Shown: positions 1 through 64,000 of the stretch, piece after piece
Numbering within the stretch: position 1 is the stretch's first letter
Layout: each line of letters starts with the position of its first letter
From: Planctomycetota bacterium
GTDB lineage: Bacteria > Planctomycetota > Planctomycetia > Pirellulales > Pirellulaceae
Direction: 5' to 3'
Assembly: GCA_016872725.1 (NCBI GenBank)
Contig: VGZC01000006.1
Coordinates: 62,001-126,000, forward strand
DNA length: 64,000 nt
Notes under the pieces: model-generated
Databases searched by the model: none
The model's input: only the letters and a program-made list of their open reading frames with translations
Told to the model about the DNA's origin: nothing
Position numbers and translations under genes: made by a program

Positions 1-2
1 CC

Positions 3-1679
3 GCCGTATCGGGCCTGTTCCTCGTCGGTGTTCTTGTGGATGCCGCGGTGGGGTTCGTCGGAGCCGGCGCCGCCATCCGGATGGTCGCGTCCGCTTGGTT
101 GGGCGTTCTCGTCTTTCAAGGCGACACGGTCGGTCGCCGGATCGCTTTCCTGGCCGACCGCGGAATCGAACCGCGGCGTGTTTGGTCGAGTCGCATCGCC
201 GTTCCGTTCGTCATCCTCGGGCTCCTTGTGTGCGCCGCCTTGGCCGCCACGGTTCCTGGGACGTCATGGCTCCGCGAGACGCGATTCGCGTCCGTCCGGA
301 TGTTCGGATCGTTGATGGCGTTGGCCGAATTGGCCGCGTTTGTCGTCGGGCAATGGGCGGGGCAGTGCATTCCGAGCCCGGTCATTGCCCTGATCGCGGG
401 CCCGATTCTCGCGATGGCGGCGATCGGGTTCAGCGTCGCCGCCCAATTTTCGCTCGGCACCCCGTGGTGGCTCGCGGCGATCGTGTACCTCGCGCCGATC
501 CTCGCGACGCGGTGTCTCACACGCGGGTGGATGGACCGGCGCTTCGGCGCGTCGTACTGGGTTCAGCAATCCCTATTCGTTTCCGTATTCCTCATTCTTC
601 CCGTGATCCCTTTCTTGAATGCCGTCGTGCGCGAGCCCTCGATGGCGGGATCGATCGCGCGCGAGATCGAAGGCGTCGTACGCCAATTCGGATCGGAGGC
701 CGCGACGCGGCCCTCCGTGGAGCTCGTGTTGCGCAAGGGAGTGGCGACGGAGGATACGTCGGACGGATCGGCCACCGACGGTGCGATGACGATGAATGCC
801 GATCCCGTCGCCGCCGGCGTGACACGCCGGGACTCGTCGGCCGACTCGGCATCGGTCAACCGCGTCCACCCATTGCCTTCCGAGGATCCGATCGGCGCCG
901 AGCTCGCGCGGATCGCGGAACAACTGAAGTCGACGACGGGGCCGATCAACGCGGCGGGATACCGCGTGACGCGCTTTGTGTGGCACGTCGCCATCGTCTC
1001 GCGGGCCCATCTCGCGGCGAACGGCGGGCCGGTCGATGTGTCAGCCGCATCCGCGCGTCACTATGGCCAGTCGATCGCGTTGATGACCGAACTGGCCCAG
1101 CGGCTTCGGCTCAGCCCCCGCCTCGTCGAACAGGACTCGGCCGACCTGATCGAGATCCACTTGCTTTTCGAATTGCGGCTCAGCGGCGCCCGGGAACGCA
1201 TCGGCGCGGAGCAATACGCGTCATCCGTCGCCTTGCTGGCGGACACCGCCTCTCGGAACGCGGCCCGGCGGCGGGCCGTGGCCTTGAGCTGGCACGCGTT
1301 CCAATCCGTGCCGCCTCGCGCAAACGCGCCAACCGACTTGGGAGGCTATTCGATCGCCGCGGCGCCGGGCGGCGGGTTGACGCATGGCGTTCTACTGCGC
1401 CGCCGCGCGGGAATGGCGATCGCCGACTTGTGGGCCCTGCTCGGGGACGGGAGCGAGTCCGGATCGGTCGAACGGCGTCGCCGGATCAACGTGCTATGCG
1501 GAACCTACGATGTCGACGCGTTCGAACCGGAGCTCCGGGTGGGGAAGGACGCGGGCGGTCCCGACCCCGCAGTTGGATACCTCATCACACGGTGGGAGCA
1601 ACCCGGCGTCGCGCGGCATTGGTTCGGGAATTGGGAACGCGAGGCCGCCGAGCTCGGCGGCCATGCGGATTCCCCCTGA
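3..1679 (+). CDS. ABC-2-like multispanning membrane protein (5' partial)
   Basis: The frame is open to the left edge, so the N-terminus is missing. The visible N-terminal 200 residues hold about six hydrophobic segments, separated by a short loop with a twin Arg (GIEPRRVW) and a Trp-rich stretch (GTPWWLAAIVYLAP). The rest, about 350 residues, is soluble, with an Ala-rich helical region and a low-complexity linker around residue 260. The loop resembles those of planctomycete ABC-2-type permeases with a large C-terminal domain. The ATPase that such a permease would need is not visible and would lie upstream. The next gene starts 13 bp after this stop in the same direction, so the two are probably co-transcribed. 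Substrate unknown. Confident that it is a membrane protein, much less so that it belongs to an ABC transporter. Confidence 0.55.
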   Translation, partial: AVSGLFLVGVLVDAAVGFVGAGAAIRMVASAWLGVLVFQGDTVGRRIAFLADRGIEPRRVWSSRIAVPFVILGLLVCAALAATVPGTSWLRETRFASVRMFGSLMALAELAAFVVGQWAGQCIPSPVIALIAGPILAMAAIGFSVAAQFSLGTPWWLAAIVYLAPILATRCLTRGWMDRRFGASYWVQQSLFVSVFLILPVIPFLNAVVREPSMAGSIAREIEGVVRQFGSEAATRPSVELVLRKGVATEDTSDGSATDGAMTMNADPVAAGVTRRDSSADSASVNRVHPLPSEDPIGAELARIAEQLKSTTGPINAAGYRVTRFVWHVAIVSRAHLAANGGPVDVSAASARHYGQSIALMTELAQRLRLSPRLVEQDSADLIEIHLLFELRLSGARERIGAEQYASSVALLADTASRNAARRRAVALSWHAFQSVPPRANAPTDLGGYSIAAAPGGGLTHGVLLRRRAGMAIADLWALLGDGSESGSVERRRRINVLCGTYDVDAFEPELRVGKDAGGPDPAVGYLITRWEQPGVARHWFGNWEREAAELGGHADSP

Positions 1680-1692
1680 CGGAGCAAGCTCG

Positions 1693-3090
1693 ATGGCCTA
1701 CTCTCCAACACACGATCGCCGCGGCACGTGGGTGGTTCGAAGGCGACCGGTGATCGCGATCGTCGTCGCGATCGTGTTGTTTTCGACCGTCGCCATCGCG
1801 ATCATCGCGCGCGAACTGCTCACCGCGCGCCATGTGCGTTCGGAATTCGAATCGCTCCGCGCGGCGGGATACCCGGTTGACAACGCCTCGATGGCGGCGT
1901 GGTTTCGAAACCAGACGTCGTCGGAAGGCACCGCCCTATGGCATGAAGCCCTGTCGCTCGCGACGGGGTGCGGTGATGCGTATCCGTTGTTCGGCGAACT
2001 GCCTTTTGTCGGGACCGCGCCCGCGCCCGTGGTCCTCGAACCCGGTTCGCCGTGGCCCGAGGAACCCGCCGCGTCCGCGTTCCTCGCTTGGGCACGTCCG
2101 GCAATCGACAAAATCGAGAAGGCCGGCGCGGCGCCGGGACCGGTCTGGTGGCCTATTTCGTTTCAGGGATTCAACACGCTGCTGGAGCCCCTGCAGGAGT
2201 CGCGGAGCGTCGTCCGCCTGCTTCAGCTTGACGTGGAACACGCCCTGTACCATCGGGACGGCGCGCGGGCGATGCGAAGCCTCCACGCGATGCGCCGCGC
2301 GGCGGATGCGTTTGATTGGGGCGCCGCCCTGATCGGCGAGTTGGTCGAACTCGCCCGTCGACAGGTTCACCATGGGACGATCCAACGATCGCTTGCATGC
2401 GATGTGTGGACGGAATCGGACATCGACACCCTGTTGGAACAGTTGGGTCCGGCCCGTGACGCGCCGGCGGCGTGGCGCCGAGCCATGTCGGTGGAACGCG
2501 CCTTGGCTTGGGCGACGCTGTCGAGCCCGGACGGGGAAGCGGCCTACGGTCCGAGCGGGTCGGGAATACTGTTATTCATGCGGATTCCGTCGAGTCGCGC
2601 ATCGCTCCTTCATTGGCAGCGGCGGTTGATCGAGGTCGCCGACGGAGGACTCGCCCAGCTCGACATCCGGGCGAGCCGGATCGAGAGGGAGGCCTCCGAT
2701 ACGGCCCACTCCCCACTCGGGGTTGCCTTGCCGATTCCGCCGTGGGAGACCATGTTGTTGCCGGCCGTGAGTTCGATGGCGAGCGCCTTCGAGCGGGACG
2801 AGGAATCGAGGCGGCTCACGCGCGCCTCACTCGCGATCCACCGATTCCGATTGCGGATCGGCGACTGGCCCGCGTCGCTCGCCGAACTCCACGCGCACGG
2901 CTTATCGTCCGAGGACGTGTCGACGTTCCATCGAGGGCCATTCGGGTATTCCGTCGATGGCGGTGAGGCTCGGATCTGGACATACAATCCATCCAAGAAG
3001 GATGCCGTGCCGCTCGATTGTCCGGCGCTCGACGACAAAGAGTTCCACGGCGCGATTGTCGTGATCCGCAAGCGATCGGATCGGCCGTAG
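1693..3090 (+). CDS. Single-TM hypothetical protein co-transcribed with the membrane protein
   Basis: Encodes 465 residues. The frame is open further upstream, but the ATG at 1693 lies just after the previous stop and is preceded by a GGAGCAAG ribosome-binding stretch. A basic start (HDRRGTWVVRRR) leads into one membrane span at about residues 18-38; the rest should lie outside the cytoplasm. Near the C-terminus a segment reads FRLRIGDWPASLAEL, the pattern found in many planctomycete proteins of unknown function and in pseudopilin-like tails. It is followed by a short beta-rich end (GPFGYSVDGGEARIWTYNP). No catalytic motif is visible. The tight spacing suggests it works with the upstream membrane protein, perhaps as an accessory subunit. 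Function unknown. Confidence 0.6.
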   Translation: MAYSPTHDRRGTWVVRRRPVIAIVVAIVLFSTVAIAIIARELLTARHVRSEFESLRAAGYPVDNASMAAWFRNQTSSEGTALWHEALSLATGCGDAYPLFGELPFVGTAPAPVVLEPGSPWPEEPAASAFLAWARPAIDKIEKAGAAPGPVWWPISFQGFNTLLEPLQESRSVVRLLQLDVEHALYHRDGARAMRSLHAMRRAADAFDWGAALIGELVELARRQVHHGTIQRSLACDVWTESDIDTLLEQLGPARDAPAAWRRAMSVERALAWATLSSPDGEAAYGPSGSGILLFMRIPSSRASLLHWQRRLIEVADGGLAQLDIRASRIEREASDTAHSPLGVALPIPPWETMLLPAVSSMASAFERDEESRRLTRASLAIHRFRLRIGDWPASLAELHAHGLSSEDVSTFHRGPFGYSVDGGEARIWTYNPSKKDAVPLDCPALDDKEFHGAIVVIRKRSDRP

Positions 3091-3183
3091 TCGATGGCCG
3101 CCGAGCTTGGGCGTCTTGAGCGTGGGACCGCGCGGGTGGAGCGGGCACTTCGGACACGGTGATCCGATTTTCGGTCGGGGAGC

Positions 3184-3213
3184 TTGCGAGCGACCCGTGG
3201 GCCTGCCTATAGT
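3184..3213 (+). promoter_or_regulatory. Candidate sigma70-type promoter for the small cytochrome
   Basis: TTGCGA at 3184-3189 and TATAGT at 3208-3213 are separated by 18 bp, about 95 bp before the cytochrome start codon. The same TATAGT hexamer lies upstream of queA (10421-10426). Prediction from consensus only. Confidence 0.35.
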
Positions 3214-3306
3214 GGGCGCCGTCTTGGGGGCCTTTGTGCGTTCCCGTGTCGGGGGCGCGCGGTCCCAATCAACCCGTTTCCGTTGGTCCGAGGAGGCATT
3301 GACACC

Positions 3307-3723
3307 ATGAAGAAGCAGCTCCTAGTGGCGGTGACGCTTGTCGCCGTGTTCGTCGTCTCGATGGTGGCGAGCGCGCAGGTGAAGAAGGGAAAGACCCGCG
3401 CGGCGCTGACCAAACAGATCATGGGAGGAATCATGAGGCCGAACTGCGCGGCGCTCGGTGAGGGCCTCAAGACGGCTCCGGCCGACGACAAGGGATGGGC
3501 GGCGCTCGCGACCAACGCGGCCGTGTTGAACGAAGTCAGCTACATCGTGATGGACGACGGACGTTGCCCCGACGGCGATTGGGCGAACGCCGCCACGACA
3601 TTGCGGGAATGCAGCGCCGCCGTGCTCGCCAAGATCGAAGCCAAGGATCTTGAAGGCGCCTCGGCCGCGTTCAAGACGTTGACCGGCGCGTGCGCCGCAT
3701 GCCATAAGGCCCACAAGAAATAG
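3307..3723 (+). CDS. Small exported c-type cytochrome (cytochrome c'-like)
   Basis: Encodes 138 residues. A signal peptide (KKQLLVAVTLVAVFVVSMVASAQ) covers residues 2-24 and a single C-terminal heme-binding CAACH lies at residues 129-133, nine residues or fewer from the end. A C-terminal CxxCH after a helical body is the layout of class II (cytochrome c'/c556-like) proteins. The start is set by a GAGGAG ribosome-binding site eight bases upstream. Two Cys outside the heme motif (Cys near residue 40 and in DDGRCPDG) could pair. It probably carries electrons in the periplasm. A strong hairpin follows the gene, so it looks like a single-gene transcript; the next gene also has heme c but lies beyond that terminator. 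The redox partner cannot be told from the sequence. Confidence 0.75.
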   Translation: MKKQLLVAVTLVAVFVVSMVASAQVKKGKTRAALTKQIMGGIMRPNCAALGEGLKTAPADDKGWAALATNAAVLNEVSYIVMDDGRCPDGDWANAATTLRECSAAVLAKIEAKDLEGASAAFKTLTGACAACHKAHKK

Positions 3724-3767
3724 GGGCGTTCGCAACGGATTTCGTGACGCGATCCTGTCACATCAGC

Positions 3768-3818
3768 AAGACACGGCCCAGACGCGCCTCCCGCCCGAGG
3801 CGCGTTCTGGGCCGTCTT
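3768..3818 (+). terminator. Long hairpin after the cytochrome gene
   Basis: AAGACACGGCCCAGACGCGCCT (3768-3789) pairs almost perfectly with the segment 3798-3818 across an 8-base loop, with one bulge and one mismatch. It is followed by CCTTA rather than a true U-run. It closes the cytochrome transcript just before the repeat cluster. Confidence 0.5.
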
Positions 3819-3838
3819 CCTTATGTCGCACGGCAATG

Positions 3839-4005
3839 TCGCACGGCTCTCCGAGCCGTGTTGAACAACACGAAACGCTGCCAAGAAGAACACGGCTCGG
3901 AGTGCCGTGCGACAGAAGAACACGGCTCGGAGAGCCGTGCGACAGAAGAACACGGCTCGGAGAGCCGTGCGACAGAAGAACACGGCTCGGAGTGCCGTGC
4001 GACGA
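3839..4005 (+). repeat. Four tandem 30-bp palindromic units plus one inverted copy
   Basis: Four direct 30-bp units start at 3886, 3916, 3946 and 3976. Each contains CACGGCTCGGAG(A/T)GCCGTG, a 7-bp stem around CGGAG that is perfect in units 2 and 3 and has one mismatch in units 1 and 4. A further copy lies at 3839-3864 in the opposite orientation. The array has no spacers, so it is not CRISPR. It lies in the untranslated region before the giant heme lipoprotein, whose lipoprotein signal starts after it. The hairpin units resemble REP-type dispersed elements; whether copies occur elsewhere needs the whole genome. Confidence 0.85.
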
Positions 4006-4034
4006 TTGTGCCGTGCAACGTTGGGGACACACCT

Positions 4035-7000
4035 ATGCCCGAATCGCGTTTCCCGCGCCTTCCCCGGATTCCACCACGCCGCGCGCTCCGGGACGGCGTC
4101 CGACGGCCGACCCGATGGACGGCGTCCGGCCTCGCCGCCCTGATCGCGATCACCGTTTCGGGATGCGACCCGCTTCCCGCGCGCGGACAGGCGGATTCCG
4201 AACCCAAACAGGTCGATCGCGGGCCGCTCGAACCGGACGCCGAGCGACTCGCGCTCCGCGTGCCCGAGGGTTTTGAAGTCGAACGGGTGGCCGCCGAATC
4301 CGAGGGGATCGGAAAATTCATCACGACCTGTTTCGATGCGAAGGGCCGCCTTTGGACCATGACGGCGCTCGAATACCCGGTCGACGCCAACGAGAACCCC
4401 GAGGCGTCACGGCGGCTGTTTGAACGCGGCGGCCGGGACCAGGTGCTCATCATCGATCGTCCGTTTGATACCCCCCCGTCCGCTCCCCGTCCGTTCGTGA
4501 CCGGACTCGTCATGCCGCTCGGCATCCTCCCCTATCGCGACGGAGTTTTCGTGCAATACGGCCACGACATCCGCTGGTATCGCGATCGCGACGGCGACGG
4601 AACGGCCGAGTCGCACGAAGTGGTTCTGACGGGGTTCGGGACCGAGGACTCGCACCTCTTTCCCCATCAGTTCACTCGGGTTCCAGGCGACGCGATCCTG
4701 ACGGGGCAGGGTTTGTTCAACTATTCCAAGGTACGGCGGCCGGACGGGCGGCCATTCGCGGACGGCGCCGCCGAGGTCGTGTTCAACCAGTGCAAATTGG
4801 CGCGATTCGCGCCCGATGGTTCGCGATTCGAACTACTGACGGCGGGGCCCAACAACATTTGGGGCCTGACCCTCTCGCGGGAGGGCGAGACGTGGATTCA
4901 GGAGGCGAACGATATCGGTTATCCGATCATTCCGTTTGAACCGGGCGGGTACTACGCGACCGGTTCGAGCGAGCGTCTGCGAGCGTACCAGCCGCTGATG
5001 CCGGCTCCGCTCGCTCCGGCTCAAATGGGAGGCACGGGGCTGAGCGGGCTTGCGCTGGCCGACGACCGTGATGGATGGCCCGACCCCTGGGGCGCGGCCG
5101 GAACGCCGGACGGTGAACGCCGCGCGCGGTATTTCTATGTCGCCAATCCGATCACGAGCCGCATCCAGCGCATTCGCGCGGCGCCCTCGAACGGACGCTA
5201 TGTCTACGAAAAACTCCCCGACTTCCTCGTTTCGGAGGACGTGCGGTTTCGCCCGGTGGCGATCCAATTCGGTCCCGACGGATGCCTCTATGTCACCGAT
5301 TGGTACAACAAGGTCATCTCGCACAACGAGGTGCCTCGCGAACATCCGGAGCGTGACAAGATTCGGGGGCGCATCTGGCGGATCCGGCGGACCGATCAAC
5401 CGCGCCGAGTACCACCCGACTTGACGCGGTTGACCGACGAGGAACTCGAACGCCATCTCGGATCCCCCAACGCGCGTATCGCCGATCTCGCGTGGCAGGT
5501 AATCGCCGATCGACACAAGGCCGATCCACACAAGGCGGACCGGGCATGGGCGTTCGAGGCTTTGGCGTTGGACGCGTCGGTTCCGGCGGATCGGCGTCTG
5601 GGCGCGCTCTGGGCTTGGGAGGGGTTCGCGAGGGTGCCGGACCTCGTGCTGATGCGTTTGGCGCGGGACGCGAACGCTCAGGTGCGCCGCGAGGCGATAC
5701 GGATCGCGGGAGCCCAGCCGCGCGGGGAAGCCGAGTTCCTGGCGATCGCGGGCGACGCGGTCGACGATCCGTCGCCGCGCGTCCGCGCGGCGTTTGGCGA
5801 CGCGCTGCGCCGCGTTCCGATCGAGACCCTCGACGGTGCATCGCTCGTGCTGCGATTCTCGCGGCCTCCGCTCGCCGGCCCCCTCTGGGACGCGTACGAT
5901 CGCGAATTCGAACGGTATCTCGCCCGATGGGCGATGGAAACCCATCGCGGCGCGGTCGCCCGATTCCTCGAATCGCCGGCCGGCCGCGCATTCCCGCCCG
6001 AGCATCGCGCGCTGGCGACGCTCGCTCTCGAAGGACGCGACGCCGCCATCGGACTCGCCCGCGTGATCCCCGAACTCGCGAGGCGGCTGAACGTCGAGGA
6101 AATCCGAGTGCTCGCCGCGCATTTCGGAGACCCGGAGGTGGCCAAGGTCTTGGACGGCCTGCTGGCCGAGCCCGCGTCGCGGGCCGCGACATTGCGGACC
6201 CTCCTGTCGCTCCGCGCCGACCTGGATACCGGTCCGCTCGCCGGCCCCGTTGAAAGGGCCTCGCGCGCGCTGTGGTCGGGCTCGAACGACCCCGCCGACC
6301 GCGAACTCGTGATCCTCGCCTCCGCCGCATGGCGTCTGAAACGCCTCGATGCGGAGATCGCCTCGTTCGCGGAATCGCGCGACACGCCACTCGACGCGCG
6401 CCTGCTCGCACTGCGCGGCCTTCGTGAAATCGGATCGGATCAGGGCCCTATCCTCATGGCCCTGATCACGCGCGACGGAGAGCCGTCCGCCGTTCGAACG
6501 GCGGCCTTGAACGCGCTCGCCGAATCCGATTCCGAGACGTCCCGGGAAGCCATGATCGAGATCATGGCCGAGTTGCCGTTTGAGCTCCGCGGCGCGGCCA
6601 TCGATCGGCTCGCCACGCATCGGAACGGATGCCGGACGCTTTTGGCCGCGATGGATGCGGGCCTCGTCGACGGCGAGGATCTTTCGGCCTCCGTGCTCGA
6701 GAATCTGCGATCCTTGGTGCCGGGCGACGCGCGGATCGAATCGCTGTGGTCCGAGTTTTCCAGACACGCGCGGCCCGTGCTGCGATTGACGGGCAAGCAT
6801 GACGACGGCCTCGCCGCGCCGATCGCCCTCGAAGGGCCGTTCACGGTCGAAACGTGGATCCGACTCAAACCCGGCATCGACAATACGGACGGCATCCTGT
6901 GCCGGCCCGGCGTACTCGACATCAATTTCCACGACGCGACGCCCCGCGTCTGGATCACCGAAAACAACGACATCGCCATCGCCGACCGGCGGATCGCTCC

Positions 7001-7841
7001 GGATGCGTGGACCCATATCGCCGTGACGCGGGACGCTTCGGGCGTCTTTCGCATCTTCGTCAACGGTGAGCCGTCGGCGCGGAGTTCGCAGGCCAACGCA
7101 ATGCGGCTCACCGATCTGCGCATCGGCCGCACGATTCCGCCACGAGGCGGCACCGATGGCGAATTGGTGGAATACCGGATTTGGAACGTCGCGCGCAGCC
7201 CCGAGGCGATCCGCAACGACTTCGACCGAACCCTGGCGGAAGGTCACCGCCCCGAGGGGCTGGTGCATCTCTTCACCGGCAATGCATGGGGAGAACTCAC
7301 CGGAGCGGCACGCGTCGAATCGAGCGGTGACTCGCCCGAGCTGTTGAGCCCTTCGCGCGCGGCGGGTCAATCGGAGAAATTCGCCCGGTTCCGAGCGCTG
7401 GCCGAACAACCCGGCGATCCGGCCCGCGGCAAGGAGCTCTTTCGCACCCAGTGTTCGGTTTGCCACTCCTATCGCGGACAAGGCGGCTCGGTCGGACCGG
7501 TGCTCGACGGTATCGGCGTGCTCGGAACCGAATCGGTCCTCCGCAACGTGCTCACTCCGAACGCCGCCATGGAAGGCGGCTACCGCACGTTCCGCGTGGT
7601 GACGTTTGACGGCCGCATTGTCCAGGGCCTGCTCGTTGCCCAGGACGAGGAATCGGTCGTCGTGCGGCAGCCCAATACGTCTGACGTGCGGATCGCCAAG
7701 AATGCAATCGAACGCGCGGGATTCCTCAATCGATCGATCATGCCCGAGGGTCTACTCGAAGGACTCGAACGGCAACAGGTCAGCGACCTGTTCGCCTACC
7801 TTCGTTCCTTGGCCGAAACGCGACCCGCGCCCTCTCCGTGA
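4035..7841 (+). CDS. Giant propeller-HEAT-LamG-heme c lipoprotein (PVC-type dehydrogenase)
   Basis: Encodes 1268 residues. The chosen ATG (4035) lies about 30 codons before the lipobox ITVSGC, so it is an outer-surface or periplasmic lipoprotein; a longer start at 3744 would translate the hairpin repeats. Order of domains: a glucose/sorbosone-dehydrogenase-like beta-propeller (about residues 65-455, with Asp/Gly-rich calcium-type loops such as DRDGDGTAES); HEAT-like helical repeats (about 460-880); a LamG/concanavalin-like domain (about 920-1075, FTVETWIRLKPG and VNGEPSARS); and a C-terminal heme domain with CSVCH at about residue 1140 and the family tail MPEGLLEGL. This is the planctomycete/Verrucomicrobia membrane-bound dehydrogenase family, thought to oxidise sugars or related substrates and pass electrons to the heme. 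LamG insertion is less usual and suggests polysaccharide binding. The substrate is not deducible. Confidence 0.85.
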   Translation: MPESRFPRLPRIPPRRALRDGVRRPTRWTASGLAALIAITVSGCDPLPARGQADSEPKQVDRGPLEPDAERLALRVPEGFEVERVAAESEGIGKFITTCFDAKGRLWTMTALEYPVDANENPEASRRLFERGGRDQVLIIDRPFDTPPSAPRPFVTGLVMPLGILPYRDGVFVQYGHDIRWYRDRDGDGTAESHEVVLTGFGTEDSHLFPHQFTRVPGDAILTGQGLFNYSKVRRPDGRPFADGAAEVVFNQCKLARFAPDGSRFELLTAGPNNIWGLTLSREGETWIQEANDIGYPIIPFEPGGYYATGSSERLRAYQPLMPAPLAPAQMGGTGLSGLALADDRDGWPDPWGAAGTPDGERRARYFYVANPITSRIQRIRAAPSNGRYVYEKLPDFLVSEDVRFRPVAIQFGPDGCLYVTDWYNKVISHNEVPREHPERDKIRGRIWRIRRTDQPRRVPPDLTRLTDEELERHLGSPNARIADLAWQVIADRHKADPHKADRAWAFEALALDASVPADRRLGALWAWEGFARVPDLVLMRLARDANAQVRREAIRIAGAQPRGEAEFLAIAGDAVDDPSPRVRAAFGDALRRVPIETLDGASLVLRFSRPPLAGPLWDAYDREFERYLARWAMETHRGAVARFLESPAGRAFPPEHRALATLALEGRDAAIGLARVIPELARRLNVEEIRVLAAHFGDPEVAKVLDGLLAEPASRAATLRTLLSLRADLDTGPLAGPVERASRALWSGSNDPADRELVILASAAWRLKRLDAEIASFAESRDTPLDARLLALRGLREIGSDQGPILMALITRDGEPSAVRTAALNALAESDSETSREAMIEIMAELPFELRGAAIDRLATHRNGCRTLLAAMDAGLVDGEDLSASVLENLRSLVPGDARIESLWSEFSRHARPVLRLTGKHDDGLAAPIALEGPFTVETWIRLKPGIDNTDGILCRPGVLDINFHDATPRVWITENNDIAIADRRIAPDAWTHIAVTRDASGVFRIFVNGEPSARSSQANAMRLTDLRIGRTIPPRGGTDGELVEYRIWNVARSPEAIRNDFDRTLAEGHRPEGLVHLFTGNAWGELTGAARVESSGDSPELLSPSRAAGQSEKFARFRALAEQPGDPARGKELFRTQCSVCHSYRGQGGSVGPVLDGIGVLGTESVLRNVLTPNAAMEGGYRTFRVVTFDGRIVQGLLVAQDEESVVVRQPNTSDVRIAKNAIERAGFLNRSIMPEGLLEGLERQQVSDLFAYLRSLAETRPAPSP

Positions 7842-7961
7842 GGACGCGCGCGAACCTCGCACCGAATCGCCTTCATCGCGCGTCAATCCGAGCCGCCGTT
7901 TCTCGAGTTCTCGGCAGGGCGAGTCGAGCGACACGGACAACCGGCCACCGGCACGACCATT

Positions 7962-8016
7962 CGAAAGAAAAACGGCGATCCAGGGGTGTGTCCGTACACC
8001 CCGGATCGGATCGCCG
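7962..8016 (-). terminator. Intrinsic terminator of mraZ
   Basis: On the minus strand a stem of CGGCGATCC and ACACCCC pairing (plus-strand 7973-8016, loop GTCCGT) is followed by TTTTTCTTTC (7962-7972). Hairpin plus U-run in that orientation fits Rho-independent termination of mraZ and shows that mraZ is not followed by a cell-division operon. Confidence 0.6.
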
Positions 8017-8026
8017 TTGGAACCTC

Positions 8027-8053
8027 CGGGCCCTCTTGGAAGAGAAGGGCCCG
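8027..8053. terminator. Second hairpin between the convergent genes
   Basis: CGGGCCCT and AGGGCCCG form a perfect 8-bp stem around an 11-base loop. There is no U-run on either side, so it is a weaker terminator candidate that could serve either strand. Confidence 0.3.
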
Positions 8054-8210
8054 AGCCGGTTCCGTTCGCCGCCGAGATCTCCCTACCTCGGCTCGTTCGA
8101 GCATCACGGCCGCACCCGTGGCCAAAGTGCGCCGTGACCGTGCCTCGAGCGAACAACGGACGGACGGTCGATGTTGTTGGGTTTGTCGTTGGGATCGATG
8201 ATGCCGCGAA

Positions 8211-8678
8211 CTATGTGGTCCGAGTCGAACTCCTTTGCGAAAACGCGCGTTCGGCGATTTCGTCATATCGGCCTTGCTGGGCTTTCACATAAGTGTCCCA
8301 TCGCTCGCGGTTCCACAACTCCAAATGGTCCCGGACCCCAACGAGGACGAGTTCCTTTTCGAGTCCCGCGAATTGCGCCAGTTCCTGAGGTATCCGTACT
8401 CGGCCTTGGCGGTCGGCTTCGACCCGCTGCGCTTGCGAATAGAACAGCCGGCTGAACGCGCGCACCTCGAGCCCGTTTGGGGAATCGGAGTTCAGGCGAG
8501 CCGCCATTTCCGTAAACGAAACCTCGGGGTAGAGGGCGACCGATCCGTCCGTGCCCGGCGCCAGGTAGAGGACCGGCGTTTGGTCCTCCGAAGGGCCGAG
8601 CACCTCGCGAATCGGCTTGGGAAGCGACATCCGCTGCTTTTCATCGAGCGATCGGAGATAGGTCCCCGTCAGCAGCAT
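8211..8678 (-). CDS. mraZ: Transcriptional regulator MraZ
   Basis: Encodes 155 residues with the two AbrB-like halves of MraZ. The first is LLTGTYLRSLDEKQRMSLP, the second VEADRQGRVRIPQELAQFAG, followed by LVLVGVRDHLELWNRERW. The start at 8678 follows a GAGGTGGAG ribosome-binding site, and the family normally begins at MLLTG. MraZ binds TGGG direct repeats upstream of its own gene, and five such boxes lie here between 8682 and 8725. In most bacteria mraZ opens the dcw cluster (rsmH, ftsL, ftsI, mur genes). Here it stands alone: its terminator follows at once and the downstream neighbour is convergent. Planctomycetes lack FtsZ, so this copy probably regulates itself and perhaps distant targets. 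Confidence 0.93.
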   Translation of the reverse strand: MLLTGTYLRSLDEKQRMSLPKPIREVLGPSEDQTPVLYLAPGTDGSVALYPEVSFTEMAARLNSDSPNGLEVRAFSRLFYSQAQRVEADRQGRVRIPQELAQFAGLEKELVLVGVRDHLELWNRERWDTYVKAQQGRYDEIAERAFSQRSSTRTT

Positions 8679-8681
8679 CAC

Positions 8682-8725
8682 TCCACCTCGCCCCACTGCC
8701 TCCCACTTTCGCCCCAAGATACCCA
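8682..8725 (-). promoter_or_regulatory. MraZ operator: five TGGG/TGGA boxes at about 10-bp spacing
   Basis: On the minus strand TGGG occurs at 8725, 8716, 8705 and 8695, and TGGA at 8685 (first base of each). Spacings are 9, 11, 10 and 10 bp, one helical turn. Known MraZ sites in E. coli are TGGGN direct repeats spaced by 5 nt. The boxes run from the -10 element almost to the start codon, so binding would block both transcription and the leader. Confidence 0.65.
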
Positions 8726-8743
8726 CGACCGTCCGCGCGTCAA
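8716..8743 (-). promoter_or_regulatory. mraZ promoter
   Basis: On the minus strand TTGACG (8743-8738) and TATCTT (8721-8716) are separated by 16 bp. The first TGGG box lies inside the spacer next to the -10 and the second overlaps the -10, which fits autorepression by MraZ. Confidence 0.5.
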
Positions 8744-8994
8744 CCCGAACTTGACTCGGTCATCGCGCGCGGGACGGGCGGGCGAATCGTAGAACGATGG
8801 CCCAGCACGACTTCGGGCCTCGAACGGTCTCCAAGATTTTTTTTCAAGATCGTCGTTTCGACCGGTTCGAGAGCTCGCCGCCGACCGGTTCCTCGACGTG
8901 CCGGAATTGGGCCCTGCGATTGCGACGTGCCCTAAACCATTTTCTGACAATATATTACGGCGTCTCAAGTCGTGCTCGCGTTCCCGTTCTGGGG
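8744..8994. other. Intergenic region upstream of mraZ
   Basis: No gene seen. It contains a run of eight T (around 8837-8844) in an AAGATTTTTTTTCAAGATC context, an AT-rich patch near 8945-8957 and a small hairpin CGTGCTCG/CGAGCACG (8971-9003) that runs into the hexamer array. Confidence 0.6.
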
Positions 8995-9186
<192 letters not shown>

Positions 9187-9229
9187 TAGGGCGGCGGCGG
9201 GGTTCGCGGCGCGACAGGGGAGGCGCGAA

Positions 9230-10381
9230 TCAGGTGAGCGACGGAGGCCGTTCGCGGCGCGCGAGTCGGGAATAGAGTTCGGCGTGACGAGCGACCATGG
9301 CCGCGGCGCTGAACGAAGCGGCGGCTCGCCGCTGATTGGATTGCCCGAGTCGCGTGCGGGTAGCGGGATCGGTCGCGATCGATTCGAGTCGTTCGAGCCA
9401 TCGTTCGGTTTGACCGAAGGCGATCGTCTGTTCGTCGGCGAGCGGACCGAGCGCTTCGCCGACGCCCTCGGCGTCGGTCGCCAGGACGGGGATTCCGGCC
9501 GCCATCGCTTCGAGCACGGCGTTCGGCATTCCTTCCCAGCGCGAGGGTACGACGAGCAGGTCCGCGCGGCGCAGCAGCGCGGGCACATCGGCGCGCCAGC
9601 CCAAGTGGTGCACACGTTCCGCCGAGTGCGACGCGTTCCACGCGCGGCGCGCGGCGTCGCCTTGCGGCGTGGGGTCGCCGACCAACACGAGATGGTGGTG
9701 GGTGAGCCGTTCGAGCATAGCGCGGGACATCGCGCGCAACCAATCGATACCTTTTTGATGATCGTATCGGCCGACGTACAAGAGGATCGGCGTGTTGGGC
9801 GGGATGCCTTCGCGGGCAAGATCGGCCGGGGGCGTCCGCACGATCGACTCGACGTCCACGCCGTTGGGGATCACGATCGCCTGATCCGCGCGGCAGGTTC
9901 GGTTCCGAACGAGTGCGTCGCGCACTCGGCCGCTCACGCACACCACGGCTCGCGCTCCGCGCGCGGCCCATTGTTCGCCCCGCGCCCGCGCGCGGCGCGG
10001 ATCGGCGACGCGAACGCCGAGCACGCGGGGAGCGCCGACCGGCGCGGCGGCCGCCGCCATGACATTGGCGTGGAACAGAAAGGACTGGACGATCTCGGGG
10101 GAGTGCGACGCGAGCGCGCGCCTGAGCCGAAGGAACGCGCGTGGCGCGTGCCAAATCGAATGGGCGTCCAGGAACGTCGTCGGCACGTTCGCGGCGCCGA
10201 GTTCCCCGACAAGTCGCGAATCACCGACGGGAGGTCCCGCGAGTGCGATCACGGACGGAGCGAACGCGGATCGATCGAGCCCGGCGGCGATCCGGACGAG
10301 GTTGCGTTCGGCGCCGCCGAATTCGAGTTCGGTGATGACAAACGCGATTCGAATCGGAGCGTCGGAATTCGATTCGGACAT
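9230..10381 (-). CDS. GT4-family glycosyltransferase
   Basis: Encodes 383 residues with the GT-B fold. The N-terminal half begins IRIAFVITELEFGGAERNL, the acceptor-side motif of group 1 glycosyltransferases. The C-terminal half contains the donor-binding region: ILLYVGRYDHQKGIDWL, then DLLVVPSRWEGMPNAVLEAMAAGIPVLATDAEG, where the E-x7-E pattern contacts the nucleotide sugar. It has no signal peptide or membrane span, so it acts in the cytoplasm or peripherally at the membrane, probably on a surface polysaccharide or glycolipid. Sugar and acceptor are unknown. The gene is divergent from queA with about 80 bp between them. It is not part of a visible polysaccharide cluster. A tandem hexamer array begins 44 bp after its stop. 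Confidence 0.85.
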   Translation of the reverse strand: MSESNSDAPIRIAFVITELEFGGAERNLVRIAAGLDRSAFAPSVIALAGPPVGDSRLVGELGAANVPTTFLDAHSIWHAPRAFLRLRRALASHSPEIVQSFLFHANVMAAAAAPVGAPRVLGVRVADPRRARARGEQWAARGARAVVCVSGRVRDALVRNRTCRADQAIVIPNGVDVESIVRTPPADLAREGIPPNTPILLYVGRYDHQKGIDWLRAMSRAMLERLTHHHLVLVGDPTPQGDAARRAWNASHSAERVHHLGWRADVPALLRRADLLVVPSRWEGMPNAVLEAMAAGIPVLATDAEGVGEALGPLADEQTIAFGQTERWLERLESIATDPATRTRLGQSNQRRAAASFSAAAMVARHAELYSRLARRERPPSLT

Positions 10382-10463
10382 CGGTGGGCGAACCTACTGA
10401 TGCGAGCGGGGCGAGTCGCCTATAGTCATAGTCTAGCCCAACCGGCCTCGATCAGGAGCGCGC

Positions 10464-11510
10464 ATGAACGAAAGGAAAGACTACGATTACGACCTGCCCC
10501 GCGACTTGATCGCCCAGCAGCCCCTTCGCAACCGGACCGACGCGCGGCTCTTGGTCGTCGACCGGTCGGCGGGGCGCATCGAGGACGCCCACGTGCGGGA
10601 TTTGCCCGACCTGTTGAGGCCCGCCGATTGCCTCGTGCTCAACGATACGCGCGTCATCCCCGCGCGGCTCGTCGGCGTTCGCGAACGGACGGGCGGACGG
10701 TGGGAAGGCTTGTTCCTGGACGCGGACGAGCATGGCCTGTGGCGCTTGCTCGGCAAGACGCGAGGCAAGCTGGTTGCGGGCGAGTCGATCAGGCTGCGCG
10801 ATCGGGCGGGCGAGCCCGCGCTGCGGCTTGGAATGGTCGCCGCGCTCGGAGGCGGTGAATGGGTGGCCGCTCCCGAAGACGAGGGCGACGCATTGGAGTG
10901 GGTCGAACGGGTGGGGCACGTGCCCTTGCCGCCCTATATCCGAGGCGGAAAGATGACCGACGAGGACATCGTCCGGTATCAGACGGTATACGCGGAACGG
11001 CGCGGCGCGGTTGCCGCGCCGACGGCCGGCCTGCATTTCACGCGCGAACTGCTCACGCGGCTCGAAGCCCGCCGGATCGCGACCGCCCGCGTGACATTGC
11101 ATGTGGGAGTCGGCACGTTTCGGACGATCGCGACCGAACGGCTCGACGACCACGTCATGCACGCCGAGTGGGGCGAATTGGGCTCGGAGGCGATTCGCAT
11201 CATGACCGACGCAAGGCAGCGGGGCGGGCGCGTGATCGCCGTGGGAACGACCGTCGTCCGCGTCCTGGAAACGGCGGCCGAGGGCGGGAGACCGGCGCCG
11301 TGGTCGGGACGAACCGACCTGTTCATTCGGCCTCCATATCGATTCCGCGCGGTCGAGGGCCTGATGACGAACTTCCACCTCCCCCAAAGCACGTTGCTCG
11401 TGCTCGTCCGAACGTTCGGCGGCGACGCGCTGATCCGCGGGGCCTATGCGCACGCGATCGCCGACCGTTATCGGTTCTTCAGCTACGGCGATGCGATGAT
11501 CATCGTCTGA
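10464..11510 (+). CDS. queA: S-adenosylmethionine:tRNA ribosyltransferase-isomerase QueA
   Basis: Encodes 348 residues, the normal length for QueA. It transfers and isomerises the ribosyl moiety of SAM onto 7-aminomethyl-7-deazaguanine in tRNA, giving epoxyqueuosine. Family motifs are clear: YDLPRDLIAQQPLRNRTDARLL near the N-terminus, VLNDTRVIPARLVG, PTAGLHFT and the C-terminal MTNFHLPQSTLLVLV and YRFFSYGDAMII. The ATG at 10464 follows a GGAGCGCGC stretch. A TATAGT hexamer at 10421 may be the -10 element. No other queuosine gene (tgt, queG) is in the window. The next gene begins about 150 bp downstream in the same direction. Confidence 0.96.
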   Translation: MNERKDYDYDLPRDLIAQQPLRNRTDARLLVVDRSAGRIEDAHVRDLPDLLRPADCLVLNDTRVIPARLVGVRERTGGRWEGLFLDADEHGLWRLLGKTRGKLVAGESIRLRDRAGEPALRLGMVAALGGGEWVAAPEDEGDALEWVERVGHVPLPPYIRGGKMTDEDIVRYQTVYAERRGAVAAPTAGLHFTRELLTRLEARRIATARVTLHVGVGTFRTIATERLDDHVMHAEWGELGSEAIRIMTDARQRGGRVIAVGTTVVRVLETAAEGGRPAPWSGRTDLFIRPPYRFRAVEGLMTNFHLPQSTLLVLVRTFGGDALIRGAYAHAIADRYRFFSYGDAMIIV

Positions 11511-11662
11511 CTCGATCTCGAACGCGCGGCATGGCGCGGCGATCGTCCGGATCGCGGGAACGGGCCACTCGCCGCGCGGGCGCGGCGCCCTTATACTTCG
11601 TTCACAACGCGCCGCGACCGACGGGCGGCGCGGGAATCGCCGATCGTCCGACCGGATGGGAG

Positions 11663-12319
11663 ATGCTTCGCGTGGAGAATGAGCATGTGCTGGTGGTTCC
11701 GACGAGCGCGTTCCGGGACGTCGGCTATTTCCAGGGGTTTTGCCCCGATGCTCGGCCCTATCTGGACCGGTTGCTTCGCCCCGAATTGATGAGCTACCGG
11801 CCTCGATCGGCCATGGAAAAGGACCCGTCGTTCAAACAGCTCATCCCCTACGTCATCTTCCGATATCGGGACGGGGAGGACGGCGTTCAAGTCTTCTGTT
11901 ACACGCGGGGGAGCGGGCAAGGCGAGGCTCGGCTGCACGCGAAACGCAGCATCGGAATCGGCGGCCATATTTCGGCCGAGGACGCGCGTCAGGTCGGACA
12001 CGCCGACGTTTACATCGAGGGCATGCGGCGCGAGATCGACGAGGAGCTGATCATCGCGACGAAGTACGACGACGCCTGCGTGGGTCTGATCAACGACGAT
12101 GCGACGGAGGTCGGGACGGTCCATCTGGGAATCGTGCATGTGTGCGACGTCGAGTCGCCCGCGGTGGCGGCGCGCGAAGCCGATATCGCGGGCGCGGGTT
12201 TCGTGCCCGTGTCGATGCTGCTGAACCGGCGCGATGCGTTCGAGAGCTGGTCGCGAATCTGCCTCGAAGCTCTGTTCGAACACGGGGGCGAGCCGCATGC
12301 GTGCGCCCGTCTACCTTGA
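11663..12319 (+). CDS. Nudix-like hydrolase with an expanded Nudix box
   Basis: Encodes 218 residues from the ATG at 11663; the frame is open upstream, but that part overlaps queA out of frame and has no family similarity. The core reads KQLIPYVIFRY, then RLHAKRSIGIGGHIS and, after a longer loop than usual, MRREIDEELII. The REIDEE segment matches the metal-binding REUxEE half of the Nudix box, whereas the classical G-x5-E-x7 spacing in front is replaced by a longer acidic stretch. It likely hydrolyses a nucleoside-diphosphate-linked compound, but the substrate is unknown. The stop lies 23 bp inside the cysteine desulfurase gene, so translation is probably coupled. TATACT at 11592 is a possible -10. 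Confidence 0.7.
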   Translation: MLRVENEHVLVVPTSAFRDVGYFQGFCPDARPYLDRLLRPELMSYRPRSAMEKDPSFKQLIPYVIFRYRDGEDGVQVFCYTRGSGQGEARLHAKRSIGIGGHISAEDARQVGHADVYIEGMRREIDEELIIATKYDDACVGLINDDATEVGTVHLGIVHVCDVESPAVAAREADIAGAGFVPVSMLLNRRDAFESWSRICLEALFEHGGEPHACARLP

Positions 12320-13484
12320 CAACCACGCGACGACGCGCGTCGATCCCCGCGTCGTCGACGCGATGGTGCCCTGCTTCGTCGACCTGTTCGGGAATCCCGG
12401 AAGCACGAGCCACCGGTTCGGCCATGCCGCGAAACGGGCCGTGGATGAATCACGGGCCCGGATCGCGGCCGTGATCGGCGCTTCCGACCGCGAGATCGTC
12501 TTTACCAGCGGCGCGACGGAAAGCAACAACCTGGCCATCCGAGGCGTCGCCGAACGGTCGCGAGCCGCCGATCGGCATCTCATCAGCATCGCCACCGAAC
12601 ACAAGTCGGTCCTGGATCCGCTTCGCCGACTCGCCCGCAAGGGATGCTCGATCACGATCCTCCCCGTCGCGCGGGGCGACGATCGAACGGGCCGAATCGA
12701 ACCCGAACGGATCGCCGAGTCGATAGGGAACGAAACACGGCTCGTTTCCGTGATGCTCGCGAACAACGAGATCGGTACGATCCAGCCGATACGGGAGATC
12801 GGGCGGATTTGCCGCGAACGGGGCGTCCTGTTGCACTGCGACGCGACGCAGGCGGTGGGCAAGCTGGCCGTTCGCGTCGACGAACTCGATGTGGATTTGA
12901 TGAGCTTCACCGCGCACAAGATCTATGGCCCGAAAGGGGTCGGCGCTTTGTACGTTCGGCGCGCCGAGGGCCGAGTCCGGCTCGAACCGCAAATCGACGG
13001 CGGCGGCCAGGAGGGCGGCCTGCGGAGCGGCACGCTCAACGTGCCCGGCATCGTCGGTTTCGCGAAGGCGATCGACCTGTGCGAAGAAGAGCGCGCCCAC
13101 GAGGCGCCCCGGCTCGCCGCGCTGCGCGACACGCTCTATGACCGGCTTGTCCGCGAAATCCCCGGAGTCTCGCTCAACGGCCCCCCGCTCGACCAGGCCG
13201 ATCGGCGGCTCGCCGGAAACCTGAGCTGCTCATTTGCGGGAGTCGACGGCGAAGCCCTGATGATCGCGATGGGCGATCTGGCCGTGTCGAGCGGCAGCGC
13301 ATGCACGTCGGCCAATCCCGAGCCGAGCCACGTGCTCCGGGCGCTCGGGCTGGACGACGATCTCGTCCGGGCCAGCCTGCGATTCGGGATCGGCCGGTTC
13401 AACACGTTGGAGGAAATCGATTTCGCCGCGCGGACGATCCGCGACGCCGTTATCCGGCTTCGCGGCCTGCGGGATTCCTCCTGA
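12297..13484 (+). CDS. iscS: Cysteine desulfurase (IscS/NifS class I)
   Basis: Encodes 395 residues. It removes sulfur from cysteine as a protein persulfide for Fe-S clusters and thio-cofactors. It begins in the family manner with VYLDNHATTRVDP. The PLP-binding lysine is Lys208 in SFTAHKIYGPKG, and the catalytic cysteine is Cys336 in SSGSACTSANPEPSHVL, with the extended loop of class I enzymes rather than the SufS type. The ATG at 12297 overlaps the end of the Nudix-like gene. An A-type carrier follows 97 bp downstream, which supports a role in Fe-S assembly. No iscU, hscAB or fdx is nearby, so the scaffold must be elsewhere. Confidence 0.93.
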   Translation: MRAPVYLDNHATTRVDPRVVDAMVPCFVDLFGNPGSTSHRFGHAAKRAVDESRARIAAVIGASDREIVFTSGATESNNLAIRGVAERSRAADRHLISIATEHKSVLDPLRRLARKGCSITILPVARGDDRTGRIEPERIAESIGNETRLVSVMLANNEIGTIQPIREIGRICRERGVLLHCDATQAVGKLAVRVDELDVDLMSFTAHKIYGPKGVGALYVRRAEGRVRLEPQIDGGGQEGGLRSGTLNVPGIVGFAKAIDLCEEERAHEAPRLAALRDTLYDRLVREIPGVSLNGPPLDQADRRLAGNLSCSFAGVDGEALMIAMGDLAVSSGSACTSANPEPSHVLRALGLDDDLVRASLRFGIGRFNTLEEIDFAARTIRDAVIRLRGLRDSS

Positions 13485-13581
13485 GCACCGGGCTCATCGG
13501 GAGTCCACCGGGCTGGACGCGCGCCCCGATGGGGAAATAAGCTAGATAGGTCGTCCGACACGAATCTGTGAGGAAGCCGTC

Positions 13582-13902
13582 ATGTCCATCATGTTGACCG
13601 AAAAAGCCGCCGGCGAAGTCAAGCGGGTGATCGAGAGCCAGCAGTTCAACGAACCGATGTTCCTCCGGGTGGGGATCACCGCCGGAGGATGCAGTGGGTT
13701 CAACTACTCGCTCCAGTTCGAGAAGAGCTACGACGAACTCAATGACTCCCGATTCGAACAGTTCGGAGTGCAAGTCGTCGTGGACAAGAGAAGCGAACTC
13801 TACCTCGACGGCACGACCGTCGACTACTACGAATCGGTGGAACGGAGGGGGTTCACGTTTTCGAACCCCAATGCGATCAAGTCCTGCGGATGCGGACATT
13901 GA
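13582..13902 (+). CDS. A-type iron-sulfur carrier (IscA/ErpA family)
   Basis: Encodes 106 residues. A-type carriers pass Fe-S clusters from the scaffold to target enzymes. All three ligand cysteines are present: Cys37 in ITAGGCSGFNY, and Cys102 and Cys104 in SCGCGH at the C-terminus. Starts MSIMLTEKAAGEVKRV, typical for HesB/IscA/ErpA. The ATG follows GAGGAAGCC. It sits directly after the cysteine desulfurase in the same direction. IscA, ErpA and SufA cannot be told apart from this sequence alone, so no symbol is assigned. Confidence 0.92.
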   Translation: MSIMLTEKAAGEVKRVIESQQFNEPMFLRVGITAGGCSGFNYSLQFEKSYDELNDSRFEQFGVQVVVDKRSELYLDGTTVDYYESVERRGFTFSNPNAIKSCGCGH

Positions 13903-13952
13903 GCCCAAGCGTATCGTGCGGCCCCTGAGCGCACGGTTGGAGGGTCCGGCGA

Positions 13953-15296
13953 TTGGCCGATGCAATCAAACGGGATGGAGGCTGTCCGCAAGGGCCCGGC
14001 GCCCCTGGGTGCGGCGATCCCGCGCTCGGCCCGGGCGCGCCGCGTGATCGAGGGCCGAAGATCCATATCATCGGGATCGGCGATGATGGGATCGAGGGTC
14101 TGACGGGCCGGGCGCGGCAGATTTTGGCCGAGGCGGACGTGATCCTGGGGTCGGACCGACTGCTTCGATCGGCCGATCCGTTTCGCGGCGAGAAAATCGA
14201 ACTTCCGAACGACCTGGAAACGGCCGTCGGCCGCTTGGCCGTCTTGGGCGATCGACGCGCCGTGCTCATCGCGTACGGCGATCCGATGTTCTACGGCACA
14301 GCGCGCTACGTGTGCGATCGGATCGGCGCCGACCGATTCGAAGTCGTTCCGCACGTGAGCAGCATGCAGCTTGCGTTCGCTCGAATCAAGGAAAGCTGGG
14401 ATGACGCCTATCTGGCGAATCTCGCGACGCAGGACATCGAGCGTGTGATCGAACGGATACGCGTGGCGGACAAGGTCGGCCTATTCACGAGCGAGGCGAT
14501 CGATCCAAGCCGGTTGGCGGAGATCCTCCTGGCCTCGCGCGTCGACTTCTTTCGCGCGTACGTGTGCGAGAATCTCGGATCGCCCGACGAGCGCGTGACG
14601 CAGTGCGACGTCGGCGAGTTGGTGGGACAGCATTTCGCGCCGCTCAATGTGCTCATCCTGGTCCGCAAACCGCGGGACCCGGGACATCCCGCGTCGCGCG
14701 CCGCGCATCGACTGTTCGGCAATCCCGACGAGCTGTTCCTTCAGGCGCTGCCGAAGCGGGGTTTGTTGACCCCGTCCGAAGTCCGCGCGATCGCCCTTGC
14801 GCAGCTCGACCTGACGCCCCGTTCGATCGTTTGGGATGTGGGCGCGGGGAGCGGATCGGTGGCGATCGAAGCGGCCCGCATCGCCGAGCGGGGCATGGTG
14901 TACGCGATCGAGATGGACCCGTCGGATCACCAGTTGATTTGCGGCAACATGGAACGGTTCGGCGTCGCCAATGTGCGGCCCATTCTCGGCGAAGCGCCCG
15001 ACGCATGGCGCGACCTTCCCGATCCCGACGCGGTTTTCGTGGGCGGATCGGGACGCCAGGTCGATCGCATGGTCGAACTCGCCTTCGAGCGACTGCGTCC
15101 GGGCGGCCGTTTGATGGGCACCGTATCGACGATCGAGAACCTCGCCGCCGTGCGCGAGTCGCTCGAACGGCTCGCGGGCGAAGTTTCCGTTTGGATGATC
15201 CAGATCGCGCGGGGCAACTATCAGATGGATCGGATGGCCTTCACGTCGCTCAATCCCGTCTTCCTGATCGGCGCGGGGAAGCGGGCCGCCGGTTGA
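13953..15296 (+). CDS. Fused precorrin/cobalt-precorrin methyltransferase-decarboxylase (CbiE-CbiT / CobL type)
   Basis: Encodes 447 residues. Residues about 35-235 are a CbiE-type tetrapyrrole methylase (KIHIIGIGDDGIEGL, then IAYGDPMFYG and FEVVPHVSSMQLAFARI). Residues about 255-440 are a CbiT-type SAM methyltransferase (VWDVGAGSGSVAIEAARIA, with acidic YAIEMDP). Together they methylate C5 and C15 and decarboxylate the acetate at C12 of the corrin ring in cobalamin synthesis. The start is a TTG preceded by GGAGG; no ATG or GTG fits better. No other cobalamin gene is visible, but a NicO-like nickel/cobalt transporter lies two genes downstream. No cobalamin riboswitch was recognised upstream. 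Confidence 0.92.
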   Translation: MADAIKRDGGCPQGPGAPGCGDPALGPGAPRDRGPKIHIIGIGDDGIEGLTGRARQILAEADVILGSDRLLRSADPFRGEKIELPNDLETAVGRLAVLGDRRAVLIAYGDPMFYGTARYVCDRIGADRFEVVPHVSSMQLAFARIKESWDDAYLANLATQDIERVIERIRVADKVGLFTSEAIDPSRLAEILLASRVDFFRAYVCENLGSPDERVTQCDVGELVGQHFAPLNVLILVRKPRDPGHPASRAAHRLFGNPDELFLQALPKRGLLTPSEVRAIALAQLDLTPRSIVWDVGAGSGSVAIEAARIAERGMVYAIEMDPSDHQLICGNMERFGVANVRPILGEAPDAWRDLPDPDAVFVGGSGRQVDRMVELAFERLRPGGRLMGTVSTIENLAAVRESLERLAGEVSVWMIQIARGNYQMDRMAFTSLNPVFLIGAGKRAAG

Positions 15297-15392
15297 TGCG
15301 CATGGCGGGAGATCCGGGCGCGGCGGCACGATGCGCGTGGCCGTCCGGTCGCGTCTTCGGGGTATGCGTGTTCGGAGAATCGAGGAGCGTTC

Positions 15393-16127
15393 ATGACGCA
15401 CGAACCGGAGGCGGGCACGCTCGATGTGATCGCCGTCGGCGCGCATCCGGACGACGTCGAAATCGCATGCGGTGGCACGCTGGCCCAACTCGCCAAGCAA
15501 GGCTATTCGGTCGGGATCGTCGACCTCACCGACGGCGAGCCGACGCCCTTTTCGCCCGGCCCCGAGGCTCGGTTGGCCGAGGCGCGCCGCGCGGCCGACG
15601 TACTCGGCGTCCGCCACCGCGTCACGCTGCCCTTCCCGAATCGGCGTCTGTTCGATGGGTTTGAACCGCGCGTCGAGCTCGCGAAGGTCTTTCGCCGCCA
15701 TCGGCCGAAGGTGGTGATCGGTTTCGGAGATAAGACACCGCTGGCGTCGCCCGACCATTGGCAGGCGATGCAAATCACCGATGCGGCCGTATTCTATTCC
15801 CGACTCACAAAATGGGACGCGGTCTTCGAGGGCTTGCCCGCGCACGCGATCGCCGTCCAACTGTATTTCCGCTTGGCGTTCGAACCGTCTTCGGGTACGG
15901 GGTTCCCGAGCCAGTTCACGGTCGACATCAGCGAAACGCTCGAACAGAAGCTGGCGGCGATCCGCTGTTACGAGACCCAGTTTCCGTCCTCGAAGTCGCA
16001 CGTCTTCGATCGGGTGCGCGGAGCCGCGCTGCTCGCCGGCGCGGCGTCGGGGTTTGTCGCGGGCGAGCCGTTCGCGGCCACTCGGCCGCTGGGCACGACG
16101 CGCATGATGGACTTCCTCTTCCCGTGA
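15393..16127 (+). CDS. PIG-L (LmbE-like) deacetylase, BshB1-like
   Basis: Encodes 244 residues. The zinc-binding motif [12 protein letters not shown] lies at about residues 16-27, and the third ligand region is in [16 protein letters not shown]. Strong similarity in layout to BshB1, the deacetylase of GlcNAc-malate in bacillithiol synthesis: DLTDGEPTP, then [10 protein letters not shown], and a C-terminal [25 protein letters not shown]. Bacillithiol genes bshA and bshC are not in the window (the GT4 enzyme at 9.2 kb is not close enough in context to be called BshA), so the precise substrate stays open. It starts about 95 bp after the cobalamin gene and precedes the transporter. Confidence 0.85.
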
Positions 16128-16236
16128 ATCCGTGTGGACGAACGGGACGATCCCCGCTACGCTTACGGCTCGATCGCGGCGGTCGACCGCCGCCGGATCC
16201 GGTTGGTTCGTTCCGTCAACCCGAATGGAAGCATCG

Positions 16237-16959
16237 ATGGGGTTCTCCGCCGATGTTGGTTTGCTGAGTCTCTCCGCGGTTTCGATCGCGTTCTTCCATA
16301 CGATGCTCGGCCCCGACCACTACGTTCCGTTCGTGGCCATGGCGCACGTGGGCAAATGGTCGATGCGCAAGACGATTCTGGTGACTTTGCTGTGCGGATT
16401 CGGTCACGTCGGCAGCTCGGTCGCGCTGGGACTCGTCGGCGTCGCGGCGGGAATCCTGGTCATGCGGCTCGAAACACTGGAAGCCGCACGGGGCGATCTT
16501 GCGGGATGGGCTCTGCTCGGTTTTGGAGTCGCGTATGCCGCCTGGGGCGTCTGCCTCGCCGTGACCCACCGATCGCACGGCCATTCGCACGCGCATGCGC
16601 ATTCCTCGGCGGACCGCGGCGAGGTTGCCGCGATCCGCGCGATCGACCATCGTCCCGAACCATCCGAGCGGGAGCTTGGCCGAATGACGCCATGGATCCT
16701 CGCCGTGGTCTTCATCCTCGGACCTTGTGAACCACTCATCCCCTTGCTGATGTATCCCGCCGCCCGCGCGAACCTGTGGGCCGTCGGTTGGATTTCCGCC
16801 GTGTTCGGTTTTGTCACCCTGCTGACCATGACGTCGATCGTCGTTCTGATGAAATTCGGAGTCCAGCTCGCGCGCGTCGAACGACTGCATCCCTACGGTC
16901 ACGCGCTCGCCGGATTCGCCGTCCTGGCGAGCGGCCTTGCGATCAAGCTGGGCCTCTGA
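16237..16959 (+). CDS. NicO-like nickel/cobalt transporter
   Basis: Encodes 240 residues with about six membrane spans. The first span carries HTMLGPDH (His21 to His28), the H-x4-D-H signature of nickel/cobalt transporters. The loop after span three is His-rich (HRSHGHSHAHAH), a plausible metal-binding site. A later span has VVFILGPCEPLIPLLMYP, a proline-cysteine pattern typical of NicO/UreH-like proteins. The start at MGFSAD is chosen because it is preceded by GGAAG; an in-frame ATG 12 bp earlier is the alternative. Lying two genes after the cobalamin methyltransferase, cobalt is the likelier ion, but export of nickel or cobalt is equally possible from the sequence. Confidence 0.78.
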   Translation: MGFSADVGLLSLSAVSIAFFHTMLGPDHYVPFVAMAHVGKWSMRKTILVTLLCGFGHVGSSVALGLVGVAAGILVMRLETLEAARGDLAGWALLGFGVAYAAWGVCLAVTHRSHGHSHAHAHSSADRGEVAAIRAIDHRPEPSERELGRMTPWILAVVFILGPCEPLIPLLMYPAARANLWAVGWISAVFGFVTLLTMTSIVVLMKFGVQLARVERLHPYGHALAGFAVLASGLAIKLGL

Positions 16960-17144
16960 CGGGATCCGCCCGATCGCGCGGAATCGGCTGCGCAATCGGA
17001 ACATGGCGACATCGGTTGGGTTTACCAGATAGGTTGCACGAACGGGCGCTCGGGACGATTGCCGTCATCGATGCGGATCCAGCATCACGCGCCGCGCGGC
17101 GCAAGCCGTTTTCCTGAGCCTCGATACATAGGGGAGAACAGCGC

Positions 17145-17843
17145 ATGTCCGTACGATCGAGTCTTCACATCGTCGCGAGTCTGGTTACCGTGTTGGGATT
17201 GGCCGGTTCGGTCGGGGCGGACGAACCGGAGGCCCGAGGCCCCCGTCGTCCCGATCCGGTGCGAGCCATGCGAGGCACCCCGGAATCGCGGCCTCGACCT
17301 GAATCGCCTCAACCCCGGATGGAAATCCTCGAACGAATGGATCAACTCGACCGAAAGCTCAACGAAGTGTTGGAACGACTCGAACGGCTCACCGACATGG
17401 CCCGTGCCGCCCATCGTGACGATGACGCGGACGACGACAACGATCGCGAGCGCCGCGGCGATGCTCGGATGGCCCGTGGGGGAACAAGGCCCCATCCAAG
17501 ACCGCAGGGTGGGCCGCACCGCGCCGCAGGCCTCAGCCCTGGATCAAGGCCCTTTACCGGCCCCGCCATGCGATTCCCGCCGGCACCAATGGGAACAATG
17601 GGAGGTGCGTTTGGCGCCCCTGGGCCCTTTGGCATGGGCATTCCTGCCCTTCCACCGGGACGTGGACCCGAGGGACGTGGACCCGAGGGACGTGGACCTG
17701 AGGGACGTGGACCTGAGGGACGTGGACCCGAGGGACGTGGACCCGAGGGACGTGGACCCGAGGGACGTGGACCTGAGGGACGTGGACCTGAGGGACGTGG
17801 ACCTGAGGGACGTGGACCTGAGGGACGTGGACCCGGACGTTGA
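17145..17843 (+). CDS. Secreted coiled-coil protein with 11 GRGPE repeats
   Basis: Encodes 232 residues. A signal peptide (residues 1-25, cleavage near GSVGADEP) precedes a Pro/Arg-rich stretch, then a short coiled coil (about residues 58-85, MEILERMDQLDRKLNEVLER) and an acidic DDDADDDN patch. A Gly/Pro/Met-rich segment follows, then eleven perfect five-residue GRGPE units and a final GRGPGR. The start has a GGGGAGAAC ribosome-binding site. No known domain. The highly charged, disordered tail suggests a cell-surface or matrix-associated protein, but function is unknown. The repeat DNA is a 15-bp tandem array, annotated separately. Confidence 0.6.
   Translation: MSVRSSLHIVASLVTVLGLAGSVGADEPEARGPRRPDPVRAMRGTPESRPRPESPQPRMEILERMDQLDRKLNEVLERLERLTDMARAAHRDDDADDDNDRERRGDARMARGGTRPHPRPQGGPHRAAGLSPGSRPFTGPAMRFPPAPMGTMGGAFGAPGPFGMGIPALPPGRGPEGRGPEGRGPEGRGPEGRGPEGRGPEGRGPEGRGPEGRGPEGRGPEGRGPEGRGPGR
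17658..17836 (+). repeat. 15-bp tandem array GGACGTGGACC(C/T)GAG, 11 copies plus a partial
   Basis: Eleven 15-bp units differ only in a silent C/T at one position, in blocks (two C, two T, three C, four T). Almost identical copies point to recent expansion or gene-conversion-like homogenisation. The array encodes the GRGPE tail of the secreted protein. Confidence 0.95.
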
Positions 17844-18047
17844 GCAGACACGTGCGCCGTTGGATTGAGGAAATCGCGGCTTCGATGGACGGCCGAGCTC
17901 TTGATTTGATCGGGGAGCTTCCCGATTCGAGCTCATTCGCTCGCGACGCTTGCCACTCTGGCACGCAACGGGGTATAACCCTTCCAGGGTACGTAAGGTG
18001 TTGCGCGATGTGGATGGATGCCGTCCCATCGAGCCGAGGTCGGGACG

Positions 18048-21000
18048 ATGGCCGAGTCAACGGCGATACAGTTCATCACGTTGCTCGAAAAGAGCGAGCT
18101 GCTGTCGAGCGGGCAGCTCGAATCGGTGCGTGGGCAGTGGAAGGGCGAATCGGCGCATGCCGACGGCCCGGCGATCGCGAGGCAGCTTGTCAAAGGCGCC
18201 CTTCTGACGCGGTGGCAGGCCGAGCAACTGCTCGCCGGCCACACGTCGTTCTTTCTCGGCAAGTACCGCCTGCTCGAACGGATTGGCGGCGGCGGGATGG
18301 GAGCCGTCTACAAGGCGCGGCACACGGTGATGGACCGCGAGGTCGCGCTCAAGGTCATGGCCCCGTCGCTGCTCAACGATGCCCAGGCCGTGGCCCGTTT
18401 CGAGCGCGAAGTGCGTGCCGCGGCGACGCTCAACCACCCCAACATCGTCGCGGCCTACGATGCGGATCGCGTCGGGCAAAGACATTTCCTCGTCATGGAG
18501 TACGTCGACGGGCACGACTTGACGCACTGGCTGCGTCCGACGGCGCCCGTGCCGATTCCGTGGGCGTGCGAGTGCATCCGGCAGGCGGCGATCGGCCTGC
18601 AGCACGCGCACGAGCACGGCATGGTCCACCGCGACCTCAAGCCGAGCAATCTGCTGGTGGCGACGGGCGGGCGCGACGGACGGTTCGTCGTCAAGATCCT
18701 CGACATGGGCCTCGCGCGATTCACGAGCGCGGGACCGGGCGAGAGCGGATTGACACATTCCGGTCAGATCATGGGGACGCCCGATTACATGGCGCCCGAA
18801 CAGATCAACGACCCCAAAGGCGCGGACATCCGCGCGGACATCTACAGTATCGGCTGCACGCTCTTCCAGTTGCTGACGCGCCGGACGCCGTTCCGCGGCG
18901 AAACGCTGATGGCCAAGCTCATGGCCCGCATGAACGCGTCGCCTCCCTCGGCGAAGGCGATCCGCGCGGATATTCCCCAGGAACTCGATGAGCTCATCGG
19001 CCGCATGATGGCCGTCGATCCGGCTAACCGGTTCGGGACGCCCCAGGAAGTCGCGGCGGCGATCGGTCCGTTTTCGTCGCATGGGAGCGAAGCGTCGAAC
19101 GAGACGCTGCGGATCGCGAGGCCCGTCGAGACGCCCGCGACTCCCGCCTCCAGCGATCCGAAGCTCAATGAATTCCTCAAGAACCTCGCCGCCCAGTCCG
19201 GAAGATCCAAACGGACTCCAACCCCCGTTCCCCATGCCCACGCCAAGGTTCGCGCCGAGGCACCGGGGACCGACACGGCGAAGGGAACGTCCGATCCGGC
19301 GCACGCCGAGGGACGGATCGAAACGGAATCGGTGCGCCCCCGATGGCCCCTGATCGCGGGTGTCGCGGGTATCGCCGCGGTGCTCGTCGCGGTTGTTGGA
19401 TTCCTCTTGTCTCGCGGCGGTCCGGATGAACCGACGCCCGTTGCCGATTCCGCGGAGTCCTCCGATCCGGAATCCGAGACACGGCCGAGCGGTGCATCGA
19501 CGGCCGCGAACGAGGAACGCATTCCAAGAACCGGCTCGGATTCCGCATCGCAATCGGCGCCGCGACCGCCCCGTCCCATCGACGGTTCCAATCCCCCAAC
19601 GGCGAAACCCGCGAATGCGGCCCCCGCATCGGTCGGTCCGAGCGGGCAGGCAAACACGGCCTCGGATCCCGGCGTCGGTGCGGCGAACGACGCCGCAAAG
19701 GCCGCCGACGCGGCCGCCGGAACCAGCGGACCGGGCGCGGCGAGCGGAACGGAAACCAACTCGGCGCCGGCATCGACACCCGCTCCCGCGGCGAAGGAAC
19801 CCCAAACGCTGATCGTCGGCACCGCGCCCGGATCGTTTTCCGATCTCAAGGCGGCGTTCGAAAAGGCCGTTCCCGGTGATCGGATCGTCATCCGCCACCG
19901 AGGCCCATTGGACTTTGAGCCGGTCGATCTCACGGGCAAGACGCCGCTGACCATCGAAGGTGATTCGGTCGACGGCGTGGATTTCTGGCCGATCCTGCGG
20001 CAGGCCGAACAAACGGCCAACGCCCCCTCCGACGCGCCGCCGATCGTCGTCCCGTCGCTGTTTTTCTCGCGTTCGGAAATGAACCTGACGTTGCGCAAGG
20101 TGCATCTCGCGGCGTCGGGGGAAGGCCGCGCCGAACTGAGATCGCTTTTCGAAATGCCGACCGGTCGGATCGAACTGGACGGATGCAGCATTACAGTGTG
20201 CGCGCAGGGACGTTTTGAAAAACCGACGGACCGCGCGATCGCCGTGGTGCGGGGCGATGGGCAAACGGAAGGTCCGATCACGGTTCACCTGCGACGCCTG
20301 TTCGCGCGCGGACAGGGTCTCGATTCGCTTGTCACGATCGAAGGCGCGCATCCGGTGGTGGTCGATGGCGAACAGGTGCTTTGGGCCGGCAGTGCCAAGC
20401 CGTGGATTGTCCTGCGCGATTCGGCCGTTCCGCATCGATTCACGCTGAATCACTGCACGATCTACAACGCGTCGAGCCTCCTGGCTCGCGAGTCGTCGGA
20501 AGGCCCCGCGGTGCCCAAGGTCGAGGCGGCATTCGATCATTGCCTGGTGGTGGGCCCGTACGCCAATCCGTCGCCGGTCATCGATTGGAAGTCGGGTTCG
20601 CTGAACGCCGACTTCGCATCGGACGTTGCGGCCGGCGCCTTCGCGTGGCTCGGCGGCGAGAATGTCTTCCATCGTTATCCCGGGTTCCACGCGGGCAGCC
20701 GCCAAAAACCACCGGCGGACCTCGCGAACTGGCACAGACTTTGGGGCCGGGAGGGAGCGGGCGCGGACCGGATGGCCGATCCGATGTTCCGAGTCTGGCC
20801 GGACGGGTTTGTGCTGCATGAGGTCGAATCGCGCGATTTTCGCCCGCGCACGGCGCGCGGCAAGCGGACCGATCCGCGCAGCGCCGTGACCGATGTCGGA
20901 CCCGACCTGGACGCGCTGCCCGATGCGCCGTCGGTGGTATCGGGATCGGGAATACCGATGTACCTTGTTCCAAACCCGGAACTGGCGAGCCAACCTCGGG

Positions 21001-21956
21001 GGCGTCGACGTGTTCTTCGCGTTCACGCGCGGGACGGTCCCTACAAGACGCTCGAGTCGGCGTTCGCGGAACTGGGCGAAGACGACGTGATCGAGATCGC
21101 CGACGACGGGCCCTATCGTCCGTCCCGCAATTTCGTAACGCATCCGGCGTCCGCCGTCCTCTTCGCCCCGAATGCGAGGTTCTTCACGTTACGGGCGGCT
21201 GACGACGCCAACCCGACGATCATCCTTGACGAATCGGCGCAGCAGGGTGTTCCCCAGGACGCGACCCTCCTCACCCTCTTCCTTCCGTCCGCGTATTCGG
21301 CGCGGATCGACGGCGTGCATTTTCGATTCCAAACAGGCCTGGCGACGCGCCGGGCCGCCTTGCAGGTGCGAACGGCCTACTACGTTCGCTTCACGAACTG
21401 CACCTGCCTCGATGGGCCCGGCGGACTCAATGGCCAAGTCAACGGAGGGGGCACGGACCATTTCGCCATCGGCGCCTTTCTTGAAAACAATACGCGTTCG
21501 ATCTGGTGGTTCGAAAATGACGCGTTCTGGGGTCCCATGCCCGCGGCGCGCGTCGTTGTCATGACCGGGAACGGTCCGACTCGCATGCGAATTCAGGGAT
21601 CGGTTTGCGAGGGTTCGTTCCTGCGGAAACACAAACCGGGCCCTTTTGGGATTGCAACCCGCGCGAACACGTTCTTGGGCATCGTCGCGGAAGCGACGGA
21701 CGGCGGCCAAGTCGCTTTTGAATCGGCGGACGACAATTTGGTTCTGGTTCCGACGGGTCTGTCGTTGGCCAAATCGGTCCCGATGCCCGCACCATCATTG
21801 ACGTCCCCGCCTCGGTTTGAGGGGGCAAGCTCGCCGAAGGACCCGTATCGGGGTTATCGGCTGCGCAAGGGCCAGCCCGCGATAACGATGGCGGCCGACG
21901 GGGGTCCGATCGGAGCGCGTGTCGAGTACCTTCCGACATGGCCCGAGGCACGGTAG
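18048..21956 (+). CDS. Receptor-like Ser/Thr protein kinase with C-terminal parallel beta-helix-like region
   Basis: Encodes 1302 residues. Residues 1-70 are the short helical region that precedes many planctomycete kinases (LLTRWQAEQLLAGHTSFFLGKYRLL). The kinase domain spans about 73-350: glycine loop IGGGGMGAVYKA (79-90), Lys102 in VALKVM, HRDLKPSN (Asp196), a DMG instead of DFG (219-221) and APE (249-251). All catalytic residues are present. A linker leads to one membrane span (about 430-452), then an Ala/Ser/Pro-rich stalk and about 700 residues outside the membrane. That part begins IVGTAPGSFSDLKAAFEKAVPGD, as in right-handed beta-helix regions, suggesting carbohydrate binding. The start is set by GAGGTCGGGACG. 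Substrates and ligand are unknown. Confidence 0.88.
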   Translation: MAESTAIQFITLLEKSELLSSGQLESVRGQWKGESAHADGPAIARQLVKGALLTRWQAEQLLAGHTSFFLGKYRLLERIGGGGMGAVYKARHTVMDREVALKVMAPSLLNDAQAVARFEREVRAAATLNHPNIVAAYDADRVGQRHFLVMEYVDGHDLTHWLRPTAPVPIPWACECIRQAAIGLQHAHEHGMVHRDLKPSNLLVATGGRDGRFVVKILDMGLARFTSAGPGESGLTHSGQIMGTPDYMAPEQINDPKGADIRADIYSIGCTLFQLLTRRTPFRGETLMAKLMARMNASPPSAKAIRADIPQELDELIGRMMAVDPANRFGTPQEVAAAIGPFSSHGSEASNETLRIARPVETPATPASSDPKLNEFLKNLAAQSGRSKRTPTPVPHAHAKVRAEAPGTDTAKGTSDPAHAEGRIETESVRPRWPLIAGVAGIAAVLVAVVGFLLSRGGPDEPTPVADSAESSDPESETRPSGASTAANEERIPRTGSDSASQSAPRPPRPIDGSNPPTAKPANAAPASVGPSGQANTASDPGVGAANDAAKAADAAAGTSGPGAASGTETNSAPASTPAPAAKEPQTLIVGTAPGSFSDLKAAFEKAVPGDRIVIRHRGPLDFEPVDLTGKTPLTIEGDSVDGVDFWPILRQAEQTANAPSDAPPIVVPSLFFSRSEMNLTLRKVHLAASGEGRAELRSLFEMPTGRIELDGCSITVCAQGRFEKPTDRAIAVVRGDGQTEGPITVHLRRLFARGQGLDSLVTIEGAHPVVVDGEQVLWAGSAKPWIVLRDSAVPHRFTLNHCTIYNASSLLARESSEGPAVPKVEAAFDHCLVVGPYANPSPVIDWKSGSLNADFASDVAAGAFAWLGGENVFHRYPGFHAGSRQKPPADLANWHRLWGREGAGADRMADPMFRVWPDGFVLHEVESRDFRPRTARGKRTDPRSAVTDVGPDLDALPDAPSVVSGSGIPMYLVPNPELASQPRGRRRVLRVHARDGPYKTLESAFAELGEDDVIEIADDGPYRPSRNFVTHPASAVLFAPNARFFTLRAADDANPTIILDESAQQGVPQDATLLTLFLPSAYSARIDGVHFRFQTGLATRRAALQVRTAYYVRFTNCTCLDGPGGLNGQVNGGGTDHFAIGAFLENNTRSIWWFENDAFWGPMPAARVVVMTGNGPTRMRIQGSVCEGSFLRKHKPGPFGIATRANTFLGIVAEATDGGQVAFESADDNLVLVPTGLSLAKSVPMPAPSLTSPPRFEGASSPKDPYRGYRLRKGQPAITMAADGGPIGARVEYLPTWPEAR

Positions 21957-22338
21957 GATCGTGGCCTTTGCCATCGTCCGCTCGGCTTCCATCCTCGCGC
22001 GCCCGCAACGCCGCCTCTTCCCATTCACTCCATTCTCTCAATTCAATAAATGGGCCGTCGGCCCGGGAGGGTTGGGAGCCGTTTGTGAGGCTGGGAAGTT
22101 GCGGCAAGGGATTCCGGCGCAAGGGCCTTCGCGTTACGCTAGGGTCTTGAATTTGGCGGCGGGATGGGGCGTGTCGGACTTGAGGTTGGTGGCGTATTTG
22201 CCGACTTGTTAAACAGAGCCGCGCCGCGATCGACCGTTCGTACGTCGATTGGGCGAGTGCGTTCGCCGACGGGATCCGGACGTCGTGGAACGCGGATGCG
22301 CGGCTGGCCATCGCATGCCGAACGGGGATCGATCCGAG
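21957..22338. other. Intergenic region before the RND exporter
   Basis: 382 bp with no convincing gene, terminator or promoter. An AT-rich patch (TCAATTCAATAAATGG, about 22038-22053) is the only obvious feature. Confidence 0.5.
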
Positions 22339-25300
22339 ATGACGAAGACGTTTTTCGGCCGCCACGCCGTCGTCGTGTTGATGGCCGTCGCCTTCTTTGT
22401 GCCCTTTGGCTTCCGCGGCGCGCGGATGGCGCTCGAGCACATGAAGAACGACGTCAAGGACTGGCTTCCGGATGACTTCCCCGAGACGAAGGAGATGGAG
22501 TGGTTTTGGAAGCGGTTCGCCGGCGAACGGTTCGTATTGGCGAGTTGGGACGGGTGCGCCGAGGATGACGCGTCGTACAAGCTCCTGCTCCATAAGCTGA
22601 TGATGCCCGTTCCGCCGTCGCGCGTGCGCGGCGAGTCGGACGGCGGCGCCGTTGCGGAAGCGGACCGACGCGATGACGCGGTGACCGTGGCGGAAACCGA
22701 CGCGGTCAGCGCCGAGGATGCGTCGGTGAGCGGAAACAGGGCGACTGCCGGACGACCGGACGCGGAACTTCCCGATCCGTCCTTGCGCGGACGTTCGCTC
22801 GTCCGCGACTACGATTTTGTGGGTGACCGGCTCGGGCTGTTCGCGGCCGACACGCAGTTTCCGAACTGGGGTGGATTGGGCGAAAAGTGGGTTCGGGGCA
22901 CCGGTGATCAATGGTATTACATCACGCCGGACGGCGACTTGTGCCAATGGCATTCGTCCTCACCGATGTTCGACCTGGCCTCGACGATCTGGCGCAAGGT
23001 GAGCGGGAAGTCGATTGAAGGCGACGTGGTGGCGTCGTTCGGCCCGGTCGACGGCCCCTGGTATTACGACGATCCGACTCGGCTCAATGCGCAGGTCTTC
23101 CGCACCGTGCAAACGGGTCCGGATCTCTATGGCGTGTTGACCCGCGAGGGAGGCGTCTTGGCGGACGAGCCGCACACGGCGAAGCGGCGTCTGACGGGCC
23201 TGCTTTTCGGCGAGGACGGACGACAGACGTGCATGGTGTTGACGCTCACCGAGAACGGCCAGGCCGACCTGCACCGCGTCTTGGGAACCGGAGTCCTCGG
23301 CAAGCCGGTCGGCCGCCTCTACCGGCTCGCGGCGGATTGCGGCATCTCGCAAAACGACCTGCATATCGGCGGGCCGCCCGTCGACAATGTGGCGATCGAC
23401 GAGGAGGGAACGGTCACGTTGATCCGCCTCGTTTCGATTTCGGTCGTCTTGGGACTGGGCCTCGCCTTCGCCTGTTTCCGAAGCATCACGGCCACCTTGA
23501 TGGTGTTCTGCGTGGGCGGGGTGAGCGCCATGATGAGCATGGCCGTCGTGGGGTGGGCCGGTGTCGGCTGCGACGCGATCCTCATGTCGATGCCGTCGCT
23601 CGTTTACGTGCTTGGCATCTCGGGCGCGGTGCACCTGATCAACTACTATCGCGACGCGGTGGATGAACACGGCCACCGGGGGGCGCCTGAGCGGGCCCTC
23701 GCGCACGGTTGGCGTCCCGCCGTCTTCTGCTCCGTGACCACCGCACTCGGCCTCGTCTCGCTCAACACCAGCCAGATCGCGCCGATCGCGAAGTTCGGGC
23801 TGTATTCGGCGATCGCCGTGATGGCGACCCTGATCCTCCTGTTCACCTATTTGCCGGCGTCGCTCGAGGTCTTTCCCCAGAAACGGCGTCCCAAGCCCGC
23901 GAAGGAGGACGCCGAGCCGACCTGGTATGCGCGGGGCATCACGCACGCATGGGGCCAAATGGGCGCGTTCATTATCCGAAACCACTACGCGGTCGCGGCG
24001 ATCTGCGTGGCGGTCATCGCGGTCGTGGGCTATGGCGTGACGTCGATCAACACGTCGATCAATCTGCTCAAACTGTTCGACAAGAACGCGAAAATCCTCG
24101 CCGACTACGACTGGCTGGAATCCCATCTGGGAGAACTCGTGCCGATGGAGGTGGTGGTCCGGTTCTCGCCCAAGACGCTCCGCGACGAGGACTTGGACGC
24201 ATCGGCGGAACCGGACGACAATCTCCAATTCCAGCTCGCATTCCTCGAACGCATGGAGATCGTGAATCGGATCCAACATGTCATCGACCGGCACTTCGGA
24301 GCGCCGGGGGCGGATGTCGCGGGACCTTCGGTGTCCTCGGCGACGTTCGCGCCCTCCTTGCCCGATGAATACGGTTTCACGGTGCGCCGCGCGACGTCGC
24401 GACGGCTCGAAGCCTATCGCGACGACTTCTTGAAGTCCGAGTACTTGCGGCTCGACGGCGACGGCAGCGAGCTCTGGCGGATCAGTCTGCGGGTCGGCGC
24501 GCTCAAGGACGTGGACTACGGCGCGTTCATCGACAATCTGAAGGAGGTGGTCGAGCCGATCCTCGCCGCCCAGCGGGCGCGGACCCGCATCCTGCGCGAA
24601 TTGGCGGCCAAGCGCGGTTCCGAGGGATTCGCGGGAGCCAGCGTGTGCCTGCTCGGCGCGTCGAGCAGGTATTTCCTCGATGACGCATCCGCGACGGAGA
24701 CATCCGCTTCGAACGGCGCCGCGCCCGACGAAACGGCCGAACGGAGCGAGAAAGGGCTTGTGCCGACCGTGGACGGCGACGCGATCTTCGCCGAAACCCT
24801 GCGATGGATGCTGACCGCGTCCAGGCTCCGAGTTGACTATCACGATCCGCGGGTCGACGCGATTCCTCCGACGTTCGGCGAGATCGTCGGCCAGTTCGAC
24901 GCGGTGATCGATATCGACCGGACCCAAACGTATGATGCCCGCCTTGTTCAGGAACGCGCGAGGCTCCTGGTCGACTTGCGCGACATCGCCGTGACCGAGC
25001 GGTCGGCGTCGGCGGCGACGGGATCCGCCGCGAACGAGGATATCGCGTCGATTTACACGGGCGTGGTTCCGATCGTCTACAAGGCCCAACGTACGCTGCT
25101 CAACAGCCTGATGCAGAGTACGTTCTGGTCGTTCGCGACGATCACGCCGGTGATGATGTTCGTCTCGCGGAGCTTTCTTGCGGGACTCGTCGCCATGTTG
25201 CCGAACGTCTTGCCGGTGTTCGTCATCTTCGGGGCGATGGGATGGCTGGGAATCGATGTCGACATCGGATCGATGATGACGGCGAGCATCGCGCTGGGAG

Positions 25301-25713
25301 TGGCCGTCGACGACACGATCCACTTCCTGAACTGGTATCGCGAGGAATTGCGGGACTCGCACGACCGCAGGTCGGCGATTCTCTCCGCGTACAAACGGTG
25401 CGCCACGCCGACATTCCAAGCGGCGGTCATCAGCGGGCTTGGGTTGTCGGTATTCGCGCTGAGCACATTCTCGCCGACCCAGCGGTTCGGCGTGTTGATG
25501 CTCACGATCCTCTTCGCGGGGTTGGTCGCGGAGCTTGTGTTCTTCCCCGCGCTGCTTGCGGGGCCGCTCGGCCTCGTCTTCAAACCGCTCGGAAGACCGC
25601 ATGCGGAGCACGCGGTCCCACTCCCCAAGGACGCGCAGCCCCACGCTCCTCTGGCCGTGTCCGCCGGCGGGGTCACGAAGCTGCGGCGGGATCCCTCTCA
25701 ATCGAGACGCTGA
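22339..25713 (+). CDS. RND/MMPL-superfamily exporter
   Basis: Encodes 1124 residues in two homologous halves. A first membrane span at residues 10-28 is followed by a large extracytoplasmic domain and a five-helix bundle (about residues 355-520: VTLIRLVSISVVLGLGLAFACF, then MPSLVYVLGISGAVHLINYYRDA). A second span (about 552-572), second large domain and second bundle (about 925-1110) complete the layout. The second bundle has VDIGSMMTASIALGVAVDDTIHFLNWYREE, with the Asp pair of proton-coupled RND proteins. The SSD-like first half resembles MMPL/HAE2-type transporters rather than AcrB. No adaptor or outer-membrane partner is adjacent. Start: ATG 22339 is preferred; an in-frame ATG at 22315 is possible. 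Probably exports a lipid or hydrophobic compound; cargo unknown. Confidence 0.82.
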   Translation: MTKTFFGRHAVVVLMAVAFFVPFGFRGARMALEHMKNDVKDWLPDDFPETKEMEWFWKRFAGERFVLASWDGCAEDDASYKLLLHKLMMPVPPSRVRGESDGGAVAEADRRDDAVTVAETDAVSAEDASVSGNRATAGRPDAELPDPSLRGRSLVRDYDFVGDRLGLFAADTQFPNWGGLGEKWVRGTGDQWYYITPDGDLCQWHSSSPMFDLASTIWRKVSGKSIEGDVVASFGPVDGPWYYDDPTRLNAQVFRTVQTGPDLYGVLTREGGVLADEPHTAKRRLTGLLFGEDGRQTCMVLTLTENGQADLHRVLGTGVLGKPVGRLYRLAADCGISQNDLHIGGPPVDNVAIDEEGTVTLIRLVSISVVLGLGLAFACFRSITATLMVFCVGGVSAMMSMAVVGWAGVGCDAILMSMPSLVYVLGISGAVHLINYYRDAVDEHGHRGAPERALAHGWRPAVFCSVTTALGLVSLNTSQIAPIAKFGLYSAIAVMATLILLFTYLPASLEVFPQKRRPKPAKEDAEPTWYARGITHAWGQMGAFIIRNHYAVAAICVAVIAVVGYGVTSINTSINLLKLFDKNAKILADYDWLESHLGELVPMEVVVRFSPKTLRDEDLDASAEPDDNLQFQLAFLERMEIVNRIQHVIDRHFGAPGADVAGPSVSSATFAPSLPDEYGFTVRRATSRRLEAYRDDFLKSEYLRLDGDGSELWRISLRVGALKDVDYGAFIDNLKEVVEPILAAQRARTRILRELAAKRGSEGFAGASVCLLGASSRYFLDDASATETSASNGAAPDETAERSEKGLVPTVDGDAIFAETLRWMLTASRLRVDYHDPRVDAIPPTFGEIVGQFDAVIDIDRTQTYDARLVQERARLLVDLRDIAVTERSASAATGSAANEDIASIYTGVVPIVYKAQRTLLNSLMQSTFWSFATITPVMMFVSRSFLAGLVAMLPNVLPVFVIFGAMGWLGIDVDIGSMMTASIALGVAVDDTIHFLNWYREELRDSHDRRSAILSAYKRCATPTFQAAVISGLGLSVFALSTFSPTQRFGVLMLTILFAGLVAELVFFPALLAGPLGLVFKPLGRPHAEHAVPLPKDAQPHAPLAVSAGGVTKLRRDPSQSRR

Positions 25714-25737
25714 CCCTTCGCACCCAGGAGAACGGCC

Positions 25738-26400
25738 ATGACATCGACCGCTTCGCGACGCTTTTTCCCCGGCGGCGCCGCCGCGCTGGCCTTGATCGCC
25801 CTGGCGGCGTGCCCGACCTTCGCGCAGGACGCGTCCAAGGACGCCGGTGCGTGGACGCCCCTTTTCAACGGCACAAGCCTCGACGGGTGGGAGAAAGTCG
25901 GCAATCCCGAAAGTGTCTGGGAGGTCAAGGACGGAGCCATTCAGGGTTCCGGACCCGCTTCGATGCTCGTTTGCACCCAAGGTCCCTACAAAAACTTCCG
26001 GTATCGGGCCGAAATCCGGATCAACGACAAGGGGAACTCGGGCCTCTATTTCCGAACGACGCGCAAGCCTGGCTTCACCGACGGCTACGAAGCGCAGATC
26101 GACAGCACGCATACCGACCCGATCCGCACCGGTTCGCTCTACGGCATGTGCCACGTCTACCAGCGGCTTGCGGAGCCCGACACGTGGTTCGCGTACGAAC
26201 TCGAGGTCCGCGACGACGTGTGGCGGGGCAAGCCGGTGACCCGTATCAGGATCAAGGTCGACGGGAAGGAGCTCTACGAGTACCTGGACTTCGCCCTGAC
26301 ATTCAAGGAGGGGCATTTCGCGTTCCAGCAGCATGACCCGGGAAGCCGCGTCTCGATTCGGAAAGTCGAAGTCATGCCGCTCCCCGACGCGAAGCGGTAA
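25738..26400 (+). CDS. DUF1080 (3-keto-disaccharide hydrolase-like) exported protein
   Basis: Encodes 220 residues. A signal sequence ends ALIALAACPTFAQDA; LAAC fits a lipobox, so it may be a lipoprotein, but signal peptidase I cleavage after TFA is also possible. The domain begins WTPLFNGTSLDGWEKVG and includes KNFRYRAEIRINDKGNSGLYFR, the signature of DUF1080, a concanavalin-like fold abundant in planctomycetes; members act on 3-keto-glycosides or bind polysaccharides. Starts 24 bp after the RND gene, with a GGAG ribosome-binding site. The Gfo/Idh/MocA enzyme and sugar-isomerase-like protein elsewhere in the window belong to the same general type of sugar metabolism. Confidence 0.88.
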   Translation: MTSTASRRFFPGGAAALALIALAACPTFAQDASKDAGAWTPLFNGTSLDGWEKVGNPESVWEVKDGAIQGSGPASMLVCTQGPYKNFRYRAEIRINDKGNSGLYFRTTRKPGFTDGYEAQIDSTHTDPIRTGSLYGMCHVYQRLAEPDTWFAYELEVRDDVWRGKPVTRIRIKVDGKELYEYLDFALTFKEGHFAFQQHDPGSRVSIRKVEVMPLPDAKR

Positions 26401-26414
26401 GGCGTTCGGCCTCG

Positions 26415-28403
26415 ATGTCGACCGATTTGAATGCTCCGCAGCGCCTCGCCGTGCGGACCCTGCGCGGTCCCTTACTCGTGCTTGCCGGAGCCGGCACGGG
26501 CAAGACGCGCGTGGTGACGTATCGGATCGCCGAGCTGATCCGGCACGGCGTGGCCCCCGACCGAATCCTGGGCGTGACCTTCACGAACAAGGCGGCCGGG
26601 GAGATGGCCGAACGCATCACCGGGTTGCTCGGCGCGCGCGGCAAGGGCAAGGCCAGGCCACGCATCGCCACGTTCCACGCCCACGCGCTCGACGTCCTGC
26701 GGCGGCATATCGTTCGGATCGGTTATCCGGCTCGTTTCGCGATCTACGATCGCGGCGACCAGGAGAGCGTTGCGAGGTCGGTGCTCCGGGAGATCCGCGT
26801 GCCGACCGAAACGTTGCGGCCGTCCGACCTGCTGTTCCATATCGGTTTCTGGAAGAGCCGATCGATATCCCCCAAGGACGCGCTCGCGACCGCGTCGACC
26901 GATCGCGAGCTCACCGCCGCGACCGGTTTTCGCCGCTACCAAAAAGCGCTCAAGCTCGCGGGCGCCGTCGACTTCGACGACCTGCTCCTTTGCGTCAACG
27001 AGCTCTTCGACAAGTTCCCCGACGTCCGGGACGCCGAATCGACCCGGTTCGACCATCTGCTCGTCGACGAATACCAGGATACGAACGGCGCGCAATACCG
27101 CATCGTCCGAACGCTCGCGTCCCCGCACCGCAACCTGTGCGTTGTCGGAGACGACGATCAGTCGATCTATGGGTTTCGGGGCGCCGAGGTCGAACACATC
27201 CTGCGATTCCAAAAGGACTGGCCCGATGCGGTCGTCGTGCGTCTCGAGGACAACTACCGATGCACGGCGGAGATCCTCAACGTCGCGAACCGGTTGATCG
27301 CGTTCAATCGGCACCGGCACGACAAGGTGTTGCGTCCGAGCCGCCCCGGCGGCGCGAAGCCGCTGATCGAGCAGTATCCGGACGAAGAGGCGGAAGCGCG
27401 GGAGATCGTGGCTCGGATCGAGAAGCGGATGCGGCTTCCCGGCCGCTCGCCCCGCGATTTCGCGGTCCTGTTCCGAACGAACGAACAACCTCGACCGTTC
27501 GAAACCGAACTGCGCCGCCGCAATGTGCCGTATGTGCTCGTCGGCGGCATGTCGTTCTTCGATCGCGGCGAGGTGCGTGACGCGCTGGCCTACCTGCGGC
27601 TGCTCGAATCGCCCGACGACGAGGTTTCCCTGCTGCGCGTGATCAACACGCCGGCGCGGGGGATTGGGAAGAAGACGGTCGAGTCGCTGGTCGCGAAGGC
27701 CGTCGCGGCGGGCGTTCCCGCGTGGTCGATCATCGAGGATTCGCGGGGGACCGGCGATCTCCCGCCGGCGGCGAGGAACGCCGTGAACGCGTTCGCGGCG
27801 GATGTGCGGACATTCCGCGGTCGGTTCCTTTCCGGTGAAGTCTCCTCGCTGCATGACTTCGCGCGGGAGTGGCTCGTCCACGTGCGTTACCGGTCGCACC
27901 TCGATCAGCAGTTCGACGACGTGAACGAGCGCGACGCGCGCTGGGCGAACGTCGAACAAGTCATCAATGCGCTCGCGGCCTTCGAGCGGAACGCGCCGAA
28001 GGCCGAACTTGGCGACTTCCTCCGCGAATTGACGATCCAATCGCGCGATCAGGACGACGACAAGGAAAAGGAACTTCGGCGCGACGCGGTCGTCCTGATG
28101 ACGCTGCACAGCGCGAAGGGGCTCGAATTTCCCGAGGTCTATCTCGTCGGCATGGAAGAGGGCGTCCTGCCCCATCATCGAAGTCTCGGCGACGACGCCT
28201 CGGCGGTCGACGAGGAACGCCGCCTTTGCTACGTCGGCATCACCCGCGCGCAGGAGTCCTTGACGTTTTCGATGGCCCTAAGTCGCCGCAAATGGGGCAA
28301 GCCGCGCGAGACCCAGCCGAGCCGTTTCCTGTTTGAGCTGGCGGGTCTCGCCGACCGCCCCGGTCCGTCGGGCGCGAAGAAGGCGCCGCGGCGCGGCCGG
28401 TGA
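26415..28403 (+). CDS. UvrD/Rep-family superfamily 1 DNA helicase
   Basis: Encodes 662 residues. Starts [21 protein letters not shown] with Walker A AGAGTGKT (residues 24-31), then VTFTNKAA (motif Ia), [10 protein letters not shown] (motif II), [15 protein letters not shown] (motif III), LEDNYRC (motif IV), [12 protein letters not shown] (motif V) and YVGITRAQ (motif VI). All seven helicase motifs are intact. It is shorter than E. coli UvrD (720) and close to Rep in length; Rep, PcrA and UvrD cannot be separated here. It unwinds DNA 3'-5' in repair or at stalled forks. It follows the DUF1080 gene by 14 bp, and the moaC frame is open back to its stop. Confidence 0.92.
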
Positions 28404-28606
28404 ATCGAGCGTCGCGAGACGATCGCCGCCCCCTCGACGCCTTCGGCGCGGATCGTAAAATGGCCGGATTCGAGGCGCTCCGAGGCGCCCCCCGCCGCAT
28501 TCGGCTACTCGGCGCCGCAACCGGGCACGGCGGCCGGCGCCCGACGTTGATCGGGTGCGGAACGCCGAACGCGGGGAAGAACGCCAGGAAGGACTTCGGT
28601 GACGGT

Positions 28607-29086
28607 GTGGGCGAGTTGACGCATTTCGACGACGCGGGCGCGAGCCGCATGGTCGATGTCGGCGGGAAATCCGTCTCCCGCCGAAGGGCGAAAGCGACGG
28701 CCCGCGTTCGCATGTCCGAGTCCACGCTCGCGCGCATCCGCGACCGGTCGCTCGAAAAAGGCGACGTGCTCGAAGTCGCCCGTCTCGCCGGCATCCAAGG
28801 CGCGAAGCGAACGCCCGACTTGATCCCCCTTTGCCATCCGTTGCCGATCGAGTTCGCGCGCGTCGGTTTCGAGTTCATCGGCGCGGACACGCTCCGGATC
28901 GAGGCCGAGGTGGGCCTTGAGGGAAAGACGGGCGTTGAAATGGAGGCGCTCACCGCCGTCGCCGTCGCCGCGCTCGCCGTCTACGACATGTGCAAGTCCA
29001 TCGACCGGTCGATGACGATCGAGTCCGTCCGGCTCGAGGAAAAGTCGGGAGGTCGGTCCGGCGTATTCCGCCGTGAAGATACGTAA
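28607..29086 (+). CDS. moaC: Cyclic pyranopterin monophosphate synthase MoaC
   Basis: Encodes 159 residues from a GTG at 28607, which matches the usual MoaC length of about 160. AGGAAGGA lies 13 bases upstream. The open frame runs back to a GTG overlapping the helicase stop, but the extra 69 residues have no MoaC similarity. Motifs: [24 protein letters not shown] at the start, then [15 protein letters not shown] and [29 protein letters not shown]. MoaC makes cyclic pyranopterin monophosphate, an early step to molybdenum cofactor. A Tat-type molybdoenzyme is at 60.9 kb. No moaA or moaE is adjacent. Confidence 0.92.
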
Positions 29087-29095
29087 GGAGCCTTC

Positions 29096-29263
29096 TTGAC
29101 ACCCTTGACCGAATCCAAGGCCCGCGGCATCGGGCCGCTCGCCGAATTGTACGCTCCGATCGCCGAGGACCTCGGGGAAGTCGAGGCGATACCGCGGAGG
29201 GAGTTGACCAGCGCCGACGTGCCCACGCGCCTCGCGCGGCTCGTCGTGCGGCGGACGTCGTGA
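29096..29263 (+). pseudogene. 55-codon stub resembling the N-terminus of a polyprenyl synthetase
   Basis: A TTG start follows a strong AAGGAG ribosome-binding site seven bases away, so it is probably translated. The 55 residues include LAELYAPIAEDLGEVEAI and RRELTSADVP. That is the typical N-terminal segment of polyprenyl-diphosphate synthases (LY-P---DL--VE-----EL-S--P), but the frame stops before the conserved GKxLRP region and none of the catalytic DDxxD segments follow: birA begins 11 bp later. It looks like a remnant left by deletion, or a small coupling ORF. The family resemblance is short and should be checked. Confidence 0.4.
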
Positions 29264-29273
29264 GGCAGGCGGG

Positions 29274-30080
29274 ATGGAGACGGGTGGCAACGGATCGCCG
29301 TTCGATCTGGATCGACTTCGGAGCCACCCGTGGCTCGCCGACGTCGTCTACCACGACCGGATCGAATCGACGAATGATACGGCCCTTCGGTTGGCGTCCG
29401 CCCATGCCCGCGTTCCGCTGCTCGTGTTGGCTCGATCGCAATCGGCCGGCCGTGGCCGGGGCGACCATCGGTGGTGGTCATCGGACGGCGCGTTGACTTT
29501 CTCGATCGCCATCGACGCGGCATCGCTCGACATCCCGCCCGATCGGCTTCCCCTCGTTTCGCTCGCCACCGGTCTGGCGCTCGCCCGGAGCCTCGAAAAT
29601 GGCGCGTCCGGGCCCTCGTACCGACTCAAATGGCCCAACGACGTGTACATCAACGAACGCAAGGCGGGCGGCGTGCTCATCGAAACGGCTCCGTCGCGGC
29701 CTCCGAGATTGGTCATCGGGATCGGCCTCAACGTCAACAACACGATGCGGGACGCGCCGCCCGAAATCGCGCCTCGCGCGATCTCGCTCACCGACGTCGT
29801 CGGAACGACCGTGCCGCTCACGGACCTCCTGGTCGACGTGATCGAAGGCCTTCGCCGGGAATACGCCGCGATCGCCGTGCGGCCCGCCGAGTCGCTCGCG
29901 GCGTGGCGCGATCGGTGCCTGCTCACCGGACGCGACGTTGAGCTCGTCGTGGGTGGACGAGCGGTCCAAGGCGTCTGCCGCGGAATCGACGAACGGGGCG
30001 CCATCCGCATCGCGACCGCGTCGGGCGAAGTGACGCTGGTGACCGGGGAAGTCCGGCGAGCCTCCGGGATCCTCGAATGA
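29274..30080 (+). CDS. birA: Biotin-[acetyl-CoA-carboxylase] ligase
   Basis: Encodes 268 residues. It activates biotin with ATP and attaches it to the carrier lysine of biotin carboxylase complexes. The biotin/adenylate-binding loop is GRGRGDHRWW, then LKWPNDVYINERKAGGVLIE and LVIGIGLNVNN, all classical for the ligase family. The C-terminal SH3-like part (GRDVELVVGGRAVQGVCRGID) is present. The N-terminal DNA-binding winged helix of E. coli BirA is missing, so it is a group I ligase without repressor function. Its ATG follows GGCGGG weakly and lies 11 bp after the stub ORF. Confidence 0.93.
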   Translation: METGGNGSPFDLDRLRSHPWLADVVYHDRIESTNDTALRLASAHARVPLLVLARSQSAGRGRGDHRWWSSDGALTFSIAIDAASLDIPPDRLPLVSLATGLALARSLENGASGPSYRLKWPNDVYINERKAGGVLIETAPSRPPRLVIGIGLNVNNTMRDAPPEIAPRAISLTDVVGTTVPLTDLLVDVIEGLRREYAAIAVRPAESLAAWRDRCLLTGRDVELVVGGRAVQGVCRGIDERGAIRIATASGEVTLVTGEVRRASGILE

Positions 30081-30122
30081 ACGCCCAGCCCCTCCCGTCC
30101 CCGTAAGAGGCCGCGCGCGTGC

Positions 30123-30157
30123 GCAACAAAAAACGCCAGGGCGCGATGCCTGGCGTT
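30123..30157 (-). terminator. Intrinsic terminator of the HTH-receiver gene
   Basis: AACGCCAGG (30132-30140) pairs with CCTGGCGTT (30149-30157) around an 8-base loop. On the minus strand the stem is followed by TTTTTGTTG. It is convergent with the end of birA and lies about 135 bp past the stop of the minus-strand gene. Confidence 0.65.
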
Positions 30158-30224
30158 GTGGAACGGACCGGAGGGTGAAGCCGCGTCGGGTGACGCGGGC
30201 GTCCAGGTGTTCGTCTTATCGTTT

Positions 30225-30250
30225 CCGTCACGGGGGTCTATCCGTGACGG
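30225..30250. terminator. Perfect 9-bp hairpin
   Basis: CCGTCACGG (30225-30233) and CCGTGACGG (30242-30250) form a perfect stem around 8 bases. No clear U-run on either strand. It lies between the stop of the HTH-receiver gene and its stronger terminator. Confidence 0.35.
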
Positions 30251-30292
30251 GTTGTGCGGGGACGGCGAGGCGGCGCGAAGGGAAACCGGCCG

Positions 30293-30865
<573 letters not shown>

Positions 30866-31455
30866 CGCAGGCTCTCCATTCGTCACTCGTTGACTCGTCA
30901 TTAGTCCGATCGAGTCGTCACGCTCGGCCGGACGTCGTGCCCCTTGTCCGCGGCAGCAGGCCTGGGTTCGGTCCTTCGCGCCGGCTGTGGGCACCGGCCA
31001 ACCGCGGTCATCTGGGTCGGGGCGGGGTAGTAACTTGCTTCTTCGTGGCTTAGAGTCAGTTCCCTCTGATCCGCGCCTTACGATCTATTTCGGCAAACCG
31101 GTCGAGCGGCGATTGGAATAATTCCGCAAAATGGATAAACCAGATCCTTTCGCGAAACGCCTCTCGATCGCTCCCGGCTACGGCGTGGCGAACGTGCGCG
31201 GAGCCACCTGACGAGTACCCGGCGCTGGGCCGCGCAAACCATGGCACTCGATACGAGGAAAGAACCATCCTCGGCAGGCGCCCCCCTGCACGGACTTCAT
31301 CTCGTGGCCGACCGATCCGCAAGCGGAACCGTGAACAAGAGACTACCGTCCGAAAGTTATTTCGATTCGAAACGGTGTCGTACTTTAGATTCTTTCGCGA
31401 GCGAGGGAATCCTCGGCGGGACCTCCCCATCCCGCGACCATGCGTTCGGGCGGCG
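30866..31455. other. Intergenic region between smc and the HTH-receiver gene
   Basis: 590 bp on the 5' side of the HTH-receiver gene and the 3' side of smc. It should contain the promoter of the former. No gene was found. I looked for RNase P, tmRNA and SRP RNA motifs and saw none. Confidence 0.5.
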
Positions 31456-34400
31456 TTAGGCGACCTGATCCGTTTCGGAAGCGCCTTCCGACCGGCGGAT
31501 CGCCTCGGAGCTGATTTCCCCGTTGTCGCTCACGTCCTCGAATCGGACGGCGACCCGCTTCGAGACGCCCGATTCCTGCATGGTCACGCCGTACAAGGTC
31601 GTTGCGGCGGTCATCGTCTTCTTGGAATGGGTGACGATGACGAACTTGGTCCAGCCCAGGAACTCCCGGAGGACATCGATGAATCGCCCTATGTTCGCTT
31701 CGTCGAACGGAGCGTCGACTTCATCGAGCACGCAGAAGGGGCTCGGGCGGAATTCAAAAATCGCCAGGAGCAGGGCGACGGCGGTCAGAGCCTTCTCGCC
31801 GCCGCTCAGCAACGAGTTGTTGAATGTCGGTTTTCCCGGCGGGGTCGCGACGATGTCGACACCGCATTCGAGGACATCGCCGCCCTCCTCGAGGACAATG
31901 TCGGCCTTGCCGCCTCCGAATGCCTTGCGGTAGATCGTTTGGAAGTTGGCTCGAATGGCTTCGAGCGTCTCCATGAAGAGCCGCCGGCTGTCCCCATTGA
32001 TTTTCTGGATGATCCGTTCGAGCGCATCGCGAGCCTGGCTCAGGTCGCGATACTGGGCCGCGAGCGCGCCGTGGCGCGTTTCCAGGTCATCCAACTCACG
32101 CAGCGCCTCCATATTGACGGCGCCGATGTTGCTGATTTTCCGGCGAAGCGAGGCGATCTCCTCCTCGATCCGCGCGCGTTCCTCGGGCGGAACGCGTTCG
32201 GCGGCATCCCCCTCCAGCTCGCCGATTTCGGCGCCGAATTCGTCGCGGAACCGGTCCACGAGGGCGGCACGCTGCTGGCGCACCTGTTCCGCCTCGATTT
32301 CCCATTGGTGCAGTTGGTCCTCGCACCGACGCGCCCGCTTGCGGAGCTGGACGAGTTCGTCGGCGAGCATGCGTCGGTGTTCGGCCCGTTCCGATCGGAG
32401 CGACTCGCTTTGCGCGATTTCCGCCTGGATCGCCTCCCGTTCCAGATACAACAGGGCGAGTTCCGAGGATGCGCCGAGCAGCACGCGATCGCATGCGGTG
32501 ACACGATTCCGGCACCTTTCCAGATTCTCGCGGGCGTCGGCGATCGCGCGGGACCGTTCGAGCCGGGCTTCACCGAGCTGGTCGCGGTGGGTGATCAGGG
32601 TGGTGAGGCGTTGTTCGGTGGTGGCGAGCGCGATCCGGCACCGCGTCAGCTCCTGGGTCTTCTCGGTTCGTTCCCGATCGACCCGTTCCCATTCCCGGCG
32701 CCCGGATTCGAGTTCGCGTTCGAGGCGAGCGACATCGTCGTCGGCGGTCCGCCGCGCGGCCTCGATCTCGGCGAGCATCGTGATCGTCCGGGACCGCTCG
32801 ACCGAAACGGCCTCCTGGTCCTTGGCATGCCGCCCTTGTTCGCCGGACCAATGCGTGAATTGTTGTTCGAGCGTCCGCTGGTGGACGCGGTGGTCGGCGA
32901 GCGATTCGCGCGCCGCGTTGCGCGCGTCGGACAGATGCACGAGATGGGTTTCGAGGCCGCGGATGTTCTCCGAGTGCCTCACGATCTCGAGCGACGCCGA
33001 TTCGACCTTGTGATCGAGCGATTCGATTTCGGTTCGGAGCGATTCGAGCTCGCTCCGGCGGGAGACAAGACTCGTCGCGGAATGCGGCGGCCCGATCGCG
33101 ACGACGCCGTCGCGCTGCAGCACCTCGCACGCCTGGGTCACGAAACGAGCACGGCCTGGAGCGAGTCGATGGAACTCGAGCGCGTGGTCGAGCGATTCGA
33201 CGAAGTAGGTGCGACCGAGCAGATATTCGGCGAGCGCGCGGAATCGCGGGTCGAATTGGACGAGCCTGTCGGCGCGGCCGAGGACGCCCCGACGCCCTTC
33301 CCACTGCACGCGCCGGAATTCGAACCGGCTCGGAATCCGTTCCAACGAGAGGAGCTGCGCCCGGCCTTCGAGTCGCAGGGCGCCTTGGGCCGCCATGCGG
33401 ATCAGTGCGATTCCGCGGACGACGACGCATTGCGACGCTTCGCCGAGCGCGGCGTCGACGAGCGGCGCGAGGGCGACGTCGGCTCGAAAGAGATCGGCGA
33501 CCATCCCCTCGATTTCGGCGAACGCCCGAGCGTGCTCCCCGTCCTCGGCCGAGTGTGTCGTCGACTTGGCCTCGAGCAATTGGCGAACGCCCGGCGGCAC
33601 GCCTTCACGGCGATCCTCGAGTTCCCGGAGGATCTCGATCCGCCGCGCGACGCCTTGGCGCCGCCCCTGCAATTCGGCCGCGTCTTCCTGCCGTCGAGCC
33701 AACAGTCGGCGGCTTTGGGCCAACTCCTGCTGCGCGGCGTCGAGTTCGCCGGCCCGGTCCCGCACGAGGGCGAGCCACGCGCCCTCTTGGCCGAGCAATT
33801 CGGCAAGCGCGCTCCGGCACCGGTCGACTTCCCGGTCCGCCTGATGCGCGAGGTTCGACGACTTGGCGATCGACGCGTCGAGTGTGGCGAGCTGCGATGC
33901 GAGCCGCTCGGCCTGATTGCCCAGCCGGGCGCCCTCGCGCATCCGCTCGACGTGCCGCTCGCGGAGCGATTCCGATTGGGCGGCGAGCTGCCGCCAGGCG
34001 CCCGCGCACTCGGCGAGCGCTCCCTCGTGGATCGCATGGTCCCCCTCGATGCCGCGCAGATCCCGCGTCGCCGATTCGACCTGTTCGGTGACCTCGCGAA
34101 GCCGGGCGAGCATGTCGCCGACGCGGCCGCTGGCGGCGGCGAGTTGCCCTTGGTGCAACGCCGATTCGCTCTCCAGTTCGCCGCGCCGCGCGTATTCCAT
34201 GTCGCACCGCGACGCGCGGGCGGCCAGCCGTTCCCGGTTCCGCGCCAGGCATCCTTCGGCCTGATGGAGCGATTCGGCGATCGACGCGAGACGCGCGTCG
34301 ACCTCCAGCGATTCCCCTTCGAGCGACTCGGCCTTCGCCTGCAGGCCGGCGGCGGCGTCCCGGCATTCGGCGCATCGGTGTTCCACGGCGTCGAGCTTCT

Positions 34401-35118
34401 CCGTCCACGTTCGCCAATCGTGGAGCGCGACATGGGTGCGGAGTTGCTGCAGCCGGCCCGCGTATTCGCGGTATCGCCGCGCCTTCGAGGCCTGGGCCTG
34501 GACATTCTTGAGCCGACTTTCGACCTCCTCGACGATGTCGGAGAGCCGCAACAGGTTCTGCGCGACGCGTTCGAGCCGCCGCTGGGCCTCGACCTTTTTC
34601 GCCTTGAATCGGCTGATGCCCGCCGCCTCTTCGAAAATGGCCCTTCGGTCCTTGGGCGACGCCTGAAGCAACTGGTCGACCTTGCCCTGCTCGATCAGAC
34701 TGTACGCATCGACGCCGACTCCCGTTCCGCGAAACAGGTCCCGGATATCCTTGAGCCGGCACGGCTGACCATTGATCAGGTACTCGCCCTCGCCGCTCCG
34801 GTAGACGCGACGCGTGACATGGACTTCGGACCCGTCGATGGCGAGCCGTCCGTCGGAGTTGTCGAAGATGATCGTGGCCTCGGCCGTGTTCATCATCTTG
34901 CGCCCGCCCGCGCCGCTGCCCTTGAAGATGACGTCCGCCATTTCACGGCCGCGAAGGCTCTTGGCGCTCTGTTCCCCAAGCACCCATTTGATGGCATCGA
35001 CGACGTTCGACTTCCCGGATCCGTTCGGGCCGACCACGACCGTGATTCCTTGCGGGAATTCGAATCGCGTCTTGTCCGCGAAGCTCTTGAAGCCGAACAG
35101 CTCGAGCGCTTTTAGCAT
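31456..35118 (-). CDS. smc: Chromosome segregation/condensin ATPase SMC
   Basis: Encodes 1220 residues, close to the family norm of about 1190. The N-terminal head has Walker A GPNGSGKSN (30-38) and the Q-loop region VLGEQSAKSLRG. Long coiled coils follow on both sides of a hinge at about residues 510-660. The C-terminal head contains LLSGGEKALTAVALLLAIF (signature) and PFCVLDEVDAPFDEANIGRF (Walker B with the catalytic Glu), then the D- and H-loop regions (IVTHSKKTMTAATTLYGVTM). It organises and segregates chromosomes with ScpA and ScpB, which are not in the window. The opposite strand has a long open frame that is only a shadow of this gene. Its coding direction is opposite to the next cluster. 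Confidence 0.97.
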   Translation of the reverse strand: MLKALELFGFKSFADKTRFEFPQGITVVVGPNGSGKSNVVDAIKWVLGEQSAKSLRGREMADVIFKGSGAGGRKMMNTAEATIIFDNSDGRLAIDGSEVHVTRRVYRSGEGEYLINGQPCRLKDIRDLFRGTGVGVDAYSLIEQGKVDQLLQASPKDRRAIFEEAAGISRFKAKKVEAQRRLERVAQNLLRLSDIVEEVESRLKNVQAQASKARRYREYAGRLQQLRTHVALHDWRTWTEKLDAVEHRCAECRDAAAGLQAKAESLEGESLEVDARLASIAESLHQAEGCLARNRERLAARASRCDMEYARRGELESESALHQGQLAAASGRVGDMLARLREVTEQVESATRDLRGIEGDHAIHEGALAECAGAWRQLAAQSESLRERHVERMREGARLGNQAERLASQLATLDASIAKSSNLAHQADREVDRCRSALAELLGQEGAWLALVRDRAGELDAAQQELAQSRRLLARRQEDAAELQGRRQGVARRIEILRELEDRREGVPPGVRQLLEAKSTTHSAEDGEHARAFAEIEGMVADLFRADVALAPLVDAALGEASQCVVVRGIALIRMAAQGALRLEGRAQLLSLERIPSRFEFRRVQWEGRRGVLGRADRLVQFDPRFRALAEYLLGRTYFVESLDHALEFHRLAPGRARFVTQACEVLQRDGVVAIGPPHSATSLVSRRSELESLRTEIESLDHKVESASLEIVRHSENIRGLETHLVHLSDARNAARESLADHRVHQRTLEQQFTHWSGEQGRHAKDQEAVSVERSRTITMLAEIEAARRTADDDVARLERELESGRREWERVDRERTEKTQELTRCRIALATTEQRLTTLITHRDQLGEARLERSRAIADARENLERCRNRVTACDRVLLGASSELALLYLEREAIQAEIAQSESLRSERAEHRRMLADELVQLRKRARRCEDQLHQWEIEAEQVRQQRAALVDRFRDEFGAEIGELEGDAAERVPPEERARIEEEIASLRRKISNIGAVNMEALRELDDLETRHGALAAQYRDLSQARDALERIIQKINGDSRRLFMETLEAIRANFQTIYRKAFGGGKADIVLEEGGDVLECGVDIVATPPGKPTFNNSLLSGGEKALTAVALLLAIFEFRPSPFCVLDEVDAPFDEANIGRFIDVLREFLGWTKFVIVTHSKKTMTAATTLYGVTMQESGVSKRVAVRFEDVSDNGEISSEAIRRSEGASETDQVA

Positions 35119-35247
35119 GGCATGGCCGGAGCACGACGGATTGGACGAACGGGCGGGATCGCGGGCGGGACGCGTTGTCCCGCCGAGCCGACCGTTCGGA
35201 CGGCGTCGCGCCCCGCGGGGGCGGACCGTCCGACGACCCGGTCGCGG

Positions 35248-37212
35248 CTACTCGGACGTTCCGCCCGGAGAAAACCAGCCCCTGATTGTACCAAGGAACG
35301 ACGTCGATTCGGGCGCCTCGGACGCGTCGGCTGACACACGGTCGTCCGGCGCGTCGGGGTCCGCTCGGTCGGGAGTGCCGTCGAGACGGTCCTGGAAGAG
35401 CTCGGGGACCGGGTTGGTGACGCGATAGCCGTCCGCCCCATCATCGGGAGGCGACTCCGAGCTGTTCCGATCGTACACGCGGCCCGAGCTCGCGTTCGCA
35501 TTGACGGCCAGTCGTCCCGGCCAGTAGTTCCCCGCCTTCGCGCCCCGAACGGCTTCATACACTTCCTCATAGCGTCCGCCGAGTTCGACAATCGCGCGGA
35601 TGACGGCATCGAGTCGGCTTGGGCAGATCACGACGCGGTCCTCTTCGCCGGCCTCGAACCGAATGACCTTGACCTGCCTCGCGTCCTGTTTCTTGACCAT
35701 GATGCGGCGTCCCGCGAGGAGGAACGGGGGCGGCGCCATCGTGAGGTCGTTCCCGAACAGGACGACCTCGGGACGCCGGGTCCGCGCGAAATGGACGAGC
35801 GGTTCGCCCGTTCCGGGCAGGATGTGGAATGCGAACGAGTCCGCGAGGATTTCTCCCCGCACCAGCGGATCGCGGGGATTCCTCGCCTGCATCGCGCGGA
35901 ACGCGCCGTAGCGGGCCTCGGCGCTCGGATGACTCAATAGGCCGGTCAACCCGTCATACGCCGATACGTGATCCATCGTGGCAAGCGCGGTGAGTCCATG
36001 CCACCGGAACGCGCGCTCCGCCGCGATGATCTCGGCGAGCGGACCGGCCGCCTCGCTGTCGTCCAGATAGGCGAGCGCTTCGGCCGCGTAGAACCGGACC
36101 TCGACGTCGCGCGACCGAACGCCCTTGCGCAACGTCTCGATCGCGTCCTTGCCGATCGCTTCGAGCTGCAAAGCGGCTGTCGCGCTCGTCGTGGGTTCGA
36201 GCAGTTTGGATTCAAGCTGATGGAGTCGAGCGGCCCGGTCGACGGGCGATTCGGCGAGCGAGATGCTGCGGACGACGCGGACATACCGAGCGACATTGTT
36301 GCGATAACGGGGGCTGATCGAGAGTTCGATGAACTTCGCATTGACCGGCTTCGCGACGCCAAGCTTGTCTCCGTTCTCGAAGTGGTGGAACCGCTCGTTG
36401 ATGACCGCCGCGATCATCGTGCTCGCGCGAACCGACGCCGAATCCTCCCGGATCATCAGCCCGAGCTTGCGCGTCGTGGTGGAGACTCCGCCGCCGAGCA
36501 CGCGCCCTTTGAGCAATCCCGACGGTTCGTCGCTCGCACCTTCACGGAAGACGGAGTTCACGAGCACGTCTCCGCCGCCGAGCGCGTCGACGTCGCCGCG
36601 ACGCACTTGATTGTCGATCATCGCGACTTCCCGAAGACGCGCCTGCATCAGCCAGCCGCCGTGAAGGCTCGTCGTCTCGAACCGCGCCGGACTCGCCACC
36701 TCGATGTCGATCTTATCTCCCTTGCGAACACCGGGAGGCAGGTACCCCCGAACCACGACGAGCGCCGTTCGTTTGGAAGCCAGAATCGCATCGGGACGCA
36801 TCGCGTCATGCGTCTGCATCTCCGTTTTCAGCGCGTCGCGCTCGGGCGAGGGCGGCGGATCGCTGCCCGTATTGTCGAGCCCCGTCACGAGCCCGACGCC
36901 TTCGACGAGCACGTAGTGCATGCCCGAGGGAAAGGTCAGGTCACCGACGAGCGGAGTGCCGCTCGGCTCGCTCTCCGCCACCGGTTCCGCGTCGGGACTT
37001 TGCGCGCGGAATAGGGGCGTGTGGCAACCCGCGCACGGAATTCCCAACGCAACGAGCACCGCGAGGTTCACAACGACCGTTCGAGGACGGCGCGCACCCG
37101 TCGTTGTTCGGGACCGGGATGCCGACGCCGCGTCCGATCCGGCCTCGATCGGCGACCCGGTCGCCCCATCGTTCGTCCCGCGACGGCTCTGTGCTTCCAT
37201 GGCCATGGTCAT
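35248..37212 (-). CDS. FlgI-like (flagellar P-ring-like) lipoprotein with HEAT repeats
   Basis: Encodes 654 residues. The ATG at 37212 is preferred because it follows GAAGGAA; the frame is open for 63 more codons. The lipobox is GIPCAGC about 50 residues in. The central part (about 80-330) resembles the P-ring protein FlgI: LVEGVGLVTGLDNTGSDPPPSPERDALKTEM, then SKRTALVVVRGYLPPGVRKGDKIDIEVAS and a long segment with DVLVNSVFREG. Helical HEAT-like repeats follow (about 360-460: EALAYLDDSEAAGPLAEII), then a beta-rich end. No other flagellar gene is nearby. FlgI homologues of this type in planctomycetes may have roles beyond the flagellum. It is followed by smc in the same direction, 129 bp away. 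Confidence 0.75.
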   Translation of the reverse strand: MTMAMEAQSRRGTNDGATGSPIEAGSDAASASRSRTTTGARRPRTVVVNLAVLVALGIPCAGCHTPLFRAQSPDAEPVAESEPSGTPLVGDLTFPSGMHYVLVEGVGLVTGLDNTGSDPPPSPERDALKTEMQTHDAMRPDAILASKRTALVVVRGYLPPGVRKGDKIDIEVASPARFETTSLHGGWLMQARLREVAMIDNQVRRGDVDALGGGDVLVNSVFREGASDEPSGLLKGRVLGGGVSTTTRKLGLMIREDSASVRASTMIAAVINERFHHFENGDKLGVAKPVNAKFIELSISPRYRNNVARYVRVVRSISLAESPVDRAARLHQLESKLLEPTTSATAALQLEAIGKDAIETLRKGVRSRDVEVRFYAAEALAYLDDSEAAGPLAEIIAAERAFRWHGLTALATMDHVSAYDGLTGLLSHPSAEARYGAFRAMQARNPRDPLVRGEILADSFAFHILPGTGEPLVHFARTRRPEVVLFGNDLTMAPPPFLLAGRRIMVKKQDARQVKVIRFEAGEEDRVVICPSRLDAVIRAIVELGGRYEEVYEAVRGAKAGNYWPGRLAVNANASSGRVYDRNSSESPPDDGADGYRVTNPVPELFQDRLDGTPDRADPDAPDDRVSADASEAPESTSFLGTIRGWFSPGGTSE

Positions 37213-37516
37213 CGGCCGCGTTCCTTCGCGTCCGCCTCCACTTGAGGACTCCGAACTACCGGCCTCGTCCCGGACCTTCCTTCGCGCTTCCGCCTCCGAC
37301 CGCGCCCTACGACGCCGCGGCGCAGCGCGGAACGGCGGCGGGAACCTATTTACCCGCCGGCGGCGGAGCATACCGGGGCGACCTTTTTCGAACAAGGTCA
37401 ATCAACACCCGATCGATACCCGATTCCCGACACCTCCCTCGTTACCTTCATGGTAAACTCGGGTTCAATCGGTTGACGTCTTGGATTCCCTGATCGGCGA
37501 TTACCGGGAGGCGACC
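37213..37516. other. Divergent promoter region (FlgI-like / selenoprotein)
   Basis: 304 bp between two divergent genes. No gene seen. A short palindrome TTACC-TTCAT-GGTAA (37442-37456) lies 60 bp before the selenoprotein start; five-base arms make it a weak operator candidate. Confidence 0.4.
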
Positions 37517-39025
37517 ATGAAACGACGCGGAATGTTCTGTGTTGGGGCCGTGATCGCCACGACCATGGCAATGGGAGGATCGGCCACTATGGGCCAGCCT
37601 CGGACAGCCGATCGGCCCGACGCTCTGGCGGGCCAGAAGTCGCCCCGTGAACAGGTAATGCGGAGATTCGACCGGGAAGCACCCGAACTGGGAACAGAGC
37701 TTCCCGACGTAGCGGCGTTCCACGCGGACGGGACGGAACTGAGACTGTCCAGCCTGCGCGGCAAGTACACGGTGCTGATCTTCGGATGCCTTACCTGACC
37801 GCCGTTTTTGCGCAACGTCCCCAGTTTGGAGACGATTCACCGCGACTATTCGCCACGCGACGTGCGGTTCCATTACATCTACAAGGCCCTTGCGCATCCC
37901 GAGAACAACGGCTACGTGACGCCGTTCACTTTGGAGGAACGGCTCATGCATATTCGGGAAGCGGAGCGGACGCTGGGATCGGCGATCCCCTGGATTTGCG
38001 ACACGATGGCGAACGACCTGAAACACGCGCTGGGCGACGCGCCGAATTCGGAGTTCATCATCGATCCCGACGGGAAAGTCGTGCGGCGGCGGTCGTGGAG
38101 CAATCCGGTCGCGTTGCGGCGAGACCTGGAGGAATTGGTCGGCGCCGTCGAGCATCCCACGCGGGTGGAGGATTTGGATCTGGTTGGGGCCCCCCCGCCG
38201 AAGGTCGCCGCGTCCGGTGTCGTCCCTCGCGTGCGTCCGCCGGACCGCATGTCACCCGTCACGGTGATACCGCGGGAATCGTCAAGCCCTTTTTACGTGA
38301 AATTGCGGGCCGAGGCGGACGAAAACCTATTGCGGCAGGGCAAGGGAACGCTCTACCTCGGCTTCCATCTCGACCCGTTGTATCATGTCCACTGGAACAA
38401 CCTCGCAGCCCCGCTCACGTTCTCCATCAAGACGCCCTCGGGCGTCGAAGCAACTCCGCCGCGCGGCGAGGGTCCCAAGGTCGACGCGCCCGCCGACGTC
38501 GATCCGCGAGAGTTCCTGATCGAGGTCTCCGGCGCTTCGCGGGATTCTCTGACGGTGCACGTCGACTATTTCGCCTGCAATGACGACGAAGGCTGGTGCA
38601 GACCCGCGTCGCAACAGTACACCGTGAGCCTGCAATACGATCCGGATGGGGGTACCGTGCGGGGTCGTGACCGCGGCCCGATGGACAACCGGGCGCGGGG
38701 AGGCCCGCTCGCGCAACGACCCGGCCCGCGGCCCGAATCGGGACCGACGGGACGACCGCCCGAAACGCGGCTTGACGACGTGGAACGTGTCATGGGCCTG
38801 GTCGTTCGAGCCGACGCCGCCCATCGCACGATCCAGGTGCGCGGCCGCGGCGGCCTGGAACGGGAGTTCCATCTCACCGACGACGCCGTGTTGATCGTCG
38901 ACGGACGCCGAGCGGAACCGGGCGATCTTGCCCCCGGGCAACGTGTCGTACTGGGTTTTCGCCGTTCCGAGGACGGGAAAGCCCTCGCAATGCGGGTCAC
39001 GGCGCGAACCGGTGGAACATACTGA
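37517..39025 (+). CDS. Deiodinase-like selenoprotein with DsbD-alpha-like domain (in-frame UGA = Sec94)
   Basis: I read one gene of 502 residues in which TGA 37796-37798 encodes selenocysteine. The two open stretches on either side share one frame with no gap. Start ATG 37517 follows GGGAGG. A signal peptide (residues 1-26) implies export. Residues about 65-225 form a thioredoxin fold of the iodothyronine deiodinase type: LSSLRGKYTVLIFGC, then Leu-Thr-Sec-Pro-Pro-Phe with Cys91 and Sec94 as C-x-x-U, and later FHYIYKALAHPENNGYV, which corresponds to the EAHPxDGW segment of deiodinases. A DsbD-alpha-like beta domain (about 255-375) contains YFACNDDEGWCRP. A small beta domain ends the protein. 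Read without recoding, a 93-residue fragment would stop inside the active site. A base error or a Cys-to-stop mutation is the alternative. Confidence 0.72.
37796..37834 (+). promoter_or_regulatory. UGA codon and candidate bacterial SECIS hairpin
   Basis: The UGA is followed by a hairpin at 37816-37834: CGUC(C)CCA pairs with UGG(A)GACG, seven base pairs with one C-A mismatch, and the loop is GUU (or AGUUU if the last A-U is open). The loop begins 25 nt after the UGA. Bacterial SECIS models ask for a short stem, a 3-14 nt loop with a G among its first two bases, and 16-37 nt distance, all of which are met. Folding by eye only. Confidence 0.5.
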
Positions 39026-39092
39026 CCGATCGGACGCCTCGACACCCCGCGGTCGGATCGATCGCGCGGATCAACGCCTTGGAGTGTTGTTC

Positions 39093-39821
39093 TTGACGGT
39101 TTACCTGCTGGAAGTCGCCGTGTCGAACGTCGACGACGCCGTCGCCGCGTGGAGTCGAGGCGCCGATCGGTTGGAACTCAACGCCGCCCTGGAACTCGGT
39201 GGACTCACCCCGCCCGCCGGTCTCGTCCACGCGGTCCGCGCGTCCGTGCCGATCCCGATCATCGCCATGATTCGGCCTCGCGCGGCGGGCTTCACCTATT
39301 CCGACCGCGAAATCGACCTGATGTGCGACGAAATCGGTCGCATGGGCGACGCGGGCGTGGACGGATGCGCCGTAGGCGCCCTCCACTACGATGGGTCCAT
39401 TCATGCCGGCGCGGTCGCCCGTTTTCGGTCGCGGATCGGAACCGGCACGTTCGTCTTCCATCGCGCCTTCGATGTGTCGGGGTACCCGAGTTTGGCCCTG
39501 CCTCGATTGATCGACCTCGGCGTCGACCGGGTCATGACATCCGGAGGTGCGATGAGCGCGGAAATGGGCATCCCGAGGATCCGTTCCCTGCGCGAGATCG
39601 CGGGCGCTCGACTCGAGATCCTTCCGGCCGCCGGAATCGGCCCGCATAACGCCGCGACCGTCCTCGCCGATACGGGGTGCCGCCAGTTGCACGGCACGTT
39701 TCGCATGAACGGCCACGATCCGGCCGGACCCGTCGCGTCACCCGAATACGTCCGGCTGGACGAAGTCCTTGTCGCCGACATGCGATCCGTCCTCGATTCC
39801 TTTGCGGCACCACGCCATTGA
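39093..39821 (+). CDS. cutC: CutC family protein (copper homeostasis)
   Basis: Encodes 242 residues from a TTG at 39093; GGAG lies about nine bases before it, and a GTG at 39084 is an alternative. Family motifs are clear: LLEVAVSNVDDAVAAWSRGADRLELNAALELGGLTPPAGLV, IIAMIRPRAAGFTYSDREIDLM, VFHRAFDVSGYPSLALPRLIDLGVDRVMTSGG (shortened here in sense), and GIGPHNAATVLADTG. CutC is a TIM-barrel protein first linked to copper tolerance; its biochemical activity is still debated. It starts 67 bp after the selenoprotein in the same direction and may share its transcript. Confidence 0.88.
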   Translation: MTVYLLEVAVSNVDDAVAAWSRGADRLELNAALELGGLTPPAGLVHAVRASVPIPIIAMIRPRAAGFTYSDREIDLMCDEIGRMGDAGVDGCAVGALHYDGSIHAGAVARFRSRIGTGTFVFHRAFDVSGYPSLALPRLIDLGVDRVMTSGGAMSAEMGIPRIRSLREIAGARLEILPAAGIGPHNAATVLADTGCRQLHGTFRMNGHDPAGPVASPEYVRLDEVLVADMRSVLDSFAAPRH

Positions 39822-40051
39822 TGAATTGGCCCCTTTGATGAATTGGCCCTTTGACGCGTCGGAATGGGTCAACAACCCGAGGATTCGAATGCGTCCGTCG
39901 CGTCGGAAAGGCACGCCGTTCCCGCGCGAAACATGGCCGCAACCTCCAGACGCCCCTCACGCGGGTTGACGCCGGGGTAGCCCGTGGTCTCAAATGCGCT
40001 GGTGCCCACCCTTGCTTGAATCGACGGAGCGCTATTCCGAGAGGACGTACC

Positions 40052-41266
40052 ATGCGGTTATGGACATTGCTGGGTGTCGTGTTGCTGGCCGGCGGTGTCG
40101 GCCTGATCGGTTGTAACAAGGCCGACACGGCGAATCCGGCAGCGCCGTCCGGATCCGGGCCTGTCGCGGCCGTCGAGAAAATCGCGGCAAGCGACTCGGC
40201 GACCGCGACCGCGCCTGGAAAAAACACCGATGGGGCAAACTCGGCCCCGGCCTCCAACCCGGCCTCGCAACCTCCAGCGAACGCGGCGGGAGCGGCCGAT
40301 CCCAACATGCCCGCCGACTCGGCCCCGACCGCCGACCCATGGCTTGCGGGCATTCAGGACGAACGGATGGTCGCCGCATACAACCAGATGCAACAGCGTG
40401 CCGTGTCCGATCCCAAGGATGTCGACGCGCATCTCAACATCATCTTCATTCTCCAGAACGTCGGCCGCATGCGGACAAATCAAGGGGAAACCGAGAAGGC
40501 CTACGCGACATACGCCGAGTCGGCGAAACACGCCCGGGCGCTCATCGCGTCCGGCGAGTCGATTCCCGAAGGGGCGAACAGTTTCCTTTCCAACGTCTTC
40601 TACAACGACGCATGCGCCCGCAGCCTCGCAAAGGATACGGCCGCCGCGCAATCGGCCATCGAAGAGGCATTGAAGTTCGGGTTCAACGACTTCGAAATGC
40701 TCAAGACCGACGAGGACCTCGTCGCCCTCCGCGCGGTGCCCGAATTCGCGGGCAAACTGGCGGGCTGGGAGACGGCCGCGGCCGAAGTCCACAAGCGAAA
40801 GGCCGCCGAGGAGCTCGCTGGGTTCCAGTCCTTCCCGTTCGACTTCGAGGTCACCGACGTCGACGGCAACCCGCACAAACTGGCCGACTACAAGGGCAAA
40901 GTCCTGATCGTCGATATTTGGGGAACATGGTGCCCGCCCTGCCGAGCCGAAATCCCGTCATTCATCACGCTCCAAGAGAAACTGGGCGAGCAGGGCTTTC
41001 AGATGATCGGACTTAACTACGAAAACGCGAACGACGCCGAAACGGCCGCCAAAGTGAAGGCGTTCATGACCGACAACAAAATGAACTATCCCTGCGCGCT
41101 CGGCTCGGACGCGACCCGTGATCAAGTCCCCAATTTCGAAGGCTATCCGACGACGCTCTTCATCGATCGCGCGGGGAAAGTCCGCATGAAGGCGGTCGGA
41201 CTGCACGAATTGGCGTATCTCGAGGCCATGGTCACCACCCTGCTCGCCGAAGCCGCTCCTCAATGA
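40052..41266 (+). CDS. Lipoprotein with TPR-like region and TlpA-type thioredoxin domain
   Basis: Encodes 404 residues. The lipobox is GVGLIGCNKAD at residues 14-24 and the ATG follows GAGAGGA. An Ala/Pro/Ser-rich spacer reaches to about 95. A helical TPR-like region (about 100-230) contains DPKDVDAHLNIIFILQNVGR. A TlpA/ResA-like thioredoxin domain follows (about 265-400): YKGKVLIVDIWGTWCPPC with Cys294 and Cys297, VIGLNYENA-type strand and YPTTLFIDRAGKV with the cis-proline. It should keep periplasmic cysteines reduced or act in cytochrome c maturation. Its stop overlaps the start of the PQQ-like gene by ATGA, so the two are translated together. Confidence 0.88.
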   Translation: MRLWTLLGVVLLAGGVGLIGCNKADTANPAAPSGSGPVAAVEKIAASDSATATAPGKNTDGANSAPASNPASQPPANAAGAADPNMPADSAPTADPWLAGIQDERMVAAYNQMQQRAVSDPKDVDAHLNIIFILQNVGRMRTNQGETEKAYATYAESAKHARALIASGESIPEGANSFLSNVFYNDACARSLAKDTAAAQSAIEEALKFGFNDFEMLKTDEDLVALRAVPEFAGKLAGWETAAAEVHKRKAAEELAGFQSFPFDFEVTDVDGNPHKLADYKGKVLIVDIWGTWCPPCRAEIPSFITLQEKLGEQGFQMIGLNYENANDAETAAKVKAFMTDNKMNYPCALGSDATRDQVPNFEGYPTTLFIDRAGKVRMKAVGLHELAYLEAMVTTLLAEAAPQ

Positions 41267-42588
41267 AGACCGTTTGGAATCGTGTCCGGAATTGGATGCC
41301 CGGATTGCTGGTGGCACTCTGCGGTTTGACGTTTCCCGGCTGTTCGCGGGAATCGACCGGCGTTTCGGAACCCACGGCCGACGCGCCCGAGGTCGATGTG
41401 CGTCTTTCGGACGCGGACTGGCGCGTCTGGCGAGGCAATCAGGGCGATAATGTCAGTCCCGACGCGTCGGCCGTGGTCCGATGGAGTTCGACCGAACATG
41501 TCATCTGGTCGGCCGATGTGCCGGGACGAGGTCATTCCACGCCCGTCGTGCAGGGCGATCTGGTTTTTGTGACGACGGCCGACGAAGGGCGCCAGCAGCA
41601 ACTTCTCATCGCGTACGATCGCGGGACGGGCGCCGAGCGGTGGCGGTCGACCGTCCATGAGGGTCGGTTCTGCAAACTCCATGCGAAGAACTCGCACGCG
41701 TCGGCGTCTCCCGTATCCGACGGGAACCGCGTCTTCACGACGTTCATTCACGCCGATGCCCTTTGGGTTACCGCGTACGAACGCACCGGCGATCGAGCGT
41801 GGCAAACGAAGGTGGGCGATTTCGGTTCCGAACATGGATACGGATCATCGCCCGCGCTGTACGAAGGGTCGCTCATCGTCAACGGCGACAACATCACGGC
41901 CGGGTTTCTCGCCTCGATCGAAACGGCCACCGGCGACGTGGCGTGGAAAATCGACCGCCCGACTCCCGAGATCCATGGGAACTACGCGACGCCGATCGTC
42001 GCGCGGCTTTGCGGAAAGCCGCAGCTCATCCTGTCGGGCCGCGACATGACGGCGAGCTATGATCCGTCGACGGGAGCGGCGATTTGGCGCGTCGCCGGAC
42101 CCGCGCAGGTCACGGCGTGCACTCCGGCGATCGGCGGCGACCGGGTTTTTTCGAGCGGCGGCTATCCGGAAAAGGAATTGCTCGCGATCCGAGCCGACGG
42201 CGAAGGCGATGTCGAGGCAACGCATGTCGCGTGGCGCACCAAGCGGGGTGTGACGTATGTCCCCTCACCTCTGTTCCACGACGGAAGGCTCTACGTCATC
42301 GCGGACGACGGCATCGCCAGTTGCTTTCGCGCGGACACGGGCGACGTCGTCTGGCGCGAACGGCTCGACGGGAACTTCAGCGCGTCGCCCGTGCTCGCCG
42401 GCGGCCATATCTATGCGCCGAACGAGGCCGGGAGAATGTTCGTGCTCCGCGCGGGCGACGCATTCGGAGTGGTCTCCGTGAACGAACTCGACGGCGGCGG
42501 ATTCGCATCGCCCGTGATCTGTGGCGGCCGCATCTACGTTCGCACCAGCCACCGCCTGTTTTGTATCGGACAGCCCGCCGCCCGTTGA
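41263..42588 (+). CDS. PQQ-like beta-propeller lipoprotein
   Basis: Encodes 441 residues. The N-terminus has a hydrophobic stretch ending in TFPGCSRES, a probable lipobox Cys near residue 27. From about residue 48 on it contains six or so repeats of the PQQ-like pattern (WRVWRGNQGDNVSP, HSTPVVQGDLVFVTTA, SASPVSDGNRVFTTFI, GTGAERWRSTV), each with a W or Y before a GxxxW turn, forming a seven- or eight-bladed beta-propeller. Members of this family bind sugars or protein partners more often than PQQ itself; the catalytic Asp/Ca site of alcohol dehydrogenases is not visible. The 4-bp overlap with the TlpA-type gene implies coupling. Confidence 0.85.
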   Translation: MKTVWNRVRNWMPGLLVALCGLTFPGCSRESTGVSEPTADAPEVDVRLSDADWRVWRGNQGDNVSPDASAVVRWSSTEHVIWSADVPGRGHSTPVVQGDLVFVTTADEGRQQQLLIAYDRGTGAERWRSTVHEGRFCKLHAKNSHASASPVSDGNRVFTTFIHADALWVTAYERTGDRAWQTKVGDFGSEHGYGSSPALYEGSLIVNGDNITAGFLASIETATGDVAWKIDRPTPEIHGNYATPIVARLCGKPQLILSGRDMTASYDPSTGAAIWRVAGPAQVTACTPAIGGDRVFSSGGYPEKELLAIRADGEGDVEATHVAWRTKRGVTYVPSPLFHDGRLYVIADDGIASCFRADTGDVVWRERLDGNFSASPVLAGGHIYAPNEAGRMFVLRAGDAFGVVSVNELDGGGFASPVICGGRIYVRTSHRLFCIGQPAAR

Positions 42589-42597
42589 CCGCCGGTC

Positions 42598-42626
42598 GCG
42601 GCGGAATCCAAGGATGGTTCCGCCGC
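42598..42626. terminator. Hairpin between convergent genes
   Basis: GCGGCGGAA (42598-42606) pairs with TTCCGCCGC (42618-42626) around 11 bases. The nine-base stem is perfect; no U-run follows. Probably ends transcription of the PQQ-like gene and/or the acetyltransferase. Confidence 0.4.
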
Positions 42627-42741
42627 ACATGGCCCCATGCCTCAAGCGATGCGCCAGCCACTGCGGTCGTCGCTCCGGATCCGAGCGCGCCAACAGGCCA
42701 ATGCCCCAACGCAACGCGGTCCGTGCGCCGGACTTTCCATT

Positions 42742-43383
42742 TCAACCCGATTTCGCGTTTTCTCCCAGCCGCCTCCCCATGATGATCGTCTCGTGATCGA
42801 CGTCGGCGCGGCGAGCCAGTTCCGTGAAACCGAGCGATGCGTAGAATCGGTGGGCGCGCGGATTGAGCGAGCTCAGCGCAAGGTGCACGCCCGGCGACCC
42901 CCTCTCGCGCAGCCGTTCCATCAACCGCTCCATCATGGCCCGACCGCAACCCCGCCCTTGCGCGCGAGGCAACAGGTCGATGTGCAGGTGCGAAGGATAC
43001 GCCGCGTAGGGTTCGGCATCATCGTATTCGGGATGGTGGTATCCATAATGAACGGCCTGAGCGCGCGTCCACGTCGACCGGTCGCCCGTCGGTTCCGGAA
43101 ACGACGCGCACAGCGCCGGCCGCCATTCGCGTTCGTAGCGCGCGTAGAACGCGCGCGAGTCGAGCGCCCCGAACGCGTATCCGCAAACGCCCTCGGCGTC
43201 CTCGAGGACCAGCGCGAGGTTCGGTTCGAACCGGAGATACGGCCCAACGTAGATCCGCCCGAGCGCGTCCGGATCGTCCCGATAGAACGGTTCGCCGTCG
43301 GCGCCGTGATCGCCCGTCTTGAGACAGATCCAATACGCGGCCCGCTCGTCACTCGGCCGATAGTCGCGGATTGTCGCCGTCAC
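42742..43383 (-). CDS. GNAT-family N-acetyltransferase
   Basis: Encodes 213 residues. The acetyl-CoA-binding region is LHIDLLPRAQGRGCGRAMMERLMERL, the R/Q-x-x-G-x-G/A loop of GNAT enzymes, and the C-terminal part RAHRFYASLGFTELARR is the conserved last strand. The N-terminus (TIRDYRPSDERAAYWICLKTGDHG) is characteristic of a subfamily with a long insertion (TRAQAVHYGYHHPEY). The closest recognisable resemblance is to acetyltransferases related to eukaryotic OGA-type GNATs, but the substrate cannot be named. Minus strand, convergent with the PQQ-like gene, and 48 bp ahead of the peptidase stop in the same direction. Confidence 0.85.
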   Translation of the reverse strand: MTATIRDYRPSDERAAYWICLKTGDHGADGEPFYRDDPDALGRIYVGPYLRFEPNLALVLEDAEGVCGYAFGALDSRAFYARYEREWRPALCASFPEPTGDRSTWTRAQAVHYGYHHPEYDDAEPYAAYPSHLHIDLLPRAQGRGCGRAMMERLMERLRERGSPGVHLALSSLNPRAHRFYASLGFTELARRADVDHETIIMGRRLGENAKSG

Positions 43384-43431
43384 GTCGTGTGCCTCGCCGG
43401 AAAAAGGGAAGGTCGGTTCCGCGGCGGAGAG

Positions 43432-46104
43432 TTACTTCGCGTTGTGGTCGGGCGGTTCGACGCCGTGCAGGTGCCGAACAAAGAAGTCGCGCATGCGGCG
43501 GCTTCCGTACGCGCCACCCATCCCGTGCCCCGCGCCGGGCACGACCAGCAGCTCGAAATCCTTGCCCGCGCGGATCAGCGCGTCGGCGAACCGGAGCGTC
43601 GATTCGGGCGGGACGTTCGCATCGAGTTCACCGACAATCAAGAGCAGCTTACCCCGGAGCCGCGCCGCGTTCTCGATATTCGAGTTTTCCGCGTAATGGG
43701 GCAACACGGGATAGCCCATCCACTGCTCGTTCCAATGCGCTTTGTCCATGCGGTTGTCGTGGCAACCGCACGCCGCGACGCCGACGCGGTAGAAGTCGCC
43801 GAAGAACAGCAGCGCGCCGGCCGCGTTCTGGCCCCCGGCCGATGTGCCGTAGACGCCGACGTTCGTGATATCGTATTCCGGATGCGCGGCGGCGGCCGCC
43901 TGGTGCCACAGGATACGGTCCGGAAGGCCCGCGTCCTTGAGGTTGTGCCAGGCGACATCGTGGAACGCTTTCGAACGGTTGCGCGTTCCCATGCCGTCGA
44001 TCTTCGCGACGATGAACCCGAGCTCGGTGAGCGCCGCGTAGCGCGGCGCCGGACTGAACGGCTTGGGGACGAACGAGTCCTGGGGTCCGGCGTAGATATC
44101 CTCGATCACCGCGTATTTCTTGGTTGGGTCGAAGTGACTCGGCCGGCAAATGATGCCCCAGCAATCGGTCACGCCGTCCCGCCCTTTCGCCTTGAAAACC
44201 TCGGGCGGACGCCAACCGGTCGCCGCCAGTTCCGAGATATCCGCTTCCTCGAGCCTGCACACGAGCGACCCGTCCTCGACGCGGCGAAGGTCATGGATCG
44301 GCGGCATATCGACGCGGGAATACGAGTCGATCAGGTATTTGCGATCGGGCGAGAATTCGATCGTGTGGGTGCCGTTGCCTTCGGTGAGCCGGACCAGTCC
44401 GGATCCATCCCATCCGATCCGGAAATAGTGGATGAAATAGGGATCCTGATCGGCATCCATTCCGCTCGCGTGGAACCACGCTTCGCGCCGTTCGGCGTCA
44501 ACGCGGTCGACGCCGCGCACCACCCATGCGCCGCTCGTGATCGCGTTCTTCACGGTCGCGGTCTTCGTATCGATCAAATAGAGGTGTTGCCAACCACTGC
44601 GTTCCGACAAGAAGATCAGCTCGTCGGTCGCGTCAAAGTGCTCGACGAACAGACCTCCGTAGTTCGTGTTGACAAACGTCGCGGTCCGTTCGTCGACGAG
44701 TGTGCGGGCGGTGCCCGAGCGGCCGTCCACTTCGATGACGCGGACGCGCTGGTGACCGCGATCAACCTTGACATAAGTGAACGCCGAACCGTCCTGCCGC
44801 CATCGAACGCGGGGCGTGCCCAAGTCAACTTCGTCGACTTCCGGCTTGATCCGTCGCGGACCTTCGAGCGCGAACAGATGGAGTTCGTGGATCGGAAGGC
44901 GATCGCCAGGCAGGTCGTACGGCTGGCTTTGCAGTTTCGCCCGGCCTCCGCCCGACGGCGACGACTCGATCCGATGCACGGGCTGTTCATCGCCGGGGGT
45001 GACGCGCCACGCGGCGATCGACGCCGAGTCGGGAGACCAGACGGGTCTTGCGTAGGGTCGTTCCGCCGTGCCGTCCTCGGTGAGCCGGATCTCGGCGGGC
45101 GCGGCGCCGTCCGCTTGTTGTTCGGCCGGTTCGGCCGGCACGGCGAAGAGGTTTCCGTCACGGAGGACGGCTCTCCATTTCCCGTCGGGCGAACGATCCG
45201 TGTCTCGGTTTCCACCACGGCCTCGTCCGCGCGGAGCACCGGCCTCCCCTCGCCCGTCGTTCCGCCCCGTGATGGGAGCCACCGCGGGCTCCTCGCGCGC
45301 GAGGAACCAGTGCCACGTTCGACCGTCGCGGCCGACGACCGCCCAGACGTGGCCGTCGAACGTGTGCTGCGCCCGGTTCTGTCCGGCGGCGAGTGTCCCA
45401 TAGGACCGGCGGGCGCCCTCGCTGTCGAGCCAGAACAGTTCGACTTCCTCGTCCGTGCGGTTCTCGAACGTGATCTCGGTTTCCGAACCGGTCCGCGCGC
45501 TGCGGCGAGGCTCACCCTCGGGCAACACGGGGCCCTCGTCGTCGCCCCGCTCGTTCGCGGAGTCGGGAAGCCGCGTCAGCGCGTACGTCGTCTTTTCGCA
45601 GCGGTAGGTCGCGCCCGCGTGTCGAAACGTGAAGGCCGGCTCCGCGGGATCGTACTGGAGTTGATCGATATCGAACCGGCGCGCATCGATGGACGTCTTG
45701 GTCGATTGCCCCAGTGCTTCGGCGAGCCTCGCATGATCGAACGCGGGGCCGCGTTTCCCTTCCGCCAACGGGACGGCGATATATTCCCGAACGCCTCCGG
45801 AGAGATCGTTGCGATACCAGAGCGTGGATCCGTCGCCGGACCAATGCGGACGGATACGGAGTTTGTATGCCCGCTGAGTTTCGCGCGGGCCGCGCGCGGG
45901 CTGCGCGTACGCCGCCTCGATCTCCGCGGCCGACGGTACAAACCGTTCCCGCATCGGCGCCGGATCCTGTCCGCGAGCCGGCCCGACCGTGACGCGTGAT
46001 GCGACGACACACGACAGGGCGACGCTCACAACGAAGGCTCGTCCGCGCGGTGCCGACCCGCGCGCGGGCCCGATCCCGTTTCGGTCCATTCGTCGTTTTC
46101 CCAT
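43432..46104 (-). CDS. Dipeptidyl peptidase IV-type S9 peptidase
   Basis: Encodes 890 residues. A Tat-less signal sequence (AFVVSVALSCVVASRVTVGPARGQD) lies after a basic start. A DPP-IV-type beta-propeller (about residues 180-620) is followed by the S9 hydrolase domain (about 640-885). The nucleophile sits in NVGVYGTSAGGQNAAGALLFF, the acid in LIVGELDANVPPEST and the histidine in VPGAGHGMGG. A Glu-rich segment typical of DPP-IV (two Glu that bind the peptide N-terminus) is not obvious, so a related oligopeptidase is possible. It should cleave peptides in the periplasm. The start is uncertain: ATG 46104 or ATG 46089. Divergent from the Gfo/Idh/MocA gene, with 163 bp between. Confidence 0.88.
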   Translation of the reverse strand: MGKRRMDRNGIGPARGSAPRGRAFVVSVALSCVVASRVTVGPARGQDPAPMRERFVPSAAEIEAAYAQPARGPRETQRAYKLRIRPHWSGDGSTLWYRNDLSGGVREYIAVPLAEGKRGPAFDHARLAEALGQSTKTSIDARRFDIDQLQYDPAEPAFTFRHAGATYRCEKTTYALTRLPDSANERGDDEGPVLPEGEPRRSARTGSETEITFENRTDEEVELFWLDSEGARRSYGTLAAGQNRAQHTFDGHVWAVVGRDGRTWHWFLAREEPAVAPITGRNDGRGEAGAPRGRGRGGNRDTDRSPDGKWRAVLRDGNLFAVPAEPAEQQADGAAPAEIRLTEDGTAERPYARPVWSPDSASIAAWRVTPGDEQPVHRIESSPSGGGRAKLQSQPYDLPGDRLPIHELHLFALEGPRRIKPEVDEVDLGTPRVRWRQDGSAFTYVKVDRGHQRVRVIEVDGRSGTARTLVDERTATFVNTNYGGLFVEHFDATDELIFLSERSGWQHLYLIDTKTATVKNAITSGAWVVRGVDRVDAERREAWFHASGMDADQDPYFIHYFRIGWDGSGLVRLTEGNGTHTIEFSPDRKYLIDSYSRVDMPPIHDLRRVEDGSLVCRLEEADISELAATGWRPPEVFKAKGRDGVTDCWGIICRPSHFDPTKKYAVIEDIYAGPQDSFVPKPFSPAPRYAALTELGFIVAKIDGMGTRNRSKAFHDVAWHNLKDAGLPDRILWHQAAAAAHPEYDITNVGVYGTSAGGQNAAGALLFFGDFYRVGVAACGCHDNRMDKAHWNEQWMGYPVLPHYAENSNIENAARLRGKLLLIVGELDANVPPESTLRFADALIRAGKDFELLVVPGAGHGMGGAYGSRRMRDFFVRHLHGVEPPDHNAK

Positions 46105-46267
46105 CTGCCTGGATTGCCTGGCCAATTCGGTTTCAACGGTGGTCAAACGGTGGCGGCGCGGGTATGCTGTCGGCGTGCCGGCGGCCGCCCCGAAACGGCC
46201 AAGGCCTCGCTGCGACGCCATGCGGCGCTCCGCGCGCCATGAAACCACACGATCCGGGAGAACATCG

Positions 46268-47551
46268 ATGTCGAAGAAGATGACGGGCCTTCATCGGCGC
46301 TCGTTCCTCAAGACGACGCTCGCGACCGGAGCCGCGGTCGCGGTGCCCGCGATCATCCCCGCTTCGGCGCTCGGACGCAATGGCGCCGTCGCGCCGAGCG
46401 ACCGGATCATCGTCGGCGGGATCGGCATCGGGAATCGAGGCACCTACGATCTCGGGTGCTTCCTCGAACAGACCGATGTTCAGTTCGCCGCCGTCGCCGA
46501 CGTCAAGGAAGCTCGGCGAACGGCCGTCAAGAAGATGGTGGACGAGCGGTACAACAGCCAGGGGTGCGCGATGTACCGCGATTTCCGCGAATTGCTCGAT
46601 CGATCCGATATCGATGCCGTACTGATCGCGACCGGACCGAATTGGCACGCGACGGCCGCGACATACGCCGCGCGGGCGGGAAAGGACATCTACTGCGAGA
46701 AGCCGTGCACCAAGAACATCGCGCAGAGTCTCTCGCTCGCGGAAACCATCCGACGGACGGGACGCATTTTTCAGGCGGGAACCCAAAGGCGCAACCTGCC
46801 GCATTTCGCGTTCGCATGCGAGTTGGCCCGCACCGGACGGCTCGGCAAACTCCAAAAAGTCTTCGCGCATCCCGCGGGCATGCAGGCCATGATGAGCGGT
46901 TGGCTGCCCGCCCAACCCGATCCCGATCCGAACCTCGTCGATTGGGACATGTACCTCGGCCCCGCCGCATGGCGCCCGTTCAATGCGAAGCTGCTTGACG
47001 GATTCAATTTTGAAAAAGGAGGCGGGCTCGTCGGCGGTGGCGTGCTTGAATGGGGGTCCCACTGCGTCGACTTGTGCCAATGGGCGGTCGGCGATTGTCC
47101 GCCGCCCGTGGAATACAACCCGCCCCAGGACGGTCGGATGGTCGCCACCTACGAGAACGGCGTGCAGTTGATCCTCCGGGAAACCGAATGGATCCCGCTC
47201 GGATCGTGCCCTGTCCGGTTTGAAGGCGAAACGGGGTGGGTCGAGGCGGGTGACAGCGGCAAGATGGTGCTGAGCTCACCGGAACTGCTCGCCGGACGCA
47301 CGGTCGAGGAAATCGGCGGATATCCGGCGACGTTCCACGTCCGCGATTTCCTCGACTGCGTGAAATCGCGAAGCCAGCCCAAGGGGAACGCGCACGCCGC
47401 CGCCATGGCGCACATCGCGTGCCATTCCGCCAACATCGCCCTCCATCTGAACCGCAAGGTCACACTCGACCTTACCAAGTACGAATTCGTCGGCGACGAC
47501 GAGGCGAACCGTCTGCGTTCCGAGGCGCTTCGCGAACCATGGCGGCTCTAG
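46268..47551 (+). CDS. Tat-exported Gfo/Idh/MocA-family oxidoreductase
   Basis: Encodes 427 residues. The N-terminus carries a twin-arginine signal (HRRSFLKTTLATGAAVAVPA), so it folds in the cytoplasm with its nucleotide and is exported. The Rossmann part starts IIVGGIGIGNRG and includes the catalytic EKP (GKDIYCEKPCTKN). The C-terminal sheet domain contains GGGLVGGGVLEWGSHCVDLCQWAVGD, a planctomycete hallmark. Such proteins oxidise or reduce sugars and inositols with tightly bound NAD(P). ATG 46268 follows GGGAGAAC. Together with DUF1080 and sugar-isomerase-like proteins it fits polysaccharide or keto-sugar processing, though substrate is unknown. Confidence 0.92.
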   Translation: MSKKMTGLHRRSFLKTTLATGAAVAVPAIIPASALGRNGAVAPSDRIIVGGIGIGNRGTYDLGCFLEQTDVQFAAVADVKEARRTAVKKMVDERYNSQGCAMYRDFRELLDRSDIDAVLIATGPNWHATAATYAARAGKDIYCEKPCTKNIAQSLSLAETIRRTGRIFQAGTQRRNLPHFAFACELARTGRLGKLQKVFAHPAGMQAMMSGWLPAQPDPDPNLVDWDMYLGPAAWRPFNAKLLDGFNFEKGGGLVGGGVLEWGSHCVDLCQWAVGDCPPPVEYNPPQDGRMVATYENGVQLILRETEWIPLGSCPVRFEGETGWVEAGDSGKMVLSSPELLAGRTVEEIGGYPATFHVRDFLDCVKSRSQPKGNAHAAAMAHIACHSANIALHLNRKVTLDLTKYEFVGDDEANRLRSEALREPWRL

Positions 47552-47698
47552 TCGTTCGTGTCGCCGCGCGGTGAACCGCGATGCGCCGCGCGGCGGCCAC
47601 GTCGAGCGAATGGGTGCGGGCGAATCGAGACGCGAGAAACGAAACCGAAAGTCAACGGCGCGGAGACGCGCGAAGCCGATTATCAAGGGAAACGAGTC

Positions 47699-49864
47699 AT
47701 GAACGGGTACCGACGATCCTACATTCGATGCATTCGAAGCGCGTGGATGACGGCCGGAATCGGAGCATTCATCGTCGCGATGATCGCCGCGGGCCGAACG
47801 AGCGTCGGCCAGGACGGCGCGACGCCCCGGGAACGCGAACTGATCGCCGTCCTGCGATCGGACTCGCCCGCGGCCGACAAGGCGATCACCTGCAAGTGGT
47901 TGGCGATCCACGGTTCGCGCGACGCGGTGCCCGATCTCGCGCGCCTGCTCGCCGACGAGCAACTCGCGTCGTGGGCGCGGATCGCGCTCGAAGCGATCCC
48001 CGGTCCGGAGTCCGACGAGGCGTTGCGGCAGGCGATTCCGTCGTTGAACGGACGGTTGCTGGTCGGCGTCATCAACTCGCTCGGCGTGCGCCGCGGAGCG
48101 GGCTCGACCGCCGCGCTCGCCGCGAGGCTCGGGGACGCCGATCCCGACGTCGCGTCGTCGGCCGCCGCCGCGCTCGGCAAGATCGGCACGGCCGATGCCG
48201 CCGCGGCGCTCAAACCGCTGCTCGCGACGGCGCCCGACGGAGTCCGTTCGGCGGTCGCCGAGGGTTGCGTGCTCTGCGCCGAACGGTTCCTTTCCGACGG
48301 GAACGCGGCGGACGCGATCGCGCTGTACGATCAGGTCCGCGGCGCCGACGTGCACCGCGCTCGGATCCTCGACGCGACCCGCGGCGCGATCCTCGCTCGG
48401 AAACAAGACGGCATTCCGATGCTCGTCGAACTGCTGTCGTCCGAGGACAAGGGCCTTTTCCAAATCGCCCTCGTGACGGCGCGTGAGATTCCGGGCGGCG
48501 CGTTGGACAAGGCGCTCGCCGCCGCCTTGCCGAAGATCGATCCGGACCGAGGCGCGCTGGTGATCCATGCGATGGCCGATCGCAAGGGAACGGTGGAACT
48601 TTCGGCGATCATCGAGGCGGCGAAGGGAGGCGCTCCGCCCGTGCGGCGCGCGGCCGCCAAGGCGCTCGGCCGCGTCGGCGACGCGGCCGCGGTTCCGACG
48701 CTGCTCGAAATGGCCGTCGACGCCGATCCGGCCATCCAGGAAACGGCCCGCGTCGCGCTCGCCGAACTACCCGATCCGGAGATCGATCAGGCGTTGGTCG
48801 GACGGCTTGCCGCATCGAAAGGGCCGACCTTCCTCTTGCTCATCGATTTGATCGGCCGGCGCCGCATCGCCGCCACCGACGCGCTGATCCCCGTACTCGA
48901 GAATCGCGACGCGTCGATTCGAGCCGCCGCGCTCCGCGCGCTCGGCGAAACGGTGCGGGCCAAAGACCTGAACGTGCTGATCGGGCAAGTCGTTTCACCC
49001 AAGCACGCGGACGACGCCGCCGCCGCGCGGCTCGCGCTCAAGACGGCCGCCGTTCGGATGCCCGATCCCGATTCGAGCGCGACCGAGATCGCCCGCGCCA
49101 TGAAAGGCGCGCCGATCGACGTCCAATCCGAACTCCTGGAAATCCTCGGCGCGATGGGCGGGTCGGCCGCGCTCGATGCGCTCGCGACGGCGGCGCGCGG
49201 CTCGAATCCGCAACTCCAGGACGTCAGCACGCGGCTGCTCGGTGAATGGATGACGGCCGACGCGGCGCCCGTACTGCTCGACCTCGTGAAGACCGCGCCG
49301 GGCGAGAAATACCAGGTGCGCGCGATGCGGGGCTACATCCGGATCGCGCGGCAGTTCGTGATCCCCGACGCGGATCGGGCCGCCATGTGCCGCAGCGCGC
49401 TTGCCGCGTCGCGACAAACCGCCGAACGCAAACTCGTGCTCGAAGTCCTCCGCCGGTATCCGACCACCGAAATGCTCAAGATCGCCGTCGATGCGATGGA
49501 CGACGGCGAGCTCAAGGATGAGGCGACGCAGGCCGCGCTCGTCATCGCCCAAAAACTCGGCGCCGAGGCGCCCGAGGTGCGCGATCTGCTCGCGAAGGCC
49601 CGCATCGAGCGAGTGAAGCTCGAAATCATTAAGGCGGAATACGGCTCGGGCTCGACCTACCGCGACGTGACCGACATCGTGCGGCGCCATGCCGGCGATC
49701 TGCCGCTCATCGTACTTGCCTCGGCGAACTACAATAAGGAGTTCGGCGGCGATCCGACGCCGGGCGTCGCCAAACAACTGAAGATCCGCTATCAAATGCA
49801 AGGCAAGGCGGGCGAAGCGGCATTCGGAGAAAACGCGCTGATCGTCCTGCCGGTCCCCAAGTAG
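47699..49864 (+). CDS. Exported HEAT-repeat protein
   Basis: Encodes 721 residues. A signal anchor or peptide (MTAGIGAFIVAMIAAGRTSVGQD) precedes about fifteen HEAT-like helical repeats, for instance ARLGDADPDVASSAAAALGKIGTADAAAALKPLL and AAAKALGRVGDAAAVPTLLEMAVDADPAIQETARVALAEL shortened to LGRVGDAAAVPTLLEMA. The last 90 residues lack the repeat pattern (GSTYRDVTDIVRRH, PTPGVAKQLKIRY). No catalytic domain. HEAT solenoids bind proteins, so it is probably a scaffold in the periplasm or on the membrane. The ATG follows AAGGGAAACG. It is convergent with the GH36-like gene, with only 11 bp between the stops. Confidence 0.8.
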   Translation: MNGYRRSYIRCIRSAWMTAGIGAFIVAMIAAGRTSVGQDGATPRERELIAVLRSDSPAADKAITCKWLAIHGSRDAVPDLARLLADEQLASWARIALEAIPGPESDEALRQAIPSLNGRLLVGVINSLGVRRGAGSTAALAARLGDADPDVASSAAAALGKIGTADAAAALKPLLATAPDGVRSAVAEGCVLCAERFLSDGNAADAIALYDQVRGADVHRARILDATRGAILARKQDGIPMLVELLSSEDKGLFQIALVTAREIPGGALDKALAAALPKIDPDRGALVIHAMADRKGTVELSAIIEAAKGGAPPVRRAAAKALGRVGDAAAVPTLLEMAVDADPAIQETARVALAELPDPEIDQALVGRLAASKGPTFLLLIDLIGRRRIAATDALIPVLENRDASIRAAALRALGETVRAKDLNVLIGQVVSPKHADDAAAARLALKTAAVRMPDPDSSATEIARAMKGAPIDVQSELLEILGAMGGSAALDALATAARGSNPQLQDVSTRLLGEWMTADAAPVLLDLVKTAPGEKYQVRAMRGYIRIARQFVIPDADRAAMCRSALAASRQTAERKLVLEVLRRYPTTEMLKIAVDAMDDGELKDEATQAALVIAQKLGAEAPEVRDLLAKARIERVKLEIIKAEYGSGSTYRDVTDIVRRHAGDLPLIVLASANYNKEFGGDPTPGVAKQLKIRYQMQGKAGEAAFGENALIVLPVPK

Positions 49865-49875
49865 ACGCGATGAAC

Positions 49876-52836
49876 TCACGGGCGGTCGAGGACGTCGACC
49901 GCTCCCCGTTCGACGCATCGCGCGTAACCCCAAACGGCGTGGTCGCACGCGTAGTTTCCGTCCGCGTTCAGGACGCGCAGCGTGAGTTCCTTCGCGCCGT
50001 CGATCGTAACACGCATGGGATGCACGCCGCGCGGGCCCATGACGGGACTCTCGGCGGCAAGCCGCCCGTCCAACCAAACCTGGAACAACAGGCTTCCTCC
50101 GCCAGCCGCGTCGTCCACGCCGACGTCGGCCGCGAACATGCCAAAGGCACACTCATCGAGTCGCACCACGATGTCGGCGGGCGTCGTGTCGGGAAACGCG
50201 TGCGTCCAAACGCCCTTTTCGTACTCACGGCCGTTGATCGCGATCGGCTTGTCGTAGTAATTGCGATCGCGGCGGACGGGATTCTCCGCGCCGGCGGTCG
50301 CGCGAACCCACTTCAGATCGGAGACGAAGGCGATCCCCTTCGCCGCCCGAGCGGGCGGAGTCCGGAACGGCGTGGCTCCTCCCCGATTCTCCCGCCGAGC
50401 TCCCGGCCCGATCGACTCGACCTTCCAATAGAGGTCCGTTGCCGGAGGCAGGGACGGAATGGTCGCCGAGGGAACATGCGCGAAACGCTCGACCACCCGT
50501 TCGCGGAACGCGGCGTCCTTCGCCACAACAAGCCAATACTTGGTGGCGTCGGCGCTCGGCTGCCACGAAAGGCGAGCCGACGTTCGAAACAGACTGGAAT
50601 CCGTCTCGGCCGCATTCAACGAGAACTCACCGGGCGCCGCCAATGTCGGAACGCCGTGCCGCGCGGCCTCTTGAATGAAGATCAGGTCGCTCGTGAAACG
50701 CGACGGGAGCCGGATGCGAAGGCCCTCGTCCATCAGCGCGCGCCCCAGGTGGACGCCTGGCGGGATCGAACCGTCCTCGCACCACAGTGCGTATTCGAGC
50801 GCGGGATCGAGTCCCCTCAACCGAACGGTCCGCTCCGCATCCAGGGCATCCGGCCGGAAGACATAGAGCGTGCCTTTGGCCATCGCGTGGTTCCAATAGA
50901 AGAGTCCGTCCCACTCGACTCCGTCGGGACGGGGAAGAATGTGGTGCACCTTCACGCCGGGCAGCATGTCGCGGATCCACTGTTTGTAGACCGTCACACA
51001 GCGGCGCGTCGCGGCGTGCTCCTCTTCGGTCCACGTCGGCGTGTCGGTCGGATCGATTTGCCATGCACCCATCATCGCGCTGCGCCAGAGGAACGAACCC
51101 GGCGAATCGCCCTGCACCGGATAGTAGTTGTCGTACGTATACGCCTGCAGAAGGACGGGAGGGAACGCGAACGTCGAGTCATACAGGCTCTGTCGGTTCG
51201 GGAGGTTCGACAGCGTATCGGTCGTGACCGTGTAGTGCGTCCGTTGGATCACTCCGAAATCCTTGATATGACCACCACCCGAGCAATTCTCCAGCACGAG
51301 ACGAGGGAACTTCTTGAGAAGCCCGTCCTGAATGTCGTAATAGGCTCGCGCCGCCCAATAGCCGACGTCCGTGCCGTGCGTGTGCTGATGTCCGGTCTTG
51401 TCGCATTGGGTTACGATCGGCGTGATGTCGTGTTTCAAGTAGTCCAGCTTGTGGTGCTCGACGAGCCACCGCGTCTTCTCGGCCGCCCAGTCCTTGGCCT
51501 CGCGGCAGCCGAGGCAAATCTGGATGCCCCAAAAAGGACCGGGTCGCCAATCGGCGTCCACATCCGAGCGAAACCAATCGGGGTGTCCGCCCGGTCCGCG
51601 AACGCGCAGCGACCCCGGGTCGTCCGAAATCCCTCCGTTGGTCCATGCGCACCAGAGCCCCAATTTCATCTCTTGTTCGTGCACGTATTGCTCGATCGGT
51701 TGGGCTCCCTTGGGAAACCGGCGCGTGTCCCATCGCCAGTCACCTGTTTCGGGAAACCACATCGCGTCGGGGACGAAGACCTCGAACCCCAATGCGCGAC
51801 AGACTTGGGCGCTTCGCAGGACGTCGGCCTCTTTCGCCTGATTGCCTCCCACATCGAGATACAGGTTGTACGCGAGCAGCGGGTCGGCGACGCCGTGCGG
51901 CGTCGGCGGCCGGAGCTTCTCGAGAATGAACCGATGCAGCCGGTACGATCCCTCATCGAGGTCGCCCTGATGGCATCCAACAAACGCGGAAGGTACTTCG
52001 AAGTCCGCGCCTCCGGGAACGGTGGTCTTGAACTGGGGGTCATTTCCGATGTCGAGGGCGACACGTCCGTCCGCATCGGCCCGCGCGTGGATGCGTCCGA
52101 CGCCCGAGAACTCCCATCCCACATACAAGCCGTGCTCCGCTCCTTCTTGAATGGCTAACCACGGTACGGGGCTTGCTCCATCCTCCGGGTTCGTCGGCAG
52201 CACGAGGTCGAGACCCGATTGAACGGGCGCATGGAACGTGCCGCCCTGCGTTGTCGCGTTACCGCCGCCGCGCCGGATCCAAGTAATCCGAGCGGGCGCG
52301 TCGGGGTTTCCCGTGTCGGCCCCGCGCAGCGCGCGAAGCGAAAGGCTGTCCTGGTGCGAAACGACGACGGGAGACGGCGACAGGTTGCGGATCGTGACAC
52401 GATGTTGAATGGGGCCCGCGCCGCGACGAGCTCGCCAACGGGACTGCAGAGCGAGGGGAGGCTGCTCGCTCGCATAGGTCAACGTCAATTCCTCCCCTTG
52501 GGCGTCCAGACTGCCGCCGCGAAACGTCCAGGCGACGGGCGATTCGCGGCTCTCGATCCATACGCGGTCGAGCAGTGGAACGCGAAAAGACTCGGTGAGC
52601 CAATTCCGTTCCATGCCGACGGGACCGAGCCACGAGACGGTCGGACCCGCCGGATCCGCGGCAAGGTCGATTCGCGTATCGTCCGTCGACAACTCCCAAC
52701 CTCCCGAGTTCGAAACGATGGGGGGTTCGGCGCCGATCAATGGAGGCGAGAGAGTCAGGAGCACGGCGATGACGATCCATGTGGCGGCATCGTATACATC
52801 GAAGTCGGGGGCGAGGCCGCCACGGATCGCTTCCAC
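49876..52836 (-). CDS. Exported GH36-like alpha-galactosidase with NPCBM domain
   Basis: Encodes 986 residues. Start GTG 52836 leads into a signal sequence (WIVIAVLLTLSPPLIGAEPP). The first 300 residues are a beta-supersandwich domain. A TIM barrel (about 325-640) matches melibiase/GH36: YLDVGGNQAKEADVLRSAQ, WTNGGISDDPGS, the nucleophile region KLDYLKHDITPIV, and LVLENCSGGGHIKDFGVIQRTHYTVTTD with the acid/base region. A beta domain follows, then a fibronectin-like segment and a C-terminal NPCBM carbohydrate-binding domain (about 860-975: GREYEKGVWTHAFPD and VGVDDAAGGGSLLFQVWLDG). It should remove alpha-galactosyl or related residues from polysaccharides outside the cytoplasm. A small lipoprotein gene lies 33 bp upstream. 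Confidence 0.85.
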   Translation of the reverse strand: MEAIRGGLAPDFDVYDAATWIVIAVLLTLSPPLIGAEPPIVSNSGGWELSTDDTRIDLAADPAGPTVSWLGPVGMERNWLTESFRVPLLDRVWIESRESPVAWTFRGGSLDAQGEELTLTYASEQPPLALQSRWRARRGAGPIQHRVTIRNLSPSPVVVSHQDSLSLRALRGADTGNPDAPARITWIRRGGGNATTQGGTFHAPVQSGLDLVLPTNPEDGASPVPWLAIQEGAEHGLYVGWEFSGVGRIHARADADGRVALDIGNDPQFKTTVPGGADFEVPSAFVGCHQGDLDEGSYRLHRFILEKLRPPTPHGVADPLLAYNLYLDVGGNQAKEADVLRSAQVCRALGFEVFVPDAMWFPETGDWRWDTRRFPKGAQPIEQYVHEQEMKLGLWCAWTNGGISDDPGSLRVRGPGGHPDWFRSDVDADWRPGPFWGIQICLGCREAKDWAAEKTRWLVEHHKLDYLKHDITPIVTQCDKTGHQHTHGTDVGYWAARAYYDIQDGLLKKFPRLVLENCSGGGHIKDFGVIQRTHYTVTTDTLSNLPNRQSLYDSTFAFPPVLLQAYTYDNYYPVQGDSPGSFLWRSAMMGAWQIDPTDTPTWTEEEHAATRRCVTVYKQWIRDMLPGVKVHHILPRPDGVEWDGLFYWNHAMAKGTLYVFRPDALDAERTVRLRGLDPALEYALWCEDGSIPPGVHLGRALMDEGLRIRLPSRFTSDLIFIQEAARHGVPTLAAPGEFSLNAAETDSSLFRTSARLSWQPSADATKYWLVVAKDAAFRERVVERFAHVPSATIPSLPPATDLYWKVESIGPGARRENRGGATPFRTPPARAAKGIAFVSDLKWVRATAGAENPVRRDRNYYDKPIAINGREYEKGVWTHAFPDTTPADIVVRLDECAFGMFAADVGVDDAAGGGSLLFQVWLDGRLAAESPVMGPRGVHPMRVTIDGAKELTLRVLNADGNYACDHAVWGYARCVERGAVDVLDRP

Positions 52837-52869
52837 GAGACGATAGTCCTCGATGAAGTCGTGCTCGCG

Positions 52870-53751
52870 CTAACGAATCACCGGATTCAACTGCACCTCG
52901 ATGAGCGTTTCGCCTGGTTCGACTTGCGACATCTCGTCGAGACCACCGCGGAATTCCAGCGACAGTTCGCGACCGCCCTTGCGGTAAGTGCCGCTCAAAA
53001 TCGTCGGTGTAAGCTGAAACCGCCCGACAAAAACCCAGCCATGCTTGGGCAACGTGTTCTTGAAATGATCATAGATCGTGTCCGGCGAGTCGCCCGAAGA
53101 GTAGTAAGCGTTCTCGCGGCGGAAGAACGTACCACGGAACACCGACCCGGGATAAACGGGTACGTCCTCAGGAAGGGGTGATTCCAGCTCGACGGTCACG
53201 CTCAGGGTCGTCGTGGCGTCGTTTTGCGACTTGAAGGCTTCGATCACGGCGACGCGATTTGGTTTGAATGCGATGGCCGAGGCGTAGGGGGAATACATGA
53301 GCGGGCCTCGGAGGTTTCTGAGTCGAACCGGTTGCCAGGACTGCGCAATCAGCGCCTGGCGGTAGTACTCGACGACCTCAGCGGCATGCCCCGAAGTCGA
53401 GAGTGTCAGCCGAGTGGCTCCGTCGATCCGCTCGAAGTTGACTTGCGTAGCGCCGGGCAATACGGGCACGTCCTGGGGATAGTCATCGGGCAAGTTGACT
53501 TTCGGAGGCGCGGGTGTCGGACTGCTCGTCGGCGGGCCGGATGAACTCGGGGTGTTCGACGCCACCGCCGGCGCCGGATCGGGCCGAGACGGCTGAAGCG
53601 TGTTGGGCGAGGACGCGGACGGTGGCGATGCGTTGGATGGCGCGTCGTTCGAGGCGGGCGCCACCGGTGGCGCGGTCGGTTCGGCACAACCGCCTGCGAA
53701 GCTCACCCATAACATGATCAGGCACGTGCCGACACGCGACGCGCGGACCAT
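52870..53751 (-). CDS. Lipoprotein of unknown function
   Basis: Encodes 293 residues from the ATG at 53751, preceded by GGAGAG; the upstream frame extension overlaps the repeat element. A lipobox (SFAGGCAEP) is followed by about 60 residues rich in Pro, Ser and Ala. The remaining part contains two similar halves: DDYPQDVPVLPGATQVNFERI and PLPEDVPVYPGSVFRGTFFRR, each followed by a Tyr-rich helical region (VVEYYRQALIAQSW and DTIYDHFKNTLPKHGW). The duplication suggests tandem copies of a small alpha/beta domain. No catalytic motif is seen. It is likely in an operon with the GH36-like gene downstream. Confidence 0.65.
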   Translation of the reverse strand: MVRASRVGTCLIMLWVSFAGGCAEPTAPPVAPASNDAPSNASPPSASSPNTLQPSRPDPAPAVASNTPSSSGPPTSSPTPAPPKVNLPDDYPQDVPVLPGATQVNFERIDGATRLTLSTSGHAAEVVEYYRQALIAQSWQPVRLRNLRGPLMYSPYASAIAFKPNRVAVIEAFKSQNDATTTLSVTVELESPLPEDVPVYPGSVFRGTFFRRENAYYSSGDSPDTIYDHFKNTLPKHGWVFVGRFQLTPTILSGTYRKGGRELSLEFRGGLDEMSQVEPGETLIEVQLNPVIR

Positions 53752-54053
53752 GGATCGCTCTCCGAAAGGTGAACAACGAGCCCTGACGTTTGGCCCGTAT
53801 TCTATCTCGGACCATCCTGCCCAGTCAAACTTGCGAATCGTACTTGTAGCGTCGGCTTTAGCCGACGCGGGCGCGGCATGGGACCGCAATAGGAGACGCG
53901 TGGGCTGAAGCCCACGCTACGGTCAAGGGCGCGGCGCTTGACACGGCATTTTTCCGCAAGTAGGCTCAGCGCCAAGAGAACGACCGGTCGGGAGACCGGG
54001 TCGAGCGGTGGGAATTGTTGTCATTGGGAGCCGGGTCCGCTGGGGGATTGCTC
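53752..54053. other. Divergent intergenic region with REPIN-like element
   Basis: 302 bp between the lipoprotein (minus) and DUF1800 gene (plus). Apart from the inverted repeat pair described separately no gene is seen. Confidence 0.6.
53845..53919. repeat. REPIN-like element: two GTAG-type hairpins in inverted orientation
   Basis: GTAGCGTCGGCTTTAGCCGAC begins the element at 53845; its hairpin is TCGGC-TTTA-GCCGA. At 53897-53919 lies GCGTGGGCTGAAGCCCACGC followed by TAC; read on the minus strand it starts GTAGCGTGGGCTTCAGCC. The two 23-bp sequences are related (about five mismatches) and face each other, with 7-bp terminal inverted repeats GTAGCGT/ACGCTAC. This doublet layout is that of REPINs, mobilised by RAYT transposases. 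No RAYT gene is in this window. Confidence 0.75.
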
Positions 54054-56240
54054 ATGAAAACGATACTGTTGTATCGATCGCGCGGCCCACGCGCGGGTCA
54101 CGCGGCGCGCGGCGGGGGATTGGAGTTCGTACCGCGCGCCGCGCGTTGTCTGACGATCGCGGCGATCTTGGCATCCGCTCCGTCGTTGGTGCGCGGGCAA
54201 CCCGCCGACCCGCTCGACGCCGCCCGCGCCGCGGTCGACGCGGCGCGGCAGGCGAAGGCCGACGCCGAGAAGGCGCTCGCCGAGGCCAAGGACCGAATCG
54301 CCAAGGCGACGGCCGACGCGGCGGCGGCGGAAAAGGCCGTTCAAGAAAAGGCCGAGGCCGAACGGAAGGCGGTCGAGGCGTTCGCCTCGCAGGAAACGTT
54401 CGCGGCCGACAAGGCGTTGGTCGAGGCGAAAAACGCGGTGCCCAAGGCCGAGCAGGCGTTTCGGGAAGCCGAAGCCGCGCTCGCCAAAGCGGCGAAAGAC
54501 CTCGAAGGTGCGAAGGCCGCGCGCGATGATGCGGCAGCCAAGAAAGCGGCCGCCGAGAAAGGGCTCGCCGATGCTCCCGAGGCCGAAAAAGCCAACGCCG
54601 AAAAGACGCTCAACGATAAGAAAGCCTCGCTCGACGGCGCCGAGCAAGCGATGCAGGCCGCCCAGCAAGCGGCCGATAAGGCCACTCAGGAGAAGGATGC
54701 CAAGGCCGAGCAGCGGAACGCCGCGCGCGACGCCCTCCTGAAGGCGAGGGAACGCGCGGGGCAGGCCAAGGCGGCGGCCATCGGCGGACTCAAGCCGCTC
54801 GCCGCAGGCGCATGGACGTACGAAAAGGCCCGCCATCTGCTGGCCCGAGCCGGTTTCGCCGGCCCGCCCGAGGAGATCGCCCGACTCTATGAAATGGGGC
54901 TCTACGCCGCCGTCGATGAATTGGTCGACTATCACCTGCAACCGGAGCCGGCCGGCTGGTTCGATGCGTTTCCCCACCTGCGGACCGCGCCGTGGGAACG
55001 CCATTTGAACGAGGCCCAACGCGCGGAACTGGACCAATCGCGCGTCTCGTTCCGCTGGGAACAACATCACCGTCTTCGCCGCGCATGGCTTCAGCGGATG
55101 GTCGAAACGAAACGGCCCCTCCAGGAAAAACTCGCCTTGTTCTGGCACGGCCATTTCGCGTGCAGTTATCTGGCCGCCGAAGACTCGTACTCGATGTGGC
55201 AACAAAACGAGATGTTCCGTCGGCGCGCTTCCGGGAACTTCGGAGCCTTGCTGCACGGCATCGCGCACGATCCGGCGATGATCCGGTACCTCGACAACCA
55301 CGTCAACTTCAAGGGATCGGGCAACGAGAACCTCGGCCGGGAAATCCTCGAACTCTTCTCGATGGGGGAAGGGAAGGGCTACACGGAGCAGGATCTCGCC
55401 GAGGCGGCCCGCGCGTTGACGGGCTACAACTTCGAGTACCACAACGGCCAGTTCAAGTTCATTGCGAGCCGCCACGACACGAATGAGAAGGTCATCTTCG
55501 GCAAGAAGGGTAATTTCGGGGGCGACGAGCTGGTCGACTTGATCCTCCAGCAACCGCCGACGTCACGATACATCACCCGAAAACTCTTCCGATACTTCGC
55601 GCACGATAATCCCGATCCGGCGGTGATTGAGACGATGTCGTCCGTTCTGATCGCGCATCAGTACGAACTCCAGCCCATGCTTCGGAATTTCTTCTGCTCC
55701 GAGGAGTTTTTCAGCGAACGGTCGATGGGCACGCACATCAAGAGCCCGGTCGAACTGATCGTGTCGGCCGCCCGGACGCTGAAACTCGAACGCGTCGATT
55801 ACAACGCGATCGACGCGACGGTGTCCGACATGGGACAGCGGTTGTTCGAGCCGCCCAATGTGGCGGGCTGGGAAGGGGGGCGCGCTTGGATCGACGCGAG
55901 TTCGCTCCTCTTGCGCTATAACGCGCTCGCGAATCTGGTGGAACAGGCGGATATCGTGTCGGGGCTCCAGTCGACCGGCCTTTCGGATCCCGCGGCGATT
56001 GTCGATTACCTCGCCCGCGCGTATCTCAATGTGCCGCTCAGCGATCCCAAACGCCAGGAACTGATCTCCCACCTCGGCGCACTTCCGCCCCCGGATCAGT
56101 GGGCGAATCAGCGGGGCGAAATCAACACCAAACTCCGCGTCGTACTCGTCGCGCTCGTCAGTCTTCCCGAGCATCAGCTCGCCCAGTCGCTGTTCCAATC
56201 CGATTCGACCTTGGCCCGACTCGACGATTCGCCGCGCTGA
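54054..56240 (+). CDS. DUF1800 exported protein with N-terminal Ala/Lys/Glu coiled coil
   Basis: Encodes 728 residues. A signal peptide ends near SLVRGQPADP. Residues about 55-250 are a low-complexity Ala/Lys/Glu/Asp coiled coil. The DUF1800 domain (about 265-720) begins WTYEKARHLLARAGFAGPPEEIARLYEMG and includes LALFWHGHFACS, the block ENLGREILELFSMG and ARALTGYNF. Family members are secreted, often encoded beside DUF1501 proteins, and their function is unknown. The next gene, 43 bp downstream, is that DUF1501 partner. The pairing is a hallmark of planctomycetes and many Bacteroidetes/Proteobacteria. Confidence 0.88.
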   Translation: MKTILLYRSRGPRAGHAARGGGLEFVPRAARCLTIAAILASAPSLVRGQPADPLDAARAAVDAARQAKADAEKALAEAKDRIAKATADAAAAEKAVQEKAEAERKAVEAFASQETFAADKALVEAKNAVPKAEQAFREAEAALAKAAKDLEGAKAARDDAAAKKAAAEKGLADAPEAEKANAEKTLNDKKASLDGAEQAMQAAQQAADKATQEKDAKAEQRNAARDALLKARERAGQAKAAAIGGLKPLAAGAWTYEKARHLLARAGFAGPPEEIARLYEMGLYAAVDELVDYHLQPEPAGWFDAFPHLRTAPWERHLNEAQRAELDQSRVSFRWEQHHRLRRAWLQRMVETKRPLQEKLALFWHGHFACSYLAAEDSYSMWQQNEMFRRRASGNFGALLHGIAHDPAMIRYLDNHVNFKGSGNENLGREILELFSMGEGKGYTEQDLAEAARALTGYNFEYHNGQFKFIASRHDTNEKVIFGKKGNFGGDELVDLILQQPPTSRYITRKLFRYFAHDNPDPAVIETMSSVLIAHQYELQPMLRNFFCSEEFFSERSMGTHIKSPVELIVSAARTLKLERVDYNAIDATVSDMGQRLFEPPNVAGWEGGRAWIDASSLLLRYNALANLVEQADIVSGLQSTGLSDPAAIVDYLARAYLNVPLSDPKRQELISHLGALPPPDQWANQRGEINTKLRVVLVALVSLPEHQLAQSLFQSDSTLARLDDSPR

Positions 56241-56283
56241 CTCGCGTGTCCAAGACCGCAAGAACGCAAGACAGGAGGTAGTC

Positions 56284-57537
56284 ATGTCCCGTATTCCGAT
56301 CACGACTCGGCGCGATCTGCTGACCTGCGGACTTGGATTGGTCGGTGTGAGCGCGGCGTTGCCGGATTTCTTGATCCGTTCGGCGCTCGCCGATCCCGCG
56401 CCCGCGTCGCAGGATCCAAGCCAAGTCGCCGTGATCATTGAGATGAGCGGCGGCAATGATACGTTGAGCACGGTCATTCCGCATTCGAGCAAGACGTATG
56501 CCGAGGGCCGCAAGACGACGCGGATCCCCGAGAACGAGATCATCAAGATCAACGATGAATTCGGGTTCCATCCGAAACTGCAGGGATTCAAGGCCCTGTT
56601 GGACGAGGGTCGCATGGCGATCCTGCCGGGCGTCGGCCATCCGCAGCCCAACTACAGCCATTTCTCGGCGATGGACATTTGGCACGTCGCGGACGAGCGG
56701 GGACGTTGCCCGGAGGTCCCGTACGGCTGGATCGGCCGCGCCGTGGATTCCGGGTTCGGCGAGGCGTCGCAGCCGATCCTCGCCGTCGCGGTCGGCCCCG
56801 ACAAGGCGCCGCCCGCGTTCAAGGGTCCGAAGCACGCGGGGATCTCGTTCCGCCGTCCCGAGTCGTTCCGGTATACGGGCGACAAGGACGACGCGGCCCG
56901 CGCCGCACTCTACAAGCGGCTGCACGAACATCCCAGCGCGCCGGCCGGAGAGAACCTCGACTTCCTCTCGCGCACGGCGCTTGCCGCGAACGTGAGCAGC
57001 GAGGAGATCCGTCGATTGGCAAGCTCGTACGAGCCGAAGGTCGAGTATCCGAAGACAGGCCTCGCGCGCAATCTGCGGGCGATCGCAGGCTTGGTCAAAG
57101 GCGGACTGGGGACGCGGGTCTATTACACCATGCAAGGTGGATACGATACGCACAGCAACCAGCGGCAACAGCACGATCGATTGCTGAGCGAGTTGAACGA
57201 CGCGGTGGCGGCGTTCCAGCACGATTTGGCCCAGCAAGGCCAGGACGGCCGCGTTCTGACGCTGACGTTCAGCGAATTCAGCCGCAACGTCAAGGAAAAC
57301 GGAAGCCAGGGAACGGACCACGGCCACGCGGGCGCGATGTTCTTCTTCGGAACCAAGCTCAAGCCCGGATTCCGCGGCGCTTATCCGAGCCTCGAGGATG
57401 TCCATCAGGTTCGCAACGGGGCGCTGAAGCACAACGTCGATTTCCGGAGCGTTTATACGACCGTTCTGGAAAAGTGGATCGGCGTTCCCGCGGCCCCCGC
57501 GCTCGGCCCGTATCCGATCGTCGACCTCTTCGCCTGA
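56284..57537 (+). CDS. DUF1501 Tat-exported protein
   Basis: Encodes 417 residues. A twin-arginine signal (TTRRDLLTCGLGLVGVSAALPDF) leads the protein. The family core is VIIEMSGGNDTLSTVIP, then GFHPKLQGFKALLDEGRMAILPGVGHPQPNYSHFSAMDIWH and, near the end, GTDHGHAGAMFFFG shared with sulfatase-like alkaline-phosphatase folds. The His/Asp residues in these motifs could bind metal. Preceded by AGGAGG and 43 bp after the DUF1800 gene, so the two form one unit. Biochemical function is unknown; the Tat route implies cofactor or folding in the cytoplasm before export. Confidence 0.9.
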   Translation: MSRIPITTRRDLLTCGLGLVGVSAALPDFLIRSALADPAPASQDPSQVAVIIEMSGGNDTLSTVIPHSSKTYAEGRKTTRIPENEIIKINDEFGFHPKLQGFKALLDEGRMAILPGVGHPQPNYSHFSAMDIWHVADERGRCPEVPYGWIGRAVDSGFGEASQPILAVAVGPDKAPPAFKGPKHAGISFRRPESFRYTGDKDDAARAALYKRLHEHPSAPAGENLDFLSRTALAANVSSEEIRRLASSYEPKVEYPKTGLARNLRAIAGLVKGGLGTRVYYTMQGGYDTHSNQRQQHDRLLSELNDAVAAFQHDLAQQGQDGRVLTLTFSEFSRNVKENGSQGTDHGHAGAMFFFGTKLKPGFRGAYPSLEDVHQVRNGALKHNVDFRSVYTTVLEKWIGVPAAPALGPYPIVDLFA

Positions 57538-57585
57538 GCGGCACGGCGCGGGGGGCGGGGACGGCGGAGGTGTGGATTTCGGCCG

Positions 57586-58725
57586 ATGATTGCGCGAATC
57601 GCGAAATGGACGGCGGTCGTCACGGTCGCGGTCGTCGGGCTGTTCGTCTGGTGGACGTGGTCGGCGCCCGTGGAAGTCGTCGAGCCGCGGCGCGGCGGGA
57701 TCGTGGCCGAGGCCATGGGCACGGGAACGCTCGAGGCGCGCGTCGCCACGACGATCAGTCCGAAAATCGCGGGCCGCATCCAGCAGGTGCTCGCCGACCA
57801 GGGTGAACGCGTCGCGGCGGGCGCGCTGCTCGTTCAACTCGACGATGAGGAACTTCGCCAACAGGTGGCGATCGCCGAAGCGAACGTCGAGACGGCGCAA
57901 GCCGCGGCCGCGCGGTTTCGCGCCGACAAGGAGCGGGCCTCCACGATTTTCGAACAGGCGACGCGGCATGAAGGCAGGATCAAGTCGCTGCAGGAGCGCG
58001 GCGCGGCGACCGTCGAGGACCTCGAGCGCGCGTCCGAGTCGCTGTCGGTCGCGTCGGCCGATCTCGCCCGAGCCGAAGCCGCGATCACCGAATCGGAAAA
58101 GGCCCGCGCGTCGGCCGAAAAATCGCTCGAATATCAACGAGCTCGGCTTCGCGATACGCGCATCGAAGCCCCGTTCGACGGCCTGATCATCGAACGGAGG
58201 CGCGAGGCCGGCGACGTCGTTGTACCGGGCAGCTCCGTGCTCACCGTCGTTTCGACCGACGTCCTCTGGATCCGCGCCTGGGTCGACGAAACGGAAATGG
58301 CCCGGATCGCCGTCGGCCAGCCCGCGCGCGTCGTATTCCGCTCCGAGCCCGGCAAGGCCTATGACGGAAAGGTCGTTCGGCTCGGAAGACAATCCGATCG
58401 GGAATCGCGGGAGTTCGTCGCCGAGGTCGAGGTGGCGCGGCTGCCGGGGAATTGGGCGATTGGGCAGCGCGCCGAGGTCTTCATCGAGACGGCTCGGCGC
58501 GCGGATTGCCTCCTGGCGCCGTCCCGCACCGTGGTTTTTTCCCTCGAAGGAGCCGGCGTATTCGTCGACGACGACGGCATCGCCCGATGGAGACCGGTCA
58601 AGACGGGCCTTCGAGGGCGCGACACCATCGAGATTATTGAAGGGCTCGACGAATCCGACAGGCTGATCGAGGCTCCCGCGGGTTCCTCGCCCCTATCGGA
58701 CGGAAAGAGGGTCCGGCCGCGATGA
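57586..58725 (+). CDS. HlyD/MacA-type periplasmic adaptor
   Basis: Encodes 379 residues. One N-terminal membrane span (WTAVVTVAVVGLFVWWTW) anchors it. The lipoyl-like half-motifs ISPKIAGRIQQVLADQGERVAAGALLVQLDDEEL and LRDTRIEAPFDGLIIERRREAGDVV flank an alpha-helical hairpin (about residues 100-180) rich in Ala and Glu; a beta-barrel domain follows (LWIRAWVDETEMARIAVGQPARV). It links an inner-membrane ABC transporter to an outer-membrane channel. Its stop overlaps the start of the permease by four bases, so the three genes from here form one operon. The outer-membrane protein is not in the window. Confidence 0.9.
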   Translation: MIARIAKWTAVVTVAVVGLFVWWTWSAPVEVVEPRRGGIVAEAMGTGTLEARVATTISPKIAGRIQQVLADQGERVAAGALLVQLDDEELRQQVAIAEANVETAQAAAARFRADKERASTIFEQATRHEGRIKSLQERGAATVEDLERASESLSVASADLARAEAAITESEKARASAEKSLEYQRARLRDTRIEAPFDGLIIERRREAGDVVVPGSSVLTVVSTDVLWIRAWVDETEMARIAVGQPARVVFRSEPGKAYDGKVVRLGRQSDRESREFVAEVEVARLPGNWAIGQRAEVFIETARRADCLLAPSRTVVFSLEGAGVFVDDDGIARWRPVKTGLRGRDTIEIIEGLDESDRLIEAPAGSSPLSDGKRVRPR

Positions 58726-59933
58726 ACCTCGCCATCAAGGATATCCGGCACAGTCTCGGCCGCTTCGCGCTGACGTCCGTTGGCGTCGGCATGTTGCTGA
58801 TGGTCGTCATGGGAATGGGAGGCATCTATCGAGGAATCATCGAGGATGCGACGCTGCTGATCGACCGCGTGGGAACCGACTTCTGGATCGTTCAGCGCGG
58901 AACGCGGGGTCCGTTCGCCGAAGTTTCCCGCGTGCCGTCCAACCTGGTGCATCGGGCGATGTCGGTGCCGGGAATCGCGTCGTCGCGCGAGTTCGTGTAC
59001 CACACGATTCAGCGCGAACACAACGGTCGGCTCCTGCGCATCGCCGTGATGGGGCTGAGCTGGCCGATGGACAAAGGGGAATGGCTGACGCTGACCGCCG
59101 GCCGATCGCTCGAACGCAATCACTTCGAAATGATCGCGGACGAATCGCTCGGACTCCCGCTCGGTACCGTTATCCAGCTCGGCAGGGAATCGTACGCGGT
59201 GGTCGGCACGACACGCCATCTCATCAGCGCGAACGGGGATGGCGTCGCGTTCGTGACCGTGCGCGACGCGCTGGACATCCAGGCCGATGCGCCGGGAGAA
59301 TCGATCCGCCTGGAGCGCGCCGCACGGGAAGCGAGGGGCCGCGAGTTCGAGCTCGTTCTGCAACAGCCAGGCCTCCTATCCAATGCCGAACGGCCCTCCA
59401 TGGAACTCCCGGCCGTGGCCCGGCCGCAGCTCAGCGCGGTCATGGTCTCGATCGCCCACGGCGCGGATCCGGACACGGTCGCGGAGGTACTGGGCGGTTG
59501 GCAAGACGTTTCCTTCTTCTCGAAACAAGGCCAGCGCGAGTTGTTGCTGAAGGGATCGGTCGAGAAGGTGCGGCGTCAGATCGGCCTGTTCCGCGCCCTG
59601 CTGACGACCATCGCCGCGATCATCATGGCGCTCATCCTCTACACCATGACGCTCGACAAGATCCACTCGCTCGCCATTCTCAAACTGATCGGCGCGTCGA
59701 ACACCTTGATCCTGGCGATGATCCTGCAACAGGCGCTGCTCCTCGGCGGAATCGGATTCGGGATCGCCATCGCGCTTGGCGATCGGATCTTCCCGTTATT
59801 TCCGCGGCGTGTGATCATCACCGCGAACGATTTGGGCGGGCTTGCCCTGATCGTACTGGGAATCTCGATCGCGTCGAGCCTGCTCGGCATTTGGAAGGCG
59901 GTTCGGATTCCGCCGGGCGAGGCGCTGGCATGA
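58722..59933 (+). CDS. FtsX/MacB-like ABC transporter permease
   Basis: Encodes 403 residues. One span at residues 14-36 (ALTSVGVGMLLMVVMGMGGIY), a large extracytoplasmic domain (about 40-280) and three C-terminal spans (about 290-400: LLTTIAAIIMALILYTMTL, ILAMILQQALLLGGIGFGIAIAL and LGGLALIVLGISIASSLLGIW). This is the type VII ABC layout of MacB/LolC/FtsX. It probably transmits force for export or lipoprotein handling rather than forming a classical pore. ATGA overlaps join it to the adaptor before and the ATPase after. Confidence 0.88.
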   Translation: MNLAIKDIRHSLGRFALTSVGVGMLLMVVMGMGGIYRGIIEDATLLIDRVGTDFWIVQRGTRGPFAEVSRVPSNLVHRAMSVPGIASSREFVYHTIQREHNGRLLRIAVMGLSWPMDKGEWLTLTAGRSLERNHFEMIADESLGLPLGTVIQLGRESYAVVGTTRHLISANGDGVAFVTVRDALDIQADAPGESIRLERAAREARGREFELVLQQPGLLSNAERPSMELPAVARPQLSAVMVSIAHGADPDTVAEVLGGWQDVSFFSKQGQRELLLKGSVEKVRRQIGLFRALLTTIAAIIMALILYTMTLDKIHSLAILKLIGASNTLILAMILQQALLLGGIGFGIAIALGDRIFPLFPRRVIITANDLGGLALIVLGISIASSLLGIWKAVRIPPGEALA

Positions 59934-60649
59934 ACTCGGCGCGACCGGCCTGGGCCATCGAGACCGAAGGACTCACGAAGGTCTATGGATCGGGAAACAC
60001 CGAAGTCGTCGCGCTGCGCGACGTCGGTATGCGTGTGCGGCCTTCCGAACTCGTGGCCTTGTTGGGGCCGAGCGGTTCGGGCAAGTCGACCTTCCTGGCG
60101 GCCGTCGGCCTGATCAACGCGCCGACCTCGGGACGCGTGCGCATCGGAGGCCGCGATGTGCTCGACGGCCCCAAGGCTCTGATCGATCCGCGGACGTTTC
60201 GGCGCCGCCATATCGGCTTCGTCTTCCAGAAGTCGAATTTGATTCCGTTCCTTTCGGCCGTGGAGAACGTACGGATCGCGCTCCAGATCAACGGCGAATC
60301 GGCGCGCGCGGGTCGCCGCCGCGCGATGGAGCTGCTGGACTATTTGGATGTGGCCGATCGGGCCGACCACGATCCGACCATGTTGTCCGGCGGCCAACAG
60401 CAGCGCGTCGCCGTCGCCCGCGCCCTTGCGAACCGACCGAGCGTGATCCTGGCCGACGAACCAACCGCCGCGCTCGACAGCCGCCGCGGACGCCAGGTGA
60501 TGGACCTGTTCCGAAAAGTGGCCCATGAACAAGGCGCGGCGGTCATCGTCGTCACGCATGACCACCGTTCGCTCGATCTGTTCGACACGCACTATGAAAT
60601 GGAAGACGGCCGCCTTCGCGAGATCGCGCCGTCGACGGAGCCGGCGTGA
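59930..60649 (+). CDS. ABC transporter ATPase (MacB/LolD-like)
   Basis: Encodes 239 residues. Walker A GPSGSGKST, Q-loop VFQKSNLIPFLSAVENV, signature LSGGQQQRVAVARALANRP, Walker B VILADEPTAALD and switch His VVTHDHR are intact. Sequence and length fit LolD/MacB-type partners of FtsX permeases. It overlaps the permease stop by four bases. Together with the HlyD-type adaptor it makes a three-part exporter, plausibly for small hydrophobic compounds or lipoproteins. No regulatory gene is adjacent. Confidence 0.94.
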   Translation: MNSARPAWAIETEGLTKVYGSGNTEVVALRDVGMRVRPSELVALLGPSGSGKSTFLAAVGLINAPTSGRVRIGGRDVLDGPKALIDPRTFRRRHIGFVFQKSNLIPFLSAVENVRIALQINGESARAGRRRAMELLDYLDVADRADHDPTMLSGGQQQRVAVARALANRPSVILADEPTAALDSRRGRQVMDLFRKVAHEQGAAVIVVTHDHRSLDLFDTHYEMEDGRLREIAPSTEPA

Positions 60650-60863
60650 CGCGGACGGGCCGCCCGCCGAGCGGAAAACGGTGGAACGGGCCCCTGTTCA
60701 TCGGACAATACGGCGCGGGGCCGGGACCGGCGTACTAGGTGACTGGCCAGATCAAGGAACTTTCCGTATACCATCGGGCGATCCGGTCCGACGAGCCGGC
60801 CGAACGGCCGCGCGGCGCTTCCCCGTGAGGATCGCCAGGTGCCCTTGGAGTCGGAGGTATGAC

Positions 60864-62099
60864 ATGACCTTGCGCGACATCGCTCGCCTGCATGCGGAAC
60901 TGACGCGTCGCTATTTCCTGAGGCTCGGGGCCGTGGGCGGCGCATTCCTCGCGCGGGGAACGGCCCGGGCCGAACCGACCGACGACGCCCTTGCGCGGCG
61001 CATCGCCGAGATCGAACCCTACTTCACGCCCGCGCCCGAGTTCCGCGACGTGTCGCGCGGCACGCCTCTGCCGCATTCCTTGAGCGACGATACCAAGCGC
61101 GAAGTCGGACTCACGCGAGAAACCTGGAGGCTCGAAGTCGTTTCCGATCCCGAGAGCCCGTGCAAGGTCGGGAACCGGCTTACCCGAGCGGACAACACGG
61201 CGCTGGATTTCGCGGGATTGATGAAGATCGCCGACACGCGGTCCGTTCGATTCGCCAAGATCATGACCTGTTTGAACGTGCCTCGCCCGCTCGGAATGGG
61301 GCTCTGGGAAGGCGTGCCCCTTCGCGACATCGTCTGGCTCGCCGAACCCCGCGAGGATTTTCGCCGCGTCTTCTATTACGGCTACCATCATGACGATCCC
61401 AAACAGCTCTTCCGTAGTTCGCTGCCTGTCGCGCGCGTGCTCGAAGATCCGTTCGACCTTCCGCCCGTCATCGTCTGTTACAAGCTGAACGGGGAATGGC
61501 TCGACAGTGTGCGTGGCGGACCCGTTCGAATCGTCGTACCCGAGGACTATGGATTCAAGTCGATCAAGTGGCTGTCGCATGTCGTGCTGAGCAACCTCCC
61601 GCACGCGAACGACACGTACGCGAACGGAAACAACGACCTCGATAGCCCGCTCAAGACGTTCAGCGCCGTATTGACGATGCCCGAGGCGGTGCGCGCGGGC
61701 GAACCGATCCCGATCACCGGTTACGCGCAGGTCGGAATGGGCGGTCTTGCGAAGGTGCAGGTCTCGGTGGAACGGGACGGGCCGACCGAGGGCCGTGAGC
61801 CGGCCGGCGCATGGCGCGACGCGGACCTCCTCGAACCGCCGGACGATTGGGGCGCCGTTCCGGGTGGGAAGGTCCCCAAGGATACGATCGGATTCGAACC
61901 CGAATCCGGGCGGCCCCGATCCTGGCCGATGCGCTGGACGCGCGCGCACTGGGCAACCCTGCTCCCTCCGATGACGGCGGGAGAGTACATACTCAAGAGC
62001 CGAACAGTCGATTCGCGCGGCTCGGTCCAACCGATGCCGCGCCCTTTCCGAAAATCGGGGCACGCGGCGATCGAGGAACGCTCGTTCACCGTGAAATAG
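60864..62099 (+). CDS. Tat-exported sulfite-oxidase-like molybdoenzyme
   Basis: Encodes 411 residues. The start ATG 60864 follows CGGAGGTATG. The N-terminus has a Tat-type signal (LTRRYFLRLGAVGGAFLARG). The molybdopterin domain (about 80-275) includes KIMTCLNVPRPLG with Cys136, the expected molybdenum ligand position of the sulfite oxidase family, and YGFKSIKWLSHVVLSN. A C-terminal immunoglobulin-like dimerisation domain follows (about 280-405, GEPIPITGYAQVGMGGLAKVQVSVERDG). It may oxidise sulfite or act on another small substrate; the heme domain of animal sulfite oxidase is absent. It needs Mo-cofactor, and moaC lies 32 kb away in this window. The stop is eight bases from that of the convergent gene. 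Confidence 0.85.
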   Translation: MTLRDIARLHAELTRRYFLRLGAVGGAFLARGTARAEPTDDALARRIAEIEPYFTPAPEFRDVSRGTPLPHSLSDDTKREVGLTRETWRLEVVSDPESPCKVGNRLTRADNTALDFAGLMKIADTRSVRFAKIMTCLNVPRPLGMGLWEGVPLRDIVWLAEPREDFRRVFYYGYHHDDPKQLFRSSLPVARVLEDPFDLPPVIVCYKLNGEWLDSVRGGPVRIVVPEDYGFKSIKWLSHVVLSNLPHANDTYANGNNDLDSPLKTFSAVLTMPEAVRAGEPIPITGYAQVGMGGLAKVQVSVERDGPTEGREPAGAWRDADLLEPPDDWGAVPGGKVPKDTIGFEPESGRPRSWPMRWTRAHWATLLPPMTAGEYILKSRTVDSRGSVQPMPRPFRKSGHAAIEERSFTVK

Positions 62100-62107
62100 C
62101 GTTGGAA

Positions 62108-63010
62108 CTAGGCGAGGAAGGCCGCGCGCAGCGCGTCGAGGTGCCTTCGGGATTCCTGACGCGGGTCGCCGCCTTCCTCGTATTCGAGCACGACGTACCC
62201 TCGGTAGCCGACATCGCGCAGGATCGCGGCGATGCGACCGAAGTCCATCGGTTGCGACTTGCCCGATCGGTCGGCCACGGTCACCTTGACCTGCACGTTG
62301 ATGGCATGCGGCGCGGTCTTCGCGAGATCCCCGTAGACGTCGTCCGAGCGGAAATTGCCCGTATCGAGATTCACGCCGAACCACACGCTCTTCACGTCGT
62401 TGACGATGGCGAGGAGGCCGTCGGCGGTCGCCGTCGGACCTCCATGGTTCTCGACCGCCAGGTGGACTCCCCGACTTCCCGCGTAGTCGCAACATTCCTC
62501 GAAGGCCTCGACGATCCTCCGGTGGGCTTCCTCGGGCGACGATCCCTTGGGCACGTCCCCCGCGAAAACCCGGATGACCGGGGCTCCGAGCAGGACCGAG
62601 TGATCGACCCACGCCTTCACGTGCGCAATCCATCGATCCCGTTCGGCGCCCGGCGGAAGACCAAAGTCGTTCCGGACCGCCGTGCCCGAGACGTCGAGCC
62701 CCAATCGAAAACAGGTCCGCCGCAGGTCGCGAAGGTACTCGTCGGTGACGGGGTCCGGGAAATAGTAACTCGTCAGTTCCGTTCCTTCGAGCTCGAACGC
62801 GGCGCAATCCGCGACGAAGTCGGCGAGCGTCATGCGGGCGTCCGATCCCTGCAGCAGCGCGCGGTAGCTGTACGCCGCGAGACTGAACTTGAAATGCGAT
62901 CCTTCCGGACGCACGGGCGGTTCGGCCGTCGATCCCCGAGGAACGCGGCTCGCCGCCAACGCCGCGACCGATCCGATCAGCCACGCACGTCGATCGAATA
63001 CGCTCGCCAT
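62108..63010 (-). CDS. Sugar phosphate isomerase/epimerase-like TIM-barrel protein, exported
   Basis: Encodes 300 residues. A longer open frame upstream is rejected because it would translate a tandem duplication; ATG 63010 follows GGAGGTTCCCC. A Tat-like signal (FDRRAWLIGSVAALAASRVP) is present. The xylose-isomerase-like TIM barrel contains FKFSLAAYSYRALLQG, VRNDFGLPPGAERDRWI, VHLAVENHGGPTATADGLL, FGVNLDTGNFRSDDVYGDL and VKVTVADRSGKSQPMDF, with the Glu/His/Asp metal-binding pattern of the AP-endonuclease-2 family. It probably interconverts keto- and aldo-sugars in the periplasm, like other planctomycete members. Convergent with the molybdoenzyme. Confidence 0.87.
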   Translation of the reverse strand: MASVFDRRAWLIGSVAALAASRVPRGSTAEPPVRPEGSHFKFSLAAYSYRALLQGSDARMTLADFVADCAAFELEGTELTSYYFPDPVTDEYLRDLRRTCFRLGLDVSGTAVRNDFGLPPGAERDRWIAHVKAWVDHSVLLGAPVIRVFAGDVPKGSSPEEAHRRIVEAFEECCDYAGSRGVHLAVENHGGPTATADGLLAIVNDVKSVWFGVNLDTGNFRSDDVYGDLAKTAPHAINVQVKVTVADRSGKSQPMDFGRIAAILRDVGYRGYVVLEYEEGGDPRQESRRHLDALRAAFLA

Positions 63011-63096
63011 GGGGAACCTCCATTCATGCAGCGCCAAGCCAGCCACCGATACGGGCCTCATGCGTCGGCCCGAATTGTAGCAAACAGGCGGCCGGC

Positions 63097-63204
63097 CCAC
63101 CAAACGTTTTCCGCGGCCGCCAGGCGCAACGACGTCGGCATGGAGTACGACAGCCGCATCGCCGCCACCACCAAACGTTTTCCGCGGCCGCCAGGCGCAA
63201 CGAC
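63097..63204. repeat. Tandem duplication with two 37-bp identical segments, 71 bp apart
   Basis: The same 37 bases, beginning CCACCAAACGTTTTCCGCGG, occur at 63097-63133 and 63168-63204. The second copy starts 71 bp after the first. It is noncoding and lies upstream of the isomerase-like gene. Confidence 0.9.
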
Positions 63205-63241
63205 AGGCAGACGTCGAGGACGCCATTGCCCGGAATGGCGC

Positions 63242-63331
63242 TCACCGGGTTCACCGGGTTCACCGGGTTCACCGGGTTCACCGGGTTCACTGGGTTCACC
63301 GGGTTCACCGGGTTCACCGGGTTCACCGGGT
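63242..63331. repeat. Ten-copy 9-bp tandem array TCACCGGGT
   Basis: 90 bp, ten exact nine-base units except one C-to-T in unit six. It begins in the region after the isomerase-like gene's promoter and runs into the last codons of the HTTM gene; on the minus strand each unit reads GGTGAACCC-type and contains a TGA that serves as the stop. Confidence 0.95.
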
Positions 63332-64000
63332 TCGCGGTTCGGCCTCGATGGCGAACAGCGACGCGCATGTCGGGCCGGGCACGAAGGCGAGATTCGCGGC
63401 GAGCATCAAGAGGCAGTACCCGACCTGCCCGCTCAGGAGGGCCAAACCGATCCAGATCGGAATCGCGAGCATCACGAGCAATGGCCGGGCCGTGCGGTTC
63501 CAGATCAGGACGCCGAAGGCGAGCGCATAGGCGACGATCGCGTGCGTCGCGAGATTCACGAGGAACAGTCCCGAGTCCGGCGAGACGAGGCGTGTCACGT
63601 CGAGAATCCGCGTTTCAGAACGGGCCGCCATCCACCACGCGGCGTCACCGTTCCACCAGGCTTCCCCGCCGAGCATATTGAGACCGATCATGACGTGCAG
63701 CGCGGCCAGGTGGACCTGCATCAACCGCACGGCGATGTGGGCCGCAACCGATCGCGCGGGCTCCTCCGACGACCGCGCCCTCCGCCACGGCGTTCCGAAA
63801 CCACCCGACGGCGCGATGCAGAGGTACGCCGCGAGCGCGGTGAGGACGCATTCAAAAGGCCCCGTCAGCATGGGCGCCCGGTGCACGTAGGAAAGGAGGC
63901 CGACCAGATTCAGGAGGGCCATCCAACGCGGCAGGACGCCGATCGCCAGCAACAGAGCGGAGGAGGCGAACACCGCGTGCGCGCCCCAGAGGAAACCCGC
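63323..64000 (-). CDS. HTTM-family membrane protein (5' partial)
   Basis: The 226 visible codons are open to the right edge, so the N-terminus is missing. At least five hydrophobic segments are visible, including LGVLPRWMALLNLVGLLSYV-like, NMLGGEAWWNGDAAWWMAARSET and LATHAIVAYALAFGVLIWN. The Trp-rich WWNGDAAWW segment and following LVNLATHAIVAYAL fit the HTTM domain (horizontally transferred transmembrane, distant relative of vitamin K-dependent gamma-carboxylase) frequent in planctomycetes. The C-terminus ends EAEPRTR, where the stop comes from the nine-base array. Function unknown. Confidence 0.7.
   Translation of the reverse strand, partial: AGFLWGAHAVFASSALLLAIGVLPRWMALLNLVGLLSYVHRAPMLTGPFECVLTALAAYLCIAPSGGFGTPWRRARSSEEPARSVAAHIAVRLMQVHLAALHVMIGLNMLGGEAWWNGDAAWWMAARSETRILDVTRLVSPDSGLFLVNLATHAIVAYALAFGVLIWNRTARPLLVMLAIPIWIGLALLSGQVGYCLLMLAANLAFVPGPTCASLFAIEAEPRTR

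Follow-up and report, generated by a model that had tools for sequence, protein, structure and literature searches.

We analyzed a window of 64,000 nucleotides (the whole stretch of DNA, of which the gene discussed here is one part) from a planctomycete of the Pirellulaceae. The feature of interest is a frame that contains one internal stop only, a TGA at codon 94, between its ATG at 37517 and its true stop, the TGA at 39023-39025, which confirms the single interruption described in the first-pass annotation. The parts of the gene are collected in Table 1. The 1224 nucleotides 3' of the internal TGA stayed open in 0 of 5000 mononucleotide shuffles, and GC content by codon position is similar on either side of it (0.66/0.54/0.70 before and 0.71/0.49/0.76 after). 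When the TGA is taken as a stop, two open reading frames result, the first ending at 37798 and the second starting from the TTG at 37808, so that standard annotation would probably split the gene, as had been anticipated. About 0.8 kb downstream, at 39851-41266, the window encodes a TlpA-like protein whose thioredoxin motif, WCPPC, is an ordinary one, and the next gene after that encodes a PQQ-like repeat protein.

Table 1. Features of the TGA-interrupted gene, in window coordinates
Feature	Position	Strand	Basis or remark
Ribosome-binding site GGGAGG	37506..37511	+	5 nt upstream of ATG; sequence
Predicted selenoprotein gene, 502 residues with Sec94	37517..39025	+	Frame and homologs
Signal-peptide-like N terminus MKRRGMFCVGAVIATTMAMGGSATMG	37517..37594	+	Putative export signal, from sequence
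Deiodinase-like thioredoxin-fold domain, residues 55-213	37679..38155	+	Pfam, DIO3 alignment, model, fold search
Cys91, first residue of CxxU	37787..37789	+	Invariant
TGA, probably read as selenocysteine (Sec94)	37796..37798	+	
SECIS-like hairpin CGUC-C-CCAGUUUGG-A-GACG	37816..37834	+	Bases 21-39 from first TGA base
Ig-like beta-sandwich domain, weakly DsbD-N-like, residues 220-375	38174..38641	+	
His292 of VHWNN	38390..38392	+	Invariant in Sec forms, altered in four Cys forms examined
Cys354, first of second Cys pair	38576..38578	+	Invariant
Cys361, second of second Cys pair	38597..38599	+	Invariant
Small beta-rich C-terminal tail domain, residues 419-498	38771..39010	+	Model and domain scan

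Domain architecture of the predicted protein

In an AlphaFold model of the protein (mean pLDDT, 86), the first domain (residues 53-210) is predicted to adopt a fold that is best matched by mouse deiodinase 2 (DIO2; Z 19.4 over 156 residues at 2.0 Å) and deiodinase 3 (DIO3; Z 18.6), with SdbA, ResA, and peroxiredoxins below them at Z 15 to 17 (next best, 16.7). This is in keeping with the deiodinase-like fold proposed from the sequence alone, and the two segments on which that proposal relied also hold up: IFGCLT-U-PPFLRNVP aligns with the active-site segment FGSCT-U-PPFMARM of DIO3 (phmmer E 1e-6; the solved chain has Cys for Sec), and the ALAHPENNGYV region (ALAHPENNGYVT) aligns with EAHPSDGWVT of DIO3. 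The deiodinase family PF00837 matches 39 of 42 scanned members at E 0.01 or better and gives the whole window protein 25.8 bits, below the gathering cutoff of 27; given that score, a PF00837 search of the host genome, which returned nothing at E 0.001, is uninformative. AhpC-TSA is the sole Pfam family above its cutoff (27.7 versus 26) and matches 41 of the 42 members. Of 78 relatives put through a simple scan, 74 have a hydrophobic stretch at the N terminus, and these signal-like N termini suggest that the protein is exported, as had been proposed.

The first-pass description makes no mention of a second domain, which has an invariant Cys pair and shapes the likely mechanism. Folded alone, this domain is predicted to form an Ig-like sandwich (pLDDT, 92). 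The DsbD_N family PF11412 gives it 20.2 bits, below the cutoff of 25, and matches 10 of 42 members at E 0.01 or better. Structures of DsbD-N and ScsB (1vrs, 1l6p, 1jpe, and ScsB) align with it at Z 6.5 to 6.9, level with or below adaptin ears, and other Ig-like folds tie or outscore DsbD-N at Z 6 to 8. No match was obtained in a PDB profile search with the second domain, and an hhalign comparison with the N-terminal domains of two planctomycete DsbD proteins gave nothing significant; the modeled resemblance to DsbD-N is weak and suggestive only. EF-hands occur in about 19 of the 42 scanned members, and matches to the NCBIfam models XopAW and LanM are most likely EF-hand cross-matches.

Conservation of the TGA codon and a SECIS-like hairpin

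Close homologs with the TGA (47 to 59% identity) were found in 18 genomes besides that of the host among the 297 genomes of the order. Seventeen of the 18, read through, have GCLT or GCMT before the TGA and PPF after it; the remaining one (G262, L040 1436-2334) is a frameshifted, decaying copy that still reads GCLT-TGA-PPFLRK and has lost the covarying pair of the hairpin described below. A scan of GTDB genomes yielded 209 relatives, and the best 80 of the 209 were fetched, which overlap in part with the genomes of the order set; 80 of 80 read GCLT-TGA at the same codon. Together with the same-order relatives, they rule out a sequencing error at the TGA. The gene is present in a complete chromosome record (K23_9, CP036526.1), at about 7.826 Mb. 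By record title, the 80 relatives come from Planctomycetota, Acidobacteriota, Verrucomicrobiota, Kiritimatiellota, Poribacteria, and two gammaproteobacterial metagenome-assembled genomes (MAGs), although the MAG titles and binning behind this list may be wrong. The patterns used in the scan lie outside the TGA codon but were taken from Sec-form proteins, so that distant Cys forms could be missed. Sec occurs in every main-branch member examined, and one genome (G213) has one Sec form and one stop-free, more distant paralog.

With the TGA as the starting point of the count, bases 21 to 39 are predicted by RNAalifold to form a small-looped stem. In an alignment of 18 sequences, 94% of the cells pair, and the covariation score is 0.370, compared with 0.199 in shuffles (0 of 500 as high) and a maximum of 0.170 at slid positions. 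In 85 distinct sequences, pair 24-36, which links codons 7 and 11 at their wobble positions, is C-G in 74, U-A in 10, and U-G in 1. Codon choice within the hairpin is similarly restricted in the 80 fetched loci: at codon 8, Pro is CCC in 61 of 61 and Ser is TCC in 19 of 19 (28% and 19% elsewhere in the same genes); at codon 9, Ser is AGT in 48 of 48, Gly is GGT in 22 of 22, and Arg is AGG in 10 of 10 (13%, 20%, and 7% elsewhere); and at codon 10, Leu is TTG or CTG in 79 of 79 (58% elsewhere), with the caution that these counts come from related sequences and that no exact probability is claimed for them. G29 is invariant in alignment A2, and the loop variants AGUUU and GGUCU resemble GGUC, the loop sequence of the fdhF SECIS in E. 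coli. Folding of this region for a SECIS had been suggested earlier, and the alignment contains a conserved, covarying hairpin. The window hairpin, folded as a single sequence, is not more stable than its shuffles (z -0.2 to -0.6), so that the SECIS claim is carried by the alignment evidence; no Rfam SECIS family matched within 37400-38300. Taken as predicted from the alignment, the role of the hairpin at 37816-37834 as a SECIS for SelB and tRNA-Sec is strongly supported.

The stop at this codon is always TGA and never TAA or TAG in over 95 sequences from several phyla. A genuine stop, in either a broken gene or a short protein with occasional read-through, could be argued from the decayed, frameshifted copy in one relative, but such a reading is very improbable given that TGA occurs at one codon only throughout this set, that both flanks and the downstream Cys pair are conserved, that the hairpin covaries, and that the gene is linked to the Sec machinery. 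We regard it as nearly certain, from these comparisons, that the gene encodes a selenoprotein in which the UGA at 37796 is decoded as Sec, and the original proposal to that effect gains from the sel genes, the covarying hairpin, and the conservation of the TGA alike.

Selenocysteine machinery and cysteine forms

The host assembly (5.24 Mb, 100 contigs, 95.8% complete) contains selA, selB, selC, and selD, the four genes for which a search had been advised. The tRNA-Sec gene (selC) has a TCA anticodon, SelA scores 477 bits and SelB 355 bits in all, and selB and selA adjoin on one contig (C2). The host SelD, whose catalytic site carries an in-frame TGA (ASCAG-U-AGK; L018, C19:20463-21389), is a selenoprotein itself, and five more AhpC/TSA- or TlpA-like genes have a TGA at the expected catalytic Cys (UTKEC, UGPC, ULPC, UPPC, and UINC; match regions L167, L171, L172, L173, and L177). 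Judged by its gene content, the host genome uses selenocysteine and has a sizeable selenoproteome.

Across the order, full SelA was found in 17 of the 19 TGA-form genomes and in 61 of the remaining 278 (Fisher p 3.5e-9, or 1.4e-8 once the decayed copy is left out), and selC of at least 64.7 bits was likewise found in 17 of the 19. SelA was not detected in two TGA-form genomes, G286 and G232, of which G232 has selC, and selC was not detected in G286 and G280, of which G280 has SelA; G280 and G286 are 91%-complete drafts, and G232 is rated 99%. The gene and the machinery are also neighbors in some lineages, with selA at most about 2.3 kb from the gene in five fetched loci. In a Phycisphaerales MAG (L088 965-6990), selD, selB, selA, and the gene follow one another on a single strand; selA lies immediately upstream of the gene in L085 and L097, and selA and selB lie approximately 2.3 kb downstream of it in L113 and L123. 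The gene adjoins selA in G570 as well, which is probably the same genome as L088.

The replacement of the UGA by Cys in relatives, another check that had been proposed, was found in four loci with TGC or TGT at the Sec site (L135 in G659 and L041, L042, and L043 in G201, G244, and G096). The hairpin codons are absent from all four. True SelA was not found in any of these four genomes, and no tRNA-Sec match above 50 bits was found in G201, G244, and G096. Decoding of the UGA as Trp or Cys by suppression, for which we found nothing in favor, is thus extremely improbable, as Cys codons replace the TGA only in genomes without true SelA, the full Sec machinery is present in the host, and TGA stands at catalytic Cys positions in five other host thioredoxin-fold genes and in selD.

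Cys91, Cys354, and Cys361 are invariant in 97 of 97 aligned sequences, Sec and Cys forms together, which bears out the Cys-x-x-Sec motif that had been read from the sequence. All 93 Sec forms have His292, which is altered in 4 of 4 Cys forms; in the second domain of the latter, VHWNN is replaced by A-[ESK]-WNN. The Sec forms make up one side of one branch of a quickly built tree, on which Sec versus Cys needs one change, so that Sec-to-Cys switches cannot be counted as many independent events; a possible association of Sec94 with His292 therefore rests on about one evolutionary event.

Relation to known selenoproteins and possible function

Deiodinase-like bacterial selenoproteins have been known since 2005, when they were found in the Sargasso Sea (PMC1088965), and were described again in 2008 (PMC2398784). 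A 2026 inventory of 119 families lists PF00837 with a UxxC motif, has no CxxU deiodinase-like entry, and treats differing Sec motifs as distinct subfamilies (PMC13188914). The protein described here shares with the known PF00837 selenoprotein a thioredoxin fold, a PF00837-like sequence, and a UGA with a bacterial SECIS. It differs in having Cys at position -3, which gives CxxU rather than the listed UxxC, in having KALAHPE where relatives have REAHPxDGW, and in the attached second domain with its invariant Cys pair; other planctomycete relatives have no Cys at -3 (GSYTUPPF). We also observed a set of other planctomycete deiodinase-like genes (L136 to L144, L156, L157, L160, and L161) with TGA before PPF or PPY and no Cys at -3 (GSYTU, GSFTU, GAITU, and GALTU), which by sequence are probably the known deiodinase-like selenoprotein group.

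Among other relatives, DIO2 and DIO3 are the nearest solved folds, and the position of Sec in their motif is the same, but they are 24 to 25% identical, have Ser at -3, and have no second redox domain that aligned. The NCBIfam model NF038285 (deiodinase_rel) matches each of the 42 members scanned. Its match to the window protein covers the deiodinase-like domain and scores 55.3 bits, against a curated cutoff of 250; other homologs in the order have FTCGPF, with Cys. The window protein stays below the cutoff of every NCBIfam selenoprotein and deiodinase model. The TlpA, ResA, and CcmG oxidoreductases have the same fold, are exported, and in known cases are fed by DsbD or CcdA, but have WCxxC in place of CLTUPPF. 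A 2021 ocean survey lists two separate fusions, one of deiodinase-like with EF-hand and one of Prx-like (U/CxxC) with PF11412 (PMC9402790). Members of the present family join deiodinase-like and PF11412-like domains, often with EF-hands, and, compared by description, the fusions of that survey may include pieces or members of the CxxU family. The designation "new-type" given to this selenoprotein at first therefore holds for the subfamily and not for the kind, which has been known since 2005: in sequence terms, this is a distinct CxxU, two-domain subfamily of the known bacterial deiodinase-like kind, without an NCBIfam model. What began as the reading of a single gene thus extends to a family of about a hundred sequences examined (209 relatives found) in several phyla, which current models miss, and its members are therefore probably split or truncated in databases. 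In this family, which is sometimes encoded with sel genes, a deiodinase fold is combined with what appears to be an electron-relay domain; this makes two questions testable, namely, the role of bacterial deiodinase-like proteins and why some phyla retain selenocysteine.

With moderate confidence, we favor an exported selenol-thiol reductase as the product of this gene. After decoding of the UGA by SelB and tRNA-Sec, with the hairpin as SECIS, the Sec94 selenolate would attack an oxidized or disulfide-bonded substrate outside the cytoplasm, Cys91 would resolve the product as a selenenyl sulfide with Sec94, and Cys354 and Cys361 of the second domain might re-reduce the active site as an electron relay, fed in turn by membrane DsbD. 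Cys91 is proposed as the resolving thiol because the residue at -3 in related peroxiredoxins (TxxC) touches the catalytic atom. A DsbD transmembrane protein is present in 25 of 25 genomes tested, Cys-form genomes included, and so does not discriminate between Sec and Cys forms.

The main rival is a selenol peroxidase, in which Sec94 would reduce extracytoplasmic hydroperoxides and Cys91 would replace the Thr of TxxC/TxxU. The AhpC-TSA match given above, the alignment of peroxiredoxins at Z 15, and the use of TxxU by Sec peroxiredoxins (PMC13188914) are consistent with such an activity, whereas the nearest folds are deiodinases and the signature Thr at -3 is Cys in every aligned member; we consider it unlikely but worth serious consideration. 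True reductive dehalogenation of halogenated organics, as by deiodinases, would agree with the fold, with the FGxxTUPPF and AHP motifs, and with the marine origin of several members by record title, but that fold is common to thiol-disulfide oxidoreductases and many members are not marine by record title, which makes this activity improbable.

Beyond the favored selenol-thiol reductase, our results lead us to speculate, tentatively, that this is a widespread exported family, absent from models and inventories, that combines a deiodinase-type CxxU site and its own dithiol relay domain in one chain. It could be one reason that Planctomycetota and Acidobacteriota keep the Sec system, given the clustering of the gene with sel genes in some lineages, and the family may either have preceded the deiodinases as a bacterial forerunner or represent a periplasmic selenol reductase or dehalogenase of a new class. 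A widely shared operon around the gene was not found among the relatives' loci compared, and sulfatases, mostly on the opposite strand, are the conserved neighbors in 18 loci.
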